DNA of 64,000 nt from Ruania alkalisoli. Its GTDB lineage: Bacteria; Actinomycetota; Actinomycetes; Actinomycetales; Beutenbergiaceae. Position 1 is the first letter of the stretch. The number at the start of each line of letters is the position of its first letter. Below are positions 1 to 64,000 of this stretch, piece after piece. The position numbers and the translations under genes were made by a program. The notes under the pieces are model-generated. The model saw nothing but the letters and a program-made list of their open reading frames with translations. It was not told the origin of the DNA and ran no database searches. The DNA lies in contig NZ_CP063169.1 in the NCBI RefSeq assembly GCF_014960965.1, forward strand, positions 1,645,581 to 1,709,580, read 5' to 3'.

Positions 1-1340
1 TTCTCATAGCGGGACTCCATGTGCCCCGGGTACCAGGTGATCTCCTTGCCGCGCTTGACCAGCGACTCGCGCAGATCGGCATCGCGGCCCCCGTTGCGCA
101 CGTACCACTGCCGGGAGGAGACGATCTCTAGCGGCTTGTCGCCCTTCTCGAAGAACTTCACCGGGTGGGAGATCTTCCGCGGCTCGCCGTGCAGATCCCC
201 GGACTCGGTGAGCAGCTCCACCATCGTCTTCTGCGCGGAGAACACCGTCAGCCCCACCAGGCGCTCGTAGGCAGCCAGCCCCCCGGCGGAGGTGATCTCG
301 GCGGGCGGCTCGGCCAGGATCCGGCCGTCGCGGCCGATGATGGTACGCGTAGGCAGGTTCAACTCCCGCCACCACGTGACGTCGGTCGTGTCACCGAAGG
401 TGCAGATCATCGCGATCCCGGCGCCCTTCTCCGGGTCAGCCAGCTGGTGGGCGAGCACCGGCACCTCCACCCCAAACACCGGGGAGGTGGCCGTGGAGCC
501 GAACAACGGCTGGTAGCGCTCGTCGTCGGGATGGGCCACTAGCGCCACACACGCGGCGAGAAGTTCCGGACGGGTGGTCTCGATGAACACGGGACCGTCA
601 GCGCTGTGGAAGGAGATCCGGTGATACGCGCCCTCGCGCTCTCGGTCCTCCAACTCGGCCTGCGCCACCGCCGTCTGGAAGGTGACATCCCACAGGGTCG
701 GCGCCTCGATCTGGTACGCCTCACCCCGCGCGAGCTGACGCAGGAAGGCGCGCTGCGACGTCTGCTGCGCCACGGGTGAGATGGTCTGGTACGTCTGCGC
801 CCAGTCCACGCTCAGCCCCAGGTAGCGGAAGACCCGCTCGAAGCTCTTCTCGTCCTCGGCCGCCAGCGTCAGGCACAGCTCGACGAAGTTCTGCCGCGAG
901 ACGGGAGTGGGGCGGTGCTTCTTCGGCACGTCGCCTTCGTACGGCGGGGTGAAGTCCGGGTCGTAGGGCAGGGAGGTGTCCACCTGCACCCCGTAGTAGT
1001 TCTGCACCCGCCGTTCGGTGGGCAGGCCGTTGTCGTCCCAGCCCATCGGGTAGAACACCTCGCGGCCGCGCATCCGCTGGTAGCGGGCCATGCAGTCGGT
1101 GTGGGTGTAGGAGAACACGTGCCCGATGTGCAGCGAGCCTGACGCCGTCGGGGGCGGGGTGTCGATCGAGAACACCTGCTCGCGCGGGCGCGTGCGGTCG
1201 AAGGCGTAGGTGCCGTTCTCGCCCCACGCCTGCGACCAGCGGTCCTCAAGGCCGTCGAGCGAAGGCTTCTCCGGTACCTGAGCGACCGGGCGGAGGGGCT
1301 CGGTCACGGCGGTGGCAGGGTTCGGGATGTTCTCGCTCAT
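1..1340 (-). CDS. valS: Valyl-tRNA synthetase, N-terminal part (3' end outside window)
   Basis: Class I aminoacyl-tRNA synthetase that charges tRNA-Val in the cytoplasm. About 446 residues are visible from the ATG at 1340; the rest of the gene lies beyond the left edge. The HIGH signature is at residues 71-74 (context [16 protein letters not shown]), followed by the [14 protein letters not shown] block that is characteristic of ValS rather than IleS or LeuS. The middle part ([18 protein letters not shown]) is the start of the CP1 editing domain. It lies about 50 bp downstream of the PfkB kinase on the same strand. No T-box is visible in that gap and the ribosome binding site is weak. Identification is from family motifs; the KMSKS loop cannot be checked because it is off the window. 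Confidence 0.93.
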
Positions 1341-1392
1341 GGTGCCTGATCATCCCAGATCCTCCCGGCGCCGTGGTAATCGCGGCGCCGTC

Positions 1393-2517
1393 TTATAGCC
1401 CTGAGGAGGGCGCCGTCGGAGGTTCCGCATCCGGTGAGGCGAGATCCGCGTCGGAGAAGCGGGCAATGGTGGCTTCCGCGCGCCGCACCCGCCGAGTGGT
1501 CATCCCCGCGAGGCAGTCGGTGAGGAAGGAGTACGCTCCGGCGGTCTCGCGGGCGCTGCTCTCGCCGGCGTCGGCCCGGGTGCGCACGTCCCGCCACCAG
1601 TCGGCGATGTCACCCCACCCGGGAGCGGCCAGCGATCCTCCGAACTGCTGGACCGCGAGGGAGGAGCACAACGTGGCGAACCGGAGCCGCTTGGTCAGCG
1701 GCCACCCGCGCACGGTGCCGAGCACCAGGGCGGCGGCGAACACATCGCCGGCGCCGGTCGGGTCGATCGCGGCCACATCCAGGGCCGGCACCTCGGCCTC
1801 CTCGCCGGTGGCCGAGTCGATCGCGATCACCCCCTCGTGGCCGCGGGTCACCACGGCCAGCGGCACATGATCGGCGAGCGCGCGTAGCGCAGCCTGGGGG
1901 GAGTCGGTGCGCGTGTAACCCATCGCCTCCTGTGCGTTGGGAGTGAACGCGTAGCAGTCGGCGAGGTCAGTCAGGATCCGCCGGTCCCACACCTGTTCGG
2001 GATCCCAGCCGGCGTCGGCGAACACCAGCGCGCCCTGCGCGGCGGCGGTGCGCCACCAGTCGGCTGACCTGACTTCAGGGTCCCCCAGGTCGGCGAGCAC
2101 CGCCCGGGTCGGTGGCGGCGGATCGAGCAGGGCGGCCACCGACTCCGGCGGCGGGTGACCGTGGGTGACCATCGACCTGTCGTCGTCCATGGCCAAGGAG
2201 ACGGTCACCGGCGTGTGCCAGGCGTGGAAGCGGCGCGACCGGCTCAGATCCACGTGCTCCTGGTCCCGCAGCACCTGCCACATCCAGTCCCCGTACAGGT
2301 CGTCACCGAACCCTGCCGCCAGGCCGGTGCACAGTCCCAGCCGCGAGGTGGCCACCGCAAGATTGGCGATTCCGCCAGGGGAGGAGCCCATCCCGGTGGT
2401 CCACACCTCGGTTCCTGGCGCCGGGGGATGCGGGAAGCCGGTGAAGACGATGTCGAAGAAGACGGTGCCGGCGAGCAGCACGTCGAAGGCCGGGGCGTCC
2501 TCGGAGCTGGTGGACAT
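1393..2517 (-). CDS. PfkB-family carbohydrate kinase
   Basis: Predicted 374-aa sugar or nucleoside kinase of the ribokinase/PfkB fold. The N-terminal GG substrate-binding turn (SSPGGIANLAVATSRLG) and the C-terminal PfkB signature with the anion hole and catalytic Asp (DPTGAGDVFAAALVLG) are intact. The C-terminus runs about 60 residues beyond the core with no motif I recognise. It is transcribed divergently from the GH4 glycosidase only 64 bp away, so the pair may share control and act on one sugar: the glycosidase releases a sugar or sugar phosphate and the kinase phosphorylates a product. The substrate cannot be read from the sequence. ATG at 2517 begins a normal PfkB N-terminus (VLLAGTVFFD). 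Confidence 0.88.
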   Translation of the reverse strand: MSTSSEDAPAFDVLLAGTVFFDIVFTGFPHPPAPGTEVWTTGMGSSPGGIANLAVATSRLGLCTGLAAGFGDDLYGDWMWQVLRDQEHVDLSRSRRFHAWHTPVTVSLAMDDDRSMVTHGHPPPESVAALLDPPPPTRAVLADLGDPEVRSADWWRTAAAQGALVFADAGWDPEQVWDRRILTDLADCYAFTPNAQEAMGYTRTDSPQAALRALADHVPLAVVTRGHEGVIAIDSATGEEAEVPALDVAAIDPTGAGDVFAAALVLGTVRGWPLTKRLRFATLCSSLAVQQFGGSLAAPGWGDIADWWRDVRTRADAGESSARETAGAYSFLTDCLAGMTTRRVRRAEATIARFSDADLASPDAEPPTAPSSGL

Positions 2518-2581
2518 GATGGTCTGAGTCTGCCACGGCTATGCCCTCTGGGTGCCACGATCTGTGGGATACGTTGAGGCC

Positions 2582-3985
2582 ATGAAGCTGGTGATTCTCG
2601 GTGGTGGCGGGTTCCGCGTGCCGTTGGTCTTCTCGGCGGTGCTGGCTGCACGCCACCGTGTAGCGATCACCGAGGTGGTGCTGCACGACGCCGATGCCGC
2701 CCGGTTGAGTGTGATGCACCGCGTGCTCACCGCGCAGGCGGAGCGGCCGGCTACCGACGGCGGGGCTCGCCCCGATGGTGCACGGGGATCTGGGCAGGCC
2801 CCCGGCCCGGGCTTGCGTGTCCACGCCACGACCGACCTGGACGAGGCGGTCGCCGGCGCCGACGTGATCTTCGCCGCGATCCGGGTGGGTGGCACCCACG
2901 GCCGAGTCCTGGATGAGCAGGTGGCACTCAAGCACGGGCTGCTAGGCCAGGAGACGATCGGGCCCGGTGGCCTGGCCTACGCCCTGCGGACGCTGCCCAT
3001 GATGGACCACGTTGCGGCCCGGATCGCCGAGTTGGCACCGCGGGCGTGGACGATCAACTTCACCAACCCGGCCGGGCTGATCACCGAGGCCATGCGTACC
3101 CACCTGGGCGACCGGGTGGTCGGCATCTGCGACACCCCGATCGGCCTGGTGCGGCGCGTGGCCCGTGTGCTCGGTGTGGACCCGGCCGCCGAGTCCGTGC
3201 AGGTGGACTACCTGGGGCTGAACCACCTGGGGTTCCTGCACGGGCTGCACGTCGAGGGTGTGGACCGGCTGCCCGAGCTCCTCGCCGACGACGCCCTGCT
3301 GGGTCAGATCGAGGAGGCGCGCACGCTCGGTCTGGACTGGGTCCGTGCCCGCGGTGCGATTCCCAATGAGTACCTCTACTACTACGACTACGCGCGGGAG
3401 GCGACTGCCACGATCCGTGGCGCCGATCAGACCCGTGGTGAGTTTCTCGACGCCCAGCAGGCCGCGTTCTATCTCGAGGCGGCCCGCGCCGAGGATCCGC
3501 GAGCGCTGTGGGCCCACACGCTGGCTGAACGCGAGGCCACCTACATGGCCGAGGCACGCGATGCCGACGCGTCGAGGGACGACGACGACCTTCAGGGTGG
3601 CGGGTACCACGAGGTGGCGGTGGATCTGATGGCCGCGTTGCTGGCGGGGGAGCGGCACCGGATGATCCTGGACGTCGCCAATGACGGGATCGTGCCCACG
3701 CTCGTCGATGATGCGGTGATCGAGGTGCCATGCGTGGTGAGTGAGGGGACGATCCGTGCCGAGGTTCCTCCCACGCCGCTCGCACTCGACGAGCTGGCAC
3801 TGGTCACGGCGGTCAAGTCAGCCGATCGCGGCATCATTTGCGCTGCGCGGTCCGGTTCCCGGCAGCGGGCTTGGCACGCCTTCGCCGTGCACCCGCTGGT
3901 CGACTCAGCCGCCGTGGCGCGTGATCTCGTGGATGCCTACATCCGCGCCCACCCGACCATCGCGGCGGTTCTCGTCGAACCGTGA
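2582..3985 (+). CDS. GH4 family glycosidase (6-phospho-beta-glucosidase type)
   Basis: About 467-aa glycoside hydrolase family 4 enzyme. These use NAD+ and a divalent metal to cleave glycosidic bonds by a redox-elimination mechanism, usually on 6-phospho-beta-glucosides. Seen: N-terminal dinucleotide-binding glycine run (GGGGFRVP), the metal-binding Cys motif CDTP near residue 180, the GLNHLG motif, and the NEYLYYY segment typical of the 6-phospho-beta-glucosidase branch. I chose ATG 2582 (MKLVILGG) over the upstream ATG at 2552 because the Rossmann strand begins there. It is divergent from the PfkB kinase. No PTS or ABC sugar transporter is adjacent, so where a phosphorylated substrate would come from is unclear. 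An unphosphorylated disaccharide substrate is possible. Confidence 0.88.
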   Translation: MKLVILGGGGFRVPLVFSAVLAARHRVAITEVVLHDADAARLSVMHRVLTAQAERPATDGGARPDGARGSGQAPGPGLRVHATTDLDEAVAGADVIFAAIRVGGTHGRVLDEQVALKHGLLGQETIGPGGLAYALRTLPMMDHVAARIAELAPRAWTINFTNPAGLITEAMRTHLGDRVVGICDTPIGLVRRVARVLGVDPAAESVQVDYLGLNHLGFLHGLHVEGVDRLPELLADDALLGQIEEARTLGLDWVRARGAIPNEYLYYYDYAREATATIRGADQTRGEFLDAQQAAFYLEAARAEDPRALWAHTLAEREATYMAEARDADASRDDDDLQGGGYHEVAVDLMAALLAGERHRMILDVANDGIVPTLVDDAVIEVPCVVSEGTIRAEVPPTPLALDELALVTAVKSADRGIICAARSGSRQRAWHAFAVHPLVDSAAVARDLVDAYIRAHPTIAAVLVEP

Positions 3986-3997
3986 GGACCTGATCTC

Positions 3998-4024
3998 CCG
4001 ACAATCCCGGATACTGGATACAAT
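3998..4024 (+). promoter_or_regulatory. Candidate promoter of the F420 gene pair
   Basis: TACAAT at 4019-4024 is one base from the TATAAT consensus. A CCGACA-like -35 element lies at 3998-4003 (15-bp spacer) or TCCCGA two bases earlier (17-bp spacer). The position, about 35 bases before the ATG at 4060, suits a short leader. Inference from base composition only. Confidence 0.35.
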
Positions 4025-4059
4025 CGTGGGGTGAGTCGAGGACGTCTAGGCTGACTGGC

Positions 4060-5055
4060 ATGGCGACCATCGGCTACGCGGCGGCACTGGAGCAGCTGCA
4101 CCCGAGAGACGCCGTCGGCCTCGCGCAGACGGCGGAACGCCACGGTCTCACCGGCGTCATGGCCACCGACGTGATGCAGCCGTGGGTGCCTGCACAAGGG
4201 CAGGCGAGTTTCGTGTGGAACGTGCTGACCGCCGTCGCGGAGCGAACGCAGGGTGATATCGGACCGGGCGTGGCCGTGCCGACGTTCCGTTGGCACCCGG
4301 CCGTGCTTGCGCAGGCAAGCGCCACCCTGGCTGCCATGTATCCGGGACGGCACTGGCTCGGTGTCGGCTCAGGTGAGGCGATCAACGAGCACGCGGTGGG
4401 CCGGTACTGGCCGGAGGCACCGGAGCGGATCAACCGGATGTTCGAGGCGATCGATATCATCACCAAGTTGCTTAGCAACTCCCTGGCGGGGAAGGACTAC
4501 AAGCACTCGGGGGAATTCTTCCGGATGGAGTCCACGCGGCTGTGGACTATGCCCGAGACGGCGCCGGAGATCCTCGTGGCCACCGCGGGGCCCGTGACCG
4601 CACGACGCGCCGGACGCCTCGCCGACGGGCTGATCACCATGGGTGGACCGAGCGAGAAGGTGGCCAGGCTGTTCGACCGGTTCGCTGCCGGTGCCAGGGA
4701 TGCGGGGAAGGACCCAGCCATGATGCCGAAGGTGATTCGGCTGCACCTGAGCTGGGCACGCACCCAGGGCGAGGCGATGCGCAATGCGGTGACCGAATGG
4801 CCCAATGGGGCGATGAAGTTCTCGAAGGCGGATCTGCGCTCACCGTTCGAGGTGGCTCAGATTGCCAAGCTGATCCGGCCCGAGGACTTCTCCGGGGCCA
4901 TGGTCGTCTCGGCGGACCCGGCCGATCACCTGCGCGAGATCCAACGTTACGTCGATCTCGGTGCCAGCCGGATCTACCTGCACAATGTGGGTCGCAACCA
5001 GGACGAGTTCCTGCGTGTGTTCGGCTCCGACGTACTCCCCAAGGTGGTTCATTGA
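4060..5055 (+). CDS. F420-dependent LLM-class oxidoreductase (FGD-like)
   Basis: 331-aa TIM-barrel enzyme of the luciferase-like, coenzyme F420-dependent family (TIGR03557/FGD-like branch). The N-terminus ([12 protein letters not shown]), the GSGEAINEH segment near residues 106-114, and the [15 protein letters not shown]-terminus match F420-dependent glucose-6-phosphate dehydrogenase relatives. The reaction is hydride transfer between F420 and an organic substrate, which I cannot name; true Fgd1 uses glucose-6-phosphate. Its stop codon overlaps the ATG of a CofE-type F420 ligase by one base, which strongly supports F420 as the cofactor. ATG at 4060 starts the conserved barrel strand directly. 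The phosphate-pocket residues of Fgd1 were not checked residue by residue. Confidence 0.85.
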
Positions 5056-5789
5056 TGTTGCTCGCCCAAGCCCCCGACGGCCTCCCCGAGGTGACGTCCT
5101 CGACCGATCTCGCCGCTGCACTGACCCCGGTGCTGGGCGGACTCACGTGGCCGGACGGGTCCACGGGGCTGGCCGAAGGCGACATCGTGGTGGTTGCCTC
5201 GAAGGTGATCGCGAAGGCGGAAGGACGGCTGCGCAAGGCCGCAGACCGGGAGGCCGCGATCGATGACGAGACGGTGCGCGTGGTGGCCACCCGCGACTAC
5301 CCGGACGGGTCCACGCTCAAGATCGTCGAGAACCGGCAGGGGCTGGTGATGGCGGCCGCTGGGGTGGACACCTCCAACGTGCTTCCCGGGACGGTGCTGC
5401 TGCTGCCCGAGGATCCCGACGAATCCGCACGGGTGTTGCGTCGTGGCCTGAACGCACGCCTCGGGGTGCGACCGGGGGTGTTGGTGACCGACTCGGTGGG
5501 CCGGCCCTGGCGGCGTGGCATCGCCGACATCAGTATCGGGGCAGCGGGTATCGACGTCCTGCAGGATCTGCGCGGGCGGAAGGATGCTCAAGGGCGCGAA
5601 CTGCGGGCCACCGTGATAGCGGTGGCCGACGAGATCGCGGCCGCCGCCGACCTGGTGCGCGGCAAGACCGGCGGGCAACCGGTAGCGGTGGTGCGCGGTC
5701 TGTCTCACCTAGTCACCCTCAAGGACGGCGAGGGCGCCCACGTGGCCATCCGCCCGCCCGAAGAGGACATGTTCCGCACGGGGACCTGA
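5055..5789 (+). CDS. cofE: Coenzyme F420-0:L-glutamate ligase (CofE / FbiB N-terminal domain)
   Basis: 244-aa enzyme adding gamma-linked glutamates to F420-0 in a GTP- and metal-dependent reaction. Seen: the [17 protein letters not shown] strand-helix near the N-terminus, [19 protein letters not shown] in the centre and [13 protein letters not shown] toward the end, all hallmarks of the CofE family. Length matches stand-alone CofE; the nitroreductase-like domain fused to it in mycobacterial FbiB is absent. Translation is coupled to the upstream F420 oxidoreductase (TGATG overlap), so the two are one operon. The gene runs into a palindromic element between it and the convergent MMPL gene. Confidence 0.88.
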
Positions 5790-5797
5790 AACGCCGC

Positions 5798-5871
5798 GTC
5801 ACGAACTGACGGCGCTCAGCGCACCTGTGCCAGATGAGGCACGGTATCGCCGAGGGCCGTCAGTTCGTGAC
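5798..5871. repeat. Palindromic element, copy A (between convergent genes)
   Basis: Perfect 16-bp inverted repeat: arm GTCACGAACTGACGGC at 5798-5813 and its exact reverse complement at 5856-5871. Inside sits a second small stem, GTGCC at 5827-5831 and GGCAC at 5838-5842. It lies between the 3' ends of cofE and the MMPL gene, where it could act as a bidirectional terminator. Its right half is very similar to a second copy inside accA1 at 22444-22505, so it is more than a one-off terminator. Confidence 0.85.
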
Positions 5872-5874
5872 CCG

Positions 5875-8238
5875 TCAGGCGCGGTGCCGGCCGCCCGTGG
5901 CGCTGATCTCCTTCTCCGCACCGGCCGACGTCTCGCGCGAGGCAGTCGCTGCCAGGGACTGCACGAGCTTGTCGCCCTCGACGTCCAGGTTCGGCAGGAT
6001 CTTCTCGAGCCAGCGTGGCAGCCACCACGCCTTCTCCCCGGCGATGGCCATCACCGCAGGGATGAGCGTCATCCGCACCACGAAGGCGTCGAAGAGGATG
6101 CCGATGGCGAGGGCGAAGCCGATCTGCTTGATCATCGCGTCGTGGGCGAAGATGAAGCCCGCGAACACCGAGACCATGATCACCGCAGCGGCGAGCACCA
6201 CTCGGGCGGCGAGCTGGTAGCCGTGCACCACCCCACGCACTCCCGGGTGGCCGTGCACGTGCGACTCGCGTATGGATGACACCAAGAACACCTGGTAGTC
6301 CATCGCCAGCCCGTAGAGGATCCCGGTGATGATGATCGGTAGGAAGCTCAGCAGCGGTCCGGGAGTGTCGAAGCCGAACAGCTCCTTCGCCCAGCCCCAC
6401 TGAAACACCGCGGTGGTGGCCCCCAGGGTGGCGAGAATGCTGAGCACGAAGCCGAGCGTCGCCGTCACGGGCACAAAGATCGACCGGAACACCAGCAGCA
6501 GGATGATCAGCGAGAGCGCCACGATCACCGCGAGATAGGGGATCAGCGCGTCGGAGAGCACCTGTGACATGTCGATGTTGATGGCGGTCACGCCGGTCAC
6601 GCCCAGCTCGGAGCTGCCCAGGTTGCTCATGCCGTCCAGATCGAGGTCGCGGATCTCGGTCACCAGGTCCGCGGTGGTCTCGTCGTTCGGGCCCGCGTCG
6701 GGCACGACCGTCAGCGTCAGCAGCGTGCCGTCCTCGGACTGCCCGGAGGGCATGACGGCGCTCGCACCGGCCAGATCGAGCAACTCCGCCTTGAGCGTCG
6801 CGACATCGTCCGGGGTGTAGGCCTCCCCGGACTCGGCAACGACGAGCAGCGGGGCGTTGAACCCCTCCCCGAAGCCTTCGGTGAGGGCGTCGTAGCTTTG
6901 CCGCTCCACCGTGTCCTGGTTCGCAGTTCCGGCCGAGGGGAGGTTGAGCTGCATACTGGCGAACGGCGCGGCGATCACGCCCAGGCCGAGTACGACGGCG
7001 ACCGTCACCCATGCCTTGTGGCGCACCAGTCCGGTGGCCCAGCGGGTGGCCGGGCCGGGCCGGTCGATCTCGTCGGTGTCCGCCTCGGCGGCCCGACGTC
7101 GCTGCTTGGCGGTGACCAGGCGCTCTCCGACCAGTCCGAGGATGGCTGGCAGCAGCGTCAGGGCGACGGTCACCGCGATGGCCACGGTTCCGGCGGCGAT
7201 GAGGGCCATGATGGTCAGGAACTCCACACCCACCACGGACAGGCCGCTCAGGGCGATGATCACCGTGAGGCCGGCGAAGAACACAGCACTCCCGGCCGTC
7301 CCGACCGCGCGCGCAGTCGCCTCCCGGGCGCTCAGGCCCTGATCGAGAACGAAGCGCCGGGCGCGGTTGACGAGGAAGAGCGCGTAGTCGATGCCGACGG
7401 CCAGCCCGATCATGAGTGCCAGTACCGGCGTGATCGAGGTCATCGGGATGAGGGTTGAGAGAGCGTAGGCGCTCCCAACTCCCACCCCGACGCCGATGAT
7501 CGCGGTGATGAGCGGCAGCCCGGCGACGACGAGGGAACCGAGAGTCAGGATCAGCACGATCGCCGCGACCACGAGCCCGACGATCTCGTTGGACCCGATC
7601 GGAGACTCGAACGTCTGCGTCAGACTCTCCGAAGGCAGCACGGTCAGTCCGGCTGACTCGGCGGTCTCGGCGGCCGCGACGATCTCGTCCGCAGCACCCT
7701 CGGGCAGGTCGAGCACCTGGTCGGTCAGCTGCACCGTCAGCATGGCGATCGAGCCGTCCGCGGAGGTGATCACCCCGGCCACCGGTGCCTCGCCGTCCAT
7801 CAGGGGCAGCAGCTCGAGGTCACCGGCGGGTGCGAAGGCGTCCGCTGCGGCCTGCGCTGCGGCGGCCTCGTCTTCGGTCATGGTGCTCGGGTCGGCCTGC
7901 TGTGACCCGGTCTCCGGCTGGACGACGATATCGCTGTCGTTGATCTCGGTCACGGCGCCGGCGATCGCGGCGACGGCCCCGGGATCATCGACGCGTTCTC
8001 CCTCGGGTGCGGTGAACACGATCGTCGCCTGGGCGCCGGCGGCGCTGGGCATCTCCTCGTCCAGCTGGTCGAGGACTTCCTGGGCCGGGGTCCCGTCGAT
8101 GCGGAACTCGGTCGACATCTGGGGCGGGTTGAGAGCTAGGGCGCCGCCGACGATCGCGAGCAGCACGACCCAGACGGCGATCACCCGCCAGCGTGCGCGG
8201 TAGGCGAAGGCGCCGAGACGGTACAGGAGAGTGGACAA
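5875..8238 (-). CDS. MMPL/RND-family membrane transporter
   Basis: 787-aa inner-membrane exporter of the MMPL branch of the RND superfamily. It has a first membrane helix near residues 18-38, a large extracytoplasmic loop, a cluster of five to six helices (VGLVVAAIVLILTLGSLVV onward), then a repeat of the same plan in the C-terminal half, as expected for the duplicated RND fold. The GIDYALFLVNRARR motif in the first half and GLAMDYQVFLVSSIRE in the second are the conserved Asp/Tyr proton-relay helices. The start is TTG at 8238 with an AAGGGAA ribosome binding site 8 bases upstream. It follows a TetR gene by about 50 bp on the same strand, so it is probably a repressed drug or lipid exporter. 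The substrate is unknown. Confidence 0.9.
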   Translation of the reverse strand: MSTLLYRLGAFAYRARWRVIAVWVVLLAIVGGALALNPPQMSTEFRIDGTPAQEVLDQLDEEMPSAAGAQATIVFTAPEGERVDDPGAVAAIAGAVTEINDSDIVVQPETGSQQADPSTMTEDEAAAAQAAADAFAPAGDLELLPLMDGEAPVAGVITSADGSIAMLTVQLTDQVLDLPEGAADEIVAAAETAESAGLTVLPSESLTQTFESPIGSNEIVGLVVAAIVLILTLGSLVVAGLPLITAIIGVGVGVGSAYALSTLIPMTSITPVLALMIGLAVGIDYALFLVNRARRFVLDQGLSAREATARAVGTAGSAVFFAGLTVIIALSGLSVVGVEFLTIMALIAAGTVAIAVTVALTLLPAILGLVGERLVTAKQRRRAAEADTDEIDRPGPATRWATGLVRHKAWVTVAVVLGLGVIAAPFASMQLNLPSAGTANQDTVERQSYDALTEGFGEGFNAPLLVVAESGEAYTPDDVATLKAELLDLAGASAVMPSGQSEDGTLLTLTVVPDAGPNDETTADLVTEIRDLDLDGMSNLGSSELGVTGVTAINIDMSQVLSDALIPYLAVIVALSLIILLLVFRSIFVPVTATLGFVLSILATLGATTAVFQWGWAKELFGFDTPGPLLSFLPIIITGILYGLAMDYQVFLVSSIRESHVHGHPGVRGVVHGYQLAARVVLAAAVIMVSVFAGFIFAHDAMIKQIGFALAIGILFDAFVVRMTLIPAVMAIAGEKAWWLPRWLEKILPNLDVEGDKLVQSLAATASRETSAGAEKEISATGGRHRA

Positions 8239-8291
8239 CGCAGGTTCCCTTTCGGTGTGCGGGATGGACCGTGAGTGTGGTGCCAGGGATG

Positions 8292-9002
8292 TCAGCGCGA
8301 AGGTGCGGCGGGGCCCGTGTGCCGTGGCTCGCCAGGGCCGATCCCGGTAGTGATGAAGCGCAGCAGCTGGGCGACGAACTCGTCGGTACTGACCGCATGT
8401 GGGGCGGGCCCGTCGATCTCGGTGACGTGGCTCTCGCGCAGGATCACGGTGGACAGCGCGGAGATCACGACTCCCGGCACCAGCCGGGCGACGAACGGAT
8501 CGAGGGCCCCGAAGGACGGATCTCCGAGCAGCTCGGCCGCCCGCTCCCGTGCCTGCGCCTCGACCTGGTGGACGTGCGGGAGCACGGAGGGATGAGACTC
8601 GGCGAGGGCGGCGAACTGCCGGAAGGTGGTCACCACATCGGGGCTGAGCAGGGCGCGGGTGACCCGGCCGATGGTCTCGAGCAGGTCCGAACGACCGAAC
8701 GCCTCGATCACGGCGCAGTCGTCGACACCCGGGGTCGCGCCCGGATGCACGAGCTCGGCGAGTGACTCGTGCACGGCCATCGCCACCACGTGGCTGATGG
8801 CTTCTTCCTTCGAGGAGAAGTGGTTGAAGAACGTCCTCCGCGCCACCCCCGTCGCCTCAGCCACCTCGTCGATGGTGAAACCGTCGACACCGCGCTCGCG
8901 GGCCAGAGCGAAGGCGTCGCGTGCAAGCTGGGCGCGGGTCTGTACTCGCTTGCGTTCACGCAGACCAGGGGAGGAGTGCGCAGAGGTGGGGGCCGTCGTC
9001 AC
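8292..9002 (-). CDS. TetR-family transcriptional regulator of the MMPL exporter
   Basis: TetR repressor, about 236 aa from GTG 9002. The helix-turn-helix is clear near residues 30-65 (GFTIDEVAEATGVARRTFFNHFSSKEE). The C-terminal ligand domain is variable, as usual. It is the first gene of an operon with the MMPL transporter. The start is uncertain: GTG 9002 has a GAGAG about seven bases upstream; ATG 9041 lies inside the operator palindrome and would give a leaderless-type message; ATG 9062 lies further up. I prefer 9002 because the residues before it (MIALCALSCES) do not look like a TetR N-terminus. Likely autoregulated through the palindrome at 9023-9054. Confidence 0.88.
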   Translation of the reverse strand: MTTAPTSAHSSPGLRERKRVQTRAQLARDAFALARERGVDGFTIDEVAEATGVARRTFFNHFSSKEEAISHVVAMAVHESLAELVHPGATPGVDDCAVIEAFGRSDLLETIGRVTRALLSPDVVTTFRQFAALAESHPSVLPHVHQVEAQARERAAELLGDPSFGALDPFVARLVPGVVISALSTVILRESHVTEIDGPAPHAVSTDEFVAQLLRFITTGIGPGEPRHTGPAAPSR

Positions 9003-9022
9003 TCCTCGACTCTCACATGAAA

Positions 9023-9054
9023 GTGCACAGAGTGCAATCATGCACTGTGTGCAC
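9023..9054. promoter_or_regulatory. TetR-type operator upstream of TetR-MMPL operon
   Basis: Near-perfect inverted repeat: left arm GTGCACAGAGTGCA (9023-9036), spacer ATCA, right arm TGCACTGTGTGCAC (9041-9054); 13 of 14 arm positions pair. The centre reads TGCA-N4-TGCA, the same arrangement as at the second TetR gene (43539-43568). It lies between this TetR gene and the divergent gene at 9099. Confidence 0.75.
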
Positions 9055-9098
9055 CTCGTCACAGGTGCGCTGCTCCGTGGACGCGGGACAATAGGCGC

Positions 9099-9929
9099 AT
9101 GAGCATGATTCCTCCCGTCGCCGTGGGCGGCATGGCCGATCCGGACGAGCCCAGCAGATTGAGCTATGCGGGCCTGTACGTGGCGGCGGATCGTGAGCGC
9201 GTGCTGACCGCGCTCGGTGAGCTCGGGTTCACCGGCTGGGTAGGGCCGCAGGAAGACCGATGGGTCCTGGTGATCGCCGCCAACGCACGCGGCGCCGTCG
9301 CCTCGAGGAAGCGCACGATCGATGCCCTGGCGCGAGATGCGGCAGGGCAGTTGCAGGCAGTAGTGCTCGCTGCCGAGGTGGACCGGGAGAGGCGGCTGCG
9401 CCTGTTCGGCTACGACAGTGACGGTGAGCGCGTGCGCTACGACAGCAACCCGCCCGAGGGGGAGGTGCCGGAGGCCGAGATCACCCTGGACGAGTTCGGT
9501 GAACCCGTGATGTCCGGCGACGCCTTCGCCGAGCTCGACGGTGAGGAGATTGCAGCAGGGCTGCTGGCGCTGTGCCAGGTGGAAGGTCCCGCTGACGCTG
9601 ACGCTGACGCTGACGCTGACGCTGACGCTGACGCTGACGCTGACGCTGACGCTGGCAAGGGCACGTCCGAGGCACTCGCCGAGCTGCTCGAGGAAGAGCT
9701 GGGCGAGTCCACGAACGAGTCCGAGCGGATCAAGGCCGTGGCGCGGGCGCTGCAGCTGCCCACCTGGATCGTCGCCTCCGCCTCGCTCCCCAAGCGTGTC
9801 CCCGGCGGACCGGAGAAGGACGAGGTCACCTATCTCGGGCGTGGAAAGCAGGGCGCCTCAGGCCGGTTGGCGGCAGCCTGGACCAACCGGGTCCGCAAGA
9901 AGGCGAAGGATCCCGAGGACCGTCGCTGA
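9099..9929 (+). CDS. Uncharacterised protein with (Ala-Asp)10 tract
   Basis: 276-aa protein with no domain I recognise. The N-terminal 100 residues look like a compact alpha/beta domain (RVLTALGELGFTGWVGPQEDRWVLVIAAN). A highly acidic linker follows, containing ten Ala-Asp dipeptides (about residues 165-184) encoded by a perfect 6-bp tandem repeat. Then comes a helical acidic stretch and a basic C-terminus (NRVRKKAKDPEDRR). No signal peptide or membrane helix. It is divergent from the TetR gene, with its ATG about 45 bp from the operator, so it might be influenced by that repressor. Its stop codon abuts the stop of the convergent PLD gene with no gap. Function unknown. Confidence 0.75.
   Translation: MSMIPPVAVGGMADPDEPSRLSYAGLYVAADRERVLTALGELGFTGWVGPQEDRWVLVIAANARGAVASRKRTIDALARDAAGQLQAVVLAAEVDRERRLRLFGYDSDGERVRYDSNPPEGEVPEAEITLDEFGEPVMSGDAFAELDGEEIAAGLLALCQVEGPADADADADADADADADADADAGKGTSEALAELLEEELGESTNESERIKAVARALQLPTWIVASASLPKRVPGGPEKDEVTYLGRGKQGASGRLAAAWTNRVRKKAKDPEDRR
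9591..9650 (+). repeat. Hexanucleotide microsatellite (GCTGAC)x10
   Basis: Ten uninterrupted copies of GCTGAC, followed by a degenerate GCTGGC unit. It lies in the reading frame of the 9099-9929 gene and encodes alternating Ala-Asp. Copy-number change by slippage would lengthen or shorten the linker by two residues without shifting the frame. Confidence 0.97.
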
Positions 9930-11189
9930 CTACAGTAGCGGTCCGAAGGGTTTGATCAGCTGTTCCAGCGCGCGGGTGATCGTCCGCCGCTGGTTCCACT
10001 GCTCGAGCGTGAGGCGCTGGGCGTTCGTCAGATCCGTGGCGAAGACTTCCTCCATGTGCTCGGCGGTGCCGTCGTCGAAGATCTCGAGGTTGACCTCGAA
10101 GTTGCCCGTCATCGACATCCGGTCGATGTTGGCCGTGCCGATCGTGGACCAGCGCCCGTCCACCGTCATCGTCTTGGCGTGGACCATCGCGCCGCGGAAG
10201 AGCCACAGCTCCACACCCGCTTCCAGCAGCGTGGCGTAGTAGGTGCGGGCAGCCCAGTCGGCGATCACGTGGTTGGAGACCTTCGGAACGAGTACCCGCA
10301 CCGTGACGCCGCGCTGGGCAGCGTTGACGAGGGCGTTGAGGATCTCCCGGTCCGGGATGAAGTAGGCCTGGGTGATGTAGATGTGGTGCTGGGCGCGGTC
10401 CATGGCCTGCAGGTAGAGCGCCCGGATGGGGAACAGCATCCGGCTCGGAGCGTTCTCCGCGCCGCGGATGCGAGCCTCCCAGGCGCGGGCGCCGCGATCG
10501 GGCAGCTTCGGGTGGCGCTTCTTGCGGTTCTCGTTCCAGAAGTCGACGAAGGAGTCCTCGAGTTCCCATACCGACGGACCCGCGAGGCGTGCATGGGTGT
10601 CGCGCCACTGCGTGGCGTACAGGGAGCCGATGTTGTAGCCGCCGACGTACCCGACGGAGCTGTCGACGATGAGCAGCTTGCGGTGATCGCGGCCCGTCTT
10701 GCGAATGTTCATCGTCAGCAGCCCTGGGCGGAAGAACGGGAACCAGAGCACGTGCAGTGTGGGCAGGTCCGGGAGTCTCTTGAACCGCGGGTCGACCACG
10801 AGGTTGCCCCAGGAGTCCACGACGACGTACACGTCGACTCCGCGGCGCGCGGCGGCGATGAGTTCGTCCTTGAACTCCTGACCGACCTCGTCCGCCTTCC
10901 AGATGAAGGTCTCGAAGTACACCGTCTGCTCAGCACCGCGGATCGACTCCAGCATCGCGTCATAGACATGCTGGCCGAAGGTGTAGACCGTGACTTCGTC
11001 ATCGTTGGAGACCGGCATGGTCTTCGGTGGGGTGCGCGGGAACTCCCCGCCCGGGGGGTCCCTTCGCTTGCGCAACCGGTCCACCGTCATCACGACCGCG
11101 ACGGCCGTCCCGTGCAGAATCGCTGCCGCTGCGAGCCACCAGGCCAGCATGCGCCGACCCCGACGGATCGTCTCACCCACCCTCGACAT
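9930..11189 (-). CDS. Phospholipase D-family cardiolipin synthase
   Basis: 419-aa membrane-anchored enzyme of the PLD superfamily, predicted to join two phosphatidylglycerol molecules (or PG and another donor) into cardiolipin at the cytoplasmic membrane. One N-terminal membrane helix (about residues 14-34) precedes two HKD catalytic motifs: HRKLLIVD with GGYNIG near residues 170-190, and HAKTMTVD with GTANID near residues 345-365. Both have the invariant His, Lys and Asp. The single N-terminal helix suggests a ClsB/C-like or actinobacterial form rather than classic two-helix ClsA. It converges on the Ala-Asp-repeat gene with directly abutting stop codons. Other PLD reactions cannot be excluded. 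Confidence 0.85.
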   Translation of the reverse strand: MSRVGETIRRGRRMLAWWLAAAAILHGTAVAVVMTVDRLRKRRDPPGGEFPRTPPKTMPVSNDDEVTVYTFGQHVYDAMLESIRGAEQTVYFETFIWKADEVGQEFKDELIAAARRGVDVYVVVDSWGNLVVDPRFKRLPDLPTLHVLWFPFFRPGLLTMNIRKTGRDHRKLLIVDSSVGYVGGYNIGSLYATQWRDTHARLAGPSVWELEDSFVDFWNENRKKRHPKLPDRGARAWEARIRGAENAPSRMLFPIRALYLQAMDRAQHHIYITQAYFIPDREILNALVNAAQRGVTVRVLVPKVSNHVIADWAARTYYATLLEAGVELWLFRGAMVHAKTMTVDGRWSTIGTANIDRMSMTGNFEVNLEIFDDGTAEHMEEVFATDLTNAQRLTLEQWNQRRTITRALEQLIKPFGPLL

Positions 11190-11238
11190 GGCCTCACCGT
11201 ACCTGCCTGGGCGCGCCCGGTGTCAGGCGGGCTCGCGC

Positions 11239-12033
11239 TCAGAGCGCAGTGAAGAGCAACGTTCGGCCGGTGCGCCCGGTGACCCACTCTGCCCGCACCC
11301 CGTACACCTGGGCGATGAGGTCGGGGGTGAGCACGTCCGCCGGGGCGCCTGCTGCGGCGACCTCCCCCTGGTGCAGCACGAGCACCTGGTCGCAGGCGTG
11401 GGCCGCGTGGGCGAGATCGTGCAGGGCCATCAGCACCCCGGTGCCGGCGTCGGCCACCTCACGGACGAGCGCGAGCATCGCCAGCTGCGCGGCGACGTCG
11501 AGGTGGTTGGTCGGTTCGTCCAGCAGCAGCAGTCGCGGCTGCTGGGCGAGCGCCCGGGCGAGCTGGACGCGTTGGCGCTCACCCCCGGAGAGAGTGGCGA
11601 AGTCCCGATCGGCGAGCTGGGCTGCCCCCGCCCGGGTCAGACACTCCTGCGCCAGGTCGAGGTCCGCCGGGGAGTCGCCGCCGAACGGCCCGCGGTGGGG
11701 GATCCGGCCCAGCAGCACCACCTCGCGTGCGCTGAGGGTGATCTCGGCGTGGGCCTCCTGCTCCACGAATGCCATCGCCTGTGCCCGGGTGCGGCGGTTG
11801 AGCTCGCGGGCGTCGGTGCCGTCCAGGCGCAGCAGCCCGGCGCTCGGGGGGAGGGCACCGATCAGCACCCGCAGCAGCGTGGACTTCCCGGACCCGTTCG
11901 GACCGAGGATCCCGGTCACCTCGCCGGCGCGCAGGCTCAGCGAGACCTCCCGCAGCAGTTCGGCGGACTCGACCCGGTAGCCCAGACCCTCGGCCGTCAG
12001 GTCCGCGACCTCGATCTGTGGTGGGGCGCTCAT
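11239..12033 (-). CDS. ABC transporter ATP-binding protein (FecE/BtuD type)
   Basis: 264-aa ATPase of a metal-chelate/siderophore or cobalamin importer. Walker A GPNGSGKST (about residues 44-52), Q-loop, signature LSGGERQRVQLARALAQQP, Walker B LLLLDEPTNHLD and the H-switch ALHDLAHA are all intact. The ATG overlaps the permease stop by four bases, so ATPase, permease and binding protein form one translationally coupled operon with the binding protein first. The family points to iron-siderophore, haem or vitamin B12 uptake; the sequence does not say which. Confidence 0.9.
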   Translation of the reverse strand: MSAPPQIEVADLTAEGLGYRVESAELLREVSLSLRAGEVTGILGPNGSGKSTLLRVLIGALPPSAGLLRLDGTDARELNRRTRAQAMAFVEQEAHAEITLSAREVVLLGRIPHRGPFGGDSPADLDLAQECLTRAGAAQLADRDFATLSGGERQRVQLARALAQQPRLLLLDEPTNHLDVAAQLAMLALVREVADAGTGVLMALHDLAHAAHACDQVLVLHQGEVAAAGAPADVLTPDLIAQVYGVRAEWVTGRTGRTLLFTAL

Positions 12034-13208
12034 GAGTTTCCCCGGTTGCGTAGCAGCAGCCAGGCGAACACCGGCGCCCCGATCGCGGCCGTGAGGATGC
12101 CCACGGGGACTTCAGACGGTTCGAAGATCGTTCGCGCCCCGGTATCGGCCCACACGAGGAAGACGGCTCCGCCCAGCGCGGCCAGCGGCAGCAACCGCAC
12201 GTGCCGTGCGCCCACCAGCAGGCGCACCACGTGCGGCAGCACCAGGCCCACGAAGCCGATCGATCCGCTGACGCTCACCAGGGCACCGGTGAGCAACGCC
12301 GTCAGAGTCAGCAGCAGCCACCGGGTGCGCGGTACGTGCACGCCGAGGGAGGTGGCTGCCGTGTCGCCGAAGGCGAAGGCGTCCAGGCTGCGCCCGTGCG
12401 CGAGCACCAGCGCCCCGATGATCACGACGGCGGCCCCTGAGATGGCCACGGACGTCCAGGTGGCCGCTGCGAGGGAGCCCATCAGCCAGTTGATGATCTC
12501 CCGGTAGGAGTCACCCTGGGCGGTGGAGAAGATCACGAAGGAGACCAGCGCCGAGCAGGCCTGGGCCACGGCGATCCCGGCCAGGATGGTGCGTGCCGGT
12601 GTGAGCCGGCCACCGATCCCGGCCAGGGCGAGTGTGGCGCCGAGGGCGAGGAGGGCGCCGGCGAAGGCAGCGATGGGCAGGGCGATGGCGACGCCCAGCA
12701 GCAGTACCGCCACAGCACCGAGTGCGGCTCCGGAGGAGACCCCGAGCAGATACGGATCGGCCAGCGGGTTGCGGGTGATCGCCTGCATCACCGCACCGCA
12801 CAGCGCCAGGCCCGCGCCGACGCAGGTCGCGGTGAGCAGCCGGGGGGCGCGCCCCTGCCACACGATCGCGTCGCGGATGGTGGTGAGCGGGTTCTCGGCC
12901 GGGGTGATCGGGACACCGCGCTCGGCGAGCCAGGTGAGGCTGTGGTGCCAGGCGCTGCCGAGCACGTCGGCCGGGGTGATCGCCGCCGGGCCGATGGTCA
13001 GCGCGATCAGCACCGACCCCAGCAACAGGCCGAGCCCGAGCAGGATCCATAGGCCTAGGCTTCCGCGTCCCGGGGTGGGCGTAGGCGGTCGGGGATCCGT
13101 GGGCGCCGGGGCAGCGATGGCCGGAGCCACCCCCTCCTCGCGCACCGGGGCGGACCGGCGATCCTCGGAGGTTCGCCGGTCCGTCCTGGTGGTGCCGGGG
13201 CTGGTCAC
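12030..13208 (-). CDS. FecCD-family ABC importer permease
   Basis: 392-aa permease of the FecCD/BtuC family, which normally works as a homodimer with about ten helices per subunit. Seen: a hydrophilic, Pro-rich N-terminal extension of about 45 residues before the first helix (LWILLGLGLLLGSVLIALTIG), the APRLLTATCVGAGLALCGAVMQAITRNPLADPYLLG block that defines the family, and the GSIGFVGLVLPHVVRL coupling region that contacts the ATPase. The GTG start overlaps the binding-protein stop (GTGA). A single permease gene implies a homodimeric channel. Confidence 0.92.
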   Translation of the reverse strand: MTSPGTTRTDRRTSEDRRSAPVREEGVAPAIAAPAPTDPRPPTPTPGRGSLGLWILLGLGLLLGSVLIALTIGPAAITPADVLGSAWHHSLTWLAERGVPITPAENPLTTIRDAIVWQGRAPRLLTATCVGAGLALCGAVMQAITRNPLADPYLLGVSSGAALGAVAVLLLGVAIALPIAAFAGALLALGATLALAGIGGRLTPARTILAGIAVAQACSALVSFVIFSTAQGDSYREIINWLMGSLAAATWTSVAISGAAVVIIGALVLAHGRSLDAFAFGDTAATSLGVHVPRTRWLLLTLTALLTGALVSVSGSIGFVGLVLPHVVRLLVGARHVRLLPLAALGGAVFLVWADTGARTIFEPSEVPVGILTAAIGAPVFAWLLLRNRGNS

Positions 13209-14230
13209 GCGCCCGCCATCGCCTGTTCCAGCTCGGCCAGTTGAGCGGCGAGGTCTGCCGCGGCACCGACGCTGCGCATCCCGGCCTCACTGGCCGGGAA
13301 CGGCACGATCAGGTAGCGCTCCTCCTGGACTGCTGGCAGCACGGCAGTGGTGGGGGTGGACTCGAGCACCTCGATCTTGTGGTCGGCGGTGTTCCAGGCG
13401 GAGTCCACGAGCACGATCACGTCGGGGTTCGCATCGGCGATCGCCTCCCACGAGGCGGAGGTCCAGGTCTCCTCGGTTCCGGCCATGATGTTGGTGAGCC
13501 CGGCGGTCTCCATCAGCAGCTGCGGGGCACCGATCCCGGCGCCGACGAAGGGAGTGTCCGAGCCGGAGGAGTACCACAGTGCCGTGAGCCCGGCGTCGGA
13601 GGCCTCGATCTGGTCGAGCTGGGTTTGCTGGCCGGCCACCAGATCGGCGGCCGCCTCGGGAGCGCCGAGCAGATCGCCGGCCTCCGTGATCGAGGCGAAG
13701 ACGTCCTCGAAGGTGAGCGGGTTGGGCTGATACTCGGGCTCCTGGCAGGCGGCGGGGGAGACATAGGTGGCGATGCCGAGCTGCTGCAGGTCGGCTCGCT
13801 CACCGGCGCCGTCGGCGGAGAAGTTTGACTCCCAGCCGGCGAACACGAAGTCCGGCTCGGTCTCCAGCACCACCTCTTCGGACGGCGCCCGTTCGGCCAG
13901 GACCGGAACGTCGGCGCCCGCTTCAGACAGGTTCTCGGGGAGGGGGCCGTCGGAGAATGCGGTGCCGACGAGGCGGTCTCCCAGACCGAGGGCGATGACC
14001 ATCTCCGTGGAGGTCGACTTGATCGTCACGATCCGCTCCGGCGCCTCAGTCACGGTGACTTCGGTGCCGCAGTTGTCGACCGTGACGGGGTAGGTGCTTA
14101 CGTCAGCGGTGGTGGCGCTGGAACCGGTGGACTCGTCAGGCTCAGGGCCGTCGGCGGAGGCGTCCGGTGAGCAGGCGGCAAGGGCAAGGATGAGGGGGAC
14201 GCACGCGAGTGCGGATCGGGTCGACGGCAC
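13205..14230 (-). CDS. Substrate-binding lipoprotein of the FecBCD-type importer
   Basis: 341-aa extracellular binding protein of the class III (FecB/BtuF) fold. From GTG 14230 the N-terminus is a lipoprotein signal ending in the lipobox LALAAC, so it is anchored outside the membrane. The mature protein opens with PVTVDNCGTEVTVTEAPERIV, the usual start of siderophore-binding proteins, and continues with two lobes joined by a helix. AGGAG lies 8 bases before the GTG, which decides this start over the longer reading frame to 14386. First gene of the operon. The ligand (ferric siderophore, cobalamin or haem) cannot be assigned. Confidence 0.88.
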   Translation of the reverse strand: MPSTRSALACVPLILALAACSPDASADGPEPDESTGSSATTADVSTYPVTVDNCGTEVTVTEAPERIVTIKSTSTEMVIALGLGDRLVGTAFSDGPLPENLSEAGADVPVLAERAPSEEVVLETEPDFVFAGWESNFSADGAGERADLQQLGIATYVSPAACQEPEYQPNPLTFEDVFASITEAGDLLGAPEAAADLVAGQQTQLDQIEASDAGLTALWYSSGSDTPFVGAGIGAPQLLMETAGLTNIMAGTEETWTSASWEAIADANPDVIVLVDSAWNTADHKIEVLESTPTTAVLPAVQEERYLIVPFPASEAGMRSVGAAADLAAQLAELEQAMAGA

Positions 14231-14277
14231 GGCAGGGACTCCTGGGCAGGCAGAGGTCAGATGGTGCGCGGGACCCT

Positions 14278-14337
14278 CCGGCCAGATCGGGCCGGTCGAC
14301 CCGGGACAAGTCAGTCCCGGGGTGTCCGTACCGGACA
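14278..14337 (-). promoter_or_regulatory. Three consecutive hairpins in the leader of the FecBCD-type operon
   Basis: In the 5' leader, reading toward the gene: TGTCCG/CGGACA (14323-14337, 3-nt loop), CCCGGGAC/GTCCCGGG (14300-14321, 6-nt loop) and CCGGCC/GGCCGG (14278-14295, 6-nt loop); every arm pairs perfectly. I could not match them to the cobalamin riboswitch core, and I see no DtxR/IdeR iron box. They may be a terminator or attenuator. Confidence 0.5.
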
Positions 14338-14407
14338 GTCTAGCGCTACTGATCTTCCGCGGGAGGTGGCGCCGTCGCGGGCGCACCCTCTCACGTGGGG
14401 TGCCTTG

Positions 14408-15130
14408 CTACAGCGTGTCGCAGACCGTGCCCCAGTTCGTGTGACCGAAGGTGGTCTTGCGCCAGAACGAGGCGGCATAGTGGTCATAGCCGGTGGGGGT
14501 CGACCAGGACCTGGTCTGCCCGGATCCGAATGTCCACGACACCGACGTGTCGACGGTGGTGCCCGTGCCACAACCGCTCGACGACGAACGCTCGTACAGC
14601 CGCAGGAATCCGGTCGGGCTGGAGGAGCCGTGGTAAGTGAACGAGTAGTTCACGTAGCTTCCGGATCGGCTCAGGCAGATCGTTCCCGGCCCGGAGGTGC
14701 CTGCACAGGCCGAGGCCATCGCCGAGTAGGTGGCGGTCGTGCGGTTCTGTGTCGACGGGGACTGAGAAATGCTTGTCGTCTCCGTACAGTCCTCGGTGCG
14801 TTCGACCACCGGAACGGTCAATCCGGCAGGACCCCCCCGCTCCTCTGGCACAGTGGTGTGCCTGATGTCCATCGAAACGAGCTCACACCCGCGTGCGGCC
14901 GAGTCGGCCGCCCAGTCCGTGGTGCGAACCTCCTCCTCGAGTGCGTCTGCCCATTCGTTCCACTCGGCATCCGTGGACTCTGCATCCGGAGCCTCGTGCA
15001 CTTCCGTGTCGGGTGCGAGTTCCTCGGCACCGGCCGAGGAACTGCTGATGATGACCGAACTGGCGATCAGCGCGACGCCGGCGGCCATGACGGTGAGCGC
15101 ACGCGTTCGGTGGGTGGTCGATGACTGCAC
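14408..15130 (-). CDS. Secreted protein of unknown function
   Basis: 240-aa protein with a Sec signal peptide: basic start (HRTR), hydrophobic core (VMAAGVALIASSVII) and a likely cleavage near SSAGA-EE at residues 34-36. The mature part begins with an acidic helical stretch, then becomes Ser/Thr/Gly-rich with five or more cysteines, suggesting a disulfide-bonded beta-rich exported domain. The GTG start at 15130 has GGAGG 8 bases upstream. It is divergent from an ECF sigma factor across 150 bp, so it could be that sigma factor's target. No catalytic motif recognised. Confidence 0.75.
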   Translation of the reverse strand: MQSSTTHRTRALTVMAAGVALIASSVIISSSSAGAEELAPDTEVHEAPDAESTDAEWNEWADALEEEVRTTDWAADSAARGCELVSMDIRHTTVPEERGGPAGLTVPVVERTEDCTETTSISQSPSTQNRTTATYSAMASACAGTSGPGTICLSRSGSYVNYSFTYHGSSSPTGFLRLYERSSSSGCGTGTTVDTSVSWTFGSGQTRSWSTPTGYDHYAASFWRKTTFGHTNWGTVCDTL

Positions 15131-15280
15131 GGGGATGCCTCCGGGTGATGGGTCGGGCGGAGGCGATCAGGTCACCAGTGCGGCCGCCTCCCAGCGTGAT
15201 CTGATCGTGACACAAAACTCATGTGTAATCACCCCCTGGGTGCCGGACATGTATAGGTGTAAGGGACGGGGAGGAGGCGG

Positions 15281-15787
15281 ATGAAGGCCGGCCCGGAGGG
15301 GCGGTTCGAGGCTCTCTACTGGGAGAATCACCGTGAGTTGCTGGCCTTCATCCGCCGCCGCACAGAGGCGGAGGCCGAGGACATCGTGGCCGAGACGTTT
15401 GTGGTGGCATGGCGCCGTATCGACGACGTGCCGGAGAACGCACGGCCATGGTTGTTCGGCGTGGCCCGCAACGTGCTGCGTAATCACCTACGAGCGCAGA
15501 ACCGCCAGACGCTGCTGAAAGTACGGATCGATCGACAACCGGAGGACCCGCAGACCGACCTGGCTACAGCCATCGCCGCGCGACACGACCTGGCTGCGGC
15601 CTGGAACAGGCTCACCAGTGCCGAGCAGGAAGTCATCTCGCTCGTCGCGTGGGACGAGTTCAGCAACGACGAAGCCGCGACCGTGCTCGGATGCGCGAAG
15701 TCGACGTTCGCGGTGCGGCTGTTCCGCGCCAGGCGTCGGCTGCTGCACCTGCTCAACCGCACCACCGTCGAAGGGGGATCGACATGA
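15281..15787 (+). CDS. ECF sigma factor (sigma-70 family)
   Basis: 168-aa extracytoplasmic-function sigma factor. Region 2 is seen at residues 10-75 (FEALYWENHRELLAFIRRR, then EDIVAETFVVAWRRIDDVPENARPWLFGVARNVL) and region 4 at residues 105-160 (WNRLTSAEQEVISLVAWDEFSNDEAATVLGCAKSTFAVRLFRARRRL). The ATG follows a GGGGAGGAGGCGG ribosome binding site. Its stop overlaps the ATG of a membrane protein (ATGA), the usual arrangement for a sigma factor and its regulator. It is divergent from a secreted protein, a plausible regulon member. Confidence 0.9.
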   Translation: MKAGPEGRFEALYWENHRELLAFIRRRTEAEAEDIVAETFVVAWRRIDDVPENARPWLFGVARNVLRNHLRAQNRQTLLKVRIDRQPEDPQTDLATAIAARHDLAAAWNRLTSAEQEVISLVAWDEFSNDEAATVLGCAKSTFAVRLFRARRRLLHLLNRTTVEGGST

Positions 15788-16596
15788 GCGAGAAGTCGAC
15801 GCTACTGCGCGCAGTCGGCGCCCTGAAGCCGTCAGAACGGGACGTGAGCGAGTCCGAGTCCCGCGCTCTGCTGGAACAGGTGAATCTCCGCATCTCCGAG
15901 GGGGCGACCTCTGCTGAGGAGGCGCGCCGACTGACGCCGTACCAGCCGCCGGTCGCGACTCGCCGTCTCCTTGCCGGTGCGGCGGCCACGGCTCTCGTCG
16001 CCGTGGGGGCGATCACTGTCAGCAACTACGACACCGCCCCCGCCTATGCCGGCTGGACTTCCACGCCAACTGAGATCGCCTCGTCGGATGTCGATGTCAT
16101 GGCTCAGATCTGCCCGCCGGAGATTCCTGGGCCGGGTCCGGATGCGGAGATGATCCCGGTCAGTCCATTGCTTGCTGAGGAGCGAGGGCCGTACCGGATG
16201 ATGCTCTCGCTCGGTGACGGCGATTCCTACCAGGTCTGCCTGACCTTGCCGGATGAGGACTCGAGCCAGGGGTACTACCCGGTGGCCATGGGATCCGTTC
16301 CCGGCCCAGGAAACGTGACGTGGCCGGCAGAGGACGATGGCGCGCTGCTGCTCGATGCGGGCACGTACACGCCGCCGATCAACAGTGATCCGGTCACCCT
16401 GGCTGTGGGCACTGCTGGATCTGATGTGGAAGCCCTGACGCTGCACACCTCCGAGGGGAGCTTCGTCGAGGCGACGGTGATGGATGGATGGTGGATCGTC
16501 TGGATCCCGGGCGAGGTATCGATCGGAGACTCGGCCTCGGTCGTCACGAGCGAGGGCACAGCGATGGACGTGATCCTCGAAAGTCCGCACACGTAA
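15784..16596 (+). CDS. Single-pass membrane protein coupled to the ECF sigma factor (possible regulator)
   Basis: 270-aa protein. A cytoplasmic N-terminus of about 60 residues (KSTLLRAVGALKPSERDVSESESRALLEQVN) is followed by one membrane helix near residues 61-80 (LLAGAAATALVAVGAITV) and an extracytoplasmic domain of about 190 residues. The layout and four-base overlap with the sigma gene suggest an anti-sigma or sigma-associated role like the CU044_5270-type proteins. The zinc-binding HxxxCxxC anti-sigma motif is absent, so the role is an inference from position and topology. Confidence 0.7.
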   Translation: MSEKSTLLRAVGALKPSERDVSESESRALLEQVNLRISEGATSAEEARRLTPYQPPVATRRLLAGAAATALVAVGAITVSNYDTAPAYAGWTSTPTEIASSDVDVMAQICPPEIPGPGPDAEMIPVSPLLAEERGPYRMMLSLGDGDSYQVCLTLPDEDSSQGYYPVAMGSVPGPGNVTWPAEDDGALLLDAGTYTPPINSDPVTLAVGTAGSDVEALTLHTSEGSFVEATVMDGWWIVWIPGEVSIGDSASVVTSEGTAMDVILESPHT

Positions 16597-16750
16597 GAGG
16601 TCGTGCCCGAGAATGGGCTCCAGCATCTCCGGCCTGTCCGCCTCCTTCCGGTCGCATGCTCGGTAGTGAGGCGGCGCGGTATCGGGGGACTCGTCTCAGG
16701 GCGGTGCTCGGCCGCTACGCGAATGTCGGGCAACGTGTGAAGATCGGAGC

Positions 16751-17506
16751 ATGAGCACACAGCCACGCGCCGTGGTGACCGGCGCCTCCACCGGGATCGG
16801 GGCCGCCACGGTGGCCGAGTTACGCAGTCGGGGCTACGCCGTCGTGGCGACTGCCCGGCGTGAGGATCGCCTGCGGGCGCTGGCCGCGGAGACCGGCTGC
16901 GAGTATGTGGCTGCCGATCTCACCGAGGCTGACGACGTTGCCCGCCTGGTCGCGACGGTGGCCGCAGGTGGTCCGCTGACAGCTTTGGTGAACAACGCCG
17001 GCGGAGCGAGGGGCGCCGACCCGGTCGAACGCGGCGACGTGGCCGACTGGGAGGAGATGTACCGGATCAACGTGCTCGCCACGTTGCGGGTGACGCAAGC
17101 GCTGCTGCCTGCGTTGCGGGCCGACGGCGGGGGAGACGTGCTCGTCCTGACCTCGACCGCTGCGCACGACACCTACCCGGGTGGTGGCGGGTACGTGGCC
17201 GCCAAGCACGCCGAACGGATCATCGCCAACACCCTCCGGCTCGAGCTTAACGGCGAACCGATCCGGGTGATCGAGATCGCGCCCGGCATGGTCAGGACCG
17301 AGGAGTTCTCCCTCAACCGCCTCGGTGACGCCGGTGCAGCCGACGCCGTCTACGAGGGTGTGGAGAACCCGCTCACCGCCGACGACATCGCCGATGCCAT
17401 CGCCTGGACCCTCACCCGGCCGCGGCACGTGAACATCGACTCCATGACGATCCGCCCGGTGGCACAGGCCTCCAGCACGCAGGTCGCCCGGCACACCGGG
17501 CTCTGA
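16751..17506 (+). CDS. Short-chain dehydrogenase/reductase (SDR)
   Basis: 251-aa classical SDR using NAD(P)H for a carbonyl/alcohol interconversion. Seen: the TGASTGIG cofactor motif (residues 10-17), an Arg after beta-2 (ATARREDR) favouring NADP(H), NNAG near residue 80, the catalytic Ser in the LTSTAAHD strand and YVAAK with catalytic Tyr and Lys near residues 152-156. The C-terminus resembles the YdfG / serine 3-dehydrogenase-like branch. Monocistronic as far as visible. The stop codon sits in the first unit of a 15-bp tandem repeat. The substrate is unknown. Confidence 0.88.
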   Translation: MSTQPRAVVTGASTGIGAATVAELRSRGYAVVATARREDRLRALAAETGCEYVAADLTEADDVARLVATVAAGGPLTALVNNAGGARGADPVERGDVADWEEMYRINVLATLRVTQALLPALRADGGGDVLVLTSTAAHDTYPGGGGYVAAKHAERIIANTLRLELNGEPIRVIEIAPGMVRTEEFSLNRLGDAGAADAVYEGVENPLTADDIADAIAWTLTRPRHVNIDSMTIRPVAQASSTQVARHTGL

Positions 17507-17553
17507 GAACGCCCGCTCTGAACACGCCTGCTCTGAACACGCCTGCTCTGCGG
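17501..17553. repeat. 15-bp tandem repeat (about 3.5 copies) at the SDR 3' end
   Basis: Units at 17501-17515 (one variant copy), 17516-17530 and 17531-17545 (identical, CTCTGAACACGCCTG), plus a partial copy to 17553. The first unit supplies the SDR stop codon TGA, and each later unit repeats that stop in the same frame. Confidence 0.9.
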
Positions 17554-17571
17554 TGTCAGTGCTCGGCCACC

Positions 17572-18348
17572 TCAGTGATCCCTGGCCAGCACCCGCAGTG
17601 CGGTCGCCGGGTCGTCGGTGCACAGCGAATCCGCCCCCAGGTCAGCGATCTCGCCCATCCGGTCCGGGTCGTTCACGGTCCATACCCACGCCTCGAGCCC
17701 GCGGGACCGGATCGCCTGCACATCGCTCGCCGTCAGGTTGCGCTCCCACACCGACACCCCACCTGAGCCTGCACGCAGCGCAAAGGCGACGGCGTCCTCC
17801 AACGTCCCGACCCGTTCCAGCATCTCGGCCACGGTGGCCTCCGCCTCCGGTCGGTGAGCACGGACCTGAGCGAGCAGTTCGGACTCGTTCCCCTCATGCC
17901 CAAGGCTCAGCGGGTACGCCGCCAGACCGGGCACCAGGTCGGTCAGGCGGGCGAGCGCCTGCCAGTGCCCTCCGGAGGCGAACCAGTGCACGTGCGGGTG
18001 GTGCGCCGTCACGGTGGCTACTGCATCGATCGCGGTCGGATCCTTGATCTCGACATTGACCACGGCCGCCGACCCGACGAGGTCCAGTACCTCGTCCAAG
18101 GTCGGCACATGCTCCCCGCCACCGGCGTCCACCCGTGCCAGCTCTGCCTCACTGCGAGCCCCCACGGGTCCGGTGGCTGAGGTGGTCCGGTCCAGCGTGT
18201 CGTCGTGAATCACCACCGGCACCCCGTCCGCGCTCAGGTGCACGTCCAGCTCGACGCCCTCCACCCCGAGCTCCAGCGCCCGGGAGAACGCGGCGAGGGT
18301 GTTCTCCGGCAGTTCTGCACTGGCACCCCGGTGGGCGTAGATCTTCAC
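17572..18348 (-). CDS. Glycerophosphodiester phosphodiesterase
   Basis: 258-aa GDPD-family enzyme that hydrolyses glycerophosphodiesters to sn-glycerol-3-phosphate and an alcohol. Seen: the N-terminal HRG motif (IYAHRGASAELPENTLAAF), the metal-binding ELDVHLSADGVPVVIHDDTLDRTT block, EIK in the central strand, and the C-terminal WVWTVND followed by DSLCTDDP. No signal peptide, so it is cytoplasmic. The GTG start at 18348 has GGAGGG 8 bases upstream and begins the barrel's first strand directly. Convergent with the SDR. Confidence 0.92.
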   Translation of the reverse strand: MKIYAHRGASAELPENTLAAFSRALELGVEGVELDVHLSADGVPVVIHDDTLDRTTSATGPVGARSEAELARVDAGGGEHVPTLDEVLDLVGSAAVVNVEIKDPTAIDAVATVTAHHPHVHWFASGGHWQALARLTDLVPGLAAYPLSLGHEGNESELLAQVRAHRPEAEATVAEMLERVGTLEDAVAFALRAGSGGVSVWERNLTASDVQAIRSRGLEAWVWTVNDPDRMGEIADLGADSLCTDDPATALRVLARDH

Positions 18349-18516
18349 GCTGGATACCCTCCTCGTCGGCGACCGCGAGAGCGCGGCCCACCTCGACAGG
18401 GTAGATCGGCCGGGTGCCGACCGGGTGAACGTGGCGCGAACACTCGCGGACCGAAGTGACCAGGCCCGAACCGGAAATCCGGTGACCGGACGTGGTGAGG
18501 CCGATACGGTCTGCGG

Positions 18517-19206
18517 ATGGACGCCGTCCCTCCACGCCCTGCGCAGAGTGTGCTCTGGCCACCCGCCGGTCTGCGGGTGCGTGCCGCCGACCTGGAGCTG
18601 CGCTACCTCGACGACGAGCTGCTGCACCAGTTGGCTGCGCTGGCGTCGCGCGGCGTCCATGCACCCGAGGCGATGCCGTTCATGGTGCCCTGGACCCGGG
18701 GCACGCCGGAGGAGGTCGCGCGCAGTGTGCTGCGTTACCAGTGGCAGGCACGGGCGCAGATGAGTCCGGATGCCTGGGGTCTGGAGCTGGCGGTCCTGCA
18801 TCGAGGCACCCCGGTCGGGATCCAGGCGGTCGGGGGGAAGGATGTGCCGACGACCCGTGTGCTCGGCACCGGCTCCTGGCTGGGCCGAGAACTTCACGGG
18901 CAGGGGATCGGCACCCGGATGCGCGCGCTGGTGCTGCACCTGGCCTTCGACGGGTTCGGGGCGGACGTCGCGCGCACCGAGGCGTGGGTGGACAACGCCG
19001 CCTCGAACGGCGTCTCCCGGCGGCTCGGGTACCGCGAGAACGGGTGCAGCCGCGAGGTTCGGGAAGGAGCCGCCGTCGAGCACCGTGCCTACCGCCTCGA
19101 CCGGGCGGACTGGGAAGCGCACCGGGTCGCCCACCCCGAACTCCACCCGGGTGAGGTGACGTACGAGGGACTGGACGCCGTCCGGGACTTCCTGCACCTC
19201 ACCTGA
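18517..19206 (+). CDS. GNAT-family N-acetyltransferase (RimJ/RimL-like)
   Basis: 229-aa acetyl-CoA-dependent acetyltransferase. The GNAT core lies at about residues 85-190: a beta strand (GLELAVLHRGTPVGIQAV), then the pyrophosphate-binding segment GRELHGQGIGTRMRALVLHLAF (the Q/R-x-x-G-x-G/A motif), then WVDNAASNGVSRRLGYRENG, typical of RimJ/RimL-like proteins that acetylate a protein N-terminus or a small amine. The last 35 residues extend past the core. It stands alone upstream of the leucine-catabolism operon, with an 82-bp gap and no obvious link to it. Confidence 0.85.
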   Translation: MDAVPPRPAQSVLWPPAGLRVRAADLELRYLDDELLHQLAALASRGVHAPEAMPFMVPWTRGTPEEVARSVLRYQWQARAQMSPDAWGLELAVLHRGTPVGIQAVGGKDVPTTRVLGTGSWLGRELHGQGIGTRMRALVLHLAFDGFGADVARTEAWVDNAASNGVSRRLGYRENGCSREVREGAAVEHRAYRLDRADWEAHRVAHPELHPGEVTYEGLDAVRDFLHLT

Positions 19207-19288
19207 GCTGCCGTTCTCACGCGGTGAACCCAAGGCGGCCGTGGCATCCTGAGGCTGCGGGTGACCCCCGCCGCACAAAGGAGAGTCG

Positions 19289-20905
19289 ATGACGATTCTG
19301 ACCAGCGCCGCAGACCCGGCGAGCTCGGAGTTCACCACCAACGACGCGACCCAGCGCGCCCTGGCAGCCGAGCTGACCGAACGGCTCGCCAGGGTAGCCC
19401 GCGGGGGGCCGGAGCGGTCTCGGCAGCGGCACACCGACCGGGGCAAGCTGCTGCCGCGGGATCGGATCACCACCCTGCTCGACCCCGGCAGCCCGTTCCT
19501 GGAGATCGCGCCACTGGCGGCCTGGGATCTCTACGACGGTGAATGCCCGGCTGCCGGAGTGGTCGCCGGCATCGGCATGGTCCACGGCAGGCAGGTGCTC
19601 GTGATCGCCAACGACGCCACCGTCAAGGGCGGCACGTACTACCCACTCACGGTCAAGAAGCACCTGCGCGCCCAGCAGATCGCCCTGGAGAACCAGCTCC
19701 CGTGCCTGTACCTCGTCGACTCAGGCGGCGCCTACCTGCCGATGCAGGACGAGGTCTTTCCCGATGAGCAGCACTTCGGGCGCATCTTCGCCAACCAGGC
19801 CCGCATGTCCGCCGCCGGGATCCCGCAGCTGGCCGCCGTGCTCGGGTCCTGTACTGCAGGCGGCGCCTATGTGCCCGCCATGAGCGACGAGACCGTGATC
19901 GTGGGCGGCCAGGGCACGATCTTCCTGGGCGGTCCGCCGCTGGTGAAGGCAGCCATCGGAGAAGAGGTCAGCGCCGAGGATCTCGGCGGCGGGGAACTGC
20001 ATGCCCGTACGTCCGGGGTGGTGGACCACCTGGCTGACGACGACGCCCACGCCCTGCGGATCCTGCGCGACATCGTCGCCACCCTGCCGCCACCGCCGCC
20101 GCGGGTGTGGGACGTCGCTCCACCGCGAGAACCCGCAGTGCGGGCCGACGAGATCTACGGGGTGGCGCCCACCGACCTGCAGGCGGCCAGCGACCCGCGC
20201 GAGGTCATCGCCCGTCTCGTGGACAGTTCCGAACTGCAGGAGTTCAAGGCCGCCTACGGCACCACCCTCGTGACCGGATTCGCCCGCATCCACGGTCATC
20301 GGGTGGGCATCGTGGCCAATGACGGCGTGCTGCTGAGCGAGTCGGCACTCAAGGGCACCCACTTCATCGAGCTGTGCGACCAGCGCGGCATCCCGCTGCT
20401 GTTCCTGCAGAACATCTCCGGCTTCCTCGTGGGCCGCGAGGCCGAAGCGGGCGGTATCGCCAAACACGGCGCGAAGATGGTCACCGCCGTGGCCACCACC
20501 CGGGTCCCGAAACTGACCGTGATCACCGGCGGATCCTTCGGTGCCGGCAACTACTCTATGTGCGGACGTGCCTACGGGCCCCGGTTCCTGTGGATGTGGC
20601 CCGGAGCGCGGATCTCGGTGATGGGCGGACGTCAGGCCGCCGCCGTGCTCGGCACCGTCCGCGCCGACCAGGCCGCTTCCCGCGGCGAGGACTGGCCCGC
20701 CCACGAGCGGGAGGCGTTCGAGGCACCGATCCGTGAGCAGTACGAGCGCCAGGGCAACCCGTACTACGCCACCGCGCGGCTGTGGGACGACGGCATCATC
20801 GACCCCGCCCAGACTCGCACCGTGCTCGGGCTCGCGCTGGACGTGTGCTCTCGCGTGCCGCTGCCCGATCTGTCCGAATCTCGCTTCGGCATGTTCCGGA
20901 TGTGA
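19289..20905 (+). CDS. accD1: 3-methylcrotonyl-CoA carboxylase-type beta subunit (carboxyltransferase)
   Basis: 538-aa carboxyltransferase subunit that moves the carboxyl group from biotin to an acyl-CoA. Crotonase-like N and C domains are both present: [16 protein letters not shown] with the acyl-CoA oxyanion glycines, and [20 protein letters not shown] followed by [13 protein letters not shown] in the C domain. That latter block is characteristic of methylcrotonyl-CoA rather than acetyl/propionyl-CoA carboxylases. ATG at 19289 with GGAGAG upstream. First gene of a five-gene operon whose order equals Mycobacterium tuberculosis accD1-accA1-fadE19-Rv2499c-Rv2498c as I recall it, which supports leucine/isovalerate breakdown. 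Propionyl-CoA activity is not excluded. Confidence 0.9.
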
Positions 20906-20916
20906 AGGGAGCCTCC

Positions 20917-22911
20917 GTGTTCACGTCCGTCCTCATCGCCAACCGCGGCGAGATCGCCATCCGCATCGCCCGCACGCTCCGGCGGATGGGAATCCGTTCC
21001 GTCGCCGTGTACTCCGACCCCGACGACGGCGCAGCGCACGTCCGGGCCGCCGACCTCGCCGTCCGGATCGGACCCGCTCCGGCGGCACAGTCGTACCTGG
21101 ATGTGGCCGCGATCATCGAGGCTGCGCGCCGGACCGGAGCCCAGGCCGTGCACCCTGGGTACGGCTTCCTCAGCGAGAGCCCGGAGCTTGCGCGCGCCTG
21201 CGCCGACGCCGGGCTGGTGTTCATCGGGCCGGGCCCGGCGGCACTGGAACTGATGGGCAGCAAGATTCGGGCGAAGGCGCACGTCGCCGAGGCGGGTGTG
21301 CCGGTGATCGAGGGGGTCAGCGAACTGGACGAGGACCTCCTCACCGCAGCGGCGCACCTGGGCCCGCCCTTGCTCGTCAAACCCTCCGCTGGCGGCGGTG
21401 GGAAAGGGATGCAGGTTGTCCGCGACCTCACCGATCTACCGGAGGCGCTCGCGACTGCCCGTCGCATCGCCCGCGCGGCCTTCGGGGATGAGGCGCTGCT
21501 GGTGGAACGGTTCGTCGACGCCCCCCGCCACATCGAGATCCAGGTGCTGGCCGACGCCCACGGCCACGTCCTGAGCCTGGGCGAGCGGGAGTGCTCGCTG
21601 CAACGCCGCCATCAGAAGGTCATCGAGGAGGCTCCCTCACCGTTGCTGACCGAGACCACCCGGCAGCGGATGAGCGATGCCGCGGTCGCCGTGGCCGAGA
21701 GCGTGGGGTACCAAGGCGCCGGAACGGTGGAGTTCCTCGTGCCCGCCGCGAACCCGGACGCCTTCGCCTTCATGGAGATGAACACCCGCCTCCAGGTGGA
21801 GCACCCCGTCACCGAAGCGGTCACGGGTCTGGACCTGGTGGAGTGGCAGGTGCGCATCGCCGCCGGCGAACCGTTCGAGCCGGACCTGGACCGGGCGGTG
21901 GAGGGACATGCGATCGAGGCGCGGATCTACGCCGAACGTCCGGACTCCGGCTTCCTCCCGGCGACCGGAACCGCCGCAGTGGTGCGCTGGCCGGACGAGG
22001 TGCGCGTCGATCACGCACTGACGGAGGGCACGGTGGTCGCAACCGAGTACGACCCGATGCTGGCGAAGGTGATCGCCCACGCTGACACGCGTGCCGACGC
22101 CCTGGCGCGGCTGGACCGGGCGCTCGCGGACACCGTGATCTTCGGGGTCGAGACGAACGTGGACTACCTGCGGCGGCTGCTGGCCCACCGGGACGTACGC
22201 GCCGGCACCGCCGACACGACGTTGCTGGACGGGCTCACCATCACCCAGCAGCACACGCCGGACGAGGCACTGATCGCTGCAGCCCTGGCGCGGCATGCAC
22301 ACGCCTGGACGGACGAGCTCTGGCGCCGGCCGTCAGGATGGCGGCTCGGTGCCGACCAGCCCGTCATCTATGCCTTCGCTGCGGGCACCGTCTCAATATC
22401 CGGCCCTCCGGAGCGCGCGCTGGTCGCGGTCGGGGACACAACCGACGGCCTGCAGCGACTCTGTGCCATATCTGGCACGGTGTCGCTGCAGGCCGTCAGT
22501 TCGTGTGCGCTGGTCCTCGACGGCATGAGCACTGGTGTGGACGTGTTGCTCGCGCCGGCCGCCACCTGGGTGCGGTGGGATGGCCGGACGTGGGGTCTCG
22601 ATCACCACGATCCGGACGCGAGCACCGCGATGTCGGCAGGGGTGAGCGACCCCCAGCTGCGCACCCCGATGCCGGGGACCGTGGTTGCCGTGCACGCCGC
22701 TGCTGGCGACTGGGTCGAGGCAGGAGACCGCATCGTCACGGTCGAGGCGATGAAGATGGAATTCCCGCTGCGCGCCGGCCGCGCCGGTACGATCACCATC
22801 GACGTCGTCGTCGGTGACCAGGTCACATCCGGCCAGGTGCTCGCCGCCGTCACCGGCCCTGAGGGTTCACAAGACCCGCGAGGGCCGAGCGCAACGATCC
22901 ACAAGATCTGA
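20917..22911 (+). CDS. accA1: Acyl-CoA carboxylase alpha subunit (biotin carboxylase + BCCP)
   Basis: 664-aa biotin-dependent carboxylase alpha chain. It starts at GTG 20917 behind AAGGGAG. Domains: biotin carboxylase, residues 1-450 (IANRGEIAIRI start, GGGGKGMQVV ATP-grasp loop, EMNTRLQVEHPVTE active site), a linking region of about 100 residues, and a C-terminal biotinyl domain with VEAMKMEFPL (biotinylated Lys). Partner of the preceding AccD1; together they probably carboxylate 3-methylcrotonyl-CoA. Oddity: the linking region contains a palindromic element (22444-22505), which encodes about 20 residues (TDGLQRLCAISG and on) in frame and closely matches an intergenic copy at 5798-5871. Confidence 0.92.
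   Translation: MFTSVLIANRGEIAIRIARTLRRMGIRSVAVYSDPDDGAAHVRAADLAVRIGPAPAAQSYLDVAAIIEAARRTGAQAVHPGYGFLSESPELARACADAGLVFIGPGPAALELMGSKIRAKAHVAEAGVPVIEGVSELDEDLLTAAAHLGPPLLVKPSAGGGGKGMQVVRDLTDLPEALATARRIARAAFGDEALLVERFVDAPRHIEIQVLADAHGHVLSLGERECSLQRRHQKVIEEAPSPLLTETTRQRMSDAAVAVAESVGYQGAGTVEFLVPAANPDAFAFMEMNTRLQVEHPVTEAVTGLDLVEWQVRIAAGEPFEPDLDRAVEGHAIEARIYAERPDSGFLPATGTAAVVRWPDEVRVDHALTEGTVVATEYDPMLAKVIAHADTRADALARLDRALADTVIFGVETNVDYLRRLLAHRDVRAGTADTTLLDGLTITQQHTPDEALIAAALARHAHAWTDELWRRPSGWRLGADQPVIYAFAAGTVSISGPPERALVAVGDTTDGLQRLCAISGTVSLQAVSSCALVLDGMSTGVDVLLAPAATWVRWDGRTWGLDHHDPDASTAMSAGVSDPQLRTPMPGTVVAVHAAAGDWVEAGDRIVTVEAMKMEFPLRAGRAGTITIDVVVGDQVTSGQVLAAVTGPEGSQDPRGPSATIHKI
22444..22505. repeat. 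Palindromic element, copy B (in frame inside accA1)
   Basis: Perfect 16-bp inverted repeat: arm GACGGCCTGCAGCGAC at 22444-22459 and its reverse complement at 22482-22497, with an inner stem GTGCCA/TGGCAC (22463-22468 and 22473-22478). From CTGTGCCA through GGCCGTCAGTTCGTG it aligns with copy A (5798-5871) without gaps, with only a handful of differences. It falls between the biotin carboxylase and biotinyl domains and keeps the frame open. Confidence 0.85.
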
Positions 22912-22927
22912 CGAAGGAGTCACGCTC

Positions 22928-24112
22928 ATGCCGTACGGCTTCACCCCCGAGCACCTCGCGCTCGCCGAGAAGGTCCGCACGTTCGCCGACACCGTGGTGC
23001 GCCCCGCCGCCTACGACTGGGACACCCGGCGGGAACTGCCGCTGGATGTCATTGCCGAGATGGGCCGGATGGGCCTCTTCGGACTTCCCCTGCCGCCGGA
23101 GTACGGGGGCACCGGCGCCGACTACACCGCGTTCTGCCTCGCCGTGGAGCAGATCGCCCGTGTCGACCAGTCGCTCGCCGTCACCCTCGAGGCCGGGATC
23201 GGACTCGGTGCCATGCCGGTGCTGCGGTTCGGCACCGAGGAGCAGAAACGGCAGTGGTTGCCCAGTCTCGCCACCGGGCAGGCGCTCGCCGCTTTCGGAC
23301 TCACCGAAGCCGGCTCCGGTTCGGACGCGAGCGGCACGCGCACCACGGCTGATCTCGCCAGTGGTGAGTGGGTGCTCAATGGCTCCAAGCAGTTCATCAC
23401 CAACTCCGGCACGCCGATCACCACGCTCGTCACCATCACGGCTGTCACCGGTGAGCGCACTCGCGACGACGGCACCCGGGTACCGGAACTCTCAGCCTTC
23501 CTCGTGCCAGTCCCCAGTGAGGGACTGGTCGTCGGTCCCGCCTACGACAAGGTCGGCTGGCACACCTCCGACACTCATCCCCTCACGCTCACCGATGTCC
23601 ACATTCCTGAGGAGAGTCTGCTCGGCGAACGCGGCCGCGGGTACGCCTATGCCGTCACCTGCCTCGACGAGGGCCGCATCGCTTTCGCCGCACTCTGTAC
23701 CGGCGCTGCCCAAGGATGCCTGGAAGAGGCGATCCGGCACAGCCACGAACGGCAGGTGTTCGGACGAGCGCTGGAGGACAACCAGCACGTGGCTTTCATG
23801 ATCGCCAGGATGCAGGCACGCGTGCACACCGCCCGGCTCGCGTGGGTGGAGGCGGCCCGGCTGATGGACGCGGGGGAGCGGTTCAAGATGGCCGCCTCGC
23901 TCGCCAAGCTCGTCGGTGCCGAGGCTGCCGTGGCCAATGCTCACGATGCCTCGCAGATCTTCGGCGGCTACGGTTTCCTCAACGAGAACCTCGTGGCCCG
24001 GCACTACCGGGACGCGAAGGTGCTGGAGGTCGGTGAAGGCACCACCGAGGTCCAGCTTGGAGTGATCGCCCGTGAGCTGGGCCTGACCGGCGCGGGCCTG
24101 ACCCGCCGATAG
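22928..24112 (+). CDS. Acyl-CoA dehydrogenase (isovaleryl-CoA dehydrogenase-like)
   Basis: 394-aa FAD flavoprotein that oxidises an acyl-CoA to the 2-enoyl-CoA. Seen: AAFGLTEAGSGSDASGTRTTA (ACAD signature 1, flavin/substrate contact), GSKQFITNSG, and the C-terminal IFGGYGFLNENLVARHYRDAKVLEVGEGTTEVQ (signature 2). ATG 22928 follows GAAGGAG. Third gene of the operon, equivalent in position to fadE19 of M. tuberculosis. With a methylcrotonyl-CoA carboxylase beside it, isovaleryl-CoA is the most sensible substrate, though other branched or short acyl-CoAs are possible. The position of the catalytic Glu was not resolved. Confidence 0.9.
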   Translation: MPYGFTPEHLALAEKVRTFADTVVRPAAYDWDTRRELPLDVIAEMGRMGLFGLPLPPEYGGTGADYTAFCLAVEQIARVDQSLAVTLEAGIGLGAMPVLRFGTEEQKRQWLPSLATGQALAAFGLTEAGSGSDASGTRTTADLASGEWVLNGSKQFITNSGTPITTLVTITAVTGERTRDDGTRVPELSAFLVPVPSEGLVVGPAYDKVGWHTSDTHPLTLTDVHIPEESLLGERGRGYAYAVTCLDEGRIAFAALCTGAAQGCLEEAIRHSHERQVFGRALEDNQHVAFMIARMQARVHTARLAWVEAARLMDAGERFKMAASLAKLVGAEAAVANAHDASQIFGGYGFLNENLVARHYRDAKVLEVGEGTTEVQLGVIARELGLTGAGLTRR

Positions 24113-24149
24113 CACCGGCCCGCTGGGCGACAGGGAGAGAGGGAGAACG

Positions 24150-24686
24150 ATGGACACCCAGCCTGCGGAGCCGCTGCGCGAGGAGGTCCAGCGTGGCAAA
24201 TACCTCGACGAGCTCGAGCTCGGGGTGCGCTACCGGCACGCCCCGGGCCGGACCATCACCGAGGCCGACGACGTGCTGTTCACCACCGCCACGATGAACC
24301 CACAGGCCCTGCACCTGGACGCCGCCTGGTGCGCGACGCAGCCGTTCGGCCGCCCGGTGGTGAACTCGATGTTCACCCTTGCCACAGTGGTGGGCCTCTC
24401 GGTCGGGCATCTCACCCAGGGCACGACCGTCGCCAATCTCGGCTTCGAGAACGTACGGTTCCCGGCCCCGATGTTCCACGGTGACACCCTCTATGCGCAG
24501 ACGGTGGTGCTCGAGACCCGTGCTTCGGCGAGTAGGCCGGGGCAGGGCATCGCCCGGCTCGAGCACACCGGTCGCAATCAGGACGGCGTCATCACTGTCG
24601 TCGCGGTGCGGTCGGCGCTCATGTGGTACCGCCAGGCGCATGAGGCACGATCAGGCGGCGGGAATACCGGGGGTGAGCGCTCATGA
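24150..24686 (+). CDS. MaoC-family (R)-enoyl-CoA hydratase
   Basis: 178-aa hot-dog-fold hydratase. The core begins with GKYLDELELGVRYRHAPGRTITEADDVLFTTATMNPQALHLD, the MaoC/mesaconyl-CoA-hydratase pattern with the catalytic Asp/His region, and continues to NLGFENVRFPAPMFHGDTL, typical of the beta-methylmalyl-CoA dehydratase branch. Its stop overlaps the ATG of the citE-like lyase (ATGA), so the two are made together. By analogy with Rv2499c it would hydrate 3-methylglutaconyl-CoA (leucine route) or mesaconyl/itaconyl-type CoA esters. That step is inferred from context. Confidence 0.87.
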   Translation: MDTQPAEPLREEVQRGKYLDELELGVRYRHAPGRTITEADDVLFTTATMNPQALHLDAAWCATQPFGRPVVNSMFTLATVVGLSVGHLTQGTTVANLGFENVRFPAPMFHGDTLYAQTVVLETRASASRPGQGIARLEHTGRNQDGVITVVAVRSALMWYRQAHEARSGGGNTGGERS

Positions 24687-25543
24687 CGGCGCCAGGGCCC
24701 GCGAGGTCCGCAGCGGATCTGCCCGGACCTGCCCTGCTGTTCTGCCCCGCCGACCGACCCGACCGGTTCACCAAGGCGGCCGAGCGCGCGGACGGGGTGA
24801 TCCTCGACTTAGAGGATGCTGTGGCTGCCGACGCTCGGGCGGCTGCGCGGCGTGCGCTCGAGGCGCACCCACTCGATCCCGACCGCACCATCGTCCGGGT
24901 GAACGCGGCGGACTCACCGGAGCATGTGGCCGACGTGGACGCGGTCCGCAGTGCCGGATACCAGCGGGTGATGCTCGCCAAGGCCTGCAGCCCTGCCGAC
25001 CTCACCGGGCTCGAGGGCCTGCAGGTGATCGCACTGTGCGAGACGGCGCGCGGCGTGCTCGCGGCCCCCGAGATCGCCGCCGAGGACTCGGTGGTCGGCC
25101 TGATGTGGGGCGCCGAGGACCTGATGGCCTCCCTTGGGGGCACCTCCAGCCGATTCTCCGTCTCCACCTCCGGTGTGGCGGCCCCCTATCGGCCGGTCGC
25201 GCGTCACGCCCGGTCCCGGGTGCTGCTCGCCGCGGGCGCCTACGGCAAGGCTGCCATCGACGCCGTCCATCTCGACCTCGACGATCTCGTGGGACTGCGC
25301 GGCGAGGCGGAGGACGCCGCCGCCTCCGGATTCGCCGCCACCGCTTGCCTGCACCCGCAGCAGGTGCCCATCGTCCGCGAGGCGTACCGTCCCGATGCCG
25401 CACGGGTGAGGTGGGCACGGGAGGTGATGGCTGCCGTCGGGGAGCGTGGGGGCGTGCAACGCCATGGCAGTCAGATGGTGGACGAACCCCTGCTCGCCCA
25501 GGCGCGCGCAGTGCTGCGCCGCGCCGGAGAGCAACTCACGTGA
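24683..25543 (+). CDS. citE: CitE-like beta-hydroxyacyl-CoA lyase (HpcH/HpaI family)
   Basis: 286-aa TIM-barrel, Mg2+-dependent lyase. Seen: LLFCPADRPDRFTKAAERADGVILDLEDAV with the acidic metal ligand, RVNAADS, LMLAKA and the CETARGVLAAPEIA strand with the second acidic ligand, then LMWGAEDLMASLGG. No citrate lyase alpha or gamma genes are nearby, so this is a stand-alone CitE-like enzyme cleaving a 3-hydroxyacyl-CoA. In M. tuberculosis the positional counterpart Rv2498c is reported (from memory) to be a bifunctional (S)-citramalyl-CoA / (R)-HMG-CoA lyase; that is the best hypothesis here. Last gene of the operon. Confidence 0.87.
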   Translation: MTAPGPARSAADLPGPALLFCPADRPDRFTKAAERADGVILDLEDAVAADARAAARRALEAHPLDPDRTIVRVNAADSPEHVADVDAVRSAGYQRVMLAKACSPADLTGLEGLQVIALCETARGVLAAPEIAAEDSVVGLMWGAEDLMASLGGTSSRFSVSTSGVAAPYRPVARHARSRVLLAAGAYGKAAIDAVHLDLDDLVGLRGEAEDAAASGFAATACLHPQQVPIVREAYRPDAARVRWAREVMAAVGERGGVQRHGSQMVDEPLLAQARAVLRRAGEQLT

Positions 25544-25671
25544 CCAGCCCATCCCTGACCGCCGTCACCATCTCCTCTCCGCCGCCCGGCCGGCACCCAC
25601 GGGCGGAGGTGTGCGTGTGCCTTGATCTGCACGGACACCCGTTCGGCCTGTGGACCTGAGAGAGTGGGGTC

Positions 25672-26808
25672 ATGGAATCCGAAGAACGCCTCGCCGTCTT
25701 CCTCGACTACGAGAACCTCGCGCTCGGCGCCCGCGAGCACCTGGGCGGGATGGCGTTCGACTTCGGGCCGATCGCCGACGCGCTCGCGATCCGGGGTCGC
25801 GTGGTCGTGCGCCGCGCCTATGCGGACTGGTCCTACTTCGACGAGGACCGGCGCTCACTCACCCGCCACCAGGTGGAGCTGATCGAGATGCCGCAACGGA
25901 TGGGCGCCTCCCGCAAGAACGCCGCCGACATCAAGATGGTCGTCGACGCGATCGAGATGGCCTTCGAGCGCGACTACATCTCCACCTTCGTCATGTGCAC
26001 CGGCGACAGCGACTTCTCCCCGCTCGTGCACAAGCTGCGTGAGTTGAACAAGCGCGTGATCGGCGTGGGCGTGGAACAGTCCACCTCGCGGCTGCTCCCG
26101 CCTGCGTGTGATGAGTTCCTCTTCTATGACCGCCTCGAGGGGGTCGAGGTACCGGAGGAGAGCGAGCCCACCGAACGGCGTGGTCGGGGGCGCCGCGCGG
26201 CCCAAGGGGCCACCAAGGGGTCTGTCGGGCCCGACCGGACCGCTGCCGCCCCGCCGGCAGCCACTGCCCCGGAGCAGCCCGCACCGCCCGCGCCCGCCGA
26301 GACGACTGGCGACGATGAGCCCGCCCCGGCGGAGGACGCCAGTTCGCTCGAGGTACTCGTGGCGCAAACCCTCGCCGGGTTGGAGTCCTCGACCGGGGGC
26401 AGCGTGACGGCCTCCGTACTGAAACGCACATTGCTGCGTAAGGACCCGACCTTCAGCGAGTCCGATCACGGGTTCCGCACGTTCTCAGACGTGCTGCGCC
26501 ACCTTGCCGAACGTGGTCTGGTCGAGCTGGCCAGCGGCCCCTCCGCCGGTGATCCCGAAGTTTCCGTTCCCGCGCACGGCGAACGGGAAGACGCGTTCGC
26601 GCTACTGCGTACCGTCGTGACCGAGTCCGACGGACCGGTGGCCCTGTCCAGCCTGAAGAACCGTTTGCGCAAGCGGCGGCCCGACTTCTCCGAGAAGGCC
26701 CTCGGTTACCGCAACTTTCTGCAGTTCTGCAAGGACGCCGCCGAAGGCGCGGTGGACCTGCGCTGGGACGAGGAGTCCGAGGACTATCTGCTCAGCGCAG
26801 GAGCCTGA
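25672..26808 (+). CDS. NYN-domain protein with two OST-HTH/LOTUS domains
   Basis: 378-aa predicted RNA-processing or RNA-binding protein. An N-terminal NYN (PIN-like) nuclease fold spans residues 5-150: LAVFLDYENLALG with the first Asp, KNAADIKMVVDAIEM, and MCTGDSDFSPLVHKLREL with the acidic active-site residues. A Pro/Ala-rich linker (about 165-220) is followed by two winged-helix OST-HTH/LOTUS domains, near 225-285 (VLKRTLLRKDPTFSESDHGFRTFSDVL) and 305-375 (LKNRLRKRRPDFSEKALGYRNFLQFC). This architecture is known in bacteria as a predicted RNase. The catalytic Asp set looks complete. It stands alone between citE and ppk2; the RNA target is unknown. Confidence 0.87.
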   Translation: MESEERLAVFLDYENLALGAREHLGGMAFDFGPIADALAIRGRVVVRRAYADWSYFDEDRRSLTRHQVELIEMPQRMGASRKNAADIKMVVDAIEMAFERDYISTFVMCTGDSDFSPLVHKLRELNKRVIGVGVEQSTSRLLPPACDEFLFYDRLEGVEVPEESEPTERRGRGRRAAQGATKGSVGPDRTAAAPPAATAPEQPAPPAPAETTGDDEPAPAEDASSLEVLVAQTLAGLESSTGGSVTASVLKRTLLRKDPTFSESDHGFRTFSDVLRHLAERGLVELASGPSAGDPEVSVPAHGEREDAFALLRTVVTESDGPVALSSLKNRLRKRRPDFSEKALGYRNFLQFCKDAAEGAVDLRWDEESEDYLLSAGA

Positions 26809-26908
26809 CTGGCCTCGAGGAGTTGTACTCAACCCACTGTGGTGACCGTCGTCTTCTAGACATGTGACAGTCACGGCGTGTTCGCCGGGCCCCGGTACGG
26901 TCGCCGCC

Positions 26909-27799
26909 ATGATCCAGGACGTGCGGGAGTACATCGACCGGCTCCAGACCGATGGTCACAGCCTCGGCGAGGACCACGACGACGACCCGGTGCTGATCGA
27001 CCCCGCGGGCCGCGCGGTCGACACCTGGCGCGAGAACTATCCCTACGACGAGCGGATGGACCGCAGCGAGTACGACCAGACGAAGTACCTGCTGCAGGTG
27101 GAGCTGCTGAAGTTCCAGCGCTGGACCTCTGCTACCGGCGGCAGGCACGTGATCCTGTTCGAAGGGCGCGATGCCGCCGGCAAAGGGGGCACGATCAAAC
27201 GGTTCATGGAGCACATGAACCCGCGATACGCCCGCACGGTGGCGCTGTCCAAGCCCAGTGACCGTGAGCTCGGCCAGTGGTACTTCCAGCGCTACGTGCA
27301 GCACCTGCCCACCTCCGGTGAGGTGGTCCTGTTCGACCGCTCCTGGTACAACCGCGCCGGAGTGGAACGGGTGATGGGCTTTTGTGATGACGACCAGTAC
27401 CAGCAGTTCATGGGTGAGGCCCCGCTGCTGGAGAAGATGCTCGTGGAGTCCGGGATATCGGTGACCAAGTACTGGTTCTCGGTCACTCGGGCCGAGCAGC
27501 GGACCCGCTTCATCATCCGTCAGGTGGATCCGGTGCGGCAGTGGAAGCTCTCGCCGATGGACCTGGAGTCCCTGGACAAATGGGGCGCCTACACCGCGGC
27601 CAAAGAAGAGATGTTCCGCCGCACCGACACCGACTGGGCGCCGTGGACCACGATCAAGAGCAACGACAAGAAGCGGGCCCGGATCAACGCGATGCGGCAC
27701 TTCCTCTCCCAGTTCGAGTACGACGGGAAGGATCACGAGGTCGTCGGACAGCCGGACCCGGCGATCGTGAATCGAGGGATCGACACCGTCGGCGACTGA
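26909..27799 (+). CDS. ppk2: Polyphosphate kinase 2 (PPK2)
   Basis: 296-aa PPK2-family phosphotransferase moving phosphate between polyphosphate and nucleoside di/triphosphates. Single P-loop domain: Walker A EGRDAAGKGGTIK (about residues 87-99), Walker B FDRSWYNRAGVE, and the lid module KQ/WKLSPMDLESLDKW. One-domain length and this sequence suit class I PPK2 (NDP to NTP). I chose ATG 26909 (MIQDVREY); a GTG at 26864 would add 15 residues without similarity. It is followed after 114 bp by an unrelated hypothetical gene. Confidence 0.92.
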   Translation: MIQDVREYIDRLQTDGHSLGEDHDDDPVLIDPAGRAVDTWRENYPYDERMDRSEYDQTKYLLQVELLKFQRWTSATGGRHVILFEGRDAAGKGGTIKRFMEHMNPRYARTVALSKPSDRELGQWYFQRYVQHLPTSGEVVLFDRSWYNRAGVERVMGFCDDDQYQQFMGEAPLLEKMLVESGISVTKYWFSVTRAEQRTRFIIRQVDPVRQWKLSPMDLESLDKWGAYTAAKEEMFRRTDTDWAPWTTIKSNDKKRARINAMRHFLSQFEYDGKDHEVVGQPDPAIVNRGIDTVGD

Positions 27800-27913
27800 G
27801 GACGCTAGGGTCCGGGGCATGGTGCAGGAGGATGTCGAGCCGAACCCGGGCGCACGTGGTCCCGTCCGCATGTGCTGCCCGAGCCTGCCGCAAGGGCGGA
27901 GGGTGCGGTGAGG

Positions 27914-28861
27914 ATGGCGTTTCCCGACCTGGTGGACCGGCTGGTACGCGAGAAGCGCCCGAGCTGGCAGGTCTATGACGGGCGCCACGACCCGTATCGG
28001 CAGCGACTTGAGGCCACCTTTCCCCAGGTCGATCCCGAGGCGAGCTGCAACGACGCATGGCACCTGAACGCCGTCGGCGGATCCTGGGTGGTGGCCTACG
28101 GGGGCGCGCCCGCTCGCCAGCGCGAGTTCTACGACTCCGAGGCAGCGGCTTGCCAGGCCATGTACGAGCGCGTCGTCGCGGCGGGGGAGGCGCCCGTGAC
28201 GGCCGTCGGGCCGGATGCTCTGCCGGAACCGGTGCGGGCGTTCATCGCCCAGCTCGGTGCCACCCCACGCGAGGTCCGCCTCGGGGACGTCCATGTGGCC
28301 GTCGAGTCAGATATGGCCCACCGGATCGTGCTCACCGGCGCCGGCTACGGACTGGACTATCCGTCGGTGCGACCACCCGCGGCCGGCCGGGTACGCCTGC
28401 GGGGCGCCGGGCTGGACGATGTGTGCCGGCTGCTGGTGGCCGACCTCGCGGCCCGCCTGCTGCCGTGGGAGCCCGGGGAGTCCAGGTGGGGCTTGCCACG
28501 GGGGCTCTCCGATGTGGAACGGATGGAGCGCCTGGCCGCCCACCCGGTGGAACGGGTCATCGCCGCCTACTGCGGCGAGCGCCCGGAGGAGGTGCTGGAC
28601 GAGATTGGCCCACCCGCCGCTATCGACCTGCTGGATGAGACGCTGCTTGTCCTGGGGCGCGGGCCGCGCTGGATCCTCCTTCCGACCGATGGTCCGGACG
28701 GCGTCAGGTTCACGGACCGGGACGTGGACTACGTGCTCGCCCGGGACGGCGACGAGTACGTGATCTCCCATCGCCGTGAGCGCACGAACGCGGACCACGA
28801 GGTACTGCGCATCGCAGACCTCGACGAGGCGCGCACGCGGCTGGCCGAGTTGCTCACGTAG
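27914..28861 (+). CDS. Conserved hypothetical protein
   Basis: 315-aa soluble protein with no recognised domain. The first 75 residues (WQVYDGRHDPYRQRLEATFPQVDPEASCNDAWHLNAVGGSW) read like a small alpha/beta module, and the C-terminal half is rich in Asp, Arg and Leu with alternating strands and helices. No signal peptide or membrane helix. ATG 27914 sits directly after GTGAGG, so a GTG start two codons earlier is equally possible. It lies between ppk2 and the ileS T-box leader and seems transcribed separately from ileS. Confidence 0.7.
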   Translation: MAFPDLVDRLVREKRPSWQVYDGRHDPYRQRLEATFPQVDPEASCNDAWHLNAVGGSWVVAYGGAPARQREFYDSEAAACQAMYERVVAAGEAPVTAVGPDALPEPVRAFIAQLGATPREVRLGDVHVAVESDMAHRIVLTGAGYGLDYPSVRPPAAGRVRLRGAGLDDVCRLLVADLAARLLPWEPGESRWGLPRGLSDVERMERLAAHPVERVIAAYCGERPEEVLDEIGPPAAIDLLDETLLVLGRGPRWILLPTDGPDGVRFTDRDVDYVLARDGDEYVISHRRERTNADHEVLRIADLDEARTRLAELLT

Positions 28862-28914
28862 GCAGGTGGGAATCGACTGGTTCGGTACCGGGCACGTCAG
28901 GCTAGACTGGCGCC

Positions 28915-29126
28915 ACAGGCTTCGACCCGGCCATCACCGGTGAGCCTCCGGAAGAACAGCCCCACCGCGGTGGAGCTCAGTAGAACCGGACGGGTAGGCC
29001 CGTCACAGCCGCAGATGAAGGGGTTCCGTCGTCCGCGGCGGGGCAACCGAGGTGGTACCGCGGGTCGCGCCCGGACGGGAGCGGATCGTCCTCGACACGG
29101 ATCGAATCAGTCGAAGGACAGCGCAG
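28915..29126 (+). promoter_or_regulatory. T-box riboswitch leader of ileS (short Stem I type)
   Basis: An actinobacterial translational-type T-box. An ultrashort Stem I is closed by GGCT (28918-28921) and AGCC (28943-28946), with the isoleucine specifier ATC at 28933-28935. The conserved T-box sequence with AGGTGGTACCGCGG, which binds the uncharged tRNA-Ile acceptor end, is at 29045-29063. The ribosome binding site GAAGGA at 29113-29118 lies downstream and is the expected target of sequestration. Uncharged tRNA-Ile would raise ileS translation. Confidence 0.88.
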
Positions 29127-32100
29127 ATGACCAGCGAGCCCACCAGCACCGGCAGCGACCTGCACTTCCCGCGCCACACCCAGGCCGACGGCGTGCAGCC
29201 CTCCCCGAGGTTCCCGGACGTCGAGACCGACGTGCTGGCGTTCTGGAAGAGTGACGACACCTTCCGCGCCTCGATCGAGAACCGGTCGGCAGGGGAGAAG
29301 GGTGAGAACGAGTTCGTCTTCTACGACGGCCCCCCGTTCGCCAACGGCCTGCCGCACTACGGGCACCTGCTCACCGGGTACGTCAAGGACGTCGTGCCGC
29401 GGTTCCAGACCATGCTCGGCAAGCGGGTGGAGCGCCGGTTCGGCTGGGACACCCACGGTCTGCCCGCCGAGCTGGAGGCTGAGCGGATCCTCGGGATCAC
29501 CGACAAGACCCAGATCGAGGAGATGGGGCTCGAGGCGTTCAACAAAGAATGCCGGGACTCGGTGCTGCGCTACACGAAGGAGTGGGAGGAGTACGTCACC
29601 CGGCAGGCCCGGTGGGTCGATTTCGAGAACGACTACAAGACGCTCGACCTGACCTACATGGAATCGGTGATCTGGGCATTCAAGCAGCTCTACGACAAGG
29701 GCCTCGCCTACGAGGGCTACCGCGTGCTGCCGTACTGCTGGCGGGACGAGACCCCGCTGTCCAACCACGAGCTGCGGATGGACGACGACACCTACCGGAT
29801 GCGGCAGGACCCGGCCATCACGGTCGGGTTCCGGCTGGAGGCGATCGGTCCGGAGGTCCCCTCCGAGGCTGCCGAGGCACTCACCGGCGCCCACCTGCTC
29901 ATCTGGACCACCACTCCCTGGACAGTGCCCTCCAACCTGGCCACCGCCGTCCACCCCGAGGTGACCTACGCCGTCGTGGCCGGCAGTGACGGCGGGCGGT
30001 ACGTGCTCGCTGAGGCCCGCCTGGCTGCCTACGAACGTGAGCTGGGGACCGAGCCCGAGGTACTGGCCACGCTCACCGGTGCCCAGCTGGCAGGCAGCCG
30101 CTACACCCCGCCCTTCGGGTACTTCGCCGGCCGGGAGAACGCCCACCAGGTGCTCCTCGCCGACTACGTCACCACCGACGACGGCACGGGCATCGTGCAC
30201 ATCGCTCCCGCCTACGGTGAGGAGGACAAGGTCGTCACCGACGCCGCCGGCATCGAGCCGGCGACCCCGGTGGATGCCGCCGGCAAGTTCGATGCCACCG
30301 TGCCCGACTACGCCGGGATGAACGTCTTCGACGCCAACGCCGCCATCATCAAGGACCTGAAGGCCGGATCCGGCGGGGCGCAGGGGCAGAGTGCCGTACT
30401 GCTGCGCCACGAGACCTATGACCACTCCTACCCGCATTGCTGGCGCTGCAAGAACCCGCTCATCTACCGGGCGGTCTCCTCCTGGTTCGTCAAGGTCACC
30501 GAGTTCCGGGACCGGATGGTCGAACTGAACGACCAGATCACGTGGGTGCCCGAGCACATCAAGGACGGCCAGTTCGGCAAATGGCTCGCGAACGCGCGCG
30601 ACTGGTCGATCTCCCGTAACCGGTACTGGGGCACGCCCATCCCGGTGTGGGTGAGCGACGATCCCGCCTACCCCAGGATCGACGTGTACGGCTCCCTAGC
30701 CGACCTCGAGGCCGACTTCGGCGTGCAGGTCACGGACTTGCACCGCCCATTCATCGACGAGCTCACCCGTGCGAACCCTGACGACCCCACCGGGAAGGCG
30801 ACCATGCGCCGTATCCCGGACGTCTTCGACGTGTGGTTCGACTCCGGCTCGATGCCGTTCGCGCAGGTGCACTACCCGTTCGCGAACGCGGACTGGTTCG
30901 AGAACCACTATCCGGGTGACTTCATCGTGGAGTACATCGGGCAGACCCGCGGCTGGTTCTACACCCTGCACGTGCTCGCGACGGCACTGTTCGACCGGCC
31001 TGCGTTCCGCACCTGCGTCTCGCACGGCATCATCCTGGGCGACGACGGCCGCAAGGCCAGCAAGTCGCTGCGCAACTTCCCCGACCCGATGGAGATGTTC
31101 CACTCCTACGGCTCGGACGCGGTGCGCCTGTCACTCATGGGCTCGCCGGTGTTGCGCGGCGGCAACCTGGTGGTCGCGGAGGAGTCGATCCGCGACCAGG
31201 TGCGCCAGGTGCTGCTGCCGCTGTGGAACACCTGGTACTTCTTCGGCCTCTACGCCAACACCTGCAACGACGGCGCCGGGATCGACGTACGAGCCCCGCG
31301 GCCGGAGGAATTGGCCGAGCTGGAAGACATGGACCGCTATGTCCTCGCCCGCACCCGATCGCTGGTCGAGACCGTGCGAACGGAGATGGAGCGCTACGAG
31401 ATCGCCGAGGCGGTGGCCAGGGTACGTGAGCACCTGGATCTGCTGACCAACTGGTACGTGCGCACCTCGCGGCAGCGGTTCTGGGATGAGGATGCCGGTG
31501 CCTACCAGACGCTGTACACGGCACTGGAGGTGCTGCTGCGGGTGATGGCCCCGCTGGCGCCGATGGTCACCGAGGAGGTGTGGCGCGGGCTGACGGGTGG
31601 GCGCAGTGTGCACCTGACCGACTGGCCGGTGCCCGGCAACCTGGACGACCCGACGGCGGCTGCCCTCGTGGCGGACGAGGACCTGGTGACGGCGATGGAT
31701 GCCGTCCGGGACGTCGTCTCCGTCACGCATGGGTTGCGCAAGGCGAACCAGCTGCGTGTGCGCCAGCCGCTGCGCAGCGTCAAGGTCGTCGTGGATCGGC
31801 CGGATGCGCTCGCGCCGTTCACCGGCCTCGTGGCCGACGAGGTGAACGTCAAGGATGTCGAGATCCGTGACCTCGCCGACGGTGCCGCCAGCGAGTACGG
31901 CGTCTACACCAAGCTCACCGTGAACGCCCGCGCCGCCGGGCCGCGGCTCGGCAAGGACGTGCAGCGTGCGATCGCCGATGCGCGCAGCGGTGCCTGGCAA
32001 GCCCAGGGTGAGCGCGTGAGCGTGGACGGGATCCTCCTCGAGGAGGGCGAGTTCACACTCACTACCGAGATCGAGGACCGCTTCGGCGACACCGTGGCCG

Positions 32101-32408
32101 CAGGAGTGCTGCCCGGTGGTGGGTTCGTCGTGCTCGACCTGGAGCTGGACGATGAGCTGATCGGCGACGGATATGCTCGCGACGTCGTGCGCCAGGTGCA
32201 GGACGCGCGCAAGGCTGCCGACCTGCACGTCTCGGACCGCATCCGGCTCTCCCTGGCCGTACCCCGGCAATGGGCCCAGGCGGTGACTGACCGGAAGGAC
32301 TTCATCGCCGGGGAAACCCTCGCGGTGAGCGTGCACGTCGATGTCGCTCCCGTTGTCGGTGACGATGAGCCACCCGTCGGTATCGACCTGGCGAAGGTCT
32401 CCTCATGA
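29127..32408 (+). CDS. ileS: Isoleucyl-tRNA synthetase (large, actinobacterial/eukaryote-like type)
   Basis: 1093-aa class I synthetase charging tRNA-Ile. Seen: [18 protein letters not shown] with the HIGH-variant HYGH at residues 77-80, the CP1 editing domain ([16 protein letters not shown] and [15 protein letters not shown]), a metal-binding [11 protein letters not shown], and the KMSKS-variant KASKS near residue 643. This is the long IleS2-like form common in actinobacteria. I chose ATG 29127 because GAAGGA precedes it and because upstream in-frame codons lie inside the T-box. The folC ATG overlaps its stop by four bases. Confidence 0.96.
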
Positions 32409-33817
32409 ACGGGGCGGCTGACGTCGAGGCCGAGCAGCAGGCGAAGGAGATCTACGCCGAGATCCTCTCCCGCGCCCCCGAGCACAAGATCTCCCCGACG
32501 ATCGACCGGGTGGCCGAGTTGGTGGACCTGCTCGGCCACCCGCAGCGTGCCTACCGGGCCATCCACCTGACCGGCACCAACGGCAAGACCTCGACCGCAC
32601 GCATGGTGGAGCGGTTGCTGCGGGAGATGGGGCTGCGGACCGGGCGCTTCACCTCCCCGCACCTGCACACGGTGCGCGAACGGATCGCGATCGACGGCGA
32701 ACCGATCTCAGCCGCGGCCTTCGTGGAGGTCTGGCGCGATATCGAGCCGTACGTGCAGATGGTGGACGCGAGCCTCGAAGGGCGTGGGCACCCGCAGCTG
32801 AATTTCTTCGAGGTGCTTGCTGCGTTTGCTTTCGCGGCCTTTGCGGATGCGCCGGTGGACGTGGCGATCATCGAGGTTGGGCTCGGTGGCGAGTGGGACT
32901 CGACCAACGTCATCGACGGCGAGGTGGCGGTGATGACGCCGATCGCCCGCGATCACGAGAAGTGGCTCGGGCACTCCCTGGAGGAGATTGCGCAGGTCAA
33001 GTCGGGCATCATCAAGCAGCTTGACCCGCCGGCGGTCGTGGTGACCGCCGAGCAGGACGACGAGGTGGCTGCCGTCATTGCCCGGCGCGCCGTCGAACGC
33101 GGTGCGCGGGTGGTGGCCCAGGGGTATGACATCGAGGTCGCTGAGCGGATGGTGGCCGTTGGAGGACAGCTGGTGAACCTGCGTGGTACCGGCGGGCTCT
33201 ACACCGACATCTTCCTTCCGCTGCACGGCGCCCACCAGGCGCAGAACGCCCTGCTTGCCCTGACGGCGGTCGAACAGTTCCTGGGGGGAGGTGCCCTGGG
33301 TGCGGAGATCGTCGAGGCCGCCTTCGGCGACGCCACCTCACCCGGACGGATGGAGCTCGTGCGCTCCAGTCCGGCCGTGGTGGTGGACGCGGCCCACAAC
33401 CCGGCTGGTGCGGGAGTCCTGGTGCAGGCACTGGAGGAGGCGTTCTCCTTCACCCGGCTGGTCGGCGTGATCGGGGTGATGGCCGACAAGGACGCCGAGG
33501 GGATCCTCTCAGTGCTCGAACCCGTCCTGGACGAGGTGGTCATCACCCAGTCCAGGTCGATGCGTTCGATGGACGTGGACGATCTGGCAGAGATCGCCCG
33601 CGATGTCTTCGACCCTGACCAGGTGCACGTGCAGGCGAGTCTTCCGAACGCCATCTCCCTCGCGGCCGACTTGGCCGAACAGGGTCAGCAGGACCAGATC
33701 GCCTCCGGCACGGGCGTGCTCGTCGCCGGTTCGGTGATTCTGGCAGCCGAGGCGCGCGCTGTGTTCGGCAAGGACAAGCCGCCTCGGCAGCCGAGGCGAC
33801 CAGCCGACGCTCCCTGA
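32405..33817 (+). CDS. folC: Bifunctional folylpolyglutamate synthase / dihydrofolate synthase
   Basis: 470-aa Mur-ligase-fold enzyme that adds glutamate to dihydropteroate and to folates. P-loop [20 protein letters not shown]-type motif (residues 57-70), omega-loop region [26 protein letters not shown], the DHEKWLG metal-binding His, and [12 protein letters not shown] in the C-terminal domain. The ATG overlaps the ileS stop by four bases. In many actinobacteria folC is followed by DUF4233 and ndk; here that pair is 12 kb away (45986 onward), with accessory genes in between. Confidence 0.95.
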
Positions 33818-33902
33818 TCGCCGACACCCATGGTCACCGGATCCTCTCGCGCGAGGGCCGCGCAGCGGTCACAGGGTTTCTACGCACCAGTAGGGTGGCG
33901 CT

Positions 33903-34922
33903 GTGAAGGTTCTCGTCACCGGCGGCGCCGGGTACCTCGGGTCGGTGACGGCGACCGCCCTGGAACAGGCCGGGCATGAGCCCGTCATCCTCGACTCGCT
34001 GCTGACTGGCCCACGGGCGTTCACCACCAACCGGATCTTCTACGAGGGCGACATCGCCGACCGCCGCCTGGTGCGGCAGATTCTGGCCGAGCATCCAGAG
34101 ATCGCCGTCACTGTGCACATGGCGGCCAGGGCGAGCGTGCCCGAATCGGTGGCACACCCGGCGGCGTACTACCGCGACAACGTGGCCAAGTCGCTCGATC
34201 TGTTCGAGGAGCTCAGCGACGCCGGGCACCCGCGGGTGCTGTTCTCCTCCTCGGCGGCCGTCTACGCTCACTCGCCCAGCTTCGAGGTTGACGAGGGTTC
34301 GCCGGTGGCACCAGGTTCGCCCTATGCGCGCACCAAGCTCATGGTGGAGCAGATCCTGACAGACCTGGCAGGTGCCGGGTTGCTGCGCGGGGTGATCCTG
34401 CGCTACTTCAACCCGATCGGCTCTGATCCGCAGTTGCGCAGCGGCATCCACGCCGCGGAGCCTCTGCATGTGCTCGGGCAGCTCATCCGGACCGCACGAG
34501 GGGAGCAGGACGAGTTCGTGCTGACGGGCACGGATCTGCCCACGCGCGACGGCACCGGCCTACGCGACTACGTGCACGCGTGGGATCTGGCCCGTGCGCA
34601 CGTACGGGCGGTCGAACGTTTCGATGCGCTGCTCGCCTCCGTCGGGAACGAGGGCGCCGTGGTCAACATCGGCACCGGGACCGGCGTCACGGTGCGCGAG
34701 CTGCATGCCGCCGTCGAACGCGTCACCGGACGCCGAGTGCCGGTGCGTGAGGCTCCGGCCAGACCCGGGGACGCCATCGGCGCCTACGCCAACGTCGACC
34801 GGGCCCGGGCGCTGCTCGGCTGGCAGGCTGAGCTCAGCCTGGACGAGGCGATCGCCTCGGCTCTCGCCTGGGCGCAGCGTCGTATGGAACTGCTCGGCGG
34901 CGCCCCGGATGCTCGCCGGTGA
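33903..34922 (+). CDS. galE: UDP-glucose 4-epimerase
   Basis: 339-aa extended SDR epimerase interconverting UDP-glucose and UDP-galactose. Seen: N-terminal VTGGAGYLGS NAD-binding motif, HMAARASVPESV, catalytic Ser region FSSSAAVYA, YARTK with catalytic Tyr and Lys near residue 147, RYFNPIG, and the RDYVHAWDLARAH block that defines GalE. It starts at GTG 33903. The stop overlaps the GTG of the SRPBCC gene. No galactose genes are nearby, so a role in cell-surface glycan precursor supply is as likely as galactose catabolism. Confidence 0.92.
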   Translation: MKVLVTGGAGYLGSVTATALEQAGHEPVILDSLLTGPRAFTTNRIFYEGDIADRRLVRQILAEHPEIAVTVHMAARASVPESVAHPAAYYRDNVAKSLDLFEELSDAGHPRVLFSSSAAVYAHSPSFEVDEGSPVAPGSPYARTKLMVEQILTDLAGAGLLRGVILRYFNPIGSDPQLRSGIHAAEPLHVLGQLIRTARGEQDEFVLTGTDLPTRDGTGLRDYVHAWDLARAHVRAVERFDALLASVGNEGAVVNIGTGTGVTVRELHAAVERVTGRRVPVREAPARPGDAIGAYANVDRARALLGWQAELSLDEAIASALAWAQRRMELLGGAPDARR

Positions 34923-35377
34923 TCCGCTTCGTCACCGAAACCGACATCGGCGCCCCACCTTCGGTCGTCTGCGACGCCTCCCTCGACATCGGCGCGCACC
35001 TGGCCTCGATGGCTTCCTCACACGAGCAGGCCGTCGACGGAGTGAGGACGGGAACGATCGGGCTCGGTGAGACGGTGACGTGGCGGGCCCGTCACTTCGG
35101 CCTGTGGTGGACCATGACGAGCCGCATCACTGCCTACGAGGCACCTCACAGCTTCACCGACGAGCAGGTGCGTGGTCCGTTCGCCCAGTTTCGTCACGTG
35201 CACCGGTTTCAGCCTCGGCCCGACGGCGGCACCCAGATGAGCGACGAGGTCACCTTCGTCGCTCCGCTCGGCCCGCTCGGAAGGCTGGCCGAGCACCTCG
35301 TGCTGGCACGCTACGTCCGCCACCTGATCGACTCCCGCAACGACTGGCTGCGACGGCACCTGGAGTCGTGTGGATGA
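34919..35377 (+). CDS. SRPBCC/polyketide-cyclase-like family protein
   Basis: 152-aa START-like helix-grip fold protein: IRFVTETDIGAPPSVVCDASLDIGAH at the N-terminus, a beta-sheet core (TVTWRARHFGLWWTMTSRITAYEAPHSFTDEQVRGPFAQFRHVHRFQP) and the long C-terminal helix (YVRHLIDSRNDWLRRHLE). Such proteins bind a hydrophobic ligand; no catalytic residue is evident. Translation is coupled to galE by a four-base overlap (GTGA), which is its only functional clue. Convergent with the osmoprotectant importer operon. Confidence 0.82.
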   Translation: MIRFVTETDIGAPPSVVCDASLDIGAHLASMASSHEQAVDGVRTGTIGLGETVTWRARHFGLWWTMTSRITAYEAPHSFTDEQVRGPFAQFRHVHRFQPRPDGGTQMSDEVTFVAPLGPLGRLAEHLVLARYVRHLIDSRNDWLRRHLESCG

Positions 35378-35458
35378 ACACCGACGTGCCCGGTCCGCTA
35401 CCCGCACTGGCGACCCTGCACGTCGGCTCCATCCCGTCCAGGCGCGCTGGAACTCGCT

Positions 35459-35475
35459 GACGGCCCGAAGCCGTC
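35459..35475. terminator. Possible bidirectional terminator hairpin
   Basis: GACGGC (35459-35464), loop CCGAA, GCCGTC (35470-35475): a perfect 6-bp GC stem between the convergent SRPBCC and binding-protein genes. There is no T-run. It is short, so support is moderate. Confidence 0.4.
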
Positions 35476-35477
35476 GA

Positions 35478-36431
35478 TCAGTTCAGCCCGTTCTCGGCCA
35501 GCCACTCCGAGGCGATGGTGGCCGAGTCGAGCTGTTCGGAGACGCTGCGGGCATTCATCGCGATGAGGTCCTCGGTGGTCAGCACCGCACTGATGGGGTC
35601 CAGCACCGCGGCGACGTCCTCGGCGATCTCGGCATCTGCGAGCGGGACGACATTCTGCGCCAAGATCATGCTCTCCGGGTCCTCCAGGGTCACGAAGTCA
35701 CCGGACGCGAGATCTGGGTCCGCGGTGTAGATGTCACCCATCGTGATGTCGCCGCTGCGGATCGCATCCTTGGTGAGCGGGCCACCGCTGTCACCGATGG
35801 CGACGAACTCCACGTCCACGCCGTAGAACTCGGAGAGTCCATCGGGTCCGTAGGGGCGTGACTCCAGCTCGATGTTGCCGCCGACAGTGATCTGACCGTC
35901 GTAGGAGGCCAGATCCGCGAGGCTGGTGATGCCGTTCTCCTGCGAGAACGCCGAGGTCACGTTGTAGGAGTCGGCGTCCTGCGCCTCGGCGCGGTTGAGT
36001 ACTGTCAACCCCTCCGGGAGGGCTTCGGGCAGCGCGGCGGCGACATCCTCGGGGCTGCGCGCTTCAGTCTCGGCGTCATAGAACTGGAGCAGGTTGCCGG
36101 AGTACTCTGGGATCAGGTCGACCTCGCCGCCTTCCATGGCGGCGAGGTAGCTGTCCCGTTGCCCGATCTGGAACTGACGCTCCACCTCGAAGCCCTCGAC
36201 CTCGAGCGCCTGAGCGTAGATCTCGGCGATGATCTCGTTCGAGTAGTAGGCCTGCGAACCGACGACGACGGTGGAGGCATCCGCGGGCTCCTCGCCCCCG
36301 CCCGTATCGAGCGGGTCGGACGAACCGCCGCATGCGGTGAGCAGCATCAGCGCGGTGGCAGTCGTAGCGACGCCGAGCGTGCGCACGCTGCCACGGTCGA
36401 GCGCCCGACGGTGCTGAGGAGGCAAGGTCAT
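35478..36431 (-). CDS. Osmoprotectant (glycine betaine/choline) ABC importer, binding lipoprotein
   Basis: 317-aa OpuAC/ProX-type binding protein. The N-terminus is a lipoprotein signal ending in LLTAC (about residues 30-34), followed by a Gly/Ser-rich linker. The mature domain (VVVGSQAYYSNEIIAEIYAQALEVEGFEVE, EVDLIPEYSGNLLQFY, DSGGPLTKDAIRSGDITMGDIYTADPD) is the periplasmic-binding fold of quaternary-amine importers. ATG 36431 overlaps the permease stop. Last gene in an ATPase-permease-permease-binding protein operon, the OpuB/OpuC arrangement. Exact ligand (betaine, carnitine, choline) is not readable. Confidence 0.9.
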   Translation of the reverse strand: MTLPPQHRRALDRGSVRTLGVATTATALMLLTACGGSSDPLDTGGGEEPADASTVVVGSQAYYSNEIIAEIYAQALEVEGFEVERQFQIGQRDSYLAAMEGGEVDLIPEYSGNLLQFYDAETEARSPEDVAAALPEALPEGLTVLNRAEAQDADSYNVTSAFSQENGITSLADLASYDGQITVGGNIELESRPYGPDGLSEFYGVDVEFVAIGDSGGPLTKDAIRSGDITMGDIYTADPDLASGDFVTLEDPESMILAQNVVPLADAEIAEDVAAVLDPISAVLTTEDLIAMNARSVSEQLDSATIASEWLAENGLN

Positions 36432-37156
36432 GAGGTTCCTTCCTGAGGGTGGGTCTGAGAAACACTGGCCGGCTTGGCCGCATTCCCCGGTCTGTGCCGT
36501 GTGGTGCTCTCCGCCAGCCACACCGTGAGCGAGAACGCTGCGTCCAGCACGAGCGCGAGCGCGACGATGACGAGCGCACCTCCGAGCATCTGGGTGTAGT
36601 CGTTGAGATTGATCCCGCGCAGGATGTAGGTGCCGAGCCCGCCCAGGCCGACGTAGGCGGCGAGCACAGCGGTGGACACGATCTGCAGGGTCGCGCTGCG
36701 GAGGCCGCCGATGAGCAACGGCAGCCCGATCGGGGCCTCGACGCGCCACAGGATCTGCCACTCGGTCATCCCCATCGCCCGGGCAGCATCCACCACGTGC
36801 TCGTCGACAGCCTCGATTCCGGCGTAGGCGCCTGCCAGCACGGAGGGAACGCCGAGTACGACGAACACGATCGTGGCAGCCATCGGGGCCTGGCCGATAC
36901 CGACGAACAGAGTCAGCAGCGTCAATAGTCCGAGCGAGGGGAGTGCCCGAGCCGCCCCGGAGAACGCGACGGCGATCTGCTTGCCACGTCTCGTGTGGCC
37001 GATGAAATACCCGATCGGCACGGCGATCGCGGCGGAGATCAGTACCGCGATGGCCGAGTACAGCAGATGCTCTCCTAGCCGCACCGCGATGGCGTCGCTG
37101 CCGGTGTGGTGCTCCGGTGAGGCGAGCCAGGCGAAGGCGTCGGCGAACAGATTCAT
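36428..37156 (-). CDS. Osmoprotectant ABC importer permease (second)
   Basis: 242-aa inner-membrane permease of the OpuBB/ProW family with five to six helices. The coupling loop EAVDEHVVDAARAMGMTEWQILWRVEAPIGLPLLIGGLRSATLQIVSTAVLAAYVG is the conserved EAA motif. The C-terminal 25 residues are a hydrophilic tail. ATG 37156 overlaps the preceding permease stop by four bases. It pairs with the 37153-37842 permease to form a heterodimeric channel. Confidence 0.9.
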   Translation of the reverse strand: MNLFADAFAWLASPEHHTGSDAIAVRLGEHLLYSAIAVLISAAIAVPIGYFIGHTRRGKQIAVAFSGAARALPSLGLLTLLTLFVGIGQAPMAATIVFVVLGVPSVLAGAYAGIEAVDEHVVDAARAMGMTEWQILWRVEAPIGLPLLIGGLRSATLQIVSTAVLAAYVGLGGLGTYILRGINLNDYTQMLGGALVIVALALVLDAAFSLTVWLAESTTRHRPGNAAKPASVSQTHPQEGTS

Positions 37157-37842
37157 CGCGCCACCTCCGTTCTGCCGGGCCGGCGCCGACGCGCCGGCGC
37201 GCGACCGCGGCCGCTCCTCGACCAGGGCATCAGCCACCGGCCGAGCAGCACCAGCAGTGCGTCGAGTGCCAGGGCCGTCACCACAGTCATCACGATCCCT
37301 GTCAGGATCTCCACCGGGATGTTGCGCTGCAGGCCGTCCGTGAACAGGAAGCCCAGCGAACGGATCCCCACCAGGACTCCGACGGTCACAAGGCTGACCG
37401 TGCTCACCGCTACCACGCGCAGACCCGCCAGTAGTACGGGCCCTGCCAGCGGCAGATCGACTGCCCAGAACCGGCGCCAGCCGTCGTAGCCCATCGCCAC
37501 GGCGGCCTGCCGCACGTGTGAATCCACGGAGGCGAAGGCGTCCGAGGCGAATCGCGTCATCAGGGCCACTGCGTAGATCGTCAGCGCCACGATGAGGTTC
37601 GCGCGGCTGAGATAGCCGATACCGAGGATCGGGGGCAAGAGCACGAACAGCGCCAGCGACGGGATCGTGTAGAGCAGGCCGACGAGCGAGAGCATCGGAC
37701 CGCGTAGCCACTGCTGGCGCCACGCGAGCTGGCCGAGCGGTACGGCGATGATCAGGCCCGCCACGATCGGCAGCAGGCTCAACCACAGATGCTCGAGCGT
37801 CAGTTCCAGCACCAGATCGAGATTCCTCGCTAGCCAGGTCAT
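37153..37842 (-). CDS. Osmoprotectant ABC importer permease (first)
   Basis: 229-aa permease, paralogous to the next gene. It has an N-terminal helix pair (LWLSLLPIVAGLIIAVPLGQLAW), LLYTIPSLALFVLLPPILGIG, then the EAA coupling region SVDSHVRQAAVAMGYDGWRRFWAVDLPLAGPVLLAGLRV. The C-terminus ends in an Arg-rich tail (RGRAPARRRRPGR) exposed to the cytoplasm. The ATG overlaps the ATPase stop, so ATPase and both permeases are translationally coupled. Confidence 0.9.
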   Translation of the reverse strand: MTWLARNLDLVLELTLEHLWLSLLPIVAGLIIAVPLGQLAWRQQWLRGPMLSLVGLLYTIPSLALFVLLPPILGIGYLSRANLIVALTIYAVALMTRFASDAFASVDSHVRQAAVAMGYDGWRRFWAVDLPLAGPVLLAGLRVVAVSTVSLVTVGVLVGIRSLGFLFTDGLQRNIPVEILTGIVMTVVTALALDALLVLLGRWLMPWSRSGRGRAPARRRRPGRTEVAR

Positions 37843-38666
37843 GACGGAGCGGCGTCCTCGGTCAGGACACCGGCGGGTCGGCCGTTGCTGTCGACGACCA
37901 CGGCGACGCCGTCCCGATGCTCCACCCGCAGTGCCCGTCGTCCGCGGTCTGCGCCGATGAAGTCGGCGACGAACTCGCTCGCAGGAGCGGCCAGGATGTC
38001 GGCGGGAGCACCACGCTGGGCGATCACGCCGCCGTCCGCCAGGATCACCACCTGGTCGCCGAGCAGAAATGCTTCTTCGATGTCATGGGTGACGAAGACG
38101 ACCGTCTTGCCGAGTTCTCCCTGCAGTCGCAGCAGTTCGGCCTGCAGGTCCGCCCGTACGATCGGGTCCACCGCACCGAACGGCTCGTCCATCAGCAAGA
38201 TGTTGGGGTCGACCGCCAACCCGCGGGCCACGCCCACCCGCTGCTGCTGACCACCTGAGAGCTGGTTCGGATAGCGCCCGGCCAGATCCCGGTCCAGGCC
38301 GACGGTGTCCATGAGTGTGAGCCCCAGCTCGGTCGCCTCGGATCGCCCCATCCCGTTTAGCCGCGGCACGGTCACGATGTTCTCCAGCACCCTGCGGTGC
38401 GGCAGCAGACCGGCGCTCTGCATCACATAGCCGATCCGCCGCCGCAGCGCGACCGGGTCGAGTGCGGCGACGTCCTCGCCATCGATGCTCACGACCCCCG
38501 AGGTCGGCTCGACCATCCGGTTGATCATCCGCAGCAGCGTCGTCTTACCCGAACCCGAGGAGCCGACGAACACCGTCACCTGGTGGGACGGGATGACCAG
38601 ATCGACACCTCGCACCGCCAGCGTGCCGTCGTCGAACCGCTTGGTGACCCCCTCGAACTCGATCAT
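37839..38666 (-). CDS. Osmoprotectant ABC importer ATPase
   Basis: 275-aa ATPase of the OpuBA/ProV group. Walker A VGSSGSGKTTLLRM, Q-loop YVMQSAGLLPHRRV, signature LSGGQQQRVGVARGLA, Walker B ILLMDEPFGAVDP and switch FVTHDIEEAFLLGD are intact. The last 40 residues (VEHRDGVAVVVDSNGRPAGVL) look like one short CBS-like strand set rather than the full tandem CBS osmosensor found in OpuA/ProV. First gene of the operon. ATG 38666 opens the canonical MIEFEGVTKRF start. Confidence 0.92.
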   Translation of the reverse strand: MIEFEGVTKRFDDGTLAVRGVDLVIPSHQVTVFVGSSGSGKTTLLRMINRMVEPTSGVVSIDGEDVAALDPVALRRRIGYVMQSAGLLPHRRVLENIVTVPRLNGMGRSEATELGLTLMDTVGLDRDLAGRYPNQLSGGQQQRVGVARGLAVDPNILLMDEPFGAVDPIVRADLQAELLRLQGELGKTVVFVTHDIEEAFLLGDQVVILADGGVIAQRGAPADILAAPASEFVADFIGADRGRRALRVEHRDGVAVVVDSNGRPAGVLTEDAAPS

Positions 38667-38776
38667 GCCGACGTGGGACGGTCCGACGGCAGGTGCATTC
38701 CGATTGTCCGTGTTCCACTGAGTACAGCCATGGGTGCGAGCGTAATCTGCACCTGTGACATCGGCCTGACGAGACC

Positions 38777-38790
38777 GGGCGGTACCGCCC
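38777..38790. promoter_or_regulatory. Perfect 14-bp palindrome upstream of the flavoprotein gene
   Basis: GGGCGGTACCGCCC lies just before the GAGGAGG ribosome binding site of the gene at 38805, in the 138-bp region shared with the divergent osmoprotectant operon. It could be an operator or a hairpin at the ribosome binding site. No regulator is assigned. Confidence 0.45.
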
Positions 38791-38804
38791 ACGAGGAGGC
38801 ACAG

Positions 38805-40232
38805 ATGCAGACCTGGGACGTGATTGTGATCGGAGCGGGCCCCGTAGGCGAGAACGTCGCTGAGCGGGTCGTCGCCAGCGGCCTGAGTGCCGTGATCATC
38901 GAGGCCGAGCTCGTTGGTGGCGAGTGCTCCTACTGGGCGTGTATGCCGTCGAAGGCCCTGCTGCGTTCCGGGCACGCCCGCCGGGCAGCTGCGCATGTCC
39001 GCGGTACCGGAGTCCATGAGCCGACCGGACCCGGAGCCGGCCCCGACGTCGCCGAGGTCCTCGCCCGGCGGACGTCATTCACCAGCGGATGGGACGACTC
39101 CGGGCAGGTGGAGTGGTTGCAGGGCGTCGGTGTCGATTTGATACGCGGGCACGGCCGGCTCGCCGGAGATCGGGTGGTCGAGGTGAGCACAGCGAACGGC
39201 ACCGACCGGTTGCAGGCGAGGTGCGCCGTCGTGGTCTGCACGGGGAGTGATGCTCACGTTCCGGACGCCCTCGCTGCGGTCAGCCCGTGGACCTCCCGCG
39301 AGGCCACCAGTGTCGAGGAGGTGCCCGGGCGCCTCGCCATCGTCGGGGGAGGAGTGGTGGGCACGGAGATGGCGACGGCGTACCGGGACCTGGGAGCCGA
39401 CGTCACCATGCTCGTGCGCGGTCAGGTGCTGGCCGGGCAGGAGCCGTTCGCCGGCGAACTGGTCACCGCGAGCCTCACCGAGCGAGGGGTGGACGTGCGC
39501 GCCGGCGTCACCGTGGTCTCAGCCACCCGTGACGGCGGCCCTTCCACGCCCGTGCGCCTCACCTGTGATGACGGTCAGGTGGTGGAGGCCGACGAGGTGC
39601 TCGTGGCCACCGGCCGCCGCCCCCGGACCGACGATCTGGGCTTGAGTATCGTGGGACTGACCGACGGTCAGTGGCTGGACGTCGACGACACGCTGCGAGT
39701 GCAGGGCGCACAGTGGCTCTATGCCGTCGGAGACGTCAACCACCGGGCGCTGCTGACCCATCAGGGCAAGTACCAGGCGCGGGCTGCGGGTGACGTGATT
39801 GTGGCGCGCGCGCGTGGGACCGAGGTCCTCGCCGGTCAGTGGCAGCGGCACGCGGCCACCGCGGATCACCGCAGCGTGCCGCAAGTCGTGTTCACCGACC
39901 CTGAGGTCGCCAGTGTCGGGCTGACGGCCGCTGTGGCCAGGGAGGCGGGGCATGCGGTGCGGGTGGTCGACTACGACCTCGGCGCCGTGGCTGGTGCCGC
40001 GTTACACGCCGACGGGTACGGCGGTAGGGCCCGGATGGTGGTCGACACCGATCGCCAGGTGCTGCTCGGGGTCACCTTCGTAGGGCCCGACGTGGCCGAG
40101 TTGCTGCACGCGGCCACCGTGGCCGTGGTCGGGGAGGTCCCGATCGAACGTCTCTGGCACGCCGTGCCGGCGTATCCGACCATCAGCGAGGTGTGGCTGC
40201 GGCTGCTGGAGACCTTTGGTCGCGAGGGGTAG
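38805..40232 (+). CDS. Pyridine nucleotide-disulfide oxidoreductase family flavoprotein
   Basis: 475-aa FAD enzyme of the lipoamide dehydrogenase/mercuric reductase superfamily. Seen: N-terminal VIGAGPVGENVAERV FAD motif, redox-active pair in GGECSYWACMPSKALLR (CxxxxC), NAD(P)-binding VGGGVVGTEMATAYRDLG, LYAVGDVNHRALLTHQGKYQ, and the C-terminal dimerisation domain. In classical members the C-terminus carries a catalytic His in an HPT motif; here the sequence is AVPAYPTISE, with Tyr where that His would be. The substrate is therefore probably not lipoamide. No metal-resistance genes are nearby. ATG 38805 with GAGGAGG upstream. Confidence 0.87.
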   Translation: MQTWDVIVIGAGPVGENVAERVVASGLSAVIIEAELVGGECSYWACMPSKALLRSGHARRAAAHVRGTGVHEPTGPGAGPDVAEVLARRTSFTSGWDDSGQVEWLQGVGVDLIRGHGRLAGDRVVEVSTANGTDRLQARCAVVVCTGSDAHVPDALAAVSPWTSREATSVEEVPGRLAIVGGGVVGTEMATAYRDLGADVTMLVRGQVLAGQEPFAGELVTASLTERGVDVRAGVTVVSATRDGGPSTPVRLTCDDGQVVEADEVLVATGRRPRTDDLGLSIVGLTDGQWLDVDDTLRVQGAQWLYAVGDVNHRALLTHQGKYQARAAGDVIVARARGTEVLAGQWQRHAATADHRSVPQVVFTDPEVASVGLTAAVAREAGHAVRVVDYDLGAVAGAALHADGYGGRARMVVDTDRQVLLGVTFVGPDVAELLHAATVAVVGEVPIERLWHAVPAYPTISEVWLRLLETFGREG

Positions 40233-40265
40233 GCCCGCCGTGCGGATGCGGAGACGACGCCGGTC

Positions 40266-40814
40266 TCAGCCGTTGTCCTGCTTCTTGCGGATGAGGTCGA
40301 GCGCGATCACGGCACCGAGTACCGCCTGACGTTCGCGGGGTGCCAGGTCCGGGGAGAGGTCGACGATGTAGCGACTATGCCCCAGCAGCGCCCGGCCCAT
40401 CCCGGCCCAATTGCGGGCCACGGTGGCCATGAGGCCCCTGGGGCCGGAGAGGGTGAAGTCGAAGCCCCACAGATTGCCAGTCAGTTCCAACGGTGCACCG
40501 TCGAGTTCGATCGTCACCCGGGTCCGGAAGAACGCGATCCGCTTGACCATGTGTGCCAGCGGCTGGCCGTGCCCGTCGAGGATCTCCATCCGGTCCCGGC
40601 CGAAGGTGACCGTATCCTTAAGGTGTAGCAGCGGCTTGCCCGGGCCGTCGAAGACGGTGAGTTCGCGGCTGCCCATGAAGAAGCGGCTGAGTGCACTGCC
40701 CCCGGTCTCGATGTGGCCGATCTGCTGTCCCTGGGCATCGGCGATCGCGAAGTCGTTGCTCATGAAGTTCGTGACCTGGTCGACGACCAGTCTCTGGTGT
40801 GCCAACAACGTCAT
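40266..40814 (-). CDS. LURP-one-related/scramblase family protein
   Basis: 182-aa protein with the LURP-one/tubby C-terminal-like beta-barrel pattern: short glycine- and aspartate-punctuated strands (NDFAIADAQGQQIGHIET, RELTVFDGPGKPLLHLKD, DRMEILDGHGQPLAHMVKR) and a hydrophobic C-terminal helix (AVLGAVIALDLI). Relatives include phospholipid scramblases and plant LOR proteins; the bacterial role is not established. It is convergent with the flavoprotein gene (33-bp gap) and divergent from dhaK. Confidence 0.78.
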   Translation of the reverse strand: MTLLAHQRLVVDQVTNFMSNDFAIADAQGQQIGHIETGGSALSRFFMGSRELTVFDGPGKPLLHLKDTVTFGRDRMEILDGHGQPLAHMVKRIAFFRTRVTIELDGAPLELTGNLWGFDFTLSGPRGLMATVARNWAGMGRALLGHSRYIVDLSPDLAPRERQAVLGAVIALDLIRKKQDNG

Positions 40815-40947
40815 GCCCCGATCCTCCCATGTGGGCTGACTGTGGCCGGATCCTGTGCGTTCACGAACTGCTTGTCACGATCACCCTGTGCACGGGGCCG
40901 TCGAAGGAGCAAGATGGACCCAGGGCTAGGCAACCGGACCCGGCACG

Positions 40948-40960
40948 GTCCACAGTGGAC
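40948..40960. promoter_or_regulatory. Inverted repeat upstream of dhaKLM
   Basis: GTCCAC and GTGGAC around a single central A, about 65 bp before dhaK. A plausible operator for the dha operon. No dhaR/dhaS-like regulator is in the window. Confidence 0.35.
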
Positions 40961-41025
40961 TCGTGGGATCCGAACCCGCCCGCACTGGTCACTCGCCGCC
41001 CCGGCGTCCATGCGAAGGAGCAGAC

Positions 41026-42033
41026 ATGAAAAAGCTGATCAACGATCCTCAGGCGGTCGTGGCCGAATCGGTCGAAGGATTCGTCGCGGCCCACGCCGAC
41101 CTGGTCGTCTCCAGCGGTGACGAGGAGAAGCTGTTCGTCTCCCGCGCCGGCGGAGCGGTGTCCGGCAAGGTCGGTCTCGTCAGTGGCGGGGGTAGCGGGC
41201 ACGAACCGCTCCATGCCGGGTTCGTCGGTCTCGGCATGCTCGATGCGGCCGTACCGGGTGCGGTGTTCACGTCTCCGACGCCCGACCCGATCGTCGCTGC
41301 GACGGTGGCGGCCGATGGCGGTGCCGGCGTCCTGCACATCGTGAAGAACTACACCGGTGACGTGCTGAACTTCGAGACCGCCGCCGAGCTCGCCGAGCTG
41401 GAGGACGTGACCGTGACGTCGGTGATCGTCGACGATGATGTGGCGGTCCAGGACTCGCTCTACACCGCAGGGCGCCGCGGCGTGGCCGGCACCGTGCTGG
41501 TGGAGAAGATCGCCGGTGCTGCCGCTGAGCGAGGGGACGATCTCGAGGCCGTCGCCGCCATCGCCACCCGGGTGAACGAGAACGTACGGTCGATGGGAGT
41601 GGCCCTGACCGCGTGCACGGTGCCCCATGCCGGCAAGCCGTCCTTCGACCTGGCCGAGGATGAGATCGAGATCGGGATCGGGATCCACGGTGAACCCGGC
41701 CGGGAGCGGATCCCCGCCGCTTCCGCGGACGAGATCACCGAACGGCTCCTGACGGCGGTCGCCGACGACCTGCAGGTGGCCTCCGGTGACCGGCTGGTGC
41801 TGCTGGTAAACGGGATGGGTGGCACACCCGCCTCCGAGTTGTACATCGTCTACCGGCAGGCGCGTGCGCTGCTCGAGCAGCGAGGCGCGAGCGTGGAGCG
41901 GTCACTGGTCGGCAACTACGTGACGTCGCTGGAGATGCAGGGCGCCTCGGTCACCGTGCTCCGCCTCGACGATGAGCTGCTCAGCCTCTATGACGCTCCG
42001 GTGCACACGGCCGCACTGCGATGGGGGGCGTGA
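41026..42033 (+). CDS. dhaK: PTS-dependent dihydroxyacetone kinase, DhaK subunit
   Basis: 335-aa substrate-binding subunit. DHA is bound covalently as a hemiaminal to a His, here in the [20 protein letters not shown] segment (near residues 54-70). Also present: [23 protein letters not shown] and [16 protein letters not shown]. It binds dihydroxyacetone and, with DhaL and DhaM, makes DHA phosphate for glycolysis. ATG 41026 follows GAAGGAG. First gene of dhaKLM. Confidence 0.94.
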
Positions 42034-42047
42034 CGGTGGAGGACGGC

Positions 42048-42698
42048 GTGAGCACTCCCGGCTCACTCGGCGTCGCGTGGGCACGCGCCTGGGTGGAGGC
42101 CAGTGCCGATGTCATGCGGCAGAACCGCATGGCACTGATCGACCTCGATCGCGCGATCGGCGACGGCGATCACGGCGAGAACATGGACCGTGGATTCACC
42201 GCCGTGCTCGGTAAACTCCAGAGTACCGAGACCGAGACGATCGGCGATGTGCTCGCACTCGTCGCCAAGACGCTCATGTCAACAGTCGGCGGGGCGGCGG
42301 GACCGCTGTACGGCACTGCCTACCTGCGCGCCTCGAAGGCTGCGGGAACGACGCTCGACGCCGCCGGGGTGGCGGATGTGCTGGAGGCCGCCCTGGGTGG
42401 GATCGTCGCCCGTGGGAAAGCCGATCGCGAGGACAAGACGATGGTCGACGCCTGGGGGCCCGCGTCCGAGGCCGCCCGGGATGTCGCCCGGGCCGGCGGG
42501 AGTGGTGTCGAGGCTGTGCAGGCGGCGGCCGAGGCCGCCCAGGCCGGTGCGGTGGCCACCGAACCGCTGACCGCCCGCAAGGGGCGAGCGAGTTATCTCG
42601 GCGCACGATCGGTGGGGCACCGAGATCCAGGTGCGCAGTCCACCGCGCTGCTCCTCGACGCCGCAGCGGCCGCCGCGCGCGAGGGGGAGCGGGGATGA
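42048..42698 (+). CDS. dhaL: PTS-dependent dihydroxyacetone kinase, DhaL (ADP-binding) subunit
   Basis: 216-aa subunit carrying a tightly bound ADP that is rephosphorylated by DhaM. Metal-ligand motif DLDRAIGDGDHGENMDRGF, phosphate-binding STVGGAAGPLYGTAYLRAS, and GRASYLGARSVGHRDPGAQS near the C-terminus are intact. The start is debatable: GTG 42048 has an ideal GGAGG five bases upstream and gives the family's usual N-terminal length; GTG 42030 would overlap the dhaK stop; ATG 42021 is also in frame. The dhaM ATG overlaps its stop by four bases. Confidence 0.92.
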   Translation: MSTPGSLGVAWARAWVEASADVMRQNRMALIDLDRAIGDGDHGENMDRGFTAVLGKLQSTETETIGDVLALVAKTLMSTVGGAAGPLYGTAYLRASKAAGTTLDAAGVADVLEAALGGIVARGKADREDKTMVDAWGPASEAARDVARAGGSGVEAVQAAAEAAQAGAVATEPLTARKGRASYLGARSVGHRDPGAQSTALLLDAAAAAAREGERG

Positions 42699-43414
42699 GT
42701 GAGCCCACGACCGCTCTCGTCCTCATCTCCCACTCCGCAGCGCTTGCGGCCGGTGCTGCCGAGGTTGCGGCCCAGATGGCGCCCGATGTGGCGATCCGTC
42801 CCGCCGGTGGCACCGAGGACGGGCGCATCGGGACCAGTTACGACCTGGTGGAACAGGCCGTGACGGCGTGCTTGGAGGATGACGCCGGTGCCGTGGTGAT
42901 GGTGACCGACCTCGGGTCTGCGGCTCTCACAGCCGAGTCCGTTCTCGAGATGCTCGACGACGAGCGAGTGCTCCTGGCCGATGCTCCGTTCGTCGAGGGT
43001 GCCGTGGCCGCCGCTGTGGCCGCACAGGGAGGTGCGGCGGGGCCCGCGGTCCGCGCGGCGGCGGAAGAAGCCGCATCCTCATTCGGTCCAGTGGATCGTG
43101 ACGACGCCGAGTCGTCGGCTGGTGCAGCTGCGCCAGGTACGGCTGAACCGACGACCGAGACGCTCACCCGCACGCTCGTGCTGCGCAACCGGCTCGGTCT
43201 GCATGCCCGCCCTGCTGCGATGCTCGCCCGCAAGGTGACCGAGTTCGATGCCGATGTTCGACTCAACGGCATCGATGCCGCGAGCATCCTGTCCATCATG
43301 GGTCTCGGGCTCACCGCTGGGGCCGAGCTTCAGATGGAGGCGACCGGCCCGCAGGCGGCCGAAGCACTCGATGCCATCGAGGCAGACGTCGAGGCGGGCT
43401 TCGGCGAGGAGTAG
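42695..43414 (+). CDS. dhaM: DhaM phosphotransfer subunit (EIIA-Man + HPr domains)
   Basis: 239-aa PTS protein that passes phosphate from PEP-derived phospho-HPr to DhaL-ADP. The N-terminal EIIA-mannose-like domain (residues 1-125) has the phospho-His in LVLISHSAALAAG. An Ala/Glu-rich linker follows to about 150, then an HPr domain (residues 150-239) with GLHARPAAMLARKV and the SILSIMGLG helix. The third EI-like domain of E. coli DhaM is absent. General PTS enzyme I must be encoded elsewhere. Confidence 0.93.
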   Translation: MSEPTTALVLISHSAALAAGAAEVAAQMAPDVAIRPAGGTEDGRIGTSYDLVEQAVTACLEDDAGAVVMVTDLGSAALTAESVLEMLDDERVLLADAPFVEGAVAAAVAAQGGAAGPAVRAAAEEAASSFGPVDRDDAESSAGAAAPGTAEPTTETLTRTLVLRNRLGLHARPAAMLARKVTEFDADVRLNGIDAASILSIMGLGLTAGAELQMEATGPQAAEALDAIEADVEAGFGEE

Positions 43415-43538
43415 CTCGTCGCCACCACGACGGTGACTCAGTGTCGTCGTCGAGGCAGATCGCGACACTTGAGGCCACCCTCGTGTCTCCGTGACGCAGA
43501 TCACCGATCATGAGATCGCTTTCCCCTGGATCAAAGAT

Positions 43539-43554
43539 TGCACATCATGCAAAA

Positions 43555-43568
<14 letters not shown>
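43539..43568. promoter_or_regulatory. TetR-type operator upstream of (and overlapping) the second TetR start
   Basis: Arms TGCACATCATGCA (43539-43551) and TGCATGACATGCA (43556-43568) with spacer AAAA; 11 of 13 arm positions pair. The centre is TGCA-N4-TGCA, as at 9023-9054. Both candidate ATG codons of the TetR gene (43555, 43564) lie inside it. Confidence 0.72.
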
Positions 43569-46405
<2,837 letters not shown>

Positions 46406-46424
46406 GGCCGATACGCTCGCTGGT

Positions 46425-46853
46425 ATGAGCGAGAACATCGAACGCACCCTGGTCCTCATCAAGCCCGACGGCGTCCGTCGTGGTCTGACCGGTGAAATCT
46501 TGCGGCGGATCGAGGCCAAGGGATACGCACTGGCGGCGCTGACCCTGCGCTCGGCCGACGACGAGCTGCTGGCCGCCCACTACGCCGAGCACGAGGGCAA
46601 GCCCTTCTACGCGCCACTGGTCGAGTTCATGAAGTCCGGACCGGTCGTGGCGGCCGTCGTGGAGGGTCACCGGGTGATCGAAGGCTTCCGGTCGCTGGCC
46701 GGCGCGACCGATCCGACCGGCGCGCTTCCGGGGACCATCCGCGGCGACCTGGGCCGCGACTGGGGGCTCAAGGTCCAGCAGAACCTGGTGCACGGCTCCG
46801 ACTCCCCGGAGAGCGCGGTACGGGAGATCGGGCTCTGGTTCCCAGGGTCGTGA
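46425..46853 (+). CDS. ndk: Nucleoside diphosphate kinase
   Basis: 142-aa enzyme equilibrating NTPs and NDPs through a phosphohistidine. Seen: [50 protein letters not shown] and the active-site [20 protein letters not shown] with catalytic His near residue 121. Full length for the family. It follows DUF4233 by 19 bp. Downstream, GTGACG and CGTCAC form a weak terminator-like stem (46850-46875). Confidence 0.96.
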
Positions 46854-46909
46854 CGTCCTAGCCGCGACGGGCGTCACAGGGCCGCCTTAGTTCCCACTTC
46901 CGCGAGATG

Positions 46910-46952
46910 TGTCCTAACCAATGATGTCAGATTGAGGGCGTTTGTCCTAACA
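46910..46952. promoter_or_regulatory. Two IolR-type operator half sites
   Basis: TGTCCTAACC at 46910-46919 and TGTCCTAACA at 46943-46952, on the same strand and 33 bp apart (about three helical turns). The second matches, as I recall it, the Corynebacterium GntR-type IolR motif KGWCHTRACA at every position, and the first at nine of ten. The second is also the core of a TTTGT/ACAAA palindrome. Confidence 0.6.
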
Positions 46953-46956
46953 AAGT

Positions 46957-46990
46957 TTGACAAGAACCCGTCATGCAGTGGGACGATAGG
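46957..46990 (+). promoter_or_regulatory. Candidate promoter of the inositol-type operon
   Basis: TTGACA at 46957-46962 is a perfect -35. The -10 is less clear: GACGAT at 46982-46987 (19-bp spacer) is the nearest candidate. The downstream operator ends only five bases before the -35, consistent with repression by occlusion. Confidence 0.4.
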
Positions 46991-47047
46991 CGAGGGTCAC
47001 CGGTCGTCCGGCCGGTTGCCGTCGTCGAGGTCGGTACGGGAGGCACC

Positions 47048-48559
47048 ATGGGCACGCGCAGCGTGGAACACGTCATCAACGGGGAGCGTCGCAGCAGCGA
47101 CGGACCTGCTATCGAGATCACCGATCCCGCGACCGGTGAGGTGATCGCGATCGCGAGCACTGCGGGTCAGGGTGAGCTTGACGAGACCGTCGCGGCCGCC
47201 ACCGCTGCCTACGAGACCTGGTCTCAGATGTCGGTCTCGAAGCGGTCTGCCGTGCTGTTCGCGTTCCGTCATCTGGTGGCCACCCGCCGCGACGAGCTCG
47301 CACGGATCGTGGCTCTTGAGCACGGTAAGACCGTCGAGGACGCTCAGGGTGAGATCACGCGCGGGCTGGAGAACATCGACTTCGCGTGTGGTCTGCCGCA
47401 GCTGGCGCAGGGCTCCTACACCGATCAGCTCTCGACCGGGGTCGACGTCTACTCCTACCGGGAGGCACTCGGTGTGGTGGCCGGTATCACGCCGTTCAAC
47501 TTCCCCGTGATGGTCCCGCTGTGGATGGCGCCGATCGCGATCGCTGCCGGCAACGCCTTCATCCTCAAGCCCTCCGAGCGCGACCCCTCCGCGGCACTGC
47601 TCATCGCCGACCTGTGGCACGAGGCCGGGCTGCCGGCCGGGGTGTTCAACGTGCTGCACGGCGGCCCGGACCTCGTCAACGGCATCCTCGACCACGATGG
47701 CATCGAGGCCGTGTCCTTCGTCGGATCCACCCCGATCGCCCAGCACGTCTACCAGCGGGCCAGTGCCGCTGGTAAGCGCGTGCAGGCGCTCGGCGGAGCC
47801 AAGAACCATGCGGTCGTCATGCCCGACGCCGACATCGCGGAGACCGCCGACCACCTCGTGGCTGCCGGGTTCGGATCGGCCGGCCAGCGCTGCATGGCGA
47901 TCTCCGTCGTCGTCGCGGTCGGTACCAAGGACGAAACCTCTGCCCTCGTCGACGCCGTCGCCGAACGCGGCCGCTCTGTCATCGTGGGGCCCTCCTCTGA
48001 CGAGAAGTCCGAGATGGGACCGGTCATCACCCCGCAGTCCCGCGAGCGCATCCGCTCGCTGGTCGGTAAGGCCGAGACAGAGGGTGCCCGGGTGGTGCTC
48101 GACGGCCGCGAGCTGACGGTCCCCGGCCACGAAGGCGGCTACTTCGTCGGCCCCACCCTGCTCGACGAGGTGCCGGTCACCTCCAGTGCCTACACCGAGG
48201 AGATCTTCGGCCCTGTGCTGGTGGTGGTCCACGCCGCCGACCTCGACGAGGCCCTCGCCATCGTCAACGCCAACCCCTACGGCAACGGTGCGGCCATCTT
48301 CACGTCCTCGGGTGCGGCCGCCCGGACGTTCCAGCGTGGTGTGCAGGCCGGGATGGTCGGGATCAACGTCCCGATCCCGGTGCCCGCCGGCTCGTTCTCC
48401 TTCGGCGGGCGTAAGGACTCCCTCTTCGGCGACACGCACATCTATGGCCGGGAGGGCCTGAACTTCTACACCCGCGCCAAGGCCATCACCAGCCGCTGGC
48501 CCCAGAGCGGGGTGCGCCACGCCGCCAGCTTCGCCTTCCCGTCGGAGTCTCACGCATGA
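47048..48559 (+). CDS. mmsA: CoA-acylating methylmalonate-semialdehyde dehydrogenase
   Basis: 503-aa aldehyde dehydrogenase-fold enzyme that converts malonate semialdehyde or methylmalonate semialdehyde to acetyl- or propionyl-CoA; the inositol-pathway form is called IolA. Seen: HVINGERRSS start, AGITPFNFPVMVPLWM, LGGAKNHAVVMPDAD and the catalytic Cys in GFGSAGQRCMAIS, with the FSFGGRKDSLFGD end typical of MMSDH. I chose ATG 47048, preceded by GGGAGG, over ATG 46973. First gene of a three-gene operon with an IolE-like and a Gfo/Idh gene, so an inositol role is favoured over valine catabolism. The next ATG overlaps its stop. Confidence 0.93.
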   Translation: MGTRSVEHVINGERRSSDGPAIEITDPATGEVIAIASTAGQGELDETVAAATAAYETWSQMSVSKRSAVLFAFRHLVATRRDELARIVALEHGKTVEDAQGEITRGLENIDFACGLPQLAQGSYTDQLSTGVDVYSYREALGVVAGITPFNFPVMVPLWMAPIAIAAGNAFILKPSERDPSAALLIADLWHEAGLPAGVFNVLHGGPDLVNGILDHDGIEAVSFVGSTPIAQHVYQRASAAGKRVQALGGAKNHAVVMPDADIAETADHLVAAGFGSAGQRCMAISVVVAVGTKDETSALVDAVAERGRSVIVGPSSDEKSEMGPVITPQSRERIRSLVGKAETEGARVVLDGRELTVPGHEGGYFVGPTLLDEVPVTSSAYTEEIFGPVLVVVHAADLDEALAIVNANPYGNGAAIFTSSGAAARTFQRGVQAGMVGINVPIPVPAGSFSFGGRKDSLFGDTHIYGREGLNFYTRAKAITSRWPQSGVRHAASFAFPSESHA

Positions 48560-49476
48560 TCACCCTCGCCAACGCCCCCGTCTCCTATGGAGTCTTCGAA
48601 CTCGCTGCCGAGGAGGGTGTCGATCTGCCCGGACCCGAGCAGATCGCCGCCATGATCTCGGCCGCGGGCTACGCCGGGATCGACTCCGGTCCGATCGGAA
48701 TGCTCGGTCGCGGTGCCGAGCTCCGGGACCGGCTCGCCCGCCACGGCCTCGCTCTTGCCGGCGGCTGGGTGGACATGCCGTTCACCGACGACGACGCCTT
48801 CGCCGCCGCGTTGCCCGGCTACCGCGACGCGATGGCGTTCTTCGCCGAGGGTGCCGAGCTGCACCCGGATACCCCGCCGCGCCCCACCCTCGCCGACAGC
48901 GGCTCCGATGCCCGCCGCGCCAACCCGGGCGGCGGACCGGATCTGAGCCTGGACGCCAGCGGTTGGGACACCCTCGCCCGCAACGTGAGCTCCGCCGTCC
49001 GGATCGCGGGCGAGTACGGCCTGCGGCCGACCTTCCACCACCACGCGTGCACGCACGTGGAGACCCCGGAGGAGATCGACGAGCTGCTCGCCCGTACCGA
49101 CGTCGGCCTGACGTTCGACACCGGGCACCTCATCATCGGCGGCGGTGACCCGCTGGAAGGCTTGCGCCGCTGGGAGAAGCGGATCGACCACCTGCACCTC
49201 AAGGACGTGCAGACGGCCGTGCTGCGGGACGTCGTCGCCCGGAAGGCGGGGATGCGCCAGGTCTGGACCGAGCGCGCCTTCGTGCCGCTCGGGGACGGCG
49301 ACCTGGACCTGGACGCCACCATGGAGCAGATCTTCGGCAGCGGCTACTCCGGCTGGCTCGTGATCGAGCAGGACGTGATCCCCCAGCCTGGCGACGATCC
49401 CGGCCAGCCGCAGTCGCACCAGCGGCGCAACCGCGACGCTCTCACCCCCTGGTTCCCGAAGGGAGACCTCGCATGA
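48556..49476 (+). CDS. Sugar phosphate isomerase/epimerase family protein (IolE-like)
   Basis: 306-aa AP-endonuclease-2-type TIM barrel. The strand FHHHACTHVETPEEIDELL (near residues 159-177), FDTGHLIIGGGDP and DHLHLKDV carry the metal ligands expected of inosose dehydratase (IolE) and inosose isomerase (IolI). IolE removes water from 2-keto-myo-inositol. The position after mmsA/iolA supports that, but a relative acting on another keto-inositol or sugar is possible. ATG overlaps on both sides (mmsA stop, Gfo/Idh start). Confidence 0.83.
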   Translation: MITLANAPVSYGVFELAAEEGVDLPGPEQIAAMISAAGYAGIDSGPIGMLGRGAELRDRLARHGLALAGGWVDMPFTDDDAFAAALPGYRDAMAFFAEGAELHPDTPPRPTLADSGSDARRANPGGGPDLSLDASGWDTLARNVSSAVRIAGEYGLRPTFHHHACTHVETPEEIDELLARTDVGLTFDTGHLIIGGGDPLEGLRRWEKRIDHLHLKDVQTAVLRDVVARKAGMRQVWTERAFVPLGDGDLDLDATMEQIFGSGYSGWLVIEQDVIPQPGDDPGQPQSHQRRNRDALTPWFPKGDLA

Positions 49477-50615
49477 CTCGTGTCCGGATCGGCGTTCTCG
49501 GCCTCGGGGCCGTCACCCAGAGCGTGCATCTGCCGTTGCTCGCCCGGCGCTGGGACCTGTTCGAGATCGCCGCGGTAGCCGACCTCTCGGCCGAACGCAC
49601 CACGACCGTCGCCGATCGGTACGGGGTGGCGGGCCGGTTCACCTCCCGTGCCGACCTGGTGGCCGCGCACACTGAGGGCACCTGCCCGCTGGACGCCGTC
49701 CTGGTGGCCACGACCGGCACCCATGGTGCCGACGTGATCGCTCTCACCGACGCCGGGCTTGCCGTGCTGGCGGAGAAGCCGCTCGCTCTTGCCGAGACCG
49801 AGATCGATGCCATCGATGCCGCTGTGGCAGGCGGCGGGCGCGTGCAGCTCGGCTACATGAAGGAGTACGACCCCGCCACTGCGGGAGCCGCGCGGGCGTT
49901 GGCCGGACGTCAGGTGCGGGCGGTGACCGTGGAGATTTTGCACCCCACCTCCGGCGCGCAGTTGCAGTTCGCCCGGCTCCTGCCCCCCGCCGGGGACGTC
50001 GATCCTGTTGCCCTGGCCACCGCCGTCGCCCCCACCACCACGGCTCTGGACCAGGCCCTCGGCGCCGACCTGGATCCGAGGTGGCGCGGCCTCTACGAGG
50101 GCGTGATCATCGGTTCGATCGTGCACGACATCTCGCTGCTGCGGCACCTCGGTCACCCGATCACCGGCGTGGAGTCGGCAGCGACCTGGGGCGCCTCGGA
50201 CGCCGGTCCGGGGTCCGTGGAGGTGCTCGGTGAGCTGGCCTCCGGTGCCCGGCTGCACCTGGGCTGGCACTTCCTGCCGGACTATCCCGACTACCGCGAG
50301 ACCGTCACCTTTCATCACGAGGGCGGCAGCGTGAGCCTGGTCTTCTCGGTTCCGTACCTGCTCAACGCGCCGACCGTACTGACTGTTGTCAGCCGGGGTG
50401 AGGACGGTGCGGAGATCCGCAGCGAGCACCGCTCCTCCCAGCAGGAGGCGTTCGAGAACGAACTGACGGCGTTCCATGCGCTGGTCACGAGCGGTGAACA
50501 GCCGTTCTCCGGGCCGGTACAGGGCCGGGCCGACCTCGTGGTGGCCCAGCGGATCCTCGCGCGGCTCGGTCAGCGGCACGGATTCACCCCGGGCGGGGAG
50601 TCAGCCGCCCACTGA
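49473..50615 (+). CDS. Gfo/Idh/MocA-family oxidoreductase
   Basis: 380-aa NAD(P)-dependent dehydrogenase. Rossmann motif IGVLGLGAVTQSVHLPLL at the N-terminus, VLVATTGTHGAD, the EKPLAL motif with the catalytic-region Lys near residue 108, then GYMKEYDPAT at the start of the substrate domain. In this operon it may oxidise myo-inositol or a related cyclitol (IolG-like role), but it is longer than typical IolG and its specificity is unproven. Its 3' end faces a long hairpin shared with the convergent channel gene. Confidence 0.85.
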   Translation: MTRVRIGVLGLGAVTQSVHLPLLARRWDLFEIAAVADLSAERTTTVADRYGVAGRFTSRADLVAAHTEGTCPLDAVLVATTGTHGADVIALTDAGLAVLAEKPLALAETEIDAIDAAVAGGGRVQLGYMKEYDPATAGAARALAGRQVRAVTVEILHPTSGAQLQFARLLPPAGDVDPVALATAVAPTTTALDQALGADLDPRWRGLYEGVIIGSIVHDISLLRHLGHPITGVESAATWGASDAGPGSVEVLGELASGARLHLGWHFLPDYPDYRETVTFHHEGGSVSLVFSVPYLLNAPTVLTVVSRGEDGAEIRSEHRSSQQEAFENELTAFHALVTSGEQPFSGPVQGRADLVVAQRILARLGQRHGFTPGGESAAH

Positions 50616-50633
50616 ACGCAGGTGTCAGGGCAT

Positions 50634-50702
50634 GCCATCGGGGTGCCAGTCGTGGCCCATTCTCCGCACTCGCGGACGGGCCAGGACTGGCACCCCGATG
50701 GC
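50634..50702. terminator. Long bidirectional terminator-like hairpin
   Basis: A perfect 18-bp inverted repeat: GCCATCGGGGTGCCAGTC at 50634-50651 and its reverse complement at 50685-50702. The pairing continues inward (TGGCCC at 50653-50658 with GGGCCA at 50678-50683). It sits exactly between convergent genes (stop 50615 and stop 50713). No T-tract on either strand. Confidence 0.75.
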
Positions 50703-50712
50703 GTGTGCCTCG

Positions 50713-51564
50713 TCAGGCCGGCTGGTCGACCTCGTCGCGTGTCGCGGTTGGCCGGATGGGCAGGGAGCGGCGCGCCGCCGTCCGGGCGTGGGTGGCGTAC
50801 AGCGGCAGGGCGGTGAACACCAGCCCTCCCACCAGGTTGCCCAGCACGGTCGGGATCTCGTTCCAGACCAGGTAGTCCATGACCGTGAACTCACCCCCGA
50901 GCATGATGCCCGAGGGGAACAGGAACATGTTGACGATCGAGTGCTCGAAACCCATGAAGAAGAACAGCATGATCGGCATCCACATCGCGATGGCCTTGCC
51001 GGGCACATCCTTGGCGATCATCGCACCGGCCACACCGGTGGAGACCATCCAGTTGCACAGCATCCCTCGCACGAACAGCGTGAGCATCCCGGCCGCGCCG
51101 TGCTCGGCATACCCGAGGGTGCGGCCCTCACCGATGTGCCCGATCGCCTCGCCCACTTCATTCGGTGCAGTGTCGAAACCGAAGGTCACCACCACGGCCA
51201 TCATCGCCGCCACGGTGAAGGCGCCGATGAAGTTGCCCACGAACACCAATCCCCAGTTGCGCAGCACACCGCGCACGGTCACGCCGGGCCGCTTGTCCAG
51301 CCACGCCAGGGGAGCGAGGACGAACACACCGGTCAGTAGGTCGTAGCCCAGCAGGTACAGCATGATGAACCCGACCGGGAACAGCACCGCACCGAGGAGG
51401 GCGATCCCGGTGGTGACGCTGACGGTGACGGCGAAAGCGGCGGCCAGGGCAAGCAGGGCACCCCCCATCGAGGCACGTACGAGCGTGTCCCTGGTGGACA
51501 TGAAGATCTTCGACTCCCCGGCGTCGATCATCGTGGTGACCAGATCGTTCGGCTTGACGTACAT
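50713..51564 (-). CDS. Formate/nitrite transporter family channel (FocA/NirC)
   Basis: 283-aa pentameric channel subunit with six membrane helices for formate, nitrite or a similar small monovalent anion. Seen: RASMGGALLALAAAFAV in helix 1, RGMLCNWMVSTGV, and FEHSIVNMFLFPSGIM with the conserved His of the pore. ATG 51564 has a strong GGAAGGGA upstream. A long in-frame extension toward 52647 is not credible. It stands alone, and the only neighbour clue is convergence with the inositol-type operon. The permeant ion is unknown. Confidence 0.92.
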   Translation of the reverse strand: MYVKPNDLVTTMIDAGESKIFMSTRDTLVRASMGGALLALAAAFAVTVSVTTGIALLGAVLFPVGFIMLYLLGYDLLTGVFVLAPLAWLDKRPGVTVRGVLRNWGLVFVGNFIGAFTVAAMMAVVVTFGFDTAPNEVGEAIGHIGEGRTLGYAEHGAAGMLTLFVRGMLCNWMVSTGVAGAMIAKDVPGKAIAMWMPIMLFFFMGFEHSIVNMFLFPSGIMLGGEFTVMDYLVWNEIPTVLGNLVGGLVFTALPLYATHARTAARRSLPIRPTATRDEVDQPA

Positions 51565-51771
51565 GGCAGTCCCTTCCTCGAGGCTGCCTGACACGCTAGA
51601 GAGCGGGTGTTTCGCGCCGTGTCCGCGGCGGTGACGGCGATGTGACGATCTTCGCTCAGTCCGTGCACTGCCACTGTGAGAACCATCCGAGCGGCCTGAG
51701 CCTCGCTGCGGTGTGGTGCGGACGCCTGGCCCACACCCGGCACATGGCGCGATCGTGGGAGGATGTCGGCC

Positions 51772-52626
51772 GTGACTCAGCGACGTATCGCCTACCAGGG
51801 AGAACCCGGAGCCAACTCCGACATCCTGTGCCGTCAGTACTATCCGGACGCTCAGCCCGTGCCGTGCGCCTCTTTCGAGGACGTCTTCGCCGCGGTCGAG
51901 ACGCGGGACGCTGATCTGGCACTCATCCCGATCGACAACTCCCTGGCAGGACGGGTAGCCGACATTCACCACTTCCTGCCGACCTCGGGGCTGCACATCG
52001 TCGCCGAGCACTTCCTGCGGATCCGGTTCATGCTGATGGCTGTGCCAGGTGCGACCCTGGAGACCATCCGGACGGTGCACTCGCACGTGCACGCGCTCGG
52101 CCAGTGCCGCGACATCATCCGTACCCACAGCCTCGAGCCGATTGTCTCCGGGGACACCGCCGGTGCGGCGCGTGAGGTCGCCGAGGCCGCCGACCTGACG
52201 CGGGCGGCGATCGCGCCGCCGCTCGCCGCCGAGATCTACGGGCTGGAGATCCTCGCCTCCGACGTCGAGGACGCCGAGCACAACACCACCCGGTTCATCG
52301 CGTTGGCGCCCGATCCCGCGCAGGTCGCGCCAGAGAACGGGCCCACGGTCACCACCTTCGTGTTCCGGGTGCGCAACCTGCCCGCCGCCCTGTACAAGGC
52401 CCTCGGTGGCTTCGCGACCAACGGCGTGAACATGACCAAGCTGGAGAGTTACATGGTGGGCGGGGAGTTCGTCGCCACCCAGTTCCTCGCCGAGATCGAC
52501 GGCCACCCGGACGACCTGCCCGTACGTCGCGCTCTGGAGGAGTTGTCCTTCTTCACCCGCGAAGTCACGATCCTCGGGGTGTACCCGGCCGACCCCTATC
52601 GGCAGCAGGTCAGTGGCACGACCTGA
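51772..52626 (+). CDS. pheA: Prephenate dehydratase
   Basis: 284-aa enzyme converting prephenate to phenylpyruvate in phenylalanine synthesis. The catalytic domain (residues 1-190) shows IAYQGEPGANSD, LIPIDNSLAGRV and the NTTRFIALA motif with catalytic Thr-Arg. A C-terminal ACT domain (TTFVFRVRNLPAALYKALGGFATNGVNMTKLESYMVGG) binds Phe for feedback inhibition; the usual ESRP turn reads ESYM here, as in the alphaproteobacterial-type enzymes. I chose GTG 51772, which has GGGAGG nine bases upstream; ATG 51763 would overlap that site. Divergent from the channel gene across about 207 bp with no clear promoter motif. Confidence 0.93.
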   Translation: MTQRRIAYQGEPGANSDILCRQYYPDAQPVPCASFEDVFAAVETRDADLALIPIDNSLAGRVADIHHFLPTSGLHIVAEHFLRIRFMLMAVPGATLETIRTVHSHVHALGQCRDIIRTHSLEPIVSGDTAGAAREVAEAADLTRAAIAPPLAAEIYGLEILASDVEDAEHNTTRFIALAPDPAQVAPENGPTVTTFVFRVRNLPAALYKALGGFATNGVNMTKLESYMVGGEFVATQFLAEIDGHPDDLPVRRALEELSFFTREVTILGVYPADPYRQQVSGTT

Positions 52627-52739
52627 GGCCCGGGCCGGTGGGTGCACGGTTCAGGTGGCGCCAGGGCACAGATCGGGGTCACGATAGGCAGGACCGGAAA
52701 CTCGAGCGAGACGCCTCAGCGTCAGAGCAGGAGGAACCG

Positions 52740-52997
52740 ATGAGCACTGCACCAGGAGACCACGCCTGGCGTGACGCCGGACTGATCGACCCGGATACGG
52801 GCGAGCGGAGCACCGACGAGCCGGTCAACCTCGTCCAAGAGGCCGACGAGGATGCGGCCGGGGCCGCAGCGGGTTCCGGTGAGGACTACCACCCGCACAC
52901 CCCACGACCCGACCGAGACGGGCTCGCCGACGAGGCTGACGTGGCCGACCAGGCCGTGGTGGTGCCGGCGGAGGATCCGGACGAGGGCGAGTACTGA
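52740..52997 (+). CDS. Small acidic hypothetical protein
   Basis: 85-aa hydrophilic, strongly acidic protein (many Asp/Glu, few hydrophobic residues; ends EDPDEGEY), probably disordered. The ATG at 52740 has a textbook AGGAGG seven bases upstream, which supports real translation despite the small size. It resembles short acidic actinobacterial proteins of unknown role in length and composition only. It is located between pheA and smc with its own 113-bp upstream gap. Confidence 0.75.
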   Translation: MSTAPGDHAWRDAGLIDPDTGERSTDEPVNLVQEADEDAAGAAAGSGEDYHPHTPRPDRDGLADEADVADQAVVVPAEDPDEGEY

Positions 52998-53033
52998 CCG
53001 CCCTGCCGAGCCGCACCCTCTAGGCTGTCAGGC

Positions 53034-56000
53034 GTGCACCTGAAGACGCTGACGCTGCGGGGATTCAAGTCCTTCGCGTCTGCGACCACGCTCTCGTTGG
53101 AGCCGGGTATCACGTGCGTCGTGGGGCCGAACGGTTCCGGAAAGTCCAACGTGGTGGACGCTCTCTCGTGGGTGATGGGGGAGCAGGGTGCCAAATCGCT
53201 GCGCGGTGGAGCGATGGCAGATGTGATCTTCGCTGGCACCTCCTCCCGCCCACCGCTCGGCCGGGCCGAAGTCTCGTTGACGATCGACAATGCTGACGGC
53301 GCCCTGCCGATCGAGTACAGCGAGGTGACGATCTCCCGCACGCTCTTCCGCAACGGCGGTTCGGAGTACGCGATCAATGGCAGCTCGTGCCGGCTGCTCG
53401 ACATCCAGGATCTGCTCTCCGACTCCGGGCTTGGCCGGGAGATGCACGTGATCGTCGGCCAAGGCCGGCTTGACGCCGTGCTACAGGCCACGCCGGAGGA
53501 GCGACGAGGATTCATCGAAGAGGCCGCCGGCGTGCTCAAGCACCGCAAGCGCAAGGAGAAGGCGCTGCGCAAGCTGGAGGCGATGGCTGCCAATCTCGCG
53601 CGGGTCAGCGACCTCACCGGTGAGATACGCCGTCAACTCGGCCCCCTGGCCAAACAGGCGGACGTGGCACGCCGGGCGCAGGTCGTCCAGATCGACCTGC
53701 GCGACGCCAAGGCCCGGTTACTTGCGGACGACTTGGTGCAGTTCACCTCCTCCCTCGCCCAGGAGATCGCCGACGAGACCGCGCTGCGGCAGGAACGGGA
53801 CGCCGTCGAGAACGCGCAGCAGCAGGCGAGAGCGGAACTGACGCGCCTGGAGGGCGAAGCAGCGGCCGCTGCACCGGTCCTGAGCGAAGCCACCGAGATG
53901 TGGTACCGGCTGTCCTCGCTGCGGGAACGGCTCCGTGGCACCGAGACCCTCGCCGCCGAGCGGTGCCGCCTGCTCGGCACCCCAGCAACCGTCGAGGAGA
54001 ATCGCCGCGACCCTGACGATCTGGACGCCCAGGCGGCCCGAGCGCGGGATGCAGAGGCCGAACTCGGGACCGAGGCGCAGAAGGCGCGCGACGATCTCGA
54101 AGGCGCTGTCACCGAACGTGCGCACGCCGAGCAGAAGAGCGCCGAAGCCGAGAAGGTGCTCGCCGCTGTTCACCGAGGCGTAGCCGACCGGCGCGAAGGT
54201 CTTGCTCGCCTCACCGGGCAGGTGGCCGCGACACGTGGCAAGGTCGAGGCGGCGGAAGCCGAACTGGAACGGTTGCGTCGCGACCTTGCCGCAGCAACCG
54301 ACCGCGCGCAGCGGGCGAGCCGGGAGTTCACCGCCCTTGAGCAGCAGGCTGTTGGGCAGGCCGAGGGCGAAGAAGATCTCGACGATGCTCATGAGCAGGC
54401 GCGCGAGCAGCTCGAACGCGCACAGGAGCGGGTGCGCGAACTTGCCGAGGCCGAGCGGGAGGCAGACGGTGCCCGGGCCACCTGGACCGCGCGGCGGGAC
54501 GCGCTCGAACTCTCCCTCACCCGCAAGGACGCCACCGGGACGGTGCTCGAGGCCGAGGACCTCCCAGGCGTGCTGGGTCCGGTCGCTGACCTTCTGACAG
54601 TCGAGCCCGGATACGAGACAGCTGTCACGGCCGCCCTCGGACCACTGGCCGATGCGGCCGCGCTGGAATCGGTCGACGTCGCCGTCGACGCGCTGCGCTA
54701 CGTTCGCGAGAAGGACGCCGGACAAGCCCGGCTATTGCTCGCCCACGAGCAGGGCGCTCCACCTCCCGCCGGACCAGCACCCGGTGGCGGACGTTGGGCC
54801 CGGGACGTGGTCGAGGCGGCGGAGTCCGTGCGCGGAGCCGTCGACTGGCTGCTCGACGGTGTCGTCGTGGTGGAGGACCTTGCCACCGCCCGGCAGGTGC
54901 GGCTCGCGGATGCTGGGAGCGGCCGAGACCGGAGTGATGGTCCTCGCGGTCGTGCCCTGGTGGCCGTGACCCGTCACGGCGATGTGCTGGGGCCGGCACA
55001 TGCTCGCGGAGGCAGTGTCGCCGGACCGAGTGTGCTGGAGTTGCACGCCGCGCGCGAGGAAGCGGCACAGCAGATCGCGGACGCAGCGGCGCGTGCCGAG
55101 CAGGCGCGGTTCGCACTGGGTCCGGCGCGCGAGGCGGTCGAGGCTGCGCAGGCGGAGGCCGACCGCACCCTGGCCGCGCTGCACGACTCCGATGCCCAGC
55201 TGGCCGCCGTCGCCGAGCGTCTCGGTCAGCATGGGGCAGCCATGCGGGCCGCGAACGCGGAGGCCGAGCGGATCCAACCGGCGATCGAGAAGGCCGAGCA
55301 CGCACGTACCCAGCACGCTGAGGCGCTCGCCGAGATCGCCGAACGGCTCGAGGTGGCCGGGCAGGAACCAGTGGAGAGCGATACGGATCTGGAGGCGGCG
55401 ACCGCAGACCGTGATCGCCTCGCCGAGGCGGCAACGCAGGCGCGCGGGCGGGAGACCGATGCGCGGCTGGTGCTGCGCACCGTCGAGGAACGGGTGCGTG
55501 CGCTCAGCGGGCGGGCCGAATCGCTGGAGCGGGCCGCCAAGGCCGAGCGAGAGGCGCGCGAGGCAGCCGCCCGGCGGGCCCGTCGCCGCGCCGAGCAGGC
55601 CGAAGTCGCCAACCTGGTCCGGGCAGGTGCCGCGCGAGCGCTCGCGGCGATCGAGCATTCCTTGCAGCTGGCCGCGACGCGCCGTGAGATCGCCGAGGAC
55701 GAGCGTGCCCAGCGGGACGAGGCGCTGACGGCGGTGCGCGGGCGTCTGGACGAGCTCTCTGCCCGCCACTCTCAGCTGACCGACGTCGTCCACCGCGACG
55801 AGGTGGCGCGCGCGCAGCAGAAGCTACGGATCGAACAGCTGGAGCAGCGTGCGATCGACGAGCTCGGACTCGACCCCGAGGTGCTGGTGGCCGAGTACGG
55901 ACCAGACCAGTTGGTCCCGCCGGTGCCGGCGCCTGGCTCCGAGGATGAACCCGAGCCGGCTCGCCCGTACGTGCGAACCGAGCAAGAGAAGCGCCTGCGG

Positions 56001-56636
56001 GCCGCTGAACGGGCCCTGAACCTGCTCGGCAAGGTGAATCCCCTCGCGCTGGAAGAGCATGCAGCGCTGGAGGAGCGGCACAAGTTCCTCACTGATCAGC
56101 TCGCTGACCTGAAGAAGTCCCGGGCCGACCTGCTCGACATCGTCGCCGAGATCGACCAACGGGTCGAGCAGGTCTTCACCTCCGCATTCGAGGACACGGC
56201 AGCCCAGTTCGAGCAGGTCTTCGCGCGGCTCTTCCCGGGAGGGGAGGGCAGGCTCGTCCTGACCGAACCCGACGACATGCTGACGACCGGTCTCGAGGTC
56301 GAGGCACGTCCGCCCGGTAAGAAGGTCAAGCGTCTCTCGCTGCTTTCAGGCGGTGAACGGTCCCTGACGGCCGTGGCGTTGCTGGTAGCGATCTTCAAGG
56401 CCCGGCCGAGCCCGTTCTACGTGATGGACGAGGTGGAGGCGGCGCTGGACGACGTCAACCTCGGCAGGCTGCTGGAGATCTTCCGTGAGCTGCGCAGCGA
56501 CTCCCAGCTCATCGTGGTCACGCACCAGAAGCGGACCATGGAGATCGCCGACGCGCTCTACGGGGTGACGATGCGCGGAGACGGCGTCACCACCGTCATC
56601 AGTCAACGGATCGCCGACCGCGACGAGGTCGGCTGA
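53034..56636 (+). CDS. smc: Chromosome segregation SMC ATPase
   Basis: 1200-aa structural maintenance of chromosomes protein that, with ScpA and ScpB, compacts and separates daughter chromosomes. Walker A GPNGSGKSNVVDAL lies near residues 32-45, followed by two long Ala/Glu/Arg-rich coiled coils (about 170-500 and 650-1000) flanking the hinge (residues 505-640, PGVLGPVADLLTVEPGYETAV). The C-terminal head has the signature LLSGGERSLTAVALLVAI near residue 1102, Walker B FYVMDEVEAALDD and THQKRTMEIAD. GTG start at 53034. It is first in an smc-ftsY-amtB-glnK-glnD-ffh order known from other actinobacteria. Confidence 0.97.
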   Translation: MHLKTLTLRGFKSFASATTLSLEPGITCVVGPNGSGKSNVVDALSWVMGEQGAKSLRGGAMADVIFAGTSSRPPLGRAEVSLTIDNADGALPIEYSEVTISRTLFRNGGSEYAINGSSCRLLDIQDLLSDSGLGREMHVIVGQGRLDAVLQATPEERRGFIEEAAGVLKHRKRKEKALRKLEAMAANLARVSDLTGEIRRQLGPLAKQADVARRAQVVQIDLRDAKARLLADDLVQFTSSLAQEIADETALRQERDAVENAQQQARAELTRLEGEAAAAAPVLSEATEMWYRLSSLRERLRGTETLAAERCRLLGTPATVEENRRDPDDLDAQAARARDAEAELGTEAQKARDDLEGAVTERAHAEQKSAEAEKVLAAVHRGVADRREGLARLTGQVAATRGKVEAAEAELERLRRDLAAATDRAQRASREFTALEQQAVGQAEGEEDLDDAHEQAREQLERAQERVRELAEAEREADGARATWTARRDALELSLTRKDATGTVLEAEDLPGVLGPVADLLTVEPGYETAVTAALGPLADAAALESVDVAVDALRYVREKDAGQARLLLAHEQGAPPPAGPAPGGGRWARDVVEAAESVRGAVDWLLDGVVVVEDLATARQVRLADAGSGRDRSDGPRGRALVAVTRHGDVLGPAHARGGSVAGPSVLELHAAREEAAQQIADAAARAEQARFALGPAREAVEAAQAEADRTLAALHDSDAQLAAVAERLGQHGAAMRAANAEAERIQPAIEKAEHARTQHAEALAEIAERLEVAGQEPVESDTDLEAATADRDRLAEAATQARGRETDARLVLRTVEERVRALSGRAESLERAAKAEREAREAAARRARRRAEQAEVANLVRAGAARALAAIEHSLQLAATRREIAEDERAQRDEALTAVRGRLDELSARHSQLTDVVHRDEVARAQQKLRIEQLEQRAIDELGLDPEVLVAEYGPDQLVPPVPAPGSEDEPEPARPYVRTEQEKRLRAAERALNLLGKVNPLALEEHAALEERHKFLTDQLADLKKSRADLLDIVAEIDQRVEQVFTSAFEDTAAQFEQVFARLFPGGEGRLVLTEPDDMLTTGLEVEARPPGKKVKRLSLLSGGERSLTAVALLVAIFKARPSPFYVMDEVEAALDDVNLGRLLEIFRELRSDSQLIVVTHQKRTMEIADALYGVTMRGDGVTTVISQRIADRDEVG

Positions 56637-56722
56637 GGCTGTGTGCGGCGTCACCAGATGGTGGGCGGGGCGTTGTCGGCGAGTCGCTGACGGACACCCG
56701 ACCAGCGACGCATAATCGACGT

Positions 56723-56998
56723 GTGACCGCAGTCCTGCTCGCCTTCTTCGCCGCCGTCGCCGCGGCGTGCGCCGTGCTGTTCGTGCTGCTGCGCCGGCAA
56801 ATTCCCGAGGAGGGTCTGCTGCCGTGGGTGCGCGAGTCGTTCGCTGTTCGCCACGAGTCGCGAGCGCCGGGTGAGGACGGTCCGGGTGCGCAACAGGACG
56901 TCGGAGTCTCGGAGCTGATGGGGCTGGCCGAGGATGGTCCGGCCTACCACCGCCCGGTCGACCTGGGATCGGTGGCGAAGCTGCGCTCGCGCACCTGA
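56723..56998 (+). CDS. Small single-pass membrane protein
   Basis: 91-aa protein with one N-terminal membrane helix (VLLAFFAAVAAACAVLFVLL, residues 4-23) and a short cytoplasmic tail rich in Asp, Glu and Gly. It starts with GTG 56723. No domain recognised. It sits between smc and ftsY, possibly in the same transcript, and does not resemble Sec or YidC components. Confidence 0.65.
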   Translation: MTAVLLAFFAAVAAACAVLFVLLRRQIPEEGLLPWVRESFAVRHESRAPGEDGPGAQQDVGVSELMGLAEDGPAYHRPVDLGSVAKLRSRT

Positions 56999-57064
56999 GG
57001 AAGTCGCAGGACTCACGCTCGCGAGATTCGCTCTGCGCGCGCTCAGTGAGCGAGACTGGGGCAC

Positions 57065-58300
57065 GTGGAGATCTTCGCTGACATCTGGCTGTATCTGGTC
57101 CTCGGTGTTCTCGTTGTCGTCGGCGCGGGCCTCGCCCTGGTGCGCGGCCGGCACAGCCGGCATGAACGGCATGGCGAGACTGATGAGTCCGTTGAGACCG
57201 GTGAGACACCCACGACGGTTGGGACCAGTGGTGACGCCGACCCCGATACCGCAGCGGCACCGTCCGAGGCCGGCCTCGAGCCGGGTGCCGAACCGGAGCC
57301 GGGTGGTACTGACTCGGGTGGCCCGGCTACCGCTGCGGCGACCACGGTCGACGTGGAACGCCCCGAGTCGGTGGCAGGTCGCATGGTCCGGCTGCGGGCG
57401 CGCCTGGCTCGCGCCGGTGGACTGGGAAGCACGTTGCTTTCGCTCCTCTCGCGCGGTGACCTGGACGAGTCCGACTGGGAGGAGATCGAGGAGACTCTCC
57501 TGCTCGCCGACATCGGATCGGGGCCGACCGATGAGCTCATGACGGCGCTGCGCACCCGGGTGAAGGTGCTCGGCACCACCGATCCGGAGCAGGTGCGCGC
57601 ACTCCTGCGGGAGGAGCTGCTCACGCTGGTGGACTCCGGGATGGACCGTCGCCTGGCGGTCAGCCCGGTCACCGGGGACGACGGTGAGCCGCACCCGGCG
57701 ACCGTTCTCGTGGTCGGAGTCAATGGCACCGGGAAGACCACGACCGTCGGCAAGCTCGCCCGGGTATTGGTGGCCGAGGACAAGGACGTGCTGCTCGGCG
57801 CGGCCGATACCTTCCGCGCCGCCGCGGCCGACCAGCTGAGCACGTGGGGGGAGCGCGTCGGCGTCAGCGTCGTGCGTGCCGACCGGGAGGGGGCTGATCC
57901 TGCATCCGTCGCTTTCGACGCGGTCAAGGCGGGCCGGGAGAACGGGGTGGACACCGTCCTGGTGGATACCGCGGGCCGGCTGCAGAACAAGGCCGGGCTC
58001 ATGGACGAGTTGGGGAAGATCCGCCGAGTGATCTCCCGCCACGCCCCCGTGAGCGAGGTACTCCTGGTGCTGGACGCCACCACGGGGCAGAACGGGATGC
58101 GGCAGGCGCAAGTGTTCTCCGAGGCCGTGGATGTCACCGGCATCGTGCTGACCAAGCTGGACGGCACCGCCAAGGGTGGGATCGTCGTCGCGGTCCAGCG
58201 CGAGCTGGGAGTGCCGGTGAAGTTCGTGGGCCTGGGAGAGGGGCCGGACGATCTGGCCCCGTTCGACGCCGCAGGCTTCGTGGACGCGCTGCTCGACTGA
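57065..58300 (+). CDS. ftsY: Signal recognition particle receptor FtsY
   Basis: 411-aa SRP receptor GTPase that docks SRP-ribosome complexes at the membrane. An N-terminal hydrophobic segment (IFADIWLYLVLGVLVVVGAGLALV, residues 3-26) anchors it, followed by an acidic A domain (about 35-100). The NG domain contains G1 GVNGTGKTTTVGKL (near 217), AADTFRAAAADQL, the DTAGRLQNK G3 motif, TKLDGTAKGG (G4) and GLGEGPDDLAPF (G5). The GTG start at 57065 precedes the anchor. Partner Ffh is encoded 3.6 kb downstream. Confidence 0.96.
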   Translation: MEIFADIWLYLVLGVLVVVGAGLALVRGRHSRHERHGETDESVETGETPTTVGTSGDADPDTAAAPSEAGLEPGAEPEPGGTDSGGPATAAATTVDVERPESVAGRMVRLRARLARAGGLGSTLLSLLSRGDLDESDWEEIEETLLLADIGSGPTDELMTALRTRVKVLGTTDPEQVRALLREELLTLVDSGMDRRLAVSPVTGDDGEPHPATVLVVGVNGTGKTTTVGKLARVLVAEDKDVLLGAADTFRAAAADQLSTWGERVGVSVVRADREGADPASVAFDAVKAGRENGVDTVLVDTAGRLQNKAGLMDELGKIRRVISRHAPVSEVLLVLDATTGQNGMRQAQVFSEAVDVTGIVLTKLDGTAKGGIVVAVQRELGVPVKFVGLGEGPDDLAPFDAAGFVDALLD

Positions 58301-58350
58301 CCAGCGGGCTTCGCGATCGCGTCGCGCCATGGCGTCCGGTCACTGAGACA

Positions 58351-58377
58351 GTACCCGGGGTGAAACACGGTGTTCAC
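58351..58377. promoter_or_regulatory. Candidate GlnR-like site upstream of amtB
   Basis: GTACC, six bases, GAAAC (58362-58366), six bases, TTCAC (58373-58377): compatible with the gTnAc-N6-GaAAc spacing reported for actinobacterial GlnR, with one mismatch in each flanking box. The fourth box is absent. Support is weak to moderate; the location before an ammonium-transport operon raises the prior. Confidence 0.35.
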
Positions 58378-58492
58378 ATGAACTCGCGATCGGTCACCGT
58401 GCCGTAACACATGCGGGTCATGAGGGAAACACGGACCAAGGAGAGTCATCTCCCGAGACCGGCCGCCCGAGCCGGTGCTGGGAGAGATCTGC

Positions 58493-60081
<1,589 letters not shown>

Positions 60082-60085
60082 CCCG

Positions 60086-61843
60086 ATGTCCCTCACGCCC
60101 CAGACCGGGCGTGCGGAGGCCCCGCAGCCGCTGCTGCGGGGCCTCCGCTCCGCTCGCCTCGATGTTCGCGGCCACGGCCACGCGTACCGCGAACGCCTCG
60201 CTGTCCTCACCGACGCGGCACTGACTGAGCTCTGGCACGATGCGACAGCCTCCGCCGGGATCGACCCATCGACCGGGATCGCGCTCACGGCCGTCGGCTC
60301 ACACGGACGCCGGGATGCCGGTCCTGCCAGCGACCTGGACCTGATGCTCGTCCATGACGGGCGCACCCACCCGGCCCAGGACGTCGCGGCGTTGGCCGAG
60401 AGCCTGTGGTACCCGATCTGGGACAGTGGGCTCGACCTCGACCACTCCGTGCGAACCCTCGCCGAGTGCCGTCACGTGGCCTCCGCCGACCTGCCGGCCG
60501 CCGTCGGGCTGCTGGACGTGAGGTGCGTGGCGGGGGACATGACCGTCCTGCACCACGCACGCTCCGCCGTCCTGGCAGACTGGCGCGCCTCCGCGCGCAG
60601 GCGACTGCCGGAGCTGACCGGCTCCACCACCGAACGAGCCGACCGCCACGGCGAACTCGCCTACCTGATCGAACCCGATCTGAAAGAAGCCCGTGGTGGA
60701 CTGCGTGACGCCGTCGTGCTCAAGGCGCTGGCGGCTACCTGGCTGACCGACCGTCCGCACGGCGGGGTGGACCTCGCCTACGAGCACCTGCTGGACGTGC
60801 GCGACGCCCTCGCGCGGGTGACCGGCAGGCCGGTCAACCGGCTGCTGCGGGTCTACGCCGAGGAGGTGGCCGCACAGTTGGGCCACGACCACCCGGACGA
60901 CTTGCTCGCGGCGCTCGCACAGTCCGGGCGGGTGATCTCCTACGCCCTGGACATCACGGTGCGGCATGCGCGGCAGGCGCTGCGCAAGCCCTCACTGAGT
61001 CTGCGGCCGACGCTAGTGCGTGGCCGGCGCCGTCCACCGCGTTTGCGACCCGTGGCGCACAATCTCGTCGAGCACGACGGCGAGCTCGTGCTGGGCATCG
61101 ACGCACATCCCGAGCATGACCCGGAGCTGCCGTTGCGCGCGGCGGCGACCGCAGCGCGCAGCAAGCTGCCGCTCTCACCGGTCACGATCGCGTCCCTGCA
61201 GAAGGCGCCATCGCTCGAGACGCCCTGGACGGAGTCCGCTCGCGATCACATGCTGGCCCTGCTGGCCACCGGTGAGGCGCAGATCCCGCTGTGGGAGGCG
61301 CTCGACCTCGCCGGGGTGGTGACGCGGTGGTTCCCGGAGTGGGCGGCGGTACGCAACCGCCCCCAGCGCAGTCCGGTGCACGTGTACACGGTGGACCGGC
61401 ATCTGGTGCAGACCGCCGCGAACGTCCGCGCCGGCGCCACCACCCCCGGTCGTGACGTGCTGCTGTGGGCGGCGATCTTCCACGACATCGGCAAGGTGGC
61501 AGGATCGCGCGACCACAGCGTGACCGGCGCGGAGCTCGTCGATGGCCTGCTCATCCGGATCGGCGTGCGAGATCCGGACCGGCGGGACGTGGTCACGCTG
61601 GTGCGCCACCACTTGCTGCTGGCCGAGACGGCCACCAGTGAAGACGTCGAGGATCCGGACGTGGTCGGCCGGGTCGCCAGGACGTTGGAACGACGCGTCG
61701 ATCTGGTCCGGATCCTGCGGGCTCTCACCGAGGCCGACGCGCGCGCCGCCGGGCCGAAGGCGTGGACGGCATGGCGGGCGCAACTGGTCGATACTCTGAC
61801 GGCGAACGTGCTCCGAGCCTGCGAGGAGGGCCACGGCGACTGA
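60086..61843 (+). CDS. glnD: PII nucleotidyltransferase GlnD lacking ACT domains
   Basis: 585-aa GlnD, expected to modify and de-modify Tyr51 of GlnK. The nucleotidyltransferase motif [17 protein letters not shown] (near residues 70-86) and the PII-transferase helical domain are present. The HD domain follows ([10 protein letters not shown] near 432, IFHDIGKV with the HD pair near 465) and is the hydrolase. The protein stops about 35 residues after the HD domain, where family members of 700-850 aa carry two ACT domains that sense glutamine; neither ACT nor a second frame encoding one is seen before ffh. The ATG at 60086 lies upstream of a perfect hairpin inside the first 21 codons, and no in-frame start exists just after it. 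Confidence 0.9.
60113..60148 (+). terminator. Perfect 16-bp hairpin in the first codons of glnD
   Basis: Arm GCGGAGGCCCCGCAGC at 60113-60128, loop CGCT, exact reverse complement at 60133-60148. It begins 32 bp after the glnK stop and has no T-run. It looks like a terminator of amtB-glnK that also lies in the glnD reading frame, so it may lower glnD expression (attenuation or ribosome-dependent read-through). Confidence 0.75.
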
Positions 61844-61904
61844 AGCCCGCCTCATGCGGGATATCCTCGATAGCCAGTACTGCCACCGCCAGAAGGAATC
61901 CCAC

Positions 61905-63497
61905 GTGTTCGCCAGCCTCTCCGACCGGCTTTCCGCCACGTTCAAGTCGCTTCGCGGCAAGGGACGGCTCACCGAGGCGGACATCTCGACCACCGTCTCC
62001 GAGATCCGCCGCGCGCTGCTGGATGCCGATGTCGCCGTACCGGCCGTCCGCGCGTTCACGGCCGCCGTGCGTGAACGGGCAGGCTCCGCCGAGGTCTCCC
62101 AGGCGCTGAACCCGTCCCAGCAGATCGTCAAGATCGTCCACGAGCAGCTCGTCGAGATCCTGGGGGGCGACTCGCGCGAGCTCACCTTCGCCAAGCGGCC
62201 CCCGACGGTCATCATGCTCGCCGGTCTGCAAGGTGCCGGTAAGACGACCCTCGCCGGAAAGCTCGGCGCCTGGTTGAAAGAGCAGGGGCACACCCCCCTG
62301 CTGGTCGCCTCGGACCTGCAGCGGCCGAACGCCGTCAACCAGCTTGAGGTGGTCGGAGAGCGCGCCGGCGTGCACGTCTGGGCACCCGAGCGTGGCAACG
62401 GCGTCGGTGACCCGATCCAGGTCGCCCGTTCCGGTGTGGAGCATGCCCGGGAGAAGTTCTACGACGTGGTCGTCGTGGACACGGCCGGCCGCCTCGGTGT
62501 CGACGCCGAGATGATGCAACAGGCCGCCGACATTCGCGACGCTGTGAGCCCGGACGAGACCCTGTTCGTGCTCGACGCGATGATCGGTCAGGACGCGGTC
62601 ACCACGGCCCAGGCATTCGCCGACGGGGTCGGATTCACCGGTGTGGTGCTCTCCAAGCTTGACGGCGACGCCCGCGGTGGTGCGGCGCTGTCGGTCCGGA
62701 CCGTGACCGGCGCACCGGTGCTCTTCGCCTCCACGGGTGAGAAGCTCGGTGACTTCGAGCGCTTCCACCCCGACCGGATGGCTTCCCGCATTCTCGACAT
62801 GGGTGATGTGCTCACCCTCATCGAGCAGGCTGAGAAGGCCTTCGACGCCGAGCAGGCCGAAGACCTCGCGAACAAGATCTCCGGTGACGGCGACTTCACG
62901 CTGCAGGACTTCCTGCAGCAGATGCAGCAGCTGAAGAAGCTCGGCCCGATGAAGAAGATGCTCGAGATGCTCCCCGGCATGGGGCAGATGCGCGAGCAGC
63001 TGGAGAACTTCGACGAGTCCGAGGTCACCCGCATCGAGGCCATGGTGCAGTCGATGACCCCGGCCGAGCGGGCCAACCCCAAGATCATCAACGGCTCTCG
63101 TCGCTCGCGGATCGCGAAGGGTTCGGGAACCACGGTGAGCGAGATCAACGGTCTGCTGGAGCGATTCGAGCAGGCGAAGACGATGATGCGCTCCATGGCC
63201 GCCAGCGGTGGGAAGGGGATGCCCGGAATGGGCGGGATGCCCGGTATGGGTGGTCTGCCCGGCAGCGGCAAGAAGTCCAAGGGCAAGATGGCGCCCCCAC
63301 CCAAGCGGAAGAAGGGCAAGTCCGGCAACCCGGCCAAGCGCGCCCAGCAGGAGCGCGAGATGGCCCAGCGGGCGGCCCAGAAGCCGTCCGGGCCGAGCGG
63401 CTCGGCCTTCGGGGCCGGATCCGCCGACTCGTCGGACCAGGTGGACCCGTCCTCGCTCGACCTGCCGCCCGGATTCGACAAGTTCCTACGTCGCTGA
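61905..63497 (+). CDS. ffh: Signal recognition particle protein Ffh (SRP54)
   Basis: 530-aa GTPase that binds signal peptides at the ribosome and 4.5S RNA. N domain (residues 1-90), G domain with GLQGAGKTTLAGKLG (near 106), VASDLQRPNAVNQL, VVDTAGRLGVD, SKLDGDARGGAALS and GEKLGDFERF. Then the M domain (about 310-440) with MPGMGQMREQ and SRRSRIAKGSG RNA-binding region. The C-terminus is an extended Met/Gly then Lys-rich tail, longer than in E. coli. GTG 61905 follows GAAGGA; the upstream ATG at 61854 lacks a site. No 4.5S RNA gene was recognised in the window. Confidence 0.96.
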   Translation: MFASLSDRLSATFKSLRGKGRLTEADISTTVSEIRRALLDADVAVPAVRAFTAAVRERAGSAEVSQALNPSQQIVKIVHEQLVEILGGDSRELTFAKRPPTVIMLAGLQGAGKTTLAGKLGAWLKEQGHTPLLVASDLQRPNAVNQLEVVGERAGVHVWAPERGNGVGDPIQVARSGVEHAREKFYDVVVVDTAGRLGVDAEMMQQAADIRDAVSPDETLFVLDAMIGQDAVTTAQAFADGVGFTGVVLSKLDGDARGGAALSVRTVTGAPVLFASTGEKLGDFERFHPDRMASRILDMGDVLTLIEQAEKAFDAEQAEDLANKISGDGDFTLQDFLQQMQQLKKLGPMKKMLEMLPGMGQMREQLENFDESEVTRIEAMVQSMTPAERANPKIINGSRRSRIAKGSGTTVSEINGLLERFEQAKTMMRSMAASGGKGMPGMGGMPGMGGLPGSGKKSKGKMAPPPKRKKGKSGNPAKRAQQEREMAQRAAQKPSGPSGSAFGAGSADSSDQVDPSSLDLPPGFDKFLRR

Positions 63498-63500
63498 ACC

Positions 63501-64000
63501 ATGACGGCGCAGCCTGAGCCCACCTGGCGCCTCACCGGGCCCGTGCTCGCCGGCCCAGGACCCTCGGGCACGGGTCCAGGGGGAACATCCGGCGCGGTGC
63601 CCGGGCCGATCTGGGCGCACCAGGGCAGGGTGACTTTCACCGAGCCCAGCCACTGCGGTCCTGGCACGGCCACGACGGTCGAGGGATGGGTTCTGCCGGG
63701 ACTGGTGGATGTGCACTGCCATATCGGGCTCGGGCCGGACGGGCCCGTGGACTCCGAGACCTCCCGCGCCCAGGCCGTGGCCGACCTGCGCGCCGGGACG
63801 TTGCTGGTTCGTGATGCCGGCTCGCCGGCCGACACCCGCTGGCTGGACGGCGACCCTCTGGCTCCGCGGATCATCCGGGCCGGGCGTCATCTCGCTCGCC
63901 CGAAGCGGTACTTGCGTCACTACGCGCGGGAGCTGGACGCCGTCGAGGATTTGCCGGTTGCCATGGCGCAGGAGGCTGCCCGCGGGGATGGCTGGGTCAA
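63501..64000 (+). CDS. Amidohydrolase family protein, N-terminal part (3' end outside window)
   Basis: First 166 residues of a metal-dependent amidohydrolase. A small beta-rich N-terminal domain (WRLTGPVLAGPG, IWAHQGRVTF) leads to GWVLPGLVDVHCHIGLG, the first metal-binding His-x-His of the barrel, then AQAVADLRAGTLLVRDAGSPAD. The ATG at 63501 is three bases after the ffh stop, so it is probably co-transcribed with ffh. An amidohydrolase-like gene also follows ffh in M. tuberculosis as I recall (Rv2915c). The substrate is unknown; remaining metal ligands lie off the window. Confidence 0.85.
   Translation, partial: MTAQPEPTWRLTGPVLAGPGPSGTGPGGTSGAVPGPIWAHQGRVTFTEPSHCGPGTATTVEGWVLPGLVDVHCHIGLGPDGPVDSETSRAQAVADLRAGTLLVRDAGSPADTRWLDGDPLAPRIIRAGRHLARPKRYLRHYARELDAVEDLPVAMAQEAARGDGWV

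Follow-up and report, generated by a model that had tools for sequence, protein, structure and literature searches.

A palindromic repeat family of Ruania with copies between genes and in frame within accA1 and an hrpA-like gene

The complete genome of Ruania alkalisoli (G000; 4,448,695 bp, dnaA at 449) carries about 27 copies of a palindrome, here called family I, of which 25 are full and two are split by an insertion sequence (IS). Family I has been found so far only in Ruania; most of its copies lie between genes, and two are read in frame within protein-coding genes. We favor, with moderate confidence, the view that its members, palindromic repeats of about 76 bp, are non-autonomous and work like the Rickettsia palindromic elements (RPE). 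Two of the copies, A and B, lie in the window, a stretch of 64,000 nucleotides (G000:C1:1645581-1709580) to which all positions without a contig or locus refer. The other Ruania genomes are denoted G001 to G007.

Table 1. Coordinates of copies A and B, the adjoining genes, and the two IS-split copies.
Feature	Position	Strand	Description
cofE-containing gene	4542..5789	+	stops just before copy A; F420_cofE 212.6 bits (cut-off 180.65); start is the ORF start
Copy A	5797..5872	.	76-bp palindromic element, fills the gap of two convergent genes; G000:C1:1651377-1651452, model E 1.8e-16
MMPL-like transporter gene	5875..8238	-	3' end adjoins copy A; its family matches fall short of the curated cut-offs
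accA1	20902..22911	+	biotin carboxylase, BT and biotinyl domains; carries copy B in frame; start 20902 chosen
Copy B	22433..22508	.	76-bp palindromic element in accA1, translated as DTTDGLQRLCAISGTVSLQAVSSC (codons 512-535); G000:C1:1668013-1668088, E 7.7e-17
IS30-split copies	L069:3800-5140; L068:2700-4070		G000:C1 ~611.3-612.6 kb; 3508.7-3510.1 kb

Results

Copies A and B and the genome-wide family

Both palindromes of a preliminary description of this DNA were found at their places, but the extents given there (5798-5871 and 22444-22505) were too short, the true ones being about 5797-5872 and 22433-22508. In an inverted-repeat scan copy A is the longest inverted repeat of the window (37-nt arms, 81% complementary) and copy B the third entry (29-nt arms, 90% complementary). 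Their folding energies are -57.8 kcal/mol (z -8.35) and -59.4 kcal/mol (z -9.79), and in neither case was any of 200 shuffles as low. The gapless identity between them, estimated by eye at about 38 of 45 positions, is exactly that when counted, from CTGTGCCA to GGCCGTCAGTTCGTG, and a genome-wide search using copy A finds copy B at E 2.2e-9, along with many other copies. The outer arms had been thought to differ between the two copies; changes in the arms do keep complementarity, yet the homology spans the whole unit of about 76 bp, outer arms included, and copy B retains CACAACCGACGG..CCGTCAGTTCGTG of these arms as copy A does. A scan with the core gave three matches in the window against 0.14 expected, two of them coming from copy B, which is matched on both strands. 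As an exact word, the outer CCGTCAGTTCGTG has three occurrences genome-wide, all of them in copies A and B, so that the family would be missed by that word alone.

A covariance model run over the whole genome, as the preliminary description had proposed, revealed a multi-copy family: 25 full copies at E < 1e-12, with the next match at 0.01. The model was built from 24 of these 25 copies, which therefore match by construction, and 150 of 5677 candidates were scored; among these, no decayed copies were seen between E 1e-12 and 0.01, an absence that would be unusual if the copies were dead selfish DNA. All 24 copies of equal length align without gaps about one centre, with the blocks ACGG, GCC and GGCAC invariant and an approximate one-arm consensus of GGnACAnAACTGACGGCCCTCAGCGnnTCCGTGCCAnA, after which the mirrored arm follows. 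Standard pairs fill 77.8% of cells, compared with 73.2% in shuffles and 32-38% when the register is slid, and the covariation score is 0.209 against 0.142, with 0/500 shuffles reaching 0.209, although kin copies inflate such values. The copies are never near-identical (best pair 65/76, median 51). Paired changes in the arms, read earlier as selection on, or copying of, the hairpin, are thus present; selection need not follow from them, because template-switch correction of imperfect palindromes gives the same pattern.

Two further copies are split exactly at the palindrome centre by a 1.3-kb insertion of the IS30 family, which leaves the central four bases in duplicate (CATA and AATG); the transposase of one of the two, the copy tested, scores 260.7 bits with NF033563 (cut-off 80). 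IS30 was considered as the parent of a MITE and rejected, because its ends (GGCGGTGTCA) are unrelated to the element and because its insertion is internal to the element, whose centre shows a 4-bp duplication. Terminal inverted repeats, a MITE trait, are present in that the whole element is a dyad; as to a parent transposon, the two half-element pairs that were followed enclose IS30 with its unrelated ends. At L069:2960-5140 a 218-aa gene, which by eye resembles an MBL-fold hydrolase, lies together with the IS between two family I copies; the counterpart in G006 has a single element between the same outer flanks, as might result from recombination of the copies. An apparent left-over IS end is seen in G006 (L245) at the orthologous copy of an IS30-split site.

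Copies within accA1 and an hrpA-like gene

The earlier statement that accA1 reads the element in frame, as DTTDGLQRLCAISGTVSLQAVSSC, was borne out. Its placement between two domains is correct insofar as the element lies between the carboxylase and biotinyl domains, but it is inside the BT domain (Pfam BT_MCC_alpha, residues 453-571), where it forms residues 512-535. In the AlphaFold model of AccA1 the element is a loop of this domain between the strands 507-511 and 535-539, modeled with low confidence (block pLDDT 54, 48 and 65); 14 of 17 orthologs were used for folding, three with stops being left out. The proposed gain of about 20 residues was not upheld: the segment measures 35-37 residues in the four element-bearing orthologs and 1-56 (median 27) in 32 others, and given this spread an insertion in accA1 cannot be claimed. 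A palindrome is present at the corresponding codons in Ruania rhizosphaerae LNNU 22110 (G006), whose AccA1 is the nearest named one at 94%, as well as in G004 and G002, with model E values of 1.4e-16, 1.7e-5 and, weakly, 0.155. Copy B is therefore not a recent entry. By eye, its 16-bp arms are perfect in G000 and carry two mismatches in the G006 ortholog.

The second in-gene copy lies in a gene for an hrpA-like helicase (TIGR01967 627 bits for a fragment, short of the cut-off of 722.75; DUF3418 above its cut-off), which reads it as DTTDGPRRLRALSGTEFPRAVSSV in the frame of the accA1 copy, so that the two share the peptide DTTDG...AVSS. Of the 50 strand readings of the 25 G000 copies, 42 leave this frame open, against 33 and 12 for the other frames; with only two in-gene family I sites and two frames often open, the sharing could be chance (roughly 0.2-0.3). 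Between PALVDE and V.L.VLTD the protein has 25 residues in G000, G006 and G001, and three in G003, G005 and G007; these last three are among 25 orthologs without family I or III, in which the median is 8 (range 3-27). From the protein lengths, an insertion of element codons in hrpA is supported. The loop also varies in length by other means, since two orthologs from other genera have 24 and 27 residues without the element. The hrpA site without family I is not a clean empty site. No clean target-site duplication was seen; the two changed sites compared with G006 are not empty there.

Position relative to genes and to the origin

According to a home-made gene caller, the 25 G000 copies occupy 12 convergent, 9 tandem and 2 divergent gaps, and two are in genes. 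Convergent gaps hold 12 of the 23 intergenic copies but only 21 of 152 background gaps (p 1.5e-5), and tandem gaps are rarer than in the background (9/23 vs 108/152, p 0.0018), while divergent gaps show no significant shortage (2/23 vs 23/152, p 0.56); the background comes from the window and seven further stretches, some of them chosen for holding elements. Neighboring genes often stop within a few bases of the element, which often fills the gap. At six G000 copies the gene ends at offset -13, so that its stop codon is the TGA, in one case TAA, of AACTGACGG. The copy A region has no intrinsic terminator (a stem and then a T run; 0 in 5300-6300) and no Rfam match at the gathering score. The 27 G000 sites favor the origin half, with seven in the terminus half (p 0.019; KS p 0.010), and the 21 sites of G001, the other complete genome, point in the same direction (6/21, p 0.078; KS p 0.016), although neighboring copies are not independent in these statistics.

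Distribution and change of type among Ruania genomes

A search of 99 genomes with model R1 found family I in six of eight Ruania genomes and in none of the 91 others; because 48 candidates were scored per genome, the copy numbers from it are lower bounds. A framework pattern with two mismatches allowed occurs at 23 places in G000, 23 in G006, 21 in G004, 19 in G001, four in G003, two in G002 and none in G005 or G007. It also occurs in 10 of 388 other genomes of the order, at one or two places each, as compared with 10/396 for a reversed control. Copy numbers in G002 and G003 are uncertain owing to the poor fit of their copies to the model, and neither the model nor the framework pattern gives a credible copy in G005 and G007, both draft assemblies. 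Two distant genomes of the order contain near-perfect palindromes with similar centres (L339 in G102, which holds two such copies, and L324 in G395); these are perhaps other families.

Both flanks of the 25 G000 positions match at 19 in G006, 12 in G001 and seven in G004, accA1 included. Spacers of G000 copies are more alike between orthologs than between other pairs in G006 (0.88 and 0.50, 19 pairs) and G001 (0.58 and 0.45, 12 pairs, p 0.0002). There is no excess identity between orthologs of G000 and G004 (0.40 vs 0.41, 7 pairs) or of G001 and G004 (0.32 vs 0.39, 5 pairs), so that change in place and replacement are indistinguishable at the distance of G004.

The G004 copies belong to another sequence type in which the dyad is kept, also at the seven shared positions, including accA1. 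A type score splits 70/70 examined copies of G000, G006 and G001 from 25/25 examined copies of G004, the weakest scores being 3.9 (L256) and -0.3 (L208). At seven pairs (5/72, 8/69, 10/67, 11/66, 29/48, 30/47 and 31/46) the commonest base pair is changed on both sides between the types, and the G004-type pairs at these positions are held by 11 to 21 of the 25 G004 copies. Some G004 copies were re-centred by 1-2 bases before this comparison; L287 of G004, which is not palindromic, and L224 and L225 of the seven in G002 were left out, and 20 of at least 21 copies were used for G001. Two G003 copies share AACTGACGG and GTGCCA with the G000 type, and for this reason the G004 type is probably the derived one. 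The only three identical copies are in G004 and seem to stem from duplication of a segment close to contig ends.

Other palindrome families at the same sites

Where G000 has copy A, a family I element is also present in G001, but G006, the closest relative, has a different hairpin with a perfect 20-bp stem. This hairpin is itself repeated and defines family II (GAAATCGCTCGTCGATCTGG..CCAGATCGACGAGCGATTTC; for example L343 ~7913-7970 in G006), with at least dozens of matches in G000 and G006; all 20 sampled G000 copies are intergenic. The hrpA codon that holds family I in G000 carries family III in G002 and G004, and G002 has another copy elsewhere in hrpA. Family III elements are asymmetric; they contain the CCGCACTCG motif three times, have a G-rich tail, and are in frame at both hrpA sites in G002. 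Its in-gene copies were counted as L297, L298 and L402 (G002 and G004); the underlying table of 31 rows includes both-strand repeats, an off-target second row for L415, and L418, which is upstream of the likely start. Thus at the copy A and hrpA sites a palindrome is present while its family differs between relatives. Two changed sites, those of copy A and L041, were compared between G000 and G006, and at each of them G006 has another hairpin; L060 was not located there, and for L040, L042 and L045 only one flank finds a match in G006.

The window contains a further strong inverted repeat at 50631-50705 (28-nt arms, 93%), whose loop includes CCGCACTCG and which may represent a further family, and another at 13143-13191 (24-nt arms, 88%, 1-nt loop).

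Discussion

We propose that family I spread in an ancestor of Ruania and came to lie mainly at the 3' ends of genes, where the arms can provide neighbors with their stop codons and RNA transcribed from either strand would fold into a very stable hairpin. In a few cases a copy would have entered a gene in the mostly stop-free frame and would there encode a flexible loop, as in accA1 and hrpA, and this peptide may be merely tolerated. The spread could have occurred by transposition in trans via some enzyme, and the dyad may be kept by template-switch correction, by recognition of the hairpin, or by both. In favor of the proposal are the wide E gap behind the 25 full copies, their gapless alignment, the shared open frame, the extra hrpA residues, the convergent excess, the other families at two of the sites and the low-confidence loop of the AccA1 model. 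Against it count the failure to find a mobilizing enzyme, the absence of near-identical copies in G000, of a clean target-site duplication and, among the 150 candidates scored, of decayed copies, the joint change of type at positions shared with G004, the possible chance origin of the shared frame, and the similarly long hrpA loops of two other-genus orthologs that lack the element.

Several other explanations have to be weighed against this proposal. We give practically no credence to chance hairpins of a GC-rich genome: apart from the high GC content nothing speaks for them, the E values, shuffle folding and distribution of the framework pattern contradict them, and the copy number already refutes them. 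It is quite unlikely that the copies are bidirectional transcription terminators or 3'-end mRNA stabilizers, with the in-gene copies as bystanders. The convergent bias, the gaps often filled by the element, the stable folds of copies A and B and the other strong hairpin at the copy A site of G006 would all fit such a role, yet there is no intrinsic-terminator-like site in the copy A region, two copies are in genes, divergent gaps show no significant shortage, and the sequence framework is more rigid than a terminator needs. That the dyad and its compensatory changes are kept by DNA template switching, without selection, is possible though doubtful, and is compatible with the other readings. 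The mechanism is described in the available portions of two papers (PMC6649704, PMC7202029), and the arms of copy B, perfect in G000 and mismatched in G006, are consistent with it; correction within a copy explains the symmetry of its arms, but leaves the joint type of 25 dispersed G004 copies unexplained.

The candidates for that joint type are repeated overwriting from a master copy and coevolution with a binding protein. The latter leads to a reading of the copies as dispersed sites for a putative dyad-binding protein, a chromosome organizer or recombinase, with the site coevolving with the protein, which we think unlikely. Conserved blocks at rigid spacing in all 24 aligned G000 copies, the one-sided split of types (70/70 vs 25/25) though seven positions are orthologous, the seven base pairs changed on both sides and the origin bias in both complete genomes are what such sites would lead one to expect. 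They are opposed by the palindromes of other families that G006 has in place of copy A and that G002 and G004 have at the hrpA site, the lack of a credible copy in the draft assemblies G005 and G007, the re-centring of some G004 copies, the weak terminus-half test in G001, and the lack of a candidate protein. Similarly, we think it unlikely that some 25 genus-wide sites had their code rewritten en bloc in one lineage, together with a putative protein recognizing arms and centre. In such an event the positions, even one inside a coding gene, would persist, while their letters, or in places the entire family, would be exchanged.

Family I can be compared with several known systems. The preliminary description had suggested a mobile hairpin like REPs or like the Rickettsia palindromes; the second likeness holds and the first does not. 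The RAYT search that it proposed gave no Y1_Tnp match in any of the eight Ruania genomes, with matches in 5 of 14 control genomes, and a REP/RAYT system was rejected on this ground. No mobilizing enzyme was found; the look for a trans-factor covered the genes called in clusters of elements in G001, G004 and G000, with protein starts viewed by eye. Family I is palindromic and dispersed like REPs, but it is longer and, in the alignment consensus, has neither GTAG nor CGTC at its end, CGTC lying 11 positions inside. CGTC REPs are dispersed, mostly in unidirectional or convergent gaps and sometimes in genes, in hosts that include free-living ones; the part of that source available to us names five phyla, without Actinobacteria among them (PMC3733652). 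REPs are also described, in the portion consulted, as targets of the IS3, IS110, IS4, IS256 and IS5 families (PMC1525189); family I is likewise hit, but by the IS30 family and at its exact centre.

ERIC and other small enterobacterial repeats, as far as the accessible text goes, are stem-loops of 127-168 bp with in-frame gene fusions and, for ERIC, target duplications (PMC2229807); compared by description, family I is also a small stem-loop repeat found in frame, and is shorter. In nematomorph mitochondria, according to the accessible sections of PMC6649704, coding palindromes occupy the same positions across species and their arms change in concert. Those palindromes are mostly perfect and mitochondrial, and the concerted change joins the arms of one repeat, whereas in family I the type also extends across dispersed copies.

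RPEs are portrayed, in the sections available of PMC10969869 and PMC2229807, as palindromic repeats of several families, both intergenic and in frame in unrelated genes, with a conserved peptide; protein-coding palindromes of Wolbachia are named there in the title of a reference. The parts consulted of these two papers and of PMC3733652 indicate that Rickettsia is the best-known case of in-frame coding palindromes, and that in-gene REPs and ERIC-like repeats occur in other, also free-living, bacteria. In the literature searched, which left out most subscription journals and was queried by taxon name in part, no reports for Ruania or Micrococcales were found. Like the RPEs so described, family I is palindromic and dispersed, belongs to a genus with several such families, and is in frame in unrelated genes, with both in-gene copies in the same frame (insertion supported for hrpA only). 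The likeness is one of features and not of compared letters: RPEs measure about 105-150 bp against about 76 bp, and the host of family I, unlike theirs, is a free-living high-GC actinobacterium with two in-gene sites. What Ruania adds over the known cases is an actinobacterial species series with an element-lacking site, two families in one codon, and a joint type difference, a series that would make testable the spread of such elements, their entry into genes, and the coevolution of dispersed palindromes with a DNA-binding protein.
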